Under the pieces are notes generated by a model, which was given only the letters and a program-made list of their open reading frames with translations, was not told the DNA's origin and made no database searches. This document shows, piece by piece, positions 1-36,448 of a stretch of DNA of 36,448 nucleotides. Every line of letters begins with the position of its first letter. Within the stretch, counting starts at the first letter, position 1. Made by a program: the position numbers and the translations under genes. The DNA is from Phycisphaerales bacterium (GTDB lineage: Bacteria; Planctomycetota; Phycisphaerae; Phycisphaerales; UBA1924): the NCBI GenBank assembly GCA_017640485.1, contig JAEPQP010000013.1:1-36448 (forward strand). Reading direction: 5' to 3'.

Positions 1-1
1 C

Positions 2-838
2 AAGCCGGAAGCCGCGAGCGTGATGACTTCGATCAAGGGGCACTTGGACGCGGTGCGTGCGTGCGCCCCGCGCGGGATTCATACGCTGGTCGAGAAGCCG
101 CTCGCGATCAATGCTGTTGATGCGATGGAGATGAAGATGCTGTCTGTCAAGCACGATGTGCATGTGCTGACCAACTACGAGACCTCGTGGTACGCGTCGG
201 TGCGGACCGCTGCACAGCTCGCAAATGACTCTGGCGGCGTGACACGGGCCGTGTTCCGTCACGGGCACAAGGGACCACGCGAGATCGGGTGCTCTGAAGA
301 GTTCCTGGAGTGGCTCACCGATCCAGCGAAGAACGGCGGGGGCGCGATCGTCGATTTCGGATGCTACGGCGCGAACCTGATGACCTGGATCATGGACAAC
401 CAGATGCCCGACAGGGTGACCGCGATCACGCGTCAACTCAAGCCGGAGATGTATCCGGAGGTTGATGACGACGCGACGATCGTGCTGGGATACAACGACT
501 CGGTCGCAGTCATCCAAGCGTCCTGGGCGTGGACGCACGATAACAAGGACATGGATCTCTTCACCCCCGGCGCGTCGTACCACGCGAAGAAATGGGATAC
601 GCTCAGCGTCCGCAAGCCCGACGGTGCGATGGAGGATCAAGATGTCCTGCCTCGAACCGATGAGCAGCGCAATGAATGGACCTATCTCCGTAAAGTCATC
701 CGAGGCGAGTGCGCAATCGATCCGCTCTCAAGCATCGACAACAACCTGATCGTGTGCTTGATTCTTGATGCCGCTCGCAAATCTGCAGAGACAGGAGAAG
801 CCGTGCAGTTTGATGGTATCACGAAGGTTGCTGATTAA
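2..838 (+). CDS. Gfo/Idh/MocA-family NAD(P)-dependent oxidoreductase (5' end outside window)
   Basis: This is the C-terminal part of a sugar or inositol dehydrogenase-type oxidoreductase. The reading frame is open from base 2, so the true start and the N-terminal Rossmann GxGxxG lie before the window. Visible hallmarks are the family 'EKPLA' signature about 35 residues in, whose Lys is the conserved catalytic/cofactor lysine, and the 'GGGAIVDFGCYG' stretch, which matches the usual 'GGGxLxDxGxH' substrate-side motif. The rest reads as the mixed alpha/beta C-terminal domain. The GTG and ATG at 20 and 23 are internal codons, because coding continues upstream of them. The gene converges with the one ending at 840, leaving a 1-bp gap and no visible terminator. 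The substrate cannot be inferred. The family assignment is secure. Confidence 0.9.
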   Translation, partial: KPEAASVMTSIKGHLDAVRACAPRGIHTLVEKPLAINAVDAMEMKMLSVKHDVHVLTNYETSWYASVRTAAQLANDSGGVTRAVFRHGHKGPREIGCSEEFLEWLTDPAKNGGGAIVDFGCYGANLMTWIMDNQMPDRVTAITRQLKPEMYPEVDDDATIVLGYNDSVAVIQASWAWTHDNKDMDLFTPGASYHAKKWDTLSVRKPDGAMEDQDVLPRTDEQRNEWTYLRKVIRGECAIDPLSSIDNNLIVCLILDAARKSAETGEAVQFDGITKVAD

Positions 839-839
839 A

Positions 840-1631
840 CTACAGAATTATCGTCGCAAGCTCTTTGCATGATTCTTGTTCTGCTGCTGAGAGTGTCGAC
901 TTTGGATTTAGGAATAGTTGGCGAACTAGATCAAAGCAGATGTCCCAGCTTTGATCAAAGTATGACATTCCAATAAGCCACTGATTCCAATCACGATAAT
1001 TTTCGTTTGAATGATCCCAAATCAAATCATCAGCTTCTTCCTCATCCCGGAACTCGCGTTCTGATCTGATGAGCTTTGGAATAGCGACTGAAAGATCTAC
1101 AGGGCAGTCTAGGTTCGCGGCTTTGAGTAAGCATTTGCAGAGTTCTGCAGTCATCGTTTCATACTTGCTATCTTCATCTTCCTTGCCTTCTCTACACTGT
1201 TGAATCCAAGAGAGCATATCAAAGCATGGCAGTGCAAGCGTGATATCTAAGCGGATCACGCTGTCTACGAGTCGGATCATGGCATCAAACGGCTCGCCTG
1301 ATCCATACTCTGGGTATGTAAGCAAACACGCACAACAGAAAGCTCTCGCGATGTTTGCCTTTCCTGGATTTAATCCACTGATTTCGTGTTCTTTGTGATT
1401 TCTGTGATCCCACCATTTACAGAGCGAGAACGGTTCGCCTGGCTCCCACTGGATGGGGCGAGGAACCCTCTCTTCATCGAGTATTCGTTGAATCGCAGCT
1501 TTGTGTTCAGGAGCATCATAACCATAATCGCTTTGAGCAATTGCTTTCACAATATGATGATCCACATACCTCTTGAGTTGATCAATCAACTCGGTCGGGT
1601 AGTCAGGGTTGGGGACTTCGTACTCTCTCAT
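840..1631 (-). CDS. Hypothetical protein, 263 aa, acidic, soluble
   Basis: I do not recognise this protein. It has no signal peptide and no membrane segment. It is rich in Asp, Glu, Trp and Cys, including clustered cysteines around 'ARAFCCACLL' and 'AELCKCLLKA', and reads as mostly alpha-helical. Its ATG overlaps the stop of the upstream PIG-L gene as ATGA (1628-1631), so translation is probably coupled and it is the last gene of that leftward group. Base use differs from the neighbours: many A/T-ending codons and few of the GCG/CTC/ATC codons that dominate around it. That suggests recent acquisition or weak selection. It may be a lineage-specific accessory protein. The coordinates are well supported by the overlap and the long open frame. 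Confidence 0.75.
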   Translation of the reverse strand: MREYEVPNPDYPTELIDQLKRYVDHHIVKAIAQSDYGYDAPEHKAAIQRILDEERVPRPIQWEPGEPFSLCKWWDHRNHKEHEISGLNPGKANIARAFCCACLLTYPEYGSGEPFDAMIRLVDSVIRLDITLALPCFDMLSWIQQCREGKEDEDSKYETMTAELCKCLLKAANLDCPVDLSVAIPKLIRSEREFRDEEEADDLIWDHSNENYRDWNQWLIGMSYFDQSWDICFDLVRQLFLNPKSTLSAAEQESCKELATIIL

Positions 1632-2371
1632 GTCCCAACCAAAGACAGCAAATCGTGCAACCCAATAGGTTCCTTGGTGTGAAACGCCTCACCCGCTTTC
1701 GTCCCGATCCGTGATCCAAAGTAACTCGCGGCATGACCGACCCACTCCGCGACGCGTGCGTTCTTGGGTGGGAGGACGAACTGCGTGTGGTACGCGCGGA
1801 TGGAGTCGAGTTTTTGATCCAGGACGCCTGTGATGTCAAATACGAAGCTCGGGTCCGCGACCCAGCGGAGATGCGTCGCGTAGTAGTAGAACAGCCACTT
1901 GGGATACATCGGCTCGCCGAGCTCGAAGGTGCGTCCGGTCCACGCATCGGTGGGTTTGGGCATCTCGATCTTGCTGAGCTTCGCGTCAAAGCGTGCATCT
2001 TCGACGCATCGAGTGACTGCGCGATGGTCTGGGTGTGCATCGATATCGAAGGTCGTGAAGATGATCTCCGCTTGCCAAGCACGGATGACGCCTGCGAGTG
2101 CGTGTCTGTTCTCGATGGTGTGCTCGACGAATCGGTTCGGGAGATCGAGCAGCCAGCGATCAACTTTGCCCGTCGCGTCTTTACTCAGGATCTTGAACGC
2201 GTCCGCGGCTTCTTGCTTGCGGATCTCTGGAGATCCCAGTGGAGTCGGTTCGCCGTTGGTGACATCGAGGATCAGGACATCGTGTCCTTGGTTCATCAGT
2301 TTGATGATCGTGCCGCCCATACCGAGTTCTTGATCGTCTGGGTGCGGTCCGACGACGAGGATGCGTGCCAT
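1628..2371 (-). CDS. PIG-L family deacetylase, BshB1-like
   Basis: Predicted zinc-dependent N-deacetylase of the PIG-L/LmbE family acting on N-acetylglucosaminyl compounds. The N-terminal zinc motif 'PHPDD' (residues 9-13) and the second motif 'AHPDH' (112-116, giving the HxxH ligands) are both intact. The C-terminal stretch 'GSRIGTKAGEAF' followed by 'PIGLHDLL' matches the BshB1 subgroup, which deacetylates GlcNAc-malate in bacillithiol synthesis. BshB1 is therefore the best guess, although related enzymes deacetylate other GlcNAc conjugates. Length (247 aa) is normal for the family. The ATG at 2371 has a GGAG ribosome site 7 nt upstream. It lies 64 bp after the lipoprotein gene and overlaps the following orphan gene by 4 bp, so the three probably share a transcript. 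No bshA is visible here. Confidence 0.85.
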   Translation of the reverse strand: MARILVVGPHPDDQELGMGGTIIKLMNQGHDVLILDVTNGEPTPLGSPEIRKQEAADAFKILSKDATGKVDRWLLDLPNRFVEHTIENRHALAGVIRAWQAEIIFTTFDIDAHPDHRAVTRCVEDARFDAKLSKIEMPKPTDAWTGRTFELGEPMYPKWLFYYYATHLRWVADPSFVFDITGVLDQKLDSIRAYHTQFVLPPKNARVAEWVGHAASYFGSRIGTKAGEAFHTKEPIGLHDLLSLVGT

Positions 2372-2435
2372 GCATGGGCTCCGTTGGGTTGAGGAAGTTC
2401 AGGATTCTGGAGGTTGAACGCTGCTGGGTCAGGAA

Positions 2436-2915
2436 TTAATCCATCGCGTTCTCGACTACGACGAAGCCGTGCATGACGCGGACATTGCTCTGGTCTTCCC
2501 ATATTGGCTCAACGACCTCGAGCTGACACAAGACGACCGGCGCAGGGACGCGCTGTGCGAAGAACCCCCCCGCGCGGAAAGTGTCTCCGAACTCGTCGCT
2601 AAACTCTTTGAGATTCAGGTCGATCGTTTGTCCCGAACGGAGTCCATCGATCTGGAGCGAGTAGCGCTGGTTGAGCCAGATCGTCGAGGGGCCGAAGTCG
2701 CGTGTTGTGATGTTGGTCAGTTTCAGGCGCGTGGATTGGCGGAAGACCTGCACATCGTACACCTCGCCCTTCGCGATCGAGTCGGGATAGGCCGGCTTTG
2801 AATCGGTCCGGGTCGTCTCGCTGAAGAGTTGGCACCCGGTAAGGGGCAACGGCAGACACAGGATCAGCACGATCAGAACGGAGAATGACGCCGGGATTCG
2901 TTGGTAGGCTTTCAC
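2436..2915 (-). CDS. Small predicted lipoprotein, 159 aa
   Basis: Starting at the GTG at 2915 gives a classic lipoprotein signal: Lys2 and Arg6, a hydrophobic core, then the lipobox 'LTGC' with Cys28 as the lipidation site. The mature part is beta-rich. It contains 'LKLTNITTRDFGPSTIWLNQRYSLQIDGLRSG', summarised here as a strand-rich segment at about residues 55-85. It may be a small immunoglobulin-like or carbohydrate-binding fold, but I recognise no family. The open frame continues upstream to 3428, but that extension would lie antisense to the Dus gene and would bury the signal peptide, so I rejected it. AGGAG sits only 1 nt before the GTG, closer than usual, so the exact start is uncertain. 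It is probably co-transcribed with the deacetylase gene downstream. Confidence 0.7.
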   Translation of the reverse strand: MKAYQRIPASFSVLIVLILCLPLPLTGCQLFSETTRTDSKPAYPDSIAKGEVYDVQVFRQSTRLKLTNITTRDFGPSTIWLNQRYSLQIDGLRSGQTIDLNLKEFSDEFGDTFRAGGFFAQRVPAPVVLCQLEVVEPIWEDQSNVRVMHGFVVVENAMD

Positions 2916-2933
2916 ACTCCTATCGTTTGCGTG

Positions 2934-4169
2934 ATGGGCTGCCAAAGCAACAGTTCGAGCAAGAATGCCACCGAACCGACCTACGCGATCGCCGATGGTG
3001 CGCAGGATCTGGATCCCAAGACCATCGCGGCGGATCTGATCGCCCGATTCGGTCCCACGGCGATGGATCCGCGTGTTTCTGAGCTGATCCCCGGATTCGA
3101 CGCACCGTTCTATCAAGCGGGTCTCGCGGGGTATTCCGACGCCGCGATGCGGATCATCGCTCGTCGGCACGGCTGTCCGATCTGCGTGACCGAAGCGTTG
3201 CTGGATAGGACACTCCTCGCTGGAGGCAAGGGATTCGCGAAAGCGGATCTGGGAGACATCCACGACAATGTCCCAGGCGGGGAGGAGGACCACCCGCTGA
3301 TCGGACAGATCATGGGGAGTGAACCATCCGAGATGGCCGCGGCCGCGATCAAAATGATCGAGCAGGGAAAGCGCTCCAACAAAGAATACCGAGGCATGGT
3401 CGGACGCGATCTCGACGATCATGACCAACTCCAGACGGATGGCAAGGACTCGTTCTCAGGAATCGACATCAACCTCGCGTGTCCAGTGAAGAAAATCGCG
3501 AAGAAATCCAGAGGCGGGCACTGGCTCCGCGAACCGGAGGGCGCAATCAAAATCCTCAAAGCCGTGCGCGAGGTGCTCCCGGATCACATCCCGCTGAGCG
3601 TAAAGATGCGCCGATCGTTCGATGACACGGACGAGATGAAGGCGAACTTTTTGTATCTGTTCGACGCCGCGTACGACCTGGGGTGCTCGTGGGTCACTGT
3701 GCACGGGCGGACAGTCGAGCAGAAGTATGTCGGCCCATCGCGCTGGGACCCACTCCGCGCACTCGTTGACCGCAATCCCGATCGCTTGATCTTCGGGTCG
3801 GGAGACATCTGGGATGTGAACCAGATCTTCCGCATGATCGGGTACACCGGATTGACCGGCGTGTCGGTGGCGCGTGGGTGCATCGGGAATCCCTGGATTT
3901 TCAAGCAGGCGCGCTCGATCCTCGCCGGGGAGGATCCGCAGGAGCCGACGATCAGCGAGCAGCGCGCCGTGCTCGAGGAGCATTTTGATCTCTTGCTCGC
4001 CGTGAACGCGAGCACCCGCGATCCGGAGTACCTCACCGCTCGCAACATGCGGAAGTTCGGCATCCGCTTCGCGGCCCATCATCCCGAAGCCGCGGAGGTG
4101 AAGAAGGAGTTCATCCACGCAAAGAACCTGGATGATTGGCGGACTGCGTTGGAGCGGTGGTATGTCTGA
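2934..4169 (+). CDS. tRNA-dihydrouridine synthase family protein
   Basis: FMN-dependent enzyme predicted to reduce specific uridines of tRNA to dihydrouridine. The TIM-barrel family signatures appear in order: 'FYQAGLAGYSDAAM' for the flavin-binding N-terminal loop, 'IDINLACPVKK' with the catalytic Cys at about residue 183, 'LSVKMR', 'VHGRTVEQKYVGPSRW', 'GSGDIWD' and 'ARGCIGNPWIF' for phosphate binding. Two features are unusual. There are about 60 residues before the barrel, and a polar insertion of roughly 30 residues lies between 'IGQIMGSEP' and the catalytic strand. The ATG at 2934 is my choice; TTG 2901 or a start further in are possible, because no good ribosome site is visible. Its last codons overlap the next gene by 8 bp. 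Which tRNA position it modifies cannot be told. Confidence 0.88.
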   Translation: MGCQSNSSSKNATEPTYAIADGAQDLDPKTIAADLIARFGPTAMDPRVSELIPGFDAPFYQAGLAGYSDAAMRIIARRHGCPICVTEALLDRTLLAGGKGFAKADLGDIHDNVPGGEEDHPLIGQIMGSEPSEMAAAAIKMIEQGKRSNKEYRGMVGRDLDDHDQLQTDGKDSFSGIDINLACPVKKIAKKSRGGHWLREPEGAIKILKAVREVLPDHIPLSVKMRRSFDDTDEMKANFLYLFDAAYDLGCSWVTVHGRTVEQKYVGPSRWDPLRALVDRNPDRLIFGSGDIWDVNQIFRMIGYTGLTGVSVARGCIGNPWIFKQARSILAGEDPQEPTISEQRAVLEEHFDLLLAVNASTRDPEYLTARNMRKFGIRFAAHHPEAAEVKKEFIHAKNLDDWRTALERWYV

Positions 4170-4710
4170 TCTTGCTTTGAAATCTTTCATAGACGATTTC
4201 GTTGGAGGGTATTCCAGGGAAGTCTGCTGCCCAAAGTGTGCTGGTCTTTCAAGGATCCATTTCGTTGGAAAGATCGCATTGAGAGGTAAGTGCGAGGATA
4301 TCAATGCGGCATTTGCTGAGTCGCCGTTCGAAGTCAGAATCGATGAGTGGGAAGATGGTGAAGGGTGTACTGTTACCAGTTTTCCGAGTGAAGGCGATGA
4401 GCACCCGGATTATTACGGATATCCAAGAAAGAGCTCTTTCATTGCTCTATGCACCAAGTGCCATGAGCGAAGTCTCATAAGAGGTCAGTTGAGAAACGAG
4501 GATCTGTATTGGAGTGTGCAGACACGGCATGGAGTGTTGTGGGCACGAAATCGGAGAGAACTCGTGAGAATCCGTGACTTCATCGCTGGTGTTGATCGTC
4601 CTCGCGGTCCATTGACGAATCGTTTACCGGCAGCCATGCTCAAGGGATCGAATAGAGATGAGATGATCAAACTGATTGATCGTGTACTACACAATGGACC
4701 CGGGCATTGA
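4162..4710 (+). CDS. Zinc-ribbon hypothetical protein, 182 aa
   Basis: Hypothetical protein with two CxxC knuckles, 'CPKC' at residues 23-26 and 'CTKC' at 97-100, separated by an acidic domain. Together they probably bind one structural zinc. The C-terminal part ('VLWARNRRELVRIRDFI' and then 'RLPAAMLKGSNRDEMIKLI') resembles a widespread family of small bacterial zinc-ribbon proteins of unknown function whose tail runs 'RLPxWMxxAxNRDEVL'; this is from memory. ATG 4162 is chosen because GGAG lies 7 nt upstream and the start overlaps the Dus stop by 8 bp, implying coupling. Codon use is more A/T-rich than in flanking genes, as in the orphan at 840-1631. It may have joined this operon recently. 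No function is claimed. Confidence 0.78.
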   Translation: MSDLALKSFIDDFVGGYSREVCCPKCAGLSRIHFVGKIALRGKCEDINAAFAESPFEVRIDEWEDGEGCTVTSFPSEGDEHPDYYGYPRKSSFIALCTKCHERSLIRGQLRNEDLYWSVQTRHGVLWARNRRELVRIRDFIAGVDRPRGPLTNRLPAAMLKGSNRDEMIKLIDRVLHNGPGH

Positions 4711-4725
4711 CTGGAAGGGATTGAT

Positions 4726-5286
4726 TTGAATCATCAATACAACAATGCACTTCCAGATGATTCGATCCAAGTCTGGGTCCAAGTCTTCCAACGCCAAAAA
4801 GCCTTCGGCGAGCACGCGTTCAATCAACTCGCTGACGACCAGTTCTTCACGATCCTTGCGCCGGGGCTCAACTCGTGTGCGATCATCGCGAATCACATCG
4901 GGGGGAACCTGCTGAGCCGGTTCACCGACTTCCTCACCAGCGACGGCGAGAAACCAACGCGTGATCGGGAGAGCGAGTTTGCGCCGCCGAGCGAGCATAC
5001 GAAACAGGCGCGTGATGAGGTGATGCTTCGATGGGAGCGGGGTTGGGAGACACTCTTTGACACGCTGGGATCACTCAGAGCTGAGGATCTGAACAGCATC
5101 GTCCAGATCCGCAAGGTCGATCATCCGGTCCACGCGGCGATTGCTCGCGCGATCGATCACTACAGCTTCCATATTGGACAGATCAACATCATCGCGCGTC
5201 AACTGGTCGGGACGGCGGACTGGGAATGGTTCACGCTCGCTCCGGGCGCGACCGAAGCGTTCAACCGCTCGTTGATGGGCGAATGA
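4726..5286 (+). CDS. DUF1572 / DinB-superfamily protein
   Basis: Predicted four-helix-bundle protein of the DinB/YfiT superfamily, DUF1572 branch. Typical segments are 'NSCAIIANHIGGNLLSRF' followed by 'TDFLTSDGEKP' and the C-terminal 'DHYSFHIGQINIIA'. These carry the three histidines that commonly form the metal site in this fold (near residues 59, 145 and 149). The biochemical role of DUF1572 is not established; relatives include thiol-dependent S-transferases that use bacillithiol or mycothiol. A TTG start at 4726 is supported by GGAAGGGA at 4713-4720, 5 nt upstream, and there is no better start before the conserved region. It follows the zinc-ribbon gene by 15 bp and is probably in the same transcript. 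Confidence 0.85.
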   Translation: MNHQYNNALPDDSIQVWVQVFQRQKAFGEHAFNQLADDQFFTILAPGLNSCAIIANHIGGNLLSRFTDFLTSDGEKPTRDRESEFAPPSEHTKQARDEVMLRWERGWETLFDTLGSLRAEDLNSIVQIRKVDHPVHAAIARAIDHYSFHIGQINIIARQLVGTADWEWFTLAPGATEAFNRSLMGE

Positions 5287-5344
5287 ACACCACCCCCTTG
5301 GCGCGGGTTGAAATTTGTATATACTGGTCGCGGAAGGAAACCCC

Positions 5345-5503
5345 ATGTCGCTACTCAGCATCATCTTGATTTCAGTTCTTGTGCTCGCTGTCGTCTTTAC
5401 GATCGTGTGTGTCGTCGCGATGTTTACCGAGATGGGCACCAAGAAGAAGACCGGCAAGATGAAGGGGAATCCCCGCAACCAAGCGAAAAAACGCAAGGCC
5501 TAA
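5345..5503 (+). CDS. Small single-pass membrane protein, 52 aa
   Basis: Short protein with one hydrophobic helix (about residues 2-27, 'LLSIILISVLVLAVVF') followed by a strongly basic tail ('KKKTGKMKGN...AKKRKA'). By the positive-inside rule the tail should be cytoplasmic. The ATG at 5345 has an AAGGA ribosome site 6 nt upstream ('GGAAGGAAACCCC'), which is good support for a gene this short. It lies 58 bp after the DUF1572 gene and converges with the phosphodiesterase gene ending at 5529. No family is recognised. Such small basic membrane peptides often accompany or modulate larger membrane proteins, but nothing here identifies a partner. Confidence 0.72.
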   Translation: MSLLSIILISVLVLAVVFTIVCVVAMFTEMGTKKKTGKMKGNPRNQAKKRKA

Positions 5504-5528
5504 CACACACTGGGTCATGCATACTGGG

Positions 5529-7961
5529 TCACGCGGATTTGTCGGATTTCGTTTCAGCAGGTTTGGTTTCTTTGGTGCTCTTCGAATCTTCTGCATCGGC
5601 GCTGTAACGGATCCGGCCGTGGTAGATACTCGCGACGGTCTTGGAGATCGAATCGCAGATGGTCTTGAGTTCCCGGAAGGTCAGGTTGCATTCATCGAAC
5701 TGCCCGTCCATCAGCCGCTTGTTTGCGAGCGAGCGGACGAGCGCGTCGATGCGAGCGGGGGTAGGTTCCGTCAGCGTGCGCGTCGCGCTCTCGATCGCGT
5801 CTGCGAGCATCACGATCGCGACCTCTTTCGTCTGAGGCTTCGGACCCGGATAGCGGTAGTCCACCTCGTCGGGGAGTTGCTCTTCCGCGTTGTCCTTCAT
5901 GATCTGTTCGACCGAGCGGTCTTCGTCTGCATGGGACGCTTGCTCCTTCGCACGGCGGTAGAAGTACTCAACGAGTGTGGTGCCGTGGTGTGCATCGATG
6001 AAGTGATGGAGTGATTTCGGGAGCCCGTTCTCGCGCGCCATCTCGACGCCGTCTTTGACATGCCCGACGATGACGAGCAGCGACATCGCTGGATTGAGCT
6101 TATCGTGCTTGTTCGCGCCGCCCGACTGGTTCTCGATGAAGTAATCGGGTTTGTTCATCTTCCCGATGTCGTGGTACAGACACCCGACATAGGTCAGCAG
6201 CGCATCGGCACCAATCGATTCCGCGGCACTCTCCGCGATCGACGCGACATTCAGCGAGTGGTTGTAAGTCCCCGGTGCCCGCTGCTGGAGCTCGCGCAGG
6301 AGTGGTTGTTTCGGATCACGCAGCTCGATGAGTGTCATCCCGGTTGAGATGTCAAACACATTCTCGATGAAGGGGAGGATAAACAACGCGATCCCCCCCG
6401 CGAGCATCCCGGAGATCCCTGCTTGCGCCGAAACGCCAATCAACGGCCGCGCGATGCTCGCGCCGCCAACCCCGATGGTGGGGAGGATAATCAGTTGATC
6501 GAGCACCGCGAGCGCCGCGAGGACCGCCGCGACGACGAGCGACATGCGGATAATGGTTCTGCGATCGCGGATTTCTTTGAGCTGCGCGATTGCGATCGCG
6601 GATCCGACGAGCATGAGGATGAACATCCCGATGTGCATTTTGAGCGCGAACCCGATGATGATCGCCGTGACGCCGCAGATCGCGAGCGCTGTGCGCTGGT
6701 CATACGCGATGCAGACGAGGATCGCGACGAGGAGCACCGGGGTGATCGATGCGAGCCACATGAGTCTCGGATCGAACACGCTCAGGACACACGCCGCGAT
6801 GACGCACGCCGCGATCATCGCGGTCAGCCAACCGGTTCGTGCGGGTCTGCGTGCGATCTTCTTCGAGTAGATCGTGATGTACCCCGCGAGGACAATCCCG
6901 AGCATCGCGACCATGCCATAGATCGAGAGGAACTTGAGCAAGCGTCTCGGGACGCTCCCCTGCTTGGTGAACTGCTCGATCTCGGTCTTTGCGAGTTCGT
7001 AAGACGCTTGTTCAAGCACATCGCCGCGAGCATAGATGCGCTGCCCGACAGTGATGGATCTCCGCACAGGGAGCACACGCTCCGCGGCGGTCTCCTGCGT
7101 CGCGGCGGTCACGGATTCGTCGTACGCGAAAGTCGGACGCGCCTGGTAGCTGAGTCGGCTCAGCACAACCGAGTCGACGGGCGATGCGAACCCCGCGATG
7201 CGGATCATGCGCTGGATCTCATTGGTGAACTGATCCGTGTTGTCAATATTGATCACATCGTCCCGGCTGATCCGCGCCGGCGCTTGGATCCCTTCCTCTG
7301 CGGGACCGTAACGGAGCTCGATCTGCGTGTTGAGGCCTTCTTGTGTGGCGCGCTGCCAGGTCTGACGATCAAGGAGCGGTCGTCTGCGGAGGATCTCGTC
7401 GAGTGTGTTGACCTGATCCGTCCAGAGCTTGAGGCTCGCTTCCTGCGCGGCGGTCTGACGGAGTGTTTGGAACGCTTCCTCGTTGAGACCAAAGCGGATG
7501 CGGATATCTCGATCGACCTCATCGAGGCTCGCGACGCCGCCCAGCGTTCTGGGGAGGTTGGCGAGCGACGCTCTGATTTCTTCGAGAACCGGGAGATCCG
7601 CGTTGTGGATGCGGGGGACATTGAGTCGCGCCGCTTGCCGATTCATCTGCGTCTGCTGGACATCTTCAGTATTGAACTCAACCCGCGATGTGCGGGTTTC
7701 GTGCATGACTTGTCCGACTGAAACCAGCAGCTGTCCTCTGGTCCAGTTGGTCACGGATCCCACGATGAGCACAAAACCAATGAGCGCGATCGTGCCCCAG
7801 AAGAGGTTTGGGGATGCGATCAGATCCGCGAGTTGTTGGCGCACTGATGTATTGGAGACCTGAACAGTGGATCGGCGCGAGGACTGCGAAGAGCGGGAGC
7901 CATTCTTCGGCCCGGTCTTGCTGCCCGTCTTGCTCGTTGATTTGGAGGAGTCTTTAGCCAT
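5529..7961 (-). CDS. 7TM-HD (PgpH-like) HDIG-domain phosphohydrolase
   Basis: Predicted inner-membrane cyclic-dinucleotide phosphodiesterase of the 7TMR-HD family; Listeria PgpH, which degrades c-di-AMP, is the best-known member. Order: Ser/Thr/Lys-rich cytoplasmic tail (1-50), one membrane helix (about 52-70), a large extracytoplasmic 7TMR-HDED domain (about 90-335), a cluster of membrane helices (about 345-540), then the HD domain. Metal-site residues are present: His568, the pair His597-Asp598 inside 'YHDIGK', His634, the His658-His659 pair in 'DAHHG', and Asp721. At 810 aa it is about 100 longer than PgpH, mostly from Lys/Ser-rich tails at both ends. It lies 195 bp downstream of the kinase gene on the same strand, so it may be co-transcribed with or controlled by that two-component pair. 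The family is clear; the substrate is inferred. Confidence 0.9.
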   Translation of the reverse strand: MAKDSSKSTSKTGSKTGPKNGSRSSQSSRRSTVQVSNTSVRQQLADLIASPNLFWGTIALIGFVLIVGSVTNWTRGQLLVSVGQVMHETRTSRVEFNTEDVQQTQMNRQAARLNVPRIHNADLPVLEEIRASLANLPRTLGGVASLDEVDRDIRIRFGLNEEAFQTLRQTAAQEASLKLWTDQVNTLDEILRRRPLLDRQTWQRATQEGLNTQIELRYGPAEEGIQAPARISRDDVINIDNTDQFTNEIQRMIRIAGFASPVDSVVLSRLSYQARPTFAYDESVTAATQETAAERVLPVRRSITVGQRIYARGDVLEQASYELAKTEIEQFTKQGSVPRRLLKFLSIYGMVAMLGIVLAGYITIYSKKIARRPARTGWLTAMIAACVIAACVLSVFDPRLMWLASITPVLLVAILVCIAYDQRTALAICGVTAIIIGFALKMHIGMFILMLVGSAIAIAQLKEIRDRRTIIRMSLVVAAVLAALAVLDQLIILPTIGVGGASIARPLIGVSAQAGISGMLAGGIALFILPFIENVFDISTGMTLIELRDPKQPLLRELQQRAPGTYNHSLNVASIAESAAESIGADALLTYVGCLYHDIGKMNKPDYFIENQSGGANKHDKLNPAMSLLVIVGHVKDGVEMARENGLPKSLHHFIDAHHGTTLVEYFYRRAKEQASHADEDRSVEQIMKDNAEEQLPDEVDYRYPGPKPQTKEVAIVMLADAIESATRTLTEPTPARIDALVRSLANKRLMDGQFDECNLTFRELKTICDSISKTVASIYHGRIRYSADAEDSKSTKETKPAETKSDKSA

Positions 7962-8156
7962 GCATCTCGCAGCGTTGTGGATCGCTGATTGTGTTCTGGG
8001 AGAGTCGATCCGCTCTGTCGATCACTCTGTTGATAACCCTGTCTCTATCGGATGGATCTCGAGTGGACTGTGGTCCGAGAATCCGGATTCGATCCATAAT
8101 CATAAGCCGACCCGTTCGACTGAGAGAGTAAGCAGTTCCGGTGGGTCCAGAATCGG

Positions 8157-9554
8157 TTATCCGTCGGCAGGAATCGCCGATGCGCTGTGGTCATCCGTGC
8201 TTGATGCGTGTGAAGCGACACAGCGCGGGAGTTCAACAATCATCGTTGTTCCCTCCTGATGAACGCTGTTGACGCGGATCCCTCCGCCCAACGATCTCGC
8301 GGCGTGTTTCACAATCGCGAGTCCCAGCCCCGTCCCTCGTCGTGCGGTCGATCCGCTGCGGGCTTCATCAACTTGGTAGAAGCGCTCGAAGATCCGCGCT
8401 TGATGTGAGAGCGGAATCCCGACCCCCTCATCGCGCACACCGATCCGCACGCCGAGTGGCTGGTCCAGTCCTTTCGGCAGCGGGGAGTTGGGATCAACCT
8501 CGACTACGATCGGGTCAGCGTGGATGGAGATCGATGTATTCTCGTGCGCAAACTTGGTCGCGTTCCCGATGAGGTTGCGGAGGATCAGTTCCAGGAGCGT
8601 GTCATCGGTCAGGATGGTCGCAGCTTTAGGATCGATCCGTGTATCAATTGTCAATCTGCGCCGCTGACACACACTCAAGAATGGAGATGATGCACGCTCG
8701 ATGATCTCCTCAAGATCAACCTCGATGAGTTGAGTCGGGGTGCTTGGATTCTCGAGCCGAGAGAGATCAAGCAGGTCTTTGACCATCAGGTCGAGTCTCG
8801 TCGCGTTGCTCGAGATCATGCTGATGAGCTTCGGACCCATGACCGGATCGTCTTTGGCGCTGCCCTCGAGGGTCTGGATGGCGCCGAGGATCGAAGCGAT
8901 CGGTGTACGGAGTTCATGACTCGCGTTGGCCGCGAAGTCTGCTTTCAGTGTGACGGACGCGGAGAGTTCGGTGATATCGGTAAAGGTGCACACCGCTCCA
9001 CGAAGATCGGGGTTCGGTTCGGCCGCGACCGCAAACACCCGCATCGATCCCGCCGCGGGCAGCTCGAGCCGAGCATGACCCGATTCACCCGATCGTGCCA
9101 GCAACTCGATTTCCTTGACGGTTGACTGAGTGATCAACGAGTCAAAGTACTCGCCGACGAGTAAGCGACCCGATCCGAGGATGGCGCTCGCGGCTCGGTT
9201 CGCGTGCATGATCTGTCCACGCTCGTTGGTCGCAACAACCGGGACATCCGCGGCTTCGAGAATCGCGCCGATCTGTTTCGTGGTGCGCCGCTCATCCAAT
9301 GCGTTGTTCACAGATCGGCGGGTCCGATCGAGTGCATCATCGAGCGTCGATTGATATCGACGATGAATGAGCCCGAGCCAGATCAACGCAGCGAGCGAGA
9401 TCAGCAGCGCCCAGGCCTGGAAAGCTCCGATGATCAATGATCCCGCGAGGATCGATGCTGGAACGGTCCAGATGTTCAGATCTGCTGAACTCTCCGCTCT
9501 GCCGGGGTCTGGGACGGCGTGTTCTCGGCTGGTTGGCGGGAGGTCGCTGGGCAT
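8157..9554 (-). CDS. PhoR-like sensor histidine kinase
   Basis: Membrane sensor kinase, 465 aa. Two adjacent membrane helices (about residues 30-63) leave almost no periplasmic loop, as in PhoR. A short linker leads to a PAS domain (about 95-195), then the dimerisation domain with the H-box 'ASHELRTPI' and phospho-acceptor His213, then the ATP-binding domain with N-box Asn327/Asn331, G1 'DEGVGI' (Asp375), F-box 'RIFERFYQVD' and G2 'GTGLGLAI'. All catalytic boxes are intact. It follows the PhoB-like regulator gene by 59 bp, in the regulator-kinase order usual for phoBR. No ribosome site is evident before the ATG. Because it lacks a sensory loop, it probably senses through membrane partners, for example a Pst/PhoU system not present in this window. 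Assignment to phosphate is inference. Confidence 0.9.
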   Translation of the reverse strand: MPSDLPPTSREHAVPDPGRAESSADLNIWTVPASILAGSLIIGAFQAWALLISLAALIWLGLIHRRYQSTLDDALDRTRRSVNNALDERRTTKQIGAILEAADVPVVATNERGQIMHANRAASAILGSGRLLVGEYFDSLITQSTVKEIELLARSGESGHARLELPAAGSMRVFAVAAEPNPDLRGAVCTFTDITELSASVTLKADFAANASHELRTPIASILGAIQTLEGSAKDDPVMGPKLISMISSNATRLDLMVKDLLDLSRLENPSTPTQLIEVDLEEIIERASSPFLSVCQRRRLTIDTRIDPKAATILTDDTLLELILRNLIGNATKFAHENTSISIHADPIVVEVDPNSPLPKGLDQPLGVRIGVRDEGVGIPLSHQARIFERFYQVDEARSGSTARRGTGLGLAIVKHAARSLGGGIRVNSVHQEGTTMIVELPRCVASHASSTDDHSASAIPADG

Positions 9555-9613
9555 CTACATATATATAGGTTCGTGGATGGGCAAACCCATGCGTCATTCA
9601 GCCGAGATTCTGC

Positions 9614-10324
9614 TCAGCCGATGCTCGGATCATCCGCTCGGTAGCCCACAGCCCGGACGGTTGAGATCAGATTCGCGTGATCACCCAGTTTCTTTCGAAG
9701 GGCGGTGATGTGGACATCGACCGTGCGGGGCGTGACCGTGACCGCTGGACCGATCGCTCGGCTGATCAACTCCGCTCGGGAAAGGACCTTGCCCTTGGAT
9801 TGTGCGAGTGCCGCGAGGAGTCGAAACTCCGTGATAGTGAGCTGGATCGGTTGGCCCGCGACAGAGACTTGGTGCTCGTGCAGGTTGATCGCGATGGGTC
9901 CGAGCGTGATGCTCGCGTCCATCGTGTTCTCCATTCGTGTGCGACGCGAGAGGGAGTTGATCCGTGCGACGAGGACAGGCATCGAGAACGGCTTGGTGAT
10001 GTAATCGTCTGCACCCGCGTCGAGACCCTCGAGTTCGTGCGCCTCCTCAGCTTTCGCGGTGAGCATGATAATCGGGATCGAAGCGGTTTCGGTCTTGTTT
10101 CGCAGGCGCTTCGCGACTTCGATGCCGTTGAGCTCTGGCATCATGACATCAAGCACCAGAACATCGGGGACGATTGAAGACGCGAGCTCGAGTGCTTGAA
10201 TCCCATCAGCGGCACAGGTGACCTTGTGTCCCGACTGTGTGAGGTTGTATTCGATCAACTCGCGAAGATCAGGTTCATCATCGACGACAAGGATGTGCAT
10301 CGTGTTGCTGTGCGTGCTGGTCAT
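9614..10324 (-). CDS. PhoB/OmpR-type response regulator
   Basis: DNA-binding response regulator, 236 aa. The receiver domain has Asp15/Asp16, phospho-acceptor Asp59 in 'VLVLDVMMPELNG', Thr89 ('MLTAK') and Lys111 ('KPF'). The C-terminal winged helix has the OmpR/PhoB pattern 'TITEFRLLAAL' through 'RTVDVHITALRKKLG' to 'TVRAVGYR'. Such regulators bind as head-to-tail dimers to direct repeats with 11-bp spacing. The ATG at 10324 is taken as start; an internal ATG at 10300 is possible and would remove eight residues that precede the conserved receiver. It is divergent from the large porin gene across a 441-bp control region and upstream of the kinase gene. The porin neighbours resemble phosphate-selective porins, which supports but does not prove a PhoB role. 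Confidence 0.9.
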   Translation of the reverse strand: MTSTHSNTMHILVVDDEPDLRELIEYNLTQSGHKVTCAADGIQALELASSIVPDVLVLDVMMPELNGIEVAKRLRNKTETASIPIIMLTAKAEEAHELEGLDAGADDYITKPFSMPVLVARINSLSRRTRMENTMDASITLGPIAINLHEHQVSVAGQPIQLTITEFRLLAALAQSKGKVLSRAELISRAIGPAVTVTPRTVDVHITALRKKLGDHANLISTVRAVGYRADDPSIG

Positions 10325-10529
10325 GTCGTGGTTCCGGTACAGGCTTTGAACAATGCAGAACTGTACGAGCCATCGGTATTGATCACTGGTCCTCAGATCA
10401 AGAGTTCATGGAATCTAAACATGAGGGCATAGAGGCGAAGCATTCCTGGGTGTTTCAGGATGCGATTTCAGACTCCTTGGCGAGAAATGATTGGTCTTTG
10501 GACGGGCACTTGGGTGAATAAGCGATGAA

Positions 10530-10584
10530 AACTCTCCTGCCAGAGTTGCGCTCGAACCCGCGTTTTTGAGCTTTAAAGCGGGTT
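10530..10584. repeat. Two adjacent inverted repeats upstream of the porin promoter
   Basis: The first is AACTCT (10530-10535) pairing with AGAGTT (10542-10547) over a 6-nt loop. The second is AACCCGC (10555-10561) pairing with GCGGGTT (10578-10584) over a 16-nt loop. No T-run follows in either direction, so these are not typical terminators. They could be a protein-binding region or part of a leader or small RNA. Confidence 0.45.
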
Positions 10585-10653
10585 TGGGATGAAATTATGG
10601 TGAGTGAGGGGATAAAATTGATAGTTAGTGACGACAAAAGGTCGAATAATAAT

Positions 10654-10681
10654 TTGCACTTTGGTTAGTCTGGCCTATAGT
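10654..10681 (+). promoter_or_regulatory. Sigma70-type promoter of the major porin
   Basis: TTGCAC at 10654-10659, a 16-bp spacer and TATAGT at 10676-10681 make a good housekeeping-type promoter. Transcription would start near 10688 and give a leader of about 78 nt before the porin ATG, which has AGGAG 7 nt upstream. The assignment rests on consensus match only. Confidence 0.55.
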
Positions 10682-10765
10682 CGGTCAGCAACAGGTCGTC
10701 AGGTATTCGGCTTGTTCAATGAATAAGACATTTCCAATCACTGCCCAACGAGAAGGAGCACTGAA

Positions 10766-12118
10766 ATGACAAAGACAATTACAACCATCGCATTGGTTAC
10801 CATGAGCGGCTCGGCGCTTGCTCAGTCCGGACTGGACATCGATCGTGCGTACGCAGCTGAGCTGCGTGCAGACGCAAACACCCGCTCGAGCCTCCTCGGT
10901 TCGAACGCTGGTTCACTGGACGCTGAGATCTTCACTCAGTTCCGTTACACCTACAACAGCCGTAGCGAGCGTAACGCAGACCTCGGCGCTGTTGCAGGTC
11001 CAGCAACTCAGTACGGCGACAGCGACGTCACCGTCGGCTTCTCAACCCCACGCACCCAGGTTCGCCTGAGCGGTGGCGTTGAAGGCACCGACATCACCGG
11101 TCACGTCTCGTTTGACTTCGGCGGTGCATTCGATCACGGTGCATCCGGCGCTGCAGGCGGCGACGGTGGTGCAACCCTCCGTGAGGCATACGCAGCATGG
11201 GGCATGGACGACAACTGGACCTTCCTCTTCGGTCAGATGCGCAACCCACTCTTCTACGAGTCAAACGTTGCTCCTGAGCACTCACAAGGTGTTGAGCGTT
11301 CGTTCACCAACTCGTTCTTCGACGTCGGGTTCACCCAAGGCATCGGCCTGAACTACGCAGACGACGAGTGGAAGTTCACCGTTGTTCTCTCAGACGGCGT
11401 TGCAGCAGCAAACACCTACTACACCTCAGGTGTTGAAGCTGACATCTCCCTCACCGGTCGTCTCGACTGGCTCGTCTCAGGCAACTGGGATCAGTTCAAC
11501 GACTTCGCTTCATGGCAGGGCTCAAACTCCGGTCTCCGCATCGGTGCAGGCCTCCACTGGTCACAGCGCGGTGACACCAACCCAACCACCGTTGCATCGC
11601 TGATCCCAGCCGGTGCTCTCGCTGCTGCAGTTGACACCGAAACCGTCACTGCTTGGACCATCGACGCTCAGTACGAAGCTGACGGATGGGGCGTCTTCGC
11701 TGCTTACAACAGCACCAACGTTGATGTGGACTACGTCCCAGCAACCGGTGGTGGTGCAGACATGACCAACGACGGATTCATCCTCCAAGGTAACATGTTC
11801 TTCACCGAGCAGTTCGAAGCATTCGCTCGTTACGACATCCTCTTCCTCGACGACGACGCCAACCTCGGCATCATCGCTGCATCGGACGAAGACAAGTACT
11901 CGACCCTCACCCTCGGTTTCAACTACTACCTCGTCCCAGAGTCACACGCTGCACGCTTCAGCATGGACCTCTCGATCGCTCTTGACGACTCGTCAGGCAT
12001 CGACTCCTACGGCTTCTCGGATGTCCCAACCACCGGCGTCATCGGCGGTGCTTCAGGCGGTACAACCGTTGCTGACGACGAGTTCATGATCCGTGGCCAG
12101 TTCTCGCTCCTCTTCTGA
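10766..12118 (+). CDS. Outer-membrane porin, OprO/OprP-like, highly expressed type
   Basis: Predicted beta-barrel porin of 450 aa. It has a cleavable signal peptide ending 'SGSALAQ', long alternating amphipathic strands such as 'FTQFRYTYNSRSE' and 'DDEWKFTVVLSDG', and ends in Phe ('GQFSLLF'), the usual BAM signal. The overall pattern resembles the phosphate-selective porin O/P family, but the pore specificity cannot be read from sequence. The codon use is striking: Ala is nearly all GCT/GCA, Val GTT/GTC, Pro CCA and Arg CGT/CGC, whereas neighbouring genes use GCG and CCG heavily. That points to very strong expression, consistent with the good promoter, AGGAG site and strong terminator around it. 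A paralogue follows at 12345-13553. It is divergent from the PhoB-like regulator gene, a possible controller. Confidence 0.85.
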   Translation: MTKTITTIALVTMSGSALAQSGLDIDRAYAAELRADANTRSSLLGSNAGSLDAEIFTQFRYTYNSRSERNADLGAVAGPATQYGDSDVTVGFSTPRTQVRLSGGVEGTDITGHVSFDFGGAFDHGASGAAGGDGGATLREAYAAWGMDDNWTFLFGQMRNPLFYESNVAPEHSQGVERSFTNSFFDVGFTQGIGLNYADDEWKFTVVLSDGVAAANTYYTSGVEADISLTGRLDWLVSGNWDQFNDFASWQGSNSGLRIGAGLHWSQRGDTNPTTVASLIPAGALAAAVDTETVTAWTIDAQYEADGWGVFAAYNSTNVDVDYVPATGGGADMTNDGFILQGNMFFTEQFEAFARYDILFLDDDANLGIIAASDEDKYSTLTLGFNYYLVPESHAARFSMDLSIALDDSSGIDSYGFSDVPTTGVIGGASGGTTVADDEFMIRGQFSLLF

Positions 12119-12160
12119 GTTTGCGAACCTGATTACGATCAACATCTCATGATGTAAATG

Positions 12161-12194
12161 CAGGAGGGACCCTCGGGTCCCTCCTGTTCTTTTT
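12161..12194 (+). terminator. Rho-independent terminator of the major porin
   Basis: CAGGAGGGACC (12161-12171) pairs with GGTCCCTCCTG (12176-12186) across a 4-nt loop. The 11-bp GC-rich stem is followed by TTCTTTTT. It lies 42 bp after the porin stop and separates the two porin transcripts. Confidence 0.9.
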
Positions 12195-12344
12195 GTGTCA
12201 ACAAGGATCAGTATGAAGAGGGAATCAGAGCAAGACCAGCGGTCCATGTGTTAGCGTATATTTATATTTGTAAAGCTGAACACTCCGATCCAAGAGACTA
12301 AAAACGATTGTCTGAAACAATCACCCCTCACAGGAGTCTGAAAA

Positions 12345-13553
12345 ATGAAACTCGCTAAGTCTGCTGCTTGCAGCGCGGCTGTTGTCTCGTTGACATCATT
12401 TGCAGCACACGCTGGTTCGGAAGGTAGTCTGCACGACCTCGCGGCAGCCATCCGCGCCGATTCGATGAACTACTCATCGTTCTCACCGTTGCCTGAACGG
12501 ATTAAAACTTCTGTCCAGATCCAGTTCCGCTACAACTACAACCAGCGCGGATCAGAGAGCACCACCTTCGCTGGGATGCCGGACAACGATGTCACCGTGG
12601 GTTTCACGAGCCGTCGCACCAAGTTCGGTGTCGAGGCAAAGGTCACCGACGACATCACGGGGAAGGTCAAGTTCGCGTTTAGTCAATCGTCCGGAGCCGC
12701 AGGTCTCGAGGATAGCTACCTCAAGTGGAAACTCTCAGACACGGTGAGTATCAAAGCCGGTCAGTACAAGATTGCACTGCTCCGTGAGGAGAACATCTCC
12801 TCAACCAGACAGCTCGCGACCGATCGCTCATCAGTCAACGAGCTCTACAACCAAGACTTCAATCAAGCGATCGAGTTGATCATCACCGAAGATGACTGGC
12901 GCTTCATCGGGAGCGTAAACGATGGATTCCGTTCACGGAACACCTACTTCACTTCCGGAACCGAAGCAGACATCGCGTTTACCGCTCGCGGCGAACTCAA
13001 GTTCGGAGAAGCAGGATGGTCCAAGTACAAGCAGTTCACCTCGTTCCGTGGCGCTGAGGGCGGGTTCATGCTCGGCGGAGCGGTTCACCACCAGGTCATG
13101 GGCAACACCAACCCATCAACGACTCCAGACACGAGCATGACCACTGGGACCATCGACGCATCAGTCCTCGGTGACGGCTGGAACCTGTACGCCGCGGGTG
13201 TGTGGCGCAACACTGACACAGGCACCATGACCCTGACCGACGCGGGATACATCGTCCAAGGCGGTCTCTTCGTGTCCGATCAGAACGAGCTCTTCGGACG
13301 CTGGGATCTGATCACCCCGTCGGACGAAAACCCGGTCGTCGTTGGAACAAGCGGATCCGAAGATTTCAATGTCTTCACCTTCGGATGGAACCACTATGTC
13401 ATCCCAGAGTCACACGCCGCGAAGTTCACGCTCGAGGCGCAGGTCTACCCGGATGCAACCACCGAATCAATCGTGAGCATCCGAGGCAATATCCTGCCCG
13501 ACTCTACCGGCGATCAGTTCGCCATCACCGCTCAGTTCCAGGTCTTGTTCTAA
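12345..13553 (+). CDS. Second outer-membrane porin, paralogue of the first
   Basis: Porin of 402 aa with a signal peptide (cleavage after 'FAAHA'), repeated amphipathic beta strands and a terminal Phe ('FQVLF'). It shares clear segments with the preceding porin: 'DNDVTVGFTSRRTKFG', 'RNTYFTSGTEADI' against 'ANTYYTSGVEADI', and 'VIPESHAAKF' against 'LVPESHAARF'. The two are therefore an old tandem duplication. Its codon use is less biased than that of its neighbour, so it is probably the less-expressed or conditional copy. The leader contains a small hairpin, GATTGT/ACAATC (12306-12322), just before the ribosome site (AGGAG, 8 nt before ATG). TATATT at 12263-12268 could be a -10 box but no -35 is convincing. 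Its own terminator follows at 13583-13617. Confidence 0.83.
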   Translation: MKLAKSAACSAAVVSLTSFAAHAGSEGSLHDLAAAIRADSMNYSSFSPLPERIKTSVQIQFRYNYNQRGSESTTFAGMPDNDVTVGFTSRRTKFGVEAKVTDDITGKVKFAFSQSSGAAGLEDSYLKWKLSDTVSIKAGQYKIALLREENISSTRQLATDRSSVNELYNQDFNQAIELIITEDDWRFIGSVNDGFRSRNTYFTSGTEADIAFTARGELKFGEAGWSKYKQFTSFRGAEGGFMLGGAVHHQVMGNTNPSTTPDTSMTTGTIDASVLGDGWNLYAAGVWRNTDTGTMTLTDAGYIVQGGLFVSDQNELFGRWDLITPSDENPVVVGTSGSEDFNVFTFGWNHYVIPESHAAKFTLEAQVYPDATTESIVSIRGNILPDSTGDQFAITAQFQVLF

Positions 13554-13582
13554 ACCATCGACTCAGATCACAGTTGATCAAA

Positions 13583-13617
13583 AACAAGCCCGCTTGATCG
13601 CGGGCTTGTTTGTTTTT
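13583..13617. terminator. Two-way terminator between second porin and argS
   Basis: AACAAGCCCGC (13583-13593) pairs with GCGGGCTTGTT (13600-13610) over a 6-nt loop. TGTTTTT follows on the plus strand, and the minus strand has a T-run after the stem too. It sits between the convergent ends of the porin (13553) and argS (13631) and can serve both. Confidence 0.9.
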
Positions 13618-13630
13618 GGTGTGTGCTAAA

Positions 13631-15505
13631 TCACATCCGATCGACGGTTGGGATCCCGAGTGTTTTGCAGCTATCCTCGAGGACCCGCAGTGCGAGCATG
13701 CTCAAGCGGAGCCGTCCGTCGCGTTGTGATGCTTCGACGCCCTCCTTGAGGACCGGGCACTGCTCGTAGAACTTCGCGAAGAGCGACGCGAGCTCGTAGA
13801 GGTAGCCGCACAACCGGTGCGGCTCATGACTCGAACCCGCGGCACTGAGAATCGACGGGTACCGCAGCACCATCAACGCCATCGCCCGTTCGGCTGGTTC
13901 ATTGAGCGAGAACGGAGCGTCCGCTGCCGCGTTCAGATCCACGCCCTTCTCCTCCGCTTTGCGGAGCATGTTCTTGATGCGAGCGATCGCGTAGAGCATG
14001 TACGGGCCGGTATCGCCCTCAAAAGCAAGCATCGTGTCGAAACGGAATGCGTAATCCTTGATCCGCTCGGTTGAGAGGTCCGCGTACTTCACCGCCGCCA
14101 TCGCGACGGCTTCGCTGATCGCGTCCCGCTCGTCCTGAGGCATTTCGGGGTTCTTCTCCGCGACGGATGCGGATGCACGCATGACTGCCTCATCCAGCAG
14201 GTCGCTGAGATTCAGGTTCTCACCAGAGCGGGACTTCAGCGGCTTGTTGTCCTCGCCGAGGATCGTCCCGAACATCGCGTGGACGAGCGTCGCGTCGCTT
14301 CCAGAAGCGGTCTTGTCGTACCCCGCTTTATGAGCCGCGGCGAACACCTGCTTAAAGTGCAGCGATTGACGAGAATCGACGCAGTAGACGACCTCGTCAC
14401 CCCCGAGCTTTCCGACGCGTCGTTTGATCGCAGCAAGATCGGTTGTTGCGTACAAGAACCCGCCGTCGCGTTTGCGGATGATCGTGGGTTCCTTGATCCC
14501 CTCGCAGCGGACCACGAGCGCCCCATCGTCTTCGACCGCGATGTTGCGGTCGATGAGATCTTGGACCAGCGGTGCGAGCTCGTCGCGGTATGTGGATTCC
14601 CCGGCGCTGTGCTCGTCGGTGATGTTCGCGTGCAGACGCTTGCAGGTCGCGAGGCACGCGGTCATTGTGATGTCATAGATGAGCTGCCAGATCCGGACGG
14701 AGTCTGCATCACCCGACTGGAGCGCGACGAGCCGGGACTTGGACTTCTCCATCGCAGCTTCAGCATCCGCGATCCGTTCGCTGAGCTCGATCTCTGCTTT
14801 GACATGCCCCCCGACTTTCTTGATGATCTCGAGGGCGCGTGTCTCGGCTTTGCATTTCGCTTGTGCCCTTTTGTAGATCGTGTTGAGTTCCGCGAGCGAG
14901 ACTTTGGAGATGTCTGTGCCTTCTGCTTCCATCACACTGAGCTGCTCAACGACCATCGCGATCGGGAGCCCCCAGTCCCCGACATGGCTCTGCCGCTTCA
15001 CCTCGTGCCCGAGCCGCTCTTGGATGCGTGCGATCGCGTCGCCGATCACGGTTGAGCGGAGGTGTCCCACATGCATCTGCTTCGCGAGGTTGACGCCGCA
15101 GACATCGACGATGATCGTTTTGGGATCCGCCGGGACGCTGATCCCCAGCTGGTCGGAGTCCATCGCATCGAGCGCGGTCCCCAACGCTTCTTGGAGCAGC
15201 GAGACATTGATGAACCCGGGCCCCGCGATCGATTCTTCGGTCAATGGCTGCGCGATCCCAGAGACATCAATCGCTTCCACGATTTTGGCCGCGAGCTCGC
15301 GGGGCTTCATCCCGATCTGTTTCGCGATCGGCATCGCACAGTTCGACTGAAAGTCCCCGAGCTTGGGCTGACGCGACGGACCAATGTGCGCTTTGACTTG
15401 GCTCTCAGGGAGATCAGGAGCAACCGCGCGGATCGCGTCGCAGAACCGGTCATCGAGTGCTTGTGCTGGGTCGAGAATCGTCTTGGGATCGTTCGTGGTA
15501 TTCAT
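13631..15505 (-). CDS. argS: Arginyl-tRNA synthetase
   Basis: Class I aminoacyl-tRNA synthetase charging tRNA-Arg. The N-terminal additional domain (about 1-120) is followed by the catalytic Rossmann fold with the HIGH-type signature 'MHVGHLRST' (His145-His148). ArgS commonly lacks a canonical KMSKS, and here 'KPLKSRSG' at about 421-428 stands in its place. The C-terminal DALR anticodon-binding domain includes 'MALMVLRYPSILSAA'. At 624 aa it is a little longer than the usual 550-600. The ATG at 15505 is chosen because the family N-terminus begins there; an open frame reaches 15649 but overlaps the upstream transporter gene. GGGGAG lies just before the ATG, closer than normal. It follows the symporter gene by 40 bp on the same strand, so read-through is likely. 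Confidence 0.95.
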   Translation of the reverse strand: MNTTNDPKTILDPAQALDDRFCDAIRAVAPDLPESQVKAHIGPSRQPKLGDFQSNCAMPIAKQIGMKPRELAAKIVEAIDVSGIAQPLTEESIAGPGFINVSLLQEALGTALDAMDSDQLGISVPADPKTIIVDVCGVNLAKQMHVGHLRSTVIGDAIARIQERLGHEVKRQSHVGDWGLPIAMVVEQLSVMEAEGTDISKVSLAELNTIYKRAQAKCKAETRALEIIKKVGGHVKAEIELSERIADAEAAMEKSKSRLVALQSGDADSVRIWQLIYDITMTACLATCKRLHANITDEHSAGESTYRDELAPLVQDLIDRNIAVEDDGALVVRCEGIKEPTIIRKRDGGFLYATTDLAAIKRRVGKLGGDEVVYCVDSRQSLHFKQVFAAAHKAGYDKTASGSDATLVHAMFGTILGEDNKPLKSRSGENLNLSDLLDEAVMRASASVAEKNPEMPQDERDAISEAVAMAAVKYADLSTERIKDYAFRFDTMLAFEGDTGPYMLYAIARIKNMLRKAEEKGVDLNAAADAPFSLNEPAERAMALMVLRYPSILSAAGSSHEPHRLCGYLYELASLFAKFYEQCPVLKEGVEASQRDGRLRLSMLALRVLEDSCKTLGIPTVDRM

Positions 15506-15545
15506 GCTCCCCGATGGTAGGGGGGCACTCGATTTTGATCCGAGA

Positions 15546-17003
15546 TTACAGATCGATCCGCCCGTCTTCAGGGGGATCCTCATCGAAGGGTTGGCCTTCC
15601 CACGATCCGGTACCCGCTTGTGCTGTGGAGCGAGACTCAGACGGATCACCGATCGCGTCCTCGCTCGATGCGACCAACGCGCAGACCATACAGTCCCCGG
15701 TCACATTACAGCTGGTCCGGCACATGTCGAGGATCCGATCGACGCCGAGGATGACCGCAATCCCCTCGAGCGGGATATTCACGCTCTGGAGCACGATGAC
15801 CAGCATGATCATCCCCACCCCGGGGACCCCTGCGGTCCCGATCGACGCGAGCGTCGCCGTGAGAACAATCGTGAGCTGCTCCGCGATTGTGAGATCCATC
15901 TGATAAAGCTGAGCAATGAAGACCGCCGCGACACCTTGGTACAGCGCTGTGCCGTCCATATTGATGGTCGCGCCGATCGGGAGAACGAACGAGCTGACCT
16001 CTTCCTTGATCCCGAGCCGCTGCTCGCAGCACTCCATCGTGACCGGGAGTGTAGCCGAGGAACTCGCGGAACTGAACGCGAGGAGCTGCGCCGGACTGAT
16101 CGCTCTGTAGAACCGCCCCATTGGGACTTTCCCCAGCACCTTGAATCCGATCGGGTAGATCACGAACATCATCGTCGCGAGCCCCGCGACGACCACGATG
16201 CTGTACACAGCGAGCGATCCCAGAATATCCAATCCCAGTTCCGCAATTTGCTCCACAATCAGAGCGAACACGGCGTACGGCGCGATCATCAGCACGATCT
16301 CGACCACCTTGATAATCACATCCGTCATCGCATCAAAGAAACGGATCACGACGACCGCTTTCTCGCGTTTGATCATCGTCAGCGCGATCCCGACCAGCAA
16401 CGACGCGAACACGACCTGCAGCATGTTCCCCGCGGCGATCGCTTCGAACGGATTCTTCGGGACGATATTGAGCACCGTGTCCCAGACATCGGGCGCCTGC
16501 GCCGCCGCGACTTTCGAGTCTGCTTGGTCCTTGAACTGCGCGACGAACCCGTCGCGTGCTTCCTCGCTCACGAAGGTGCCGGGCTTGACCACATTGGCAA
16601 AGAGCAATCCGACCGAGATCGCGACGGAAGTGGTGAAGACATAGATCATCACCGTCTTGCCCCCGATTCGGCTGAGTTTAGACAGATCATTGAGACTCGA
16701 GGCGCCGACGATCAGACTGAACACCACAATCGGGACCGCGATGAAGCGGAGCCCTCGCATGAAGAGATCGCCGACGAAGCTGTTCAGGTTGCGGATGAAG
16801 AGCGCCGCGTGGGCAACAAAGCTCGGTTCCTGGTTGGTCGTTTCGGTATCGACCCCCTCGACCCATGAACTCGGGTCATCGACCCCCATCGAGTTCCAGG
16901 TCGATGCGTCCCACATCGTGTTGATCCCGAGCCCAACGATGACGCCGAGGATCAAGCCGATGAGGATTTTCCAGTGCAATGCCAGGCTTCGTGAGTTGCT
17001 CAA
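15546..17003 (-). CDS. Dicarboxylate/amino acid:cation symporter (glutamate/aspartate type)
   Basis: Sodium- or proton-coupled symporter of the SLC1/GltPh family (DAACS), 485 aa, in the inner membrane. Visible landmarks are the HP1 serine-rich loop 'SSASSSATLPV', TM7 'NMDGT' (348-352), the HP2 tip 'ASIGTAGVPG', and TM8 with Asp422, Asp426, Arg429, Thr430, Asn433 and Asp437. These TM8 spacings match GltPh D390, D394, R397, T398, N401 and D405 exactly. The Asp/Arg pair indicates an acidic amino acid such as aspartate or glutamate rather than a neutral one. The TTG at 17003 is chosen as start because GGAG lies 7 nt upstream; an upstream in-frame ATG at 17081 would add 26 non-hydrophobic residues. 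It is divergent from the ABC transporter gene across 90 bp and upstream of argS. Confidence 0.92.
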   Translation of the reverse strand: MSNSRSLALHWKILIGLILGVIVGLGINTMWDASTWNSMGVDDPSSWVEGVDTETTNQEPSFVAHAALFIRNLNSFVGDLFMRGLRFIAVPIVVFSLIVGASSLNDLSKLSRIGGKTVMIYVFTTSVAISVGLLFANVVKPGTFVSEEARDGFVAQFKDQADSKVAAAQAPDVWDTVLNIVPKNPFEAIAAGNMLQVVFASLLVGIALTMIKREKAVVVIRFFDAMTDVIIKVVEIVLMIAPYAVFALIVEQIAELGLDILGSLAVYSIVVVAGLATMMFVIYPIGFKVLGKVPMGRFYRAISPAQLLAFSSASSSATLPVTMECCEQRLGIKEEVSSFVLPIGATINMDGTALYQGVAAVFIAQLYQMDLTIAEQLTIVLTATLASIGTAGVPGVGMIMLVIVLQSVNIPLEGIAVILGVDRILDMCRTSCNVTGDCMVCALVASSEDAIGDPSESRSTAQAGTGSWEGQPFDEDPPEDGRIDL

Positions 17004-17093
17004 GGTGGATCTCCGTGTGTTGAGTCTCCACGATACCGCATCGCAAGCAACTCGGCCAGTCCTTGCGAGCGTTCTGGTCACCTAGTATCCCTG

Positions 17094-19145
17094 ATGCCAA
17101 AAGAGTCTCCGAATCCATCCACATCTACGCCGCAGGCATTGAACAACCGATCGAGCCGATCACGATTCAAGGCGTACATCCAACGCCGCAAGGACCAGAA
17201 ACACACGCAGGAGGTCCACGAATCCGTTGATGATTCGCTCCAGAAGCAGCGCGACAAGCGATCCAAGCGCACCGCGCTGGGACTCATGGGTCAGTTCTGG
17301 GCGCTCTTGCGTGGTTTCCAGATCACGATCGTGATGTCGCTGCTCACCCTCTCGCTCGCCGTGCTGTTCGGGCTTGCGATGCCGATGAGCATGAAGATCG
17401 CGATCGACTACATCATCTCCGATACGCCGGGACCGAGCGGGCTCCCCCCAGTGCTCGGCGAGTTCAGTGGTTCACGCGAGGACCGCATCTCGCTGATCTG
17501 GATGCTCGGCGGCGCGATGCTGCTCGTCACCGCGTGCTCGATTATCTTCGGCATGTGGGGACGCTGGCAGTGCACCCGAATCACCAAGCGTGTCCAGGTC
17601 GCACTCCGCAAGCGTGTCTTTGATCATGCATCGCGTCTCCCGCTCCACCGAATCCATCATCTCAAGTCGGGGGGGGTCGCATCGATCCTCCGCGAAGACG
17701 CGGGAGGGGTGGGGGATCTGGTGTTCTCATTGATCTACAACCCATGGCGCGCGATCATCCAGTTCCTCGGTACGCTGATTGTGCTCATCTGGATCGACTG
17801 GAGACTCGTCATCGGCGCGATCGTCCTGCTCCCGGTCATCTGGATCAGCCACCGCACATGGATCCAGCGCATCCGCCCGATGTACCGCGATATCCGATCC
17901 CGAAGACAAGGCATCGACGCGATGAGCGCCGAGTCGTTCTCCGGGATGCGCGTCGTGCGCGCATTCAATCGAAGACAAGCGGAAGCCGCACGCTTCACGA
18001 ACGAAGGGCATTTGCTGGTCCGTCAAGAGCTCTATACCTGGTGGTGGGCGCGCTCGATCGAGATCGTCTGGCAGATCATGATCCCCGTCGCGTCCATCGC
18101 GGTACTTCTCTACGGCGGAACAGCGGTCATCGACGGCACGCTCACAATCGGTGACCTGATGGCGTTCTCCGCGTACATCCTCGCGCTGCTGGGACCGCTC
18201 GAATCGCTGGTCTCCAGCGCCACCAATGTCCAAAACAATCTCGCGGCTCTCGATCGTGTGCTGGACCTGCTCGCTGAAGATCAAGAGTTCGAGGGAGTCA
18301 CCCCGACCAAGCCCATCAACGCCGAATCGATTAGAGGCAAGCTCGATATTGATGGTCTTGGGTACGCGTACCCGATCCGCTCGAAGAACCGAGACAATGC
18401 GGATAGCGTGATCCAGCGCGGCGACCGAGTCCTTCACGACATCTCGCTCTCGATCGAGCCGGGAGAAACGATCGCGCTGGTCGGCGCGTCGGGAGCCGGG
18501 AAAACGACATTCTGTAATCTCATCGCTCGTTTTGATGACCCAACACACGGCTCGATCGCGATCGATGGAACCGATCTGCGTGATATCCCCGTCGAGCAGT
18601 ACCGAGGACTCCTCGGCATTGTCGAGCAGGATGTCTTCCTGTTCGACGGATCAGTCGGGGACAACATCGGGTACGCGAAGCGCCGATCCACGCACGAGCA
18701 GATCGTTGAAGCGGCGCGTGCAGCGAATGCACACGACTTCATTCTGGAGCTTGAGCAGGGGTACGACACGATCATCGGAGAGCGGGGCATCCGTCTATCA
18801 GGAGGACAGAAGCAACGCATCGCGATCGCCCGAGCGATCCTCGCGGATCCCAAGATCCTGATCCTCGACGAAGCAACGAGTGCCCTGGACACCGAGTCCG
18901 AGCGATTGATCCAGCAGGCGCTCAACACCCTCATGGAATCGCGGACCAGCTTTGTCATCGCGCACCGATTGAGCACCATCCGTCACGCGACCCGGATTGT
19001 GGTCATCGAAGACGGCACGATTCAAGAGGTCGGCACGCACGAAGAACTCCTCGAGAAAGACGGGCGATACGCGCAGCTCCTGAAAATGCAGCTGACCGAT
19101 GACTCGGACGATCAAGATATGTGGGCCTCGTTCCCGAGCAAATGA
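17094..19145 (+). CDS. ABC transporter, fused permease/ATPase (MsbA-like)
   Basis: Half-transporter of the ABCB exporter type, 683 aa, working as a homodimer in the inner membrane, probably for a lipid, peptide or drug-like substrate. A basic cytoplasmic N-terminus of about 65 residues precedes six membrane helices (about 75-390, beginning 'FQITIVMSLLTLSLAVLFG'). The nucleotide-binding domain has Walker A 'GASGAGKTT' (464-472), signature 'LSGGQ' (568-572), Walker B 'ILILDE' with catalytic Glu593, and switch His624. All are intact, so the ATPase should be active. The start ATG lacks a clear ribosome site. It is divergent from the symporter gene, and transcription ends at the two-way terminator at 19167-19197. 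MsbA (lipid A flippase) is one option; substrate cannot be assigned from sequence. Confidence 0.92.
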   Translation: MPKESPNPSTSTPQALNNRSSRSRFKAYIQRRKDQKHTQEVHESVDDSLQKQRDKRSKRTALGLMGQFWALLRGFQITIVMSLLTLSLAVLFGLAMPMSMKIAIDYIISDTPGPSGLPPVLGEFSGSREDRISLIWMLGGAMLLVTACSIIFGMWGRWQCTRITKRVQVALRKRVFDHASRLPLHRIHHLKSGGVASILREDAGGVGDLVFSLIYNPWRAIIQFLGTLIVLIWIDWRLVIGAIVLLPVIWISHRTWIQRIRPMYRDIRSRRQGIDAMSAESFSGMRVVRAFNRRQAEAARFTNEGHLLVRQELYTWWWARSIEIVWQIMIPVASIAVLLYGGTAVIDGTLTIGDLMAFSAYILALLGPLESLVSSATNVQNNLAALDRVLDLLAEDQEFEGVTPTKPINAESIRGKLDIDGLGYAYPIRSKNRDNADSVIQRGDRVLHDISLSIEPGETIALVGASGAGKTTFCNLIARFDDPTHGSIAIDGTDLRDIPVEQYRGLLGIVEQDVFLFDGSVGDNIGYAKRRSTHEQIVEAARAANAHDFILELEQGYDTIIGERGIRLSGGQKQRIAIARAILADPKILILDEATSALDTESERLIQQALNTLMESRTSFVIAHRLSTIRHATRIVVIEDGTIQEVGTHEELLEKDGRYAQLLKMQLTDDSDDQDMWASFPSK

Positions 19146-19166
19146 CTGTGGAGAACTTGAAATCAA

Positions 19167-19197
19167 AAAGACCTCGATCGGAGAGATCGAGGTCTTT
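19167..19197. terminator. Two-way terminator between ABC transporter and tRNA-Gln
   Basis: AAAGACCTCGATC (19167-19179) pairs perfectly with GATCGAGGTCTTT (19185-19197) over the 5-nt loop GGAGA, a 13-bp stem. T-runs flank it on both strands: the plus strand ends in TTT and the minus strand in TTTTTGATTT. It ends the ABC gene rightward and the tRNA leftward. Confidence 0.92.
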
Positions 19198-19206
19198 CGT
19201 ATTCAA

Positions 19207-19277
19207 TAGGGGATAAGAGATTTGAACTCTTACTAAAGGTATCAGAAACCTTCGTGCTACCGTTACACCAATCCCCT
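19207..19277 (-). tRNA. tRNA-Gln(CTG)
   Basis: Read on the minus strand this folds as a full cloverleaf. Acceptor AGGGGAT pairs with ATCCCCT; the D stem is GTGT/GCAC; the anticodon stem AAGGT/ACCTT encloses the loop TTCTGAT with anticodon CTG (bases 19243-19245); the T stem AAGAG/CTCTT encloses TTCAAAT; the discriminator is A. It should read CAG (Gln). The 3' CCA is not encoded, so a CCA-adding enzyme is needed. The terminator follows 9 bp downstream. Confidence 0.96.
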
Positions 19278-19320
19278 GAATGTCGCTGCAGTTCAGACTT
19301 TGATTCATTCTCAGCGGTGT

Positions 19321-19349
19321 ATCCTAATCCTCGACTCCCCGCCGGGCAA
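19321..19349 (-). promoter_or_regulatory. Candidate promoter of tRNA-Gln
   Basis: On the minus strand TTGCCC (19349-19344), a 17-bp spacer and TAGGAT (19326-19321) lie at the right distance for transcription starting near 19313, about 36 nt before the tRNA 5' end. The match is moderate. Confidence 0.45.
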
Positions 19350-19381
19350 CCCGTCCTCGCGCCCGACTCCTATGATCGTGG

Positions 19382-21235
19382 ATGCTCAAATCACTCCAGA
19401 TCGTCTGCGCCCTGCTTGTTCTCACGCTTGGTTTCCGCGTCCAAGCCGAGCCTTTACTCCCAGCGTGCCCGCCGGATCGCGATGAGCAGTTGTGGTCATT
19501 CATGGACACGCTGCTCCTCGCGATGTACGACCAGAATCCCGGGAGCTACTACCAGATCGTCAATGACGAATCCAGGCTCGGCGAGCTCGGCGATGTCTCC
19601 GAAGCATCCATCCAAGTCTGGATCGATCGTCAGCGCGAACTGCTCGAAGAGCTCCGCTCGCTCGATCAGAGCGGGTACTCCGACGCGGATCGGACCGATC
19701 ACGATCTCGTCCAGTACCAACTCATGACGAGCATCAGCCGAAGCAAGTACAAGTCGCACCAGATCCCGATCACCTCAATCTCAGGCCCTCAGATCTGGCT
19801 CCCCCAAATGGGATCTCGTGTCCCGATGCGTACGCAGCAGCATCGGGAGATGTATGTCCAGCGGTTGCGCCAGGTCGATGTCCTGATCGGGGATCACATG
19901 GACAACATGCGATCGGGGATGCAGTCCAACCGTGTCCCGCCTCGCGTGATCCTGGGTTCGACTGTGGATCAGGTCTTGGCGCAGTGCAGCGCCGAGATCC
20001 GGAAAGACCCGACCAAATCGCCGTTCTTCGAGCCGCTGCGATCGCTCGATGCGAATGACCCGATCGCGATGGAAGCGAGAACCATCATCGAGGAACGGAT
20101 CATCCCGGTCTTCATGGAACTCGCATTGTTCCTGCAGAACGAGTACATCCCTTCGTGCCGAGCGAGTGTCGGCGCGAGCGATGGGATCGACGGCATCGAG
20201 GGATACAACGCGCAGCTCGCGCTCCATACGACAATTCCTGGGATCACCGCTGATCAGATCCACGCGGTCGGACTCCGCGAAGTCAATCGACTCAAATCCG
20301 AGATGATGGAGGTCATCGGACAGACCGACTGGATTGAAGATCCCAACGGCGGGGGATTCCTCGATACCACTGCAGAAGGCGTATTCTCTGCGTTCACCGA
20401 CTATCTCCGCACAGACCCGCGCTTCTACCACACCGATCCAGAAGAACTCCTGACCGAATACCAAGCGATCTCGAAGCGCGTCGACCCAGGGATGGCGGAA
20501 CTGTTCTACACCCTCCCCCGTCTGTCCTACGGCGTCAAGCGACTCCCGGAGTACCAAGAACCCAGCGCGCCCACCGCATACTACTACCCCGGAGATCTGA
20601 AGTCCGGAGTCCCTGGATACTTCATGGCCAACTGCTCCAAGCTCGACCAGCGTCCACGCTACGAGATGCTCGCGCTGACGATGCACGAAGCCGTCCCGGG
20701 TCATCACCACCAGTACGCACTGGTCAGTGAGATCGAGAACCAGCACCCGATCCGTCAGACAATGAGTTTCACCGCCTACGGAGAGGGCTGGGCGCTCTAC
20801 GCCGAATCACTCGGTCTTGAGATGGGTGACCGCGCCACCAATGGCTTGTACGCCGATCCGTACGATAACTTCGGACGACTCAACATGGAGATGTGGAGAG
20901 CGTTGCGTCTGGTCGTGGACACGGGGATCCACGCGAAGGGATGGACGCGTGATCAAGCGATCGAGTACATGACGCAGAACAGCGCGCTGGCGCCGCACAA
21001 CATCGCGTCGGAAGTCGATCGGTACATCGGTTGGCCGGGACAAGCGACGGGGTACATGCTGGGACAGCTCTCGATCCGAGCGCTGCGCAGTCGCGCTGAG
21101 GAGACGCTCGGGGATGATTTTGATCTCCGCGCATTCCACGACGAACTTCTCAAGGACGGCTCGATCCCGCTCCCGATCCTCGAAAAACAAATCAACCGCT
21201 GGGTGGTGTCCCAGCGGTCGAGTGTGTCCCCTTGA
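19382..21235 (+). CDS. DUF885 family secreted metallopeptidase-like protein
   Basis: Exported protein of 617 aa. A signal peptide (residues 1-22, ending 'GFRVQA') precedes a mostly helical DUF885 domain. The family's zinc motif is present as 'HEAVPGHHHQ' (His435, Glu436, His441-443), matching the usual HEGxPGHH, and the later 'GYMLGQLSIRALR' is also typical. Related proteins are treated as thermolysin-like or carboxypeptidase-like zinc peptidases, but few have been tested. The protein would act in the periplasm or outside the cell. No ribosome site is clear before the ATG at 19382. The gene stands alone, divergent from tRNA-Gln and convergent with the small gene ending at 21261. The family is secure; peptidase activity is inferred from the motif. 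Confidence 0.9.
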   Translation: MLKSLQIVCALLVLTLGFRVQAEPLLPACPPDRDEQLWSFMDTLLLAMYDQNPGSYYQIVNDESRLGELGDVSEASIQVWIDRQRELLEELRSLDQSGYSDADRTDHDLVQYQLMTSISRSKYKSHQIPITSISGPQIWLPQMGSRVPMRTQQHREMYVQRLRQVDVLIGDHMDNMRSGMQSNRVPPRVILGSTVDQVLAQCSAEIRKDPTKSPFFEPLRSLDANDPIAMEARTIIEERIIPVFMELALFLQNEYIPSCRASVGASDGIDGIEGYNAQLALHTTIPGITADQIHAVGLREVNRLKSEMMEVIGQTDWIEDPNGGGFLDTTAEGVFSAFTDYLRTDPRFYHTDPEELLTEYQAISKRVDPGMAELFYTLPRLSYGVKRLPEYQEPSAPTAYYYPGDLKSGVPGYFMANCSKLDQRPRYEMLALTMHEAVPGHHHQYALVSEIENQHPIRQTMSFTAYGEGWALYAESLGLEMGDRATNGLYADPYDNFGRLNMEMWRALRLVVDTGIHAKGWTRDQAIEYMTQNSALAPHNIASEVDRYIGWPGQATGYMLGQLSIRALRSRAEETLGDDFDLRAFHDELLKDGSIPLPILEKQINRWVVSQRSSVSP

Positions 21236-21260
21236 GAGAGAGAGTTTTGTGTTGGGTCGG

Positions 21261-21557
21261 TTAGCCGATCGTGTCGTCTGATCCAGTGGATTTCCACTGG
21301 TTCTTCTGGTCGTTGCGTCCCAGCGGCTTGGCGCGTCCGAACGACGCACGCTTGCGCTGGAGTTCGGTCATCGGACGAGCGGGTGTGCTCCCCCCGACTT
21401 CTTGATCCAGATCCACGGTGCTGTTGGTGTTCCGCTGAGCGGGTTTCGGAGTCCCGACCGGAGGTCCAAGGCGTTTGGTCCGTGCGTCGTCGATGGATCG
21501 ATCCATCTTGTTGAGCAGCGCCCGAACCTCATTGAATGCTTTGCCGTTGTTTTCCAT
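21261..21557 (-). CDS. Small hypothetical protein, 98 aa
   Basis: Unrecognised, hydrophilic and basic. A short helical N-terminus ('NEVRALLNKMDRSIDDA') leads to a disordered, Pro/Thr/Gln-rich middle and a Lys/Arg-rich tail. ATG 21557 is chosen because GGAGG lies 7 nt upstream; an in-frame TTG at 21563 would be too close to it. The ribosome site makes this a real gene. It is divergent from the gene at 21773 across 215 bp. No function is suggested. Confidence 0.65.
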   Translation of the reverse strand: MENNGKAFNEVRALLNKMDRSIDDARTKRLGPPVGTPKPAQRNTNSTVDLDQEVGGSTPARPMTELQRKRASFGRAKPLGRNDQKNQWKSTGSDDTIG

Positions 21558-21772
21558 ACTCAAACCTCCGTTAACAAATGCATCGGCGACCCATCCAAGC
21601 TACTTGGACCGTTGATGCCCTGTTTCGCGAATCGATCGCAGACTGTGCCGGTTATGACGGTGGGGGTCTCGGATATGAAAAACAGACCTGCTTATGCAGA
21701 CGCAGCAGCGCAGAATGCGTCGTTTTGGAGTCCCGCTGAGAACTGCTGGGAGCGTGTATAAACTTGTGGACT

Positions 21773-22417
21773 ATGGAATCACCCAAACCAACTTCACTCC
21801 CCTCGTCGTCCCACGATCCGCTGTCCACTTGGTCGCAGCCGAACGATCAGATCCAATCAGTGGTTCCCAACTCTGTGCGTGTCCAAGCGCGCCGGGACCT
21901 GTTCTGGTCCAATGTTGTGCGTGACTCGCTGATGGCGCTCTCAAGCGCCGCCGCGAGTTCGAGTGCACGACTCAGCGCCACACCGACCGCGGCACAGCAC
22001 TCCACCAAACCCGTTGATTCCTTGTTTGACGGCCGAATGGGGATTATCACCACGCTCGGTCAACGGATCCCGATCGCGGACATCTTCCCCGTCTTCGCGT
22101 GCTCCTCGACCGGATCGAGCGCCGATCGTGAGCGATCCAGAGATGTCCAGTGCACCGTGTTCCGGATAACCACCCCGACCGGGGAGGCCTACACGCTCCC
22201 GATCTCGCAGATCATCGGGATCCACTCGCTGTCTGAAGATCTGATCAAGCAACTCGAAGCCGCGAGCGAAGACATGCAGGAGGACGGGCCAGATTCCGAG
22301 CACCGCCTCCCGTTCGGATTCGCGGCCTACACATCGCTCTCGCAAGCGGAAGCCAAGAAAGCGAACGAGCTTGAGGCACAATCAAAGGCGAATTCAGAGC
22401 TGAATGACCGAATTTAA
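21773..22417 (+). CDS. Hypothetical protein, 214 aa
   Basis: Unrecognised soluble protein. A Ser/Pro-rich N-terminal 40 residues and an Ala/Ser-rich segment (about 50-75) precede a compact part at about 85-170. There 'FRITTPTGEAYTLPISQIIGIHSLSEDLI' reads as strand-turn-strand-helix, summarised as a small beta domain. The C-terminus ('LSQAEAKKANELEAQSK') is a predicted coiled coil. There is no signal peptide or membrane helix. The ribosome site is weak and the start at 21773 is the first ATG; in-frame TTG 21764 is less likely. It ends 89 bp before the glycosyltransferase gene, which has its own good ribosome site, so a shared transcript is possible. Confidence 0.65.
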   Translation: MESPKPTSLPSSSHDPLSTWSQPNDQIQSVVPNSVRVQARRDLFWSNVVRDSLMALSSAAASSSARLSATPTAAQHSTKPVDSLFDGRMGIITTLGQRIPIADIFPVFACSSTGSSADRERSRDVQCTVFRITTPTGEAYTLPISQIIGIHSLSEDLIKQLEAASEDMQEDGPDSEHRLPFGFAAYTSLSQAEAKKANELEAQSKANSELNDRI

Positions 22418-22506
22418 CGCTCTGACAAGAACGACGGAATAAAGATATCCGACCGACCGTTCAGGTATAAACCGATTCCGGCTCTATCATCATTCTGGAG
22501 AAATGA

Positions 22507-23304
22507 ATGGCTGTACTCATCGCGATCCCTGTCTACAACGAAGTGAACTATGTGCGCGGAATCCTCGATCGCGTGCGTGAATACGCCGACGACATCCTCT
22601 TGATTGATGACGGCTCCACTGATGGCACCCCCGGGATCCTCGAAGAACTGCGTGAGCCGATGAATCTCCAGATCATCCGCCACCAGACGAATCTTGGGTA
22701 CGGACGCGCCATCGCCGAAAGCTTCAAGCACGCTTCCAAGCATGGGTACGACTGGGTGATCACAATGGATTGCGATGACCAGCACGAGCCCGCTCACATC
22801 CCAACCTTTATCAACGCGATCGAGCGCGATGATCTGGACATCATCTCCGGCTCCAGGTACCTGAACCTCGACGCGAAAACCGAGATCGCTCCAGCAGATC
22901 GGAGAGCGATCAACATGACGCTCGCCAACGAGATCAATGATCAACTGGGATTCACACTGACCGACGCGTTCTGCGGATTCAAAGCGCACCGGGTCTCCGC
23001 GATGGAACGCATCACGCTCACAGAAGACGGCTACGCGTTCCCGATGCAGCTCTGGGCTCAGTCCGCGGCTCACAAACTCCGCGTGGGAGAGATCGAGGTC
23101 GATCTCATCTACAACGATCCGAACCGAACCTTCGGAGGCGGGCTCGATGATTCCGTCAAGCGACTCGCGCACTACCGCGAAGTCCTCGCACGCGAGATCG
23201 ATCGCGCGTTCGCATCAGTCGCAGCACTGAGCGGTCGGCACGCTCAGCACTCGGCTCAGAACCCGGCTCATGCAGGATCCAAGAGCGGATGTCGGTGTTG
23301 TTGA
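22507..23304 (+). CDS. Family 2 glycosyltransferase (polyprenyl-phosphate sugar synthase-like)
   Basis: GT-A fold glycosyltransferase of 265 aa that would transfer a sugar from a nucleotide donor, most like DPM1/polyprenyl-phosphate mannosyl- or glucosyltransferases. Motifs are 'IPVYNE' (7-12), 'LIDDGSTDGT' with Asp34/Asp35, 'RHQTNLGYGRAIAESF', and the DxD-like 'MDCDDQH' (Asp88, Asp90, Asp91). There is no C-terminal membrane anchor, unlike many bacterial homologues. Instead it ends in a His/Ser-rich tail finishing 'SGCRCC', a Cys-rich end that could bind metal or be modified. GGAG lies 7 nt before the ATG. The next gene starts 50 bp later, then another after 23 bp, suggesting a three-gene operon. 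Donor and acceptor are not inferable. Confidence 0.88.
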   Translation: MAVLIAIPVYNEVNYVRGILDRVREYADDILLIDDGSTDGTPGILEELREPMNLQIIRHQTNLGYGRAIAESFKHASKHGYDWVITMDCDDQHEPAHIPTFINAIERDDLDIISGSRYLNLDAKTEIAPADRRAINMTLANEINDQLGFTLTDAFCGFKAHRVSAMERITLTEDGYAFPMQLWAQSAAHKLRVGEIEVDLIYNDPNRTFGGGLDDSVKRLAHYREVLAREIDRAFASVAALSGRHAQHSAQNPAHAGSKSGCRCC

Positions 23305-23354
23305 TCCGTTGAGATGCAAAGCGATCGCTCCCACAACGCACAGGACCCGTGGGT

Positions 23355-24683
23355 ATGACCACCACGCCATCCAAGATCACACGCGAGCAGACGAACGCAC
23401 AGGAACTCCGATTCCAGCCTGCGATTGACCAATGGGCTCGCGCATTCGATCCGCCGAGAGCTCAACCCCTCATCCAAGCAAGAACCCAGCTCGGGCTCCC
23501 AGTCGATGTGCCGATCATTGCATCCGGACACCAGCCGACCGTGTTTCATCCTGGAATCATCGCGAAACTCATCGCGCTCGATCAACTCGCGAAGATCAGC
23601 GGAGCCCACCGGCTCTGGATCGTTCCCGATCAAGACATCGTTGATCCCGCGCTGATCCGTATGCCGCATGGATCCGGGAATGACCTAGAAGTTCGTGAGC
23701 TCCGACTCGGAGGATCGACCGTGGTCGCTCCCGCGGCGCTCACCGCTCCGATCGAGATGGATCCTGATCTCCCGCAAGAACTCGAATCTCTGGCGCAATG
23801 GATCAGCGGGTACGAGCATGAGGACTCGCTCGCGAAGCAGTTCAGCAGCGCCATCATCGCAATGATCTGCGAACAACTGGATCTTGATCAGCCGACGATT
23901 CTGTACGCGTCAGAACTGATGGACTCCGTCGGTTCGGAGCTGCTTGATCCCATGCTGGATGATCCGAAGTCAGCGATCCGAGCATACAACACCGCCGCGG
24001 AGCGATACCCCGATGCTGGGGTGCGTCCACTGTCGATTGATACATCTCGGATCGAACTCCCCTTCTGGAGACTCGGCTCCGATTCACGATCGGAAGTCTT
24101 CGTGGATCCAACGCATCCGCATGAACTCGATCGGTCCAGACTCGCTCCGCGGGGTCTCGCGATGACCGCGATCATGCGCCTGCTGTTGTGCGAGTGCTTC
24201 ATCCATGGCACAGGTGGATACCTCTACGACCAGATCACCACTGATTGGATCCAAGATTGGCTCGGACAACCACTCGCACCGATCGTGGGGGCTAGCGCGG
24301 ATGTGTATCTCGATCTTGAACTCCCCGAGACCCCAAGCGTCGATCATGCCGTGTGGAGAGCCCATCACGCTCGGCACACGCCCGCGATGCTGAGTGACCC
24401 AGCCGCGGATGCGCAGAAGCGGGAACTCGTTGGATCGATTCAAGACGCGAAAGACCTCGGCGATCGACCACTCGCGGCCAGACGCTTCCGGGAACTGCAG
24501 GATCTGCTGGGCCGCGTCCGCAAACAACATGCTCAGGAACTCGAAGCCTTGGATCAAGCCGTCGAGATGGCGCGATCATCCCAGCACCTTCTGGACCTCG
24601 CTCGCGATCGGACATGGGCTTTCCCGCTCTACACGGATCAGCAGCTCGAGCAGCTCAAAGCATCCATCGTCGATGCTTTCTAA
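23355..24683 (+). CDS. Conserved hypothetical protein, 442 aa, possibly BshC-related
   Basis: No enzymatic family is certain. The N-terminal motif 'IASGHQPTVFHPGIIAK' and the later 'LWIVPDQDIVDP' loosely parallel the 'TGQQPG...K' and 'FWVAxEDHD' segments of BshC, the putative cysteine-adding enzyme of bacillithiol synthesis. 'ECFIHGTGGYLYDQIT' recalls a planctomycete hypothetical family with 'LFIHGIGGAKYD'. The final 70 residues are helical and probably coiled-coil ('RELQDLLGRVRKQHAQEL'). There is no signal peptide. ATG 23355 is used with AGGA 9 nt upstream. The BshC relation is from memory of motifs and is weak, but the window also holds a BshB1-like enzyme. It sits between the glycosyltransferase and the binding lipoprotein in a likely operon. 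Confidence 0.7.
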   Translation: MTTTPSKITREQTNAQELRFQPAIDQWARAFDPPRAQPLIQARTQLGLPVDVPIIASGHQPTVFHPGIIAKLIALDQLAKISGAHRLWIVPDQDIVDPALIRMPHGSGNDLEVRELRLGGSTVVAPAALTAPIEMDPDLPQELESLAQWISGYEHEDSLAKQFSSAIIAMICEQLDLDQPTILYASELMDSVGSELLDPMLDDPKSAIRAYNTAAERYPDAGVRPLSIDTSRIELPFWRLGSDSRSEVFVDPTHPHELDRSRLAPRGLAMTAIMRLLLCECFIHGTGGYLYDQITTDWIQDWLGQPLAPIVGASADVYLDLELPETPSVDHAVWRAHHARHTPAMLSDPAADAQKRELVGSIQDAKDLGDRPLAARRFRELQDLLGRVRKQHAQELEALDQAVEMARSSQHLLDLARDRTWAFPLYTDQQLEQLKASIVDAF

Positions 24684-24706
24684 GCAGCAGACTGATACCC
24701 TCTGGG

Positions 24707-25678
24707 ATGCGAAGATTCTCCACTCTACTGATTCTGGGTCTGGTCTGCACACTCTTGCTGGGGTGTTCTCAGTCGTCGAATCCTTCAGCGACAGAGCAAT
24801 CCGACGAGAGCGGCGAGACCGAAATCCAGCTCCGACTCGCGGTCCTCTCTCCTGGGATGGCGGTCATGCTCCGGGATCTCGGATATGAGGACCAGATCGT
24901 CGCGAAGCACGACTACGACATCGTGCTCTCCGATCAAGTCCCGGCCGCGGGCTCCGCACTCGGGTTTGATCTGGAGATGCTCATTGATGTTGATCCCACG
25001 CACCTCTTCTTTCAGAAGACCTATACCCCGCTCCCGCCCACACTGCTCGAACTCGCAAGCGATCGTGGATGGGTCATTTTCGAGCGCCCGCTCAACAACC
25101 TGGATGACATCGCGATGACGATGGATGATCTGTACTACCTCTTTGATGGTCCACCAGAGCGCGAGACCCAGAAAATGAACTTGAATGTGAACATGGACGA
25201 TGTGCTGATGCGTGAAACGCCGAGCATGAAGCTCGCAATGTCGTGGGACGATCTCGGTCCGGTCGCGGACGCCGCGGGTCGCGTGCTCGTTCTGGGTTCG
25301 GTCGATCCGATCGGCGCGATGGGACCCGGCTCGTACCACTACGAACTGGTCGAGCGACTGGGCGCCCAGAACGCGATCGAAGACGGCGGGATGTGGATCG
25401 AGATGGACGCAGAGGATCTGATCCAGCTCAATCCAGACTCCATCCTGTACATCGCTCCGCGCCAGAACTCCGAGACATCTTCGCGATTCGGGGATCCCCT
25501 GCCTTGGTCGATCGAGCGGATTCAGCAAGCACTCGGACCGATCTCGTCACTCCCGATCAGCGCGAATGAGCACCAGAAGCTCGCGATCATCGATCATCCA
25601 CTCGGATTGCTCCCCAGCGGGGCGCTCGGAGAAGTCGCGGATCAGATCCGCGACGCGTTTGTGGATTGGGAGAAGTGA
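24707..25678 (+). CDS. Periplasmic substrate-binding lipoprotein, BtuF/FhuD-like
   Basis: Class III ABC-type substrate-binding protein of 323 aa, anchored by lipidation. The signal is 'MRRFSTLLILGLVCTLLLGC' with Cys20. The mature protein shows the family layout: 'RLAVLSPGMAVMLRDLGYEDQIV', then 'DYDIVLSDQVPAAGS', 'DLEMLIDVDPTHLFF', and a second lobe from 'VLVLGSVDPIGAMG'. Relatives bind iron-siderophores, heme or cobalamin. An inter-lobe segment (about 130-175) is Met/Asp-rich ('MTMDDL', 'MNLNVNMDDVLM'), which is unusual and might bind a metal. No permease or ATPase lies beside it, so it is an orphan or uses a distant transporter. It converges with heme oxygenase after 11 bp. The ATG at 24707 has a weak ribosome site; the start is fixed by the signal peptide. 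Confidence 0.8.
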   Translation: MRRFSTLLILGLVCTLLLGCSQSSNPSATEQSDESGETEIQLRLAVLSPGMAVMLRDLGYEDQIVAKHDYDIVLSDQVPAAGSALGFDLEMLIDVDPTHLFFQKTYTPLPPTLLELASDRGWVIFERPLNNLDDIAMTMDDLYYLFDGPPERETQKMNLNVNMDDVLMRETPSMKLAMSWDDLGPVADAAGRVLVLGSVDPIGAMGPGSYHYELVERLGAQNAIEDGGMWIEMDAEDLIQLNPDSILYIAPRQNSETSSRFGDPLPWSIERIQQALGPISSLPISANEHQKLAIIDHPLGLLPSGALGEVADQIRDAFVDWEK

Positions 25679-25689
25679 TCAGACGCAGA

Positions 25690-26394
25690 TCACGCGGGGA
25701 CATGGACCGAGTGGCCCTGCTCGAATGCTTCGCGATCAAGCGTTTTCGCATTCGCTGAGAGCAGATCCTCGGCACTCTTGAACTCGTCGTGATCGATGTT
25801 GATCGTCATGAGATACGCGGCGCGTGTCCCGTTGAAGAGCTCGTCACGCTGCGCATCACTCAGATCCAGCGCGTCGATGCCTTCTTTGAAGGTATTCCAT
25901 TTGCCGCGCTGCGATTCCCCGAACGGGTCGTGGGATCGCATGCCATCGCTCGGATGATCGATCCCGAACACCTGACGCAGCTTTCGAGCAACAAAGCGGT
26001 TCCCGTTGCACGCGCCCAAACGGACATAGTGCAGGCCGAAGATGTGCAGGGGTGAATCCGCGTGCTCGTTGATGTGCTCGATAAACCGCGCCACGCCGGG
26101 CTTGAGATTCTCGGCTTCAGTGGTTCCGAAATACGCGAGGTCCTCGCTCAGGTACCGCTCGAAGTACTGCTCATCCGTCACCAGTTCCGCAAGTGCAGGC
26201 ATCTGCTCGACCGCTTGTGCGAGTGCCTTGTCCAGAGCGCGGTTGATATGGATCGACTGCGCTAAGTAGTCCGCAAATCCGTCGCGGGTGATGGTCCCCT
26301 TGATCATCGATTCGGGAGTGCCGCCACGCTCGGCGATCTGATGGAGATCCCAGTTGTCGGACTTAAGTCGGTTGGTGATCGGTGATGCTGACAT
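25690..26394 (-). CDS. Heme oxygenase (biliverdin-producing) family protein
   Basis: Predicted all-helical heme oxygenase, 234 aa, cytoplasmic, opening heme to biliverdin, CO and free iron. The proximal ligand is likely His18 in 'DLHQIAERGG'. 'KGTITRDGFADYLAQ', 'YLSEDLAYFG' and the distal-helix segment 'LHYVRLGACNGNRFVARKL' align in order with bacterial HO. The usual 'GDxSGGQ' distal glycines appear here as 'GACNGNR', a variant. The C-terminal 'WNTFKEGIDAL' helix also fits. The promoter region carries a perfect dyad resembling a Fur box over the expected transcription start (26428-26442). The gene converges with an iron/heme-type binding lipoprotein. Iron acquisition from heme is the likely role. 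Family confidence is good; activity is inferred. Confidence 0.82.
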   Translation of the reverse strand: MSASPITNRLKSDNWDLHQIAERGGTPESMIKGTITRDGFADYLAQSIHINRALDKALAQAVEQMPALAELVTDEQYFERYLSEDLAYFGTTEAENLKPGVARFIEHINEHADSPLHIFGLHYVRLGACNGNRFVARKLRQVFGIDHPSDGMRSHDPFGESQRGKWNTFKEGIDALDLSDAQRDELFNGTRAAYLMTINIDHDEFKSAEDLLSANAKTLDREAFEQGHSVHVPA

Positions 26395-26427
26395 GATGGG
26401 TCCCTCATTAAACGATGGGAATGTAAC

Positions 26428-26448
26428 TGAGAACGAGTCTCAATAATA
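26428..26448 (-). promoter_or_regulatory. Fur-like operator and -10 box of heme oxygenase
   Basis: TGAGA-ACGAG-TCTCA (26428-26442) is a perfect 5-bp dyad around a 5-bp centre. It resembles the 'TGAGAATNNNTCTCA' style of Fur operators. Directly upstream on the minus strand is TATTAT (26448-26443), a good -10 box; the -35 is poor. The dyad would cover the start site, as expected for a repressor. The leader before the ATG would be about 40 nt. Confidence 0.55.
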
Positions 26449-26491
26449 GCCCGGTTGAAGAAACTGAACACCTTTGAACCCTGACCCATCC

Positions 26492-26522
26492 AAAAAAAGG
26501 TGCCCCCCGATCGATCCGGGGT
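26492..26522 (-). terminator. Candidate terminator of the M14 carboxypeptidase gene
   Basis: On the minus strand, C-runs at 26522-26518 can pair with the G-run at 26508-26503 around GATCGATC, and the stem is followed by CACC and seven T. It lies about 155 bp after the carboxypeptidase stop, further than usual, so it is only a candidate. Confidence 0.45.
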
Positions 26523-26561
26523 GGGGGGTGGACCATATCGGGGGGACTTTGGGGGGCAGGG
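26518..26561 (+). other. G-run cluster with quadruplex-forming pattern
   Basis: Five runs of G on the plus strand lie within 44 bp: 4, 6, 6, 6 and 3 G, with gaps of 1, 11, 5 and 2 bases. This meets a relaxed G-quadruplex pattern. It lies in the 283-bp region between the carboxypeptidase 3' end and the heme oxygenase promoter, on the template strand of both genes. The rest of that region shows no gene. Confidence 0.6.
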
Positions 26562-26677
26562 TTGTCTGAGCACTGAAGAAGAGGCTCAAGGCTCTCGAAG
26601 ATGCTCCGAAGTGGTGGAGCTATTGAAAGTATACACCGCATTCAACGGATGGTGAAGCAATCAAGTCTTGAATTCAC

Positions 26678-29083
26678 TCATCCAGCAGAGAACGCCGTCA
26701 GGAACGCGGAGATATCGAAGAAATCCCAGTCACCGTCGGTATTGAAATCTCCGATGGGGTCCTCGTTCGCGAAGAGCGTGAGGAACGCGGAGATGTCAAA
26801 GAAGTCGAGTTCGCCGTCGCCGTTGATATCCGCCGGGGATCCAGGGCAGCCGATCGACTCGATCGAGAGGTCATCAATCCCCGCTTCGACGATCGATCCG
26901 TCATTAAAGTCAGACGCGATAAAGCGGACACGGATCTGGTCCAGCGGCGTGCCATCACTAGGGAGGGCAAACCGTTTCTCGACCCAAGCGTTTGCATTCT
27001 CTGTCACGATTTCGAGCGTGTCCCAAGAAGCGCCGTTGGTGTACGAGATCTCGACAAGCATCGAATCCGCATTGGGACTCGCGCCCGCGTCGTTGGAGTA
27101 CCAGCGCCAGTAGACCAGCTCGGCCCCTTCCCCGGCAGTGGTCGCGTCCATCATCGGAGAAGTCAGCGTGGTCGCGCCGCCGTCGATATCATTGGCGCCG
27201 AGCGATCCGCCCGAATCGCCATCGGTGATCCAGCAGATGGACCCGCTGTCTGTGTGATCATTCTCGGGCTGAGCCGCGGTTGCTTCCGGATCGGCGCGTT
27301 CCCAGATTCCGGTCGTCGCGGCGTCTGACGGCTGACCAACAGTCCACCCGTTCCCGCTGCTCTCCATGTCGTCTTCGAACGCGACGATCATGATCTGTGA
27401 GAGCGCCTCGAGCGGATCGGACGCACCTCCTTCTGGGAAGGTAAACGAGGCGCCGCTGAGTGAATCCGCGGTGAAGTAGTACTCCGCGATCTGCCCGCAG
27501 GGTGTGCTCGGAAGGTGAGCCGTGTAGGTCGATTCACCGCTTGGGATCATCATCACTTGCTCGAATGGGCCGCTGGATCCGATCCGTGTGTGAAGCACGG
27601 CACTGCTCGGATCGACATCGCTGACACCCGGATTCACGGTCAAGAACACCGGTGTCGGGGTATCGGCATCAAATGTCGCGATTGAGGTGTGCGAGAGCGA
27701 CATCGCTTGTGTCGTGCGAGCCGCGAACAGTTTCGCGGCTTGCCAGTTCTCCTCCGCTGTCGGAAGGATGATGCTTGGGGGTGGATTGAACCCGTCAAAT
27801 GCTCCTGAGTCCGGACGCAGCTCAAGCGTGAAACTGGTCACGCCTCGATCCTCGTAGAACCAGTCCGAACAGGTGCCCGCGGCTGGGTAGAGCTGCCAAG
27901 ACTGGATCGGGTCGTAGAACTCACCCGACACAGACTCGATGAGCGTGGACATGTCCCCTGAAAGATTGACGAAGTTCGTCCGATCGGGTTCGGGAGTCAC
28001 CAGACCATCGGCGTATCCGAGCGGCCAGAGAATGAGCTGGGAGAAACAGTGGAAGTCGATGTGTGAGACGAGGTCATCGCCGTAGCTGATGGCGAGGTTG
28101 CTCAGCGCCGTGGTCTCGGGTTCAGAGAACGGCGATCCGCCGTGGTAGATGTCTGATGAGAAACTCGACGAGGTCCCGGCACCCGCGAATTCGGTCGAGT
28201 CCCAGTTCCGGTTCAGGTCCACGCCTTCATCGGATCCCGGATTGTCCCGGCGGTTCTTGCGCCAGTAGCGTTCATCGGACCACGAGTAGAGATAGCCGTC
28301 GGGATTCAACACCGGGATGATCACAAAGCGGATCGAGCTCAGGAGCGCCTGGACTTCGGGATCCGATCCCGAATCGTCGAGCAGCTTGGACGCGATGTAT
28401 GTGACTGTCATCGGCGAAACCCACTCGCGTGCGTGCTGAGCGCCGTTCCAGATAATCACAGGACGATCCTCGGCAAGATTCCCCGGCTCGTCGGGCGCGG
28501 TGATCGTGAACGAGAAGATGTCGCGGGATTGGATCGTGTCCCCGATGTCAGCTTTGGTGACTAGATCCGGGTACGCCGCGACTTGGGTGTCCATGTACGC
28601 GTAGATGTCGGAGAGTTGTTTATACCCACTGAACCAGCTTTCATCGTGCGCGGATCCGCCGCGTTGGAAGTCGAGGGCCGGGCGATGAGCGCCGATATTG
28701 TTCTCGATCTCGAAGCGCTCTTGCTCGACGAGCGCCGACCAGTTCTGCTGCGTGTGCGCGTGGAGATCCGCGATCTGGATGATCGGGTTGACACCCAGTT
28801 TGGTGAGCGCGTCGAGATTGGCTGATTTGATCTGGAGGATGTTGTGTCCAAGTCCAGGGCGTTCGGTCCATGCGGATTCGGAGAGATCGAGCGCCTCGCG
28901 GAGCTGGAGGTGGGTGTCGATTGTGACCGCGACGACCATCTGGTCCTGATAGACCGCTGGGGGCTGGTAGGTGAGCAGATCGAGCCGCTCGATCGGTTTG
29001 GGCTTGATGCCTTGCTGAGCCATCGACAAGGAAGCAGCGAGACCAAGCACAGCGAGCATTGAACGGGAGTGGGGTATGGACAT
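26678..29083 (-). CDS. Secreted M14 zinc carboxypeptidase with dockerin-like C-terminus
   Basis: Exported enzyme of 801 aa cleaving C-terminal residues of peptides outside the cell. A signal peptide (about 1-22, ending 'SLSMAQ') leads to a propeptide-like region, then the M14 domain. The zinc motif HxxE occurs in 'QHAREW' (about 218-222), the substrate-binding 'DLNRNWD' follows, then 'SHIDFHCFSQ' with the third zinc His, and 'FTLELRPDSG' with the catalytic Glu near 420. A jelly-roll/MAM-like domain (about 575-745, 'DDMESSGNGW' to 'GIDDLSIESIGC') comes next. Last are two Asp-rich calcium-binding repeats, 'DINGDGELDFFDISAFL' and 'DFNTDGDWDFFDISAFL', like those of Phycisphaerae secreted proteins. 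ATG 29083 has GGAGAAGAG just upstream. It is divergent from the amidoligase operon. Confidence 0.92.
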   Translation of the reverse strand: MSIPHSRSMLAVLGLAASLSMAQQGIKPKPIERLDLLTYQPPAVYQDQMVVAVTIDTHLQLREALDLSESAWTERPGLGHNILQIKSANLDALTKLGVNPIIQIADLHAHTQQNWSALVEQERFEIENNIGAHRPALDFQRGGSAHDESWFSGYKQLSDIYAYMDTQVAAYPDLVTKADIGDTIQSRDIFSFTITAPDEPGNLAEDRPVIIWNGAQHAREWVSPMTVTYIASKLLDDSGSDPEVQALLSSIRFVIIPVLNPDGYLYSWSDERYWRKNRRDNPGSDEGVDLNRNWDSTEFAGAGTSSSFSSDIYHGGSPFSEPETTALSNLAISYGDDLVSHIDFHCFSQLILWPLGYADGLVTPEPDRTNFVNLSGDMSTLIESVSGEFYDPIQSWQLYPAAGTCSDWFYEDRGVTSFTLELRPDSGAFDGFNPPPSIILPTAEENWQAAKLFAARTTQAMSLSHTSIATFDADTPTPVFLTVNPGVSDVDPSSAVLHTRIGSSGPFEQVMMIPSGESTYTAHLPSTPCGQIAEYYFTADSLSGASFTFPEGGASDPLEALSQIMIVAFEDDMESSGNGWTVGQPSDAATTGIWERADPEATAAQPENDHTDSGSICWITDGDSGGSLGANDIDGGATTLTSPMMDATTAGEGAELVYWRWYSNDAGASPNADSMLVEISYTNGASWDTLEIVTENANAWVEKRFALPSDGTPLDQIRVRFIASDFNDGSIVEAGIDDLSIESIGCPGSPADINGDGELDFFDISAFLTLFANEDPIGDFNTDGDWDFFDISAFLTAFSAG

Positions 29084-29508
29084 CTCTTCTCCAGAGGGGT
29101 TCAGCACTGACGATCCAGTGCATCGGTGTGTTTCATGCGTATCGACGGGCGGCCTGCAACGGTTTGATGTTGATGGAAACCAAGACGATGCGCACTGGAT
29201 GAGTGAGCAGATGAGCGGACACAAGGTCCGAGAACTCTTCAGAATGGATCGACGACGACGCGGATCATCACGCGCAGCATGGATGATCGAGTATTCACCT
29301 TACCGCAATCTCGCCGAGAATAGACGAGAATCGGTGCAATTCTGTACGCATCCGCTGCCTGCAGGTTGCTGAATCATTCTCTGAGAGCTCGTATCCGCTG
29401 ATTCTTGGTTGCGTTCTGGACCCAAACTTGTCACAATCGGTGGGTCCGGGACCCTTGGTATCGTTCTCGTCTGTACAAGCGGTCTTTTTGGAGGGCGTCG
29501 GAGTCGGC
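29084..29508. other. 425-bp divergent region between carboxypeptidase and amidoligase operon
   Basis: I see no gene here. It must hold promoters for both directions but none matches consensus well. Small palindromes are CCTGCAGG (29358-29365) and TCTC-T-GAGA (29378-29386). The latter, in the context 'AATCATTCTCTGAGAG', weakly resembles half of a Fur-type site. The amidoligase frame is open upstream to 29428, but ATG 29509 with GGAG is preferred as its start. Confidence 0.5.
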
Positions 29509-31440
29509 ATGGGTATCCAAGAGATGAATCAAGCGGAGGGTGGTCCTGAGCATCGCGCCTCGACGCAGGGCGTGCTGACCGACCTGCGGGCCTTGGAGTA
29601 CATGCTCGAGCAGCAGATGTTCGAGACCGGCATCACACGCATCGGCGCCGAGCAAGAGCTCGCGTTTGTCGATGAAGCGATGCGTCCTGCGCCGCTCGGC
29701 CCGGAGGTGCTCGAGATCCTCAACGAAGAACGAGCAACCACCGAGATCGGACGCTTCAATCTCGAGTTCAACTGCACCCCCAAGACCTTCACACGAAGCG
29801 TGCTCTCGGACTTGCATCAGGAACTCGACGAACTGATGACCAAGGCGCAGGTCGCGTCCGAGCAGATGGGCGCGATCCCCATCCTCATCGGGATCGTCCC
29901 GACGCTCCAGCAAGAGCACCTCTCGCGTGAGTACATCACCCCCAAACCCAGGTACTACGCGCTCGACGAGCGGATCACCCAAGCGCGAGGCGGGCGCTAC
30001 GACATCCGGATCAAAGGCATCGACGAGATCAACTTCTCGCACGATTCGGTGATGCTCGAAGCGCTCAATACATCGCTCCAGCTCCACTATCAGGTCGATC
30101 CTGAGGACTTCGCAATCTCATTCAATGTCGCACAAGCGATCACCGCTCCGGTCCTCGCGGCTGCTGCGAACTCCGCGGTCCTGTTCGGGAAAAGACTTTG
30201 GCACGAAACCCGCATCGCGATCTTCGAGCAAACAGTCGATACCTCAGGACAAGACATCCCGATGCAGCGCGATGTCATCAAACGCGTCCGATTCGGGGAG
30301 CGATGGGTCGAGTCGTCGGTCTTGGAGTTGTTCAGAGCGGACATCGCCCGCTTCCGGAACATGTTCCGTGCCGATGCGGTTGAAGATTCGCTCGCGCTGG
30401 TTCAGAGCGGGGAGATCCCCAAGCTCCACGCGCTGCAGACCTACAACTCCACGCTGTATCGCTGGAATCGTCCTTGCTACGGCATCACCAACGGCAAACC
30501 CCATCTCCGCATCGAGAACCGCGTGCTCCCGGCGGGACCGACCATCATCGACGAGATCGCGAACTCCGCGTTCTGGTTCGGACTCATGAAACGGATGCCC
30601 AAGGCGTATCCGGATCTGACGGACCGTCTCCTTTTCGCGGATGCGAAAGCCAACTTCGTCTCCGCAGCACGAGCGGGACTCGATTTCAAAATGCGCTGGC
30701 TCGACGGACAAGTCATCCCGGTCCGCGACCTGATCCTCGGCGAGCTCGTCCCGATGGCGATCCAGGGACTGAGCGATGCGCAGATCAACAGCGTGGACAT
30801 CGACCGCTACATGAACATCATCAGCGAGCGCACCGAAACAGGACGAAACGGGGCGCGTTGGATGGTCTCTTCGGTTGAGCACATCCACGACCACGGCACA
30901 CGCTCCGAGCGCCTCTCGACGCTCACCGCCGGGACCATCACGAGACAGCAAGAAGGGAAGCCGGTCCACGAGTGGAGTGTCGCGGAGATCCGCGAGAGCG
31001 GAGAGTGGAGACACCACTACGCAACGGTTGGTCAGTACATGCAGACCGAACTGTTCACAGTCCGCGAAGATGAACTGATCGATCTCGCGGCTTCCATCAT
31101 GGACTGGGAGAAGATCCGTCATATCCCAGTAGAAGACGCCGAGCACAGACTCGTCGGGCTGGTGAGCTACCGCGCGCTGCTGCGATTGGTCGCGGATCCG
31201 GTCAAACGCAAGAGCGACTCGATCGCCGTCGAGGACATCATGGAGAAGAATCCGCTGTGCGTGCTTGCGTCAACGCCGACGATGGAAGCGATCAAGCTGA
31301 TGAAGGAGAACAAAGCGTCCTGTCTTCCTGTTGTACAGGCCGACGGGAAGCTGGTGGGGATAGTGACCGAGCACGATTACATGCGGATCGCGGGCAAACT
31401 GCTCGAAGATCAGCTCCAAGGCGGCAATAATTCGATGTGA
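29509..31440 (+). CDS. GCS2-type carboxylate-amine ligase fused to two CBS domains
   Basis: Predicted ATP-dependent amidoligase of the glutamine-synthetase fold (GCS2, glutamate-cysteine ligase-like), 643 aa. The catalytic start 'RIGAEQELAFVD' matches the family 'GxExE' metal-binding strand. 'EIGRFNLEFNCTP', 'SLQLHYQVDPEDF' and 'HLRIENRVLPAGPT' are further expected metal- and nucleotide-site strands within about residues 20-400. After a helical linker, two CBS motifs fill about 511-635 ('FTVREDELIDLAASIM...' and 'NPLCVLASTPTMEAIKLM'), a Bateman pair that usually binds AMP, ATP or SAM. The fusion implies energy-state control. The amino substrate is unknown; cysteine is only one possibility. 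ATG 29509 has GGAG 5 nt upstream. It heads a four-gene operon. Confidence 0.85.
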   Translation: MGIQEMNQAEGGPEHRASTQGVLTDLRALEYMLEQQMFETGITRIGAEQELAFVDEAMRPAPLGPEVLEILNEERATTEIGRFNLEFNCTPKTFTRSVLSDLHQELDELMTKAQVASEQMGAIPILIGIVPTLQQEHLSREYITPKPRYYALDERITQARGGRYDIRIKGIDEINFSHDSVMLEALNTSLQLHYQVDPEDFAISFNVAQAITAPVLAAAANSAVLFGKRLWHETRIAIFEQTVDTSGQDIPMQRDVIKRVRFGERWVESSVLELFRADIARFRNMFRADAVEDSLALVQSGEIPKLHALQTYNSTLYRWNRPCYGITNGKPHLRIENRVLPAGPTIIDEIANSAFWFGLMKRMPKAYPDLTDRLLFADAKANFVSAARAGLDFKMRWLDGQVIPVRDLILGELVPMAIQGLSDAQINSVDIDRYMNIISERTETGRNGARWMVSSVEHIHDHGTRSERLSTLTAGTITRQQEGKPVHEWSVAEIRESGEWRHHYATVGQYMQTELFTVREDELIDLAASIMDWEKIRHIPVEDAEHRLVGLVSYRALLRLVADPVKRKSDSIAVEDIMEKNPLCVLASTPTMEAIKLMKENKASCLPVVQADGKLVGIVTEHDYMRIAGKLLEDQLQGGNNSM

Positions 31441-31501
31441 GTCGTGCTGATTGTTCAGATCGCACCTGAAGTAGCCTCTGAGACCGCTCTGGAGAGTGTG
31501 T

Positions 31502-32836
31502 GTGCCGTTGACTGAGAGTCCATCCCAACCCAACACCCGGAGCGTGCAGAGTGATCCACCAAGACTCCAGATCAAGCAACGAGAGCTCGGTCGGTTCAGG
31601 GACACGCAGTCGGGTCCGACACTCGTCGTGATCGGTGGGGTCCACGGGAATGAGCCCGCCGGGCTCATCGCGGGGCAACGCGTGCTCGATCATCTCCAAT
31701 CAGTGGATGCGCATGCGTTCCAAGGCCAGTTCGTGCTGCTCGCCGGGAATATGTCGGCCCTCAACGACCATGATCCTGATTCACGCTACATCGATCACGA
31801 TCTGAATCGGCTGTGTCTCGACGCCCACTTCGCGGAGCCCTCCACGACCAGCGCCGAGCACCAAGAGATGCACGAACTCTTCAGCGTGCTGGAGTCCATC
31901 CAGCACGCAGCGAGCAACGCGGACCAAGAAATGATCGTGCTGGATCTGCACACGACGAGTTCCAATTCACGACCGGTTGTGGTGTTCGAGGATTCACTCG
32001 CGGCTCGATCACACGCGATGCGGATGCCTTGTCCGAAGTATCTGGGGATCGAAGAAGAAATCGATGGCTTGGTGATCGACGCAGTCACCAATCGTCTCGG
32101 GTGCGTGTCCTATCTGGTTGAAGGCGGACAGCACGAGGACCCGCGATCGATCGATGTCCACGAAGCCGCGATCTGGATCGCGCTGGATTCAGCGGGGATC
32201 TATCCGATTGCCCAAAGCCCCGGCGATCCCGGCGCCGTGATCCGCAAAGCTGCGATGGATCGGGAGGGAGTGGTGTACGATGTGCGCCATCGCGAACCGA
32301 TCTTGGATGAGAGCTTCACGATCTGCAACGATATCTTCAACGGCACGCACGCGATCGCAGAGAAAACCGTGCTCGCGATCCAGAGTGGTCAGCCCGTTCA
32401 TTCACCCATAACAGGACTGATTTTTCTCCCCAATATGCAGACACACAAACGAATCGGCGATGACGGATTTTTCATCGTCCGGCGCATCAGTCCGGGATGG
32501 GTCAACCTTTCTGCGAGACTCAGGAGGAAGCACTGGGTCCACCGGATGATCTTGCTGATGCCTGGCGTGTATCAGGGTGAGAGCTCGACACTGCTGGTCG
32601 ATGCGGATCTCGCGTGCGTGCTTCGTCGGCAGGTCTTTCACCTGCTCGGATACCGATTGGTTCGGCACGATGGACGCGAGGGTGGGACCGGTGTGGTGCG
32701 TTTCTTCAAGGGCATCGGCGCGTTCTGCAAAGCAATCGTTCGAGGACCGATCCGGGGTCAATACGGCGACGGTCCGGACCCATCGGATCCCCGATTCTGG
32801 ATCGTTGCTCGCCGTCGGCTCGATCAACCGATCTGA
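31502..32836 (+). CDS. Succinylglutamate desuccinylase/aspartoacylase-type M14 deacylase
   Basis: Predicted cytoplasmic zinc amidohydrolase, 444 aa, of the AstE/AspA branch of the M14 fold, which removes acyl groups from amino acids. The zinc motif HxxE is 'GGVHGNEPAG' (His48, Glu51). 'IDHDLNR' gives the substrate-binding Asn-Arg, 'VLDLHTTSS' the third zinc His, and 'LVEGGQHED' the catalytic Glu. About 140 C-terminal residues beyond the core ('ITGLIFLPNMQTHKR' onward) are rich in Arg and hydrophobics and may form a lid or docking domain. The GTG at 31502 is chosen with GGAG 7 nt upstream. It lies 61 bp after the amidoligase and 13 bp before the transpeptidase. In this setting it may hydrolyse the amide product or an acylated precursor. 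Confidence 0.87.
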   Translation: MPLTESPSQPNTRSVQSDPPRLQIKQRELGRFRDTQSGPTLVVIGGVHGNEPAGLIAGQRVLDHLQSVDAHAFQGQFVLLAGNMSALNDHDPDSRYIDHDLNRLCLDAHFAEPSTTSAEHQEMHELFSVLESIQHAASNADQEMIVLDLHTTSSNSRPVVVFEDSLAARSHAMRMPCPKYLGIEEEIDGLVIDAVTNRLGCVSYLVEGGQHEDPRSIDVHEAAIWIALDSAGIYPIAQSPGDPGAVIRKAAMDREGVVYDVRHREPILDESFTICNDIFNGTHAIAEKTVLAIQSGQPVHSPITGLIFLPNMQTHKRIGDDGFFIVRRISPGWVNLSARLRRKHWVHRMILLMPGVYQGESSTLLVDADLACVLRRQVFHLLGYRLVRHDGREGGTGVVRFFKGIGAFCKAIVRGPIRGQYGDGPDPSDPRFWIVARRRLDQPI

Positions 32837-32849
32837 TGTAGAATCGAGT

Positions 32850-34583
32850 ATGACCAGTTCACTCATCCGCGGCGTACTCCTCAGTCTTTCTTTGATCCTG
32901 TGTTCTGGATGCTCATCGACACAACGCGTCCGATCAGCAGACTCGTTCCACGCGCACTTCATGCGTGGAGCGATCGCGGCGGATCATGCGATCGCCTCCG
33001 ATGCCGGGGCGCAGATGCTCGCGATGGGCGGGAACGCGGTTGACGCCGCGGTCGCGTCTTCCTTTGCGCTGTCGGTCGTTCGTCCATATTCGTGCGGGAT
33101 CGGTGGCGGGGGGTTCATGGTTATCCATCTCCCCAATGATCCAACCCACGGCTATGTCCAGACCGCGATCAACTACCGTGAGACTTCGCCGTACGAAGCG
33201 GACTGGTTTGCAAGCGGCGTGTCGATGCGAGAAGGTGGTTCGAGTGTTGCTGTTCCTGGAACAGTCGCGGGATTGCTGTATGCCCTCGAGCGGTACGGGA
33301 CACTCGATCGATCGATTGTCCTGCAACCCGCGATCGATGCGGCGATTCATGGGTTTGAGGTTGACGAGCATTATCGATCAGCCGCAGAGTATTTGATTGC
33401 AGAGCATGATGGTGGAGCTGATGAGCTGCCGTCTGGGATGGAGTTGATCTGGGAGAAGTTCCTCAGGAAGGGCCAGGTCCAAGTCGGAGATCGGATCACC
33501 AACCCAGAGCACGCCCGCGCCCTTGAACTGATCTCGCGCGATGGTCTCAAAGCATGGACGCACGGCGAGATCGGGCATGCCGTGGTCCAAGCAATCACCC
33601 AAGCCGGTGGCGGGATGACCCTGTCGGATCTCGCTGGATATCAAGTTTCTGAAACTCAGCCGATCGTGGGGGAGGTTGATGGGAGGCGCCTGGTTGGGAT
33701 GCCTCCGCCATCGAGTGGGGGGGTCACGATGTTCCAGGCGCTCGGGATCATGGAGCACGCGGGCTACGATTTTTCCAATCGAACACTCAATGCATCGCGC
33801 TCGCACCTGATGGTCGAATCGCTCAAACACGCGTTCGCGGATCGTTCGCGATACCTTGCGGATCCAGCGTTCGTCCAGCTCCCGATCGATCAGATGCTCG
33901 ATCAGTCCAACATCTCGCGTATGGCAGATTCGATTAATCCAACTACGCATCAATCGGATCACTACGGCACCGCTCTCGCGCTCCCGGATGACGACGGGAC
34001 CAGTCATGTGAGCGTGATCGACCAGTGGGGGGGTGGGGTCGCGATGACCGAGACCATCAACTTTGAGTTCGGTTCGAAGGTCGGTGTCCCCGAGTTTGGG
34101 TTCGCGCTCAACAATGAGATGGACGATTTCACCAGCCCGAATGCCCAGCCTAATGGGTACGGCTTGGTCCAATCGGATCGGAACCTGCCGCAGATCGGGA
34201 AGCGTCCGCTCTCGAGCATGTCACCGACCATCGTGCTCGACGAGGATGGTCAGATCCTTGCGATCGCCGGCGCCTCAGGAGGTCCCCGGATCATCACCGG
34301 GACGATGCAGACGCTGCTCAATGTGATGGCGGGAATGGACGCAGGACTCGCGGTCGCGGCGCCTCGCGTGCACCACCAGTGGAAACCCAACGCGATCATG
34401 TACGAGCGAGGGTACAGCGTTCATGTACGATCAGTCTTGGAAGACCCCGCGCGTTTCAATCACAAAACCGGGTCTCTGGATGCGGTGGTCGGGAATGTGC
34501 AGGTCATCGTGCGTGATGATGCGGGCGGGTATCAAGCCGCGAGCGATCCACGCAAGGGCGGGCGTCCGAGCGGCATAGACTAG
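32850..34583 (+). CDS. Gamma-glutamyltranspeptidase, lipoprotein type
   Basis: N-terminal nucleophile hydrolase, 577 aa, that cleaves or transfers gamma-glutamyl groups in the periplasm. The signal peptide runs to 'LILCSGC', giving a likely lipid anchor at Cys21, although Cys at -3 is an atypical lipobox. The large-subunit motif 'GGNAVDAAVA' and 'GIGGGGFMVIH' are present. Autocleavage would occur before Thr384 in 'DDGTSHVSVID', followed by small-subunit landmarks 'NNEMDDF' and 'RPLSSMSPTIV'. The gene overlaps nothing and is 13 bp after the deacylase and 5 bp before the MFS gene. The start is fixed by the signal peptide, as the ribosome site is weak. It is the third gene of the gamma-glutamyl operon and would act on the exported or imported product. 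Confidence 0.92.
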   Translation: MTSSLIRGVLLSLSLILCSGCSSTQRVRSADSFHAHFMRGAIAADHAIASDAGAQMLAMGGNAVDAAVASSFALSVVRPYSCGIGGGGFMVIHLPNDPTHGYVQTAINYRETSPYEADWFASGVSMREGGSSVAVPGTVAGLLYALERYGTLDRSIVLQPAIDAAIHGFEVDEHYRSAAEYLIAEHDGGADELPSGMELIWEKFLRKGQVQVGDRITNPEHARALELISRDGLKAWTHGEIGHAVVQAITQAGGGMTLSDLAGYQVSETQPIVGEVDGRRLVGMPPPSSGGVTMFQALGIMEHAGYDFSNRTLNASRSHLMVESLKHAFADRSRYLADPAFVQLPIDQMLDQSNISRMADSINPTTHQSDHYGTALALPDDDGTSHVSVIDQWGGGVAMTETINFEFGSKVGVPEFGFALNNEMDDFTSPNAQPNGYGLVQSDRNLPQIGKRPLSSMSPTIVLDEDGQILAIAGASGGPRIITGTMQTLLNVMAGMDAGLAVAAPRVHHQWKPNAIMYERGYSVHVRSVLEDPARFNHKTGSLDAVVGNVQVIVRDDAGGYQAASDPRKGGRPSGID

Positions 34584-34588
34584 GGGCT

Positions 34589-36001
34589 ATGTCTTCCGCT
34601 CCAGATCCCGGATCCATCCCCTCCAGACCCAAACTCCGAGCCGGGGTCACGATCGGTGCGCACTTCGTTGTGGATGTGTTCTCGTTTGTCGGGATCGCGG
34701 TCCTCCCGATGCTCGCGGTGCTGCTCGACATCCGTCCAGAACAGAAGGCGCTGCTGCTCGCGATGGGTGCGGTCTTCTCTGGGATGATCCAGCCGCTCGT
34801 CGCGTGGGCGAGCGATAAACTCGATACGCGTGCGCTCGGGACGATCGGATTCGTCGTTGCCGTGCTCTGTATCGGGAATCTCGGGATGGCGCGGAACTTC
34901 ACTGAACTCGCGATCCTGTACAGTTTGGGTGCGATGGGGGTCGGAGCATTCCATCCGCCCGCGGCCGCGACGGTTGGTCAACTCGGGGGCGCTCGACGAT
35001 CCGCGTATGTCGCCGTGTTCTTCCTCGCAGGGATGGTTGGTGGGATCGTCGGGAATGTGTTCACCCCGATGTATGTGGGATGGATGACCCCCGGCGCGGT
35101 CGAAGCGACGCTGGATACCCCGATGATCCCAGCGGGTGATGCACGACAAGGGTTGCTGGCTGTGCGCTGGTTCATCCCGATCGGTCTGCTCGGCGCGTTC
35201 TTGCTCGCACGCGCGATCCATGGCTCGGGTCATCGGCATCACGGCGCGCACGAGCATCAGAACAGCTGGGAGCCACGCGAGCGTCGAGGACGCTGGATCG
35301 CGGTCTGGGTGATGTATGCGAGTAATGTCCTGCGATTCACAGTCAATATGGCGCTGGTGTACCTCTTCACAGAATGGGCATCTCGTTCTGTGCTTGAACT
35401 GAACCAGGCACAGGAACTCAACGAGCAGCTCGGGATCGAAGCATCGCGAATCAACGGCATGCTCCAAGCATCGATGCAGATCGGGATGGGTGCGGGGGGA
35501 CTGACGCTCGGATTCATCCTCGCGGCACGATTCGAGAAACTGGTCTTTGTGGTCCTCCCGATGCTGGGCGCACTGAGTATCACGATGATCCCATCGATGT
35601 CTTCATTTGATGGAGAACTCGCACGATGGAGCGTCATGGGCGCTGCCGTGCTTTCTGGGATCGGTTTTGGAGCGGTAATCCCTGTGAGCCTGTCGCTCGC
35701 GCAGCGGCTGCTCCCGCACCGGACGAGTTTGGTATCAGGACTGATGCTCGGCGGCGCGTGGGCGCTGTCGTTCGTCGGACCGATCGGCGCGGAGATCGTA
35801 CAGAACGGGCTGAGTCAGAAACCCTCAGTGCCGAGCTTTGCGCTCAAACTGGTCGATGCACTGCCTTCGGGACTCCGTGATGGACTCATGAACGGCTACG
35901 GCTTGGACACCACTTTCTACTGCACTGCCGTGGTCCTCGCGATCGCGGGATTAATTGCAATCTTTTTACCCCACCGTTGTATTTTGAGCAGCGCCAACTG
36001 A
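34589..36001 (+). CDS. MFS transporter, fosmidomycin-resistance (Fsr)-like
   Basis: Inner-membrane major-facilitator transporter of 470 aa with about 11-12 hydrophobic helices. The opening 'GAHFVVDVFSFVGIAVLPML' and 'GVGAFHPPAAATVG' in the fourth helix match the Fsr subfamily, whose 'HxxxD' and 'FHPxxA' motifs are diagnostic. A His-rich loop follows the sixth helix ('GSGHRHHGAHEHQ'), which could bind metal. Fsr proteins are mostly exporters of small phosphonates or drugs; substrates of relatives vary. Here, 5 bp after the transpeptidase gene and last in the operon, it is the natural candidate to move the operon's product across the membrane. Family assignment is good, substrate is inference. 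Confidence 0.85.
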   Translation: MSSAPDPGSIPSRPKLRAGVTIGAHFVVDVFSFVGIAVLPMLAVLLDIRPEQKALLLAMGAVFSGMIQPLVAWASDKLDTRALGTIGFVVAVLCIGNLGMARNFTELAILYSLGAMGVGAFHPPAAATVGQLGGARRSAYVAVFFLAGMVGGIVGNVFTPMYVGWMTPGAVEATLDTPMIPAGDARQGLLAVRWFIPIGLLGAFLLARAIHGSGHRHHGAHEHQNSWEPRERRGRWIAVWVMYASNVLRFTVNMALVYLFTEWASRSVLELNQAQELNEQLGIEASRINGMLQASMQIGMGAGGLTLGFILAARFEKLVFVVLPMLGALSITMIPSMSSFDGELARWSVMGAAVLSGIGFGAVIPVSLSLAQRLLPHRTSLVSGLMLGGAWALSFVGPIGAEIVQNGLSQKPSVPSFALKLVDALPSGLRDGLMNGYGLDTTFYCTAVVLAIAGLIAIFLPHRCILSSAN

Positions 36002-36031
36002 TCGCGACTTGCTGGTCAGAATCCTCGATCG

Positions 36032-36102
36032 GTGTGACACAGCTGTGAACAACCTGTGACACGGGTGTGACAATGCGTCTGCGTGACATACTTGTGACGA
36101 TA
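36032..36102 (+). repeat. Phased direct-repeat array (TGTGAC 11-mers) upstream of the vWA gene
   Basis: Six copies of an 11-bp unit with the core TGTGA(C), written as consensus (G/C)TGTGACANNN, start at 36032, 36043, 36054, 36065, 36081 and 36092. The first four are exactly tandem, then 5 bp (36076-36080) are inserted, then two more follow in tandem. The fifth has CGTGAC. The 11-bp direct spacing suits OmpR/PhoB-type regulators, which bind head to tail. The array ends 87 bp before the ATG at 36190. No good -35 or -10 box is seen, consistent with activator-dependent transcription, though CAGTAT at 36118-36123 is a weak option. Confidence 0.85.
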
Positions 36103-36189
36103 CAGGACGCAATCAAACAGTATCTCTAAGCGTGGAGCGGTTGGCAACGACGCCAATCAATCAGGATACACACACGCAAGGAGATCCAC

Positions 36190-36448
36190 ATGAACACGAA
36201 AGCCGCACTGATCGCACTCTCACTCATCTCAACCACAGGGATCGCGCACGCCGCATGCATATCCGCAGATGAACATCAAGTCATCCGGTGCGGCGTCGCG
36301 TACCAGCAACAGCCCAATGTTGAGGTCGTCTTCGTGCTCGATACCACCGGATCCATGAGCGGGTTGATCGCGGGCGCCAAGGACAAGATCTGGTCAATCG
36401 CATCGTCCATCGCACAAGCGCAGCCCTCCCCGAATGTGAAGATGGGGC
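36190..36448 (+). CDS. Secreted von Willebrand factor A-domain protein (3' end outside window)
   Basis: The first 86 codons of an exported protein. A signal peptide ends in 'TTGIAHA', and a Cys-containing stretch follows. The vWA fold then begins with the strand '[15 protein letters not shown]', where Asp51, Ser55 and Ser57 with Thr53 make the DxSxS-type metal-ion adhesion site. '[15 protein letters not shown]' is the expected first helix. The ATG at 36190 has AAGGAG 6 nt upstream, an excellent ribosome site. Such proteins may bind ligands or surfaces, or take part in envelope processes; the rest of the protein is needed to say more. The phased repeat array directly upstream suggests tight regulation. 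Confidence 0.88.

Follow-up and report, generated by a model that had tools for sequence, protein, structure and literature searches.

A GCS2-type ligase genetically tied to an AstE-type hydrolase in Planctomycetota and Bacteroidota, and a possible gamma-glutamyl dipeptide cycle

Genes at the locus

The window, by which we mean the whole stretch of 36,448 nucleotides that was analysed, comes from the genome of a Phycisphaerales bacterium (250 contigs, 92.6% complete). Four genes lie in a row on its forward strand: a GCS2-type ligase carrying two CBS domains toward its C-terminus (29509-31440, start ATG), an AstE/aspartoacylase-type zinc hydrolase (31502-32836, start GTG), a gamma-glutamyltranspeptidase or GGT (32850-34583, start ATG), and an MFS transporter (34589-36001, start ATG). 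The reading frames, which were called by custom scripts, agree with an earlier note on this DNA that had described four genes in the same direction with gaps of 61, 13, and 5 bp, in that order. The families that it had named were recovered as well: in a Pfam scan of the four proteins, every assigned family exceeds its own cut-off (GCS2 barely). Promoter and terminator scans at the locus gave only chance-level results, and PADLOC had zero matches to the four proteins. On the reverse strand (26678..29224) is a secreted carboxypeptidase of the M14 kind whose C-terminus is of the dockerin type (Peptidase_M14, 241.7 bits; dockerin_GC, 34.2 bits). It is divergent from the ligase throughout the loci of the genus and at one locus from another genus (L100), and we do not count it as part of the pair discussed below. 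Several loci of the genus have a second M14 copy behind the first.

The window ligase scores 23.5 bits against PF04107 (GCS2; cut-off 21) and 89.3 bits against the CBS family. Its GCS2-type region spans residues 40-483 or so, and the CBS pair, an adenosyl-nucleotide sensor fold, spans residues 507-636 (31027..31416, forward strand). The earlier note named the CBS domains but gave them no part in its mechanism. Because the GCS2 sequence match is marginal, and because a six-frame search of the source genome with PF04107 gave no matches at E <= 0.001, the family assignment leans mainly on the fold. The top fold matches are glutamate-cysteine ligases and YbdK, followed by bifunctional glutathione synthetases and Dop/PafA; solved GCS2 members are 14-18% identical to the window ligase. 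Also, E48, E50, E79, E86, H193, R334, E336, and R338 are invariant across 51 aligned rows, and we take these to be the metal- and phosphate-handling positions of the GCS2 fold. The PF04107 score, the fold, and these residues all place the protein in the GCS2 / glutamate-cysteine ligase fold. In a sequence search of solved structures, the ligase profile found nothing, and the window protein found only CBS matches. The window ligase is under every NCBIfam ligase cut-off: residues 1-500 score 12.1 of 370.8 bits with the EgtA model (TIGR03444), and the protein is absent from the YbdK (TIGR02050) matches at E <= 0.1. The best score listed for five ligase relatives that were scanned with the YbdK model is 25.1 (cut-off 176.4).

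The hydrolase belongs to AstE_AspA_cat (PF24827; 63.2 bits, cut-off 25), and its fold matches are AstE, EutE, ASPA, and CphZ. Its zinc residues (H49, E52, and H151) are invariant in the alignment, and so is an N-R pair that, in ASPA, binds the carboxylate of the substrate. Its scores are under the cut-offs for succinylglutamate desuccinylase AstE (TIGR03242, 30.6 of 305.65) and for aspartoacylase (NF002601, 55.7 of 180). From about residue 345 there is an additional C-terminal part that the fold search hardly covers. The protein looks cytoplasmic.

The GGT is a full member of the gamma-glutamyltransferase family (G_glu_transpept, 461.9 bits, cut-off 27; TIGR00066, 395.8 bits, cut-off 357.85), and Thr384, the nucleophile, lines up with the residue that begins the small chain in solved structures. 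In the window and in the orthologues from the genus, the N-terminus is hydrophobic and ends in Cys. This resembles a lipoprotein signal, and the GGT is probably a lipoprotein. The transporter (MFS_1, 54.4 bits, cut-off 33.4) has general MFS matches only and no sequence match in the PDB at E <= 0.1. The earlier note's description of it as Fsr-like finds no support in these searches of family profiles and PDB sequences.

Conservation of the ligase-hydrolase pair

Of the 21 genomes in the genus, counting the source genome, 20 have the ligase, and the hydrolase adjoins it at all 20 loci. By itself this is weak evidence, because the entire block is syntenic across the genus. That the pair persists across two phyla is stronger evidence that the arrangement is not due to chance. 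We found the ligase in 83 of 392 Planctomycetota genomes and in 88 of 296 Bacteroidota genomes, and we compared gene order at 104 loci. The 62 Planctomycetota loci are from 40 of the 83 genomes with the ligase (leaving aside the source genome and G034), plus 20 loci from the genus, family, or order, the window itself, and L011; the 42 Bacteroidota loci are 40 that were picked from the 88 matching genomes to span the range of identity, plus one each from G420 (L015) and G421 (L012). The hydrolase lies directly after the ligase at 50 of the Planctomycetota loci and at 27 of the Bacteroidota loci, and 27 of the 104 loci have no adjoining hydrolase. (One of the 12 Planctomycetota loci scored this way, L105, stops right after the ligase.) In a tree of the 104 ligases (103 of them labelled), adjacency to the hydrolase occurs on either side of the deepest split and at least 11 changes of state are needed; this is a quick FastTree tree that carries a long-branch warning.

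The two genes are also inherited together. Among the 392 Planctomycetota genomes, a hydrolase match of at least 200 bits occurs in 62 of the 83 genomes with the ligase versus 2 of the 309 others (Fisher test, 3.7e-51, a statistic that ignores kinship), and a further two that lack the ligase match more weakly, at 91-106 bits. In 51 of those 62 genomes the genes are side by side, and in 11 they are unlinked. A genome with the hydrolase thus nearly always has the ligase too, but the reverse does not hold, as 21 of the 83 genomes have no such hydrolase at 200 bits. These genomes, along with the 27 loci that lack an adjoining hydrolase, imply that the ligase is able to work without it, and this counts against the two-enzyme cycle proposed below. 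Overall, gene order and co-inheritance support a genetic tie between the ligase and the AstE-type hydrolase.

We found no common partner among the neighbors of ligases without the hydrolase. At one such locus, the next gene (L103:11388-12221, +) resembles a nitrilase-type amidase by eye. We considered other recurring neighbors in Bacteroidota (genes downstream of the pair that by eye look like segregation, pseudouridine synthase, or alpha/beta-hydrolase genes) and rejected them, as they recur among members of a lineage and look like local synteny. At 5 of the 42 Bacteroidota loci (L161, L163, L164, L167, and L194), two tandem ligase genes precede the hydrolase. The CBS domains are not universal either: the Bacteroidota ligases include a group at 32-35% identity whose members are too short to have them (the one member that was scanned had GCS2 only). 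Actinobacterial relatives from two plasmid records (L140 and L141) also lack CBS domains; these are 37-38% identical over about 70% of the query and have no annotated AstE-type neighbor in a gene table that is incomplete.

GGT and the transporter as local additions

The earlier note interpreted the four genes as a full cycle of synthesis, export, periplasmic trimming, and cytoplasmic breakdown. What stands is that a GCS-fold ligase is tied to an AstE-type hydrolase and that, in the window's family, a GGT with an export signal follows. What does not stand is a single conserved four-gene pathway, as the GGT and the transporter are sometimes lost. We rejected the four-gene unit as a conserved entity: the GGT and the MFS gene are each found near the ligase at just 15 of 104 loci, all within the window's family. 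For the GGT, which follows the hydrolase, these are 12 of the 18 loci from the genus and L100, L104, and L106, which represent two other genera of the family. For the transporter, they are 14 loci from the genus and L100. All four genes are together at 12 loci from the genus and at L100, so the adjacency in relatives that the earlier note had proposed as a test does occur; at L100, the four genes share a strand and their frames touch or overlap. The ligase and the hydrolase are retained where the GGT is absent and the transporter is kept (L080 and L093) and where both are absent (L090 and L095). Outside of this arrangement, there are GGT-like matches on the opposite strand at L136 and upstream, at 26% identity, at L161 and L163. 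The window's GGT is the only one in the source genome, G006 has a second GGT, and G002 and G010 have theirs elsewhere. The GGT and the transporter are, in short, local additions to the pair in the window's family.

The additions could be mere neighbors that share no pathway with the pair. Their confinement to a family in which longer blocks are also syntenic, their joint absence from L090 and L095, and the location of the GGT elsewhere in G002 and G010 would all fit. Nevertheless, we are somewhat doubtful, as the GGT follows the hydrolase at L104 and L106 even though the upstream families of the window's block are missing there from the gene-order table. Also, the spacing is short or overlapping in the window and at L100, and GGT is the one enzyme class that would be expected for a gamma-glutamyl product.

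What the pair may do

In enzymes with the GCS fold, glutamate is activated at its gamma-carboxylate at the expense of ATP. Given this chemistry, and the gene order, co-inheritance, folds, and intact active-site residues that we observed for the pair, our best reading is a two-enzyme cycle that makes and breaks a gamma-glutamyl dipeptide, with additions in the window's family. We give this reading as a whole a probability of about 0.55. Also counting against it are the marginal GCS2 sequence match, the lack of any solved structure among the matches of the ligase profile, and the Actinobacterial relatives, which stand alone on their plasmid records. The ligase would activate the gamma-carboxylate of glutamate, or of a close analogue, as an acyl phosphate and would couple it to an amino acid through the amino group of the latter. 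In the cytoplasm, the zinc hydrolase, acting on the product of the ligase, would split this N-acyl amino acid and release the free amino acids again. The simplest compound that suits both enzymes is a gamma-glutamyl amino acid. The CBS pair suggests that the ligase is under nucleotide control: it would bind an adenosine nucleotide and switch the activity with the energy state or with a nucleotide signal. In the window's family, the secreted GGT would cut the compound outside the inner membrane, and in the genus, the added MFS carrier would move the compound or its pieces. That the carrier exports is guesswork; uptake is equally likely. Because GGT is a gamma-glutamyl enzyme, its presence in three genera of the family counts toward a gamma-glutamyl compound.

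This proposal overlaps with several known systems. First, the window ligase differs from characterized kinds of GCS2 proteins (plant-type glutamate-cysteine ligase, YbdK, and EgtA) by its CBS pair and by its AstE-type partner. Second, the hydrolase differs from AstE, aspartoacylase, EutE/DoeB, and CphZ by having a GCS-fold ligase as its genetic partner and by its extra C-terminal part. Third, the gamma-glutamyl cycle (synthesis, export, cleavage by GGT, and uptake) resembles the window's family in that a GCS-fold ligase and a true GGT are in one operon, but the source genome has no gshB over the cut-off, and the usual cycle is not known to include an AstE-type enzyme. Finally, the breakdown of cyanophycin by CphB and CphZ also involves an AstE-type enzyme. 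The cyanophycin dipeptide comes from a polymer that is made by an ATP-grasp enzyme, whereas the window hydrolase is partnered with a GCS-fold ligase. As described in PMC10206079, CphZ cleaves a side-chain-linked dipeptide. The folds and the class of chemistry are thus already known, while the combination and the product appear to be undescribed: the texts available to an open-licence literature search had no description of the pair, although a 2009 survey of amidoligases may mention it.

Another kind of ligase, with ATP-grasp and PGM1_C domains, has a frame that overlaps the hydrolase gene in two genomes (G139 and G142), and its best NCBIfam match is BesA. BesA is a glutamate ligase that makes a gamma link. 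We count the overlap in favor of the make-and-break cycle; the scores of 156 and 158 bits are far under the cut-off of 750, which counts against it. These BesA-like genes (L199:6245-7771, -, and L207:8644-10179, +) overlap the 3' end of the hydrolase gene. Both genomes also carry the GCS2 ligase. We also looked at the neighbors of 15 hydrolase genes that are unlinked to the ligase or are second copies. The only ones of note were the BesA-like ligases at L199 and L207 and a PPK2 gene at L199, L201, and L203 (with a profile scan at L199 only). BesA-like genes that score at least 398 bits occur in 12 of the 392 genomes, and the count at E <= 0.001 is 15. Of those 12 genomes, 9 carry the GCS2 ligase as well, perhaps through kinship.

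Instead of destroying the product, the hydrolase might supply the substrate, by removing an acetyl, succinyl, or other acyl group from an N-acyl amino acid and so freeing the amino acid for the ligase. Most of its named top fold matches (AstE, EutE/DoeB, ASPA, and aminoacylase 3) are deacylases of this kind; co-inheritance fits supply as well as breakdown; and the 21 of 83 ligase genomes without the hydrolase would make sense if the substrate had another source. On the other hand, no N-acylating enzyme recurs in the gene-order tables, CphZ has the same fold and cuts side-chain-linked dipeptides too, and the hydrolase accompanies a second, unrelated type of ligase in two genomes. We consider supply to be unlikely.

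We are more skeptical still that the product is a thiol, which the earlier note had suggested as one option. The ligase would then be a glutamate-cysteine ligase, gamma-glutamylcysteine would be the low-molecular-weight thiol of the lineage, and the hydrolase and the GGT would recycle cysteine. The nearest folds (glutamate-cysteine ligases and YbdK) fit, and gshB in the source genome is under the cut-off (55.6 of 299.05 bits). BshA over the cut-off is absent from the source genome and from all 10 genomes of the family. Also, a 2018 paper (PMC6282198) states that no low-molecular-weight thiol is documented or predicted for the phylum Planctomycetes. (Despite this statement, BshA is over the cut-off in 35 of the 80 Planctomycetota genomes that were tested.) But the low EgtA score argues against a thiol, and BshA is over the cut-off in all 88 of the Bacteroidota genomes with the ligase. 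Across Bacteroidota, 288 of 296 genomes have BshA, and none of the eight that lack it has the ligase. In Planctomycetota, with genomes taken in list order, BshA is in 23 of 40 with the ligase (from 83) versus 12 of 40 others (from 309; Fisher p 0.02). Because BshA is in every ligase-bearing Bacteroidota genome and is commoner in ligase-bearing Planctomycetota, the ligase does not replace bacillithiol, and a general thiol role is unlikely. Within the window's family, which has no BshA, the product may still be a thiol. Least probable of all is that the two enzymes attach glutamate to proteins or peptides and take it off again, in the manner of PafA and Dop with Pup or of glutamylases and deglutamylases with tails.

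To return to the make-and-break cycle, we tentatively suggest, at clearly less than even odds, an undescribed gamma-glutamyl dipeptide cycle that is gated by nucleotides and is common to Planctomycetota and Bacteroidota. It would make and destroy a cytoplasmic compound (a reserve, a solute, or a signal), the GGT would extend it to the periplasm, and the compound might be a thiol where bacillithiol is absent. The ligase is found in many common environmental bacteria and in some that look host-associated, which points to a metabolite that apparently nobody has named. The pair also offers a ready assay, in which the ligase would make the compound and cleavage by the hydrolase would identify it. 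In the family of the window, where gshB is lacking (in the source genome) and BshA is lacking (in 10 of 10 genomes), the pair bears on redox and on the storage of amino acids.
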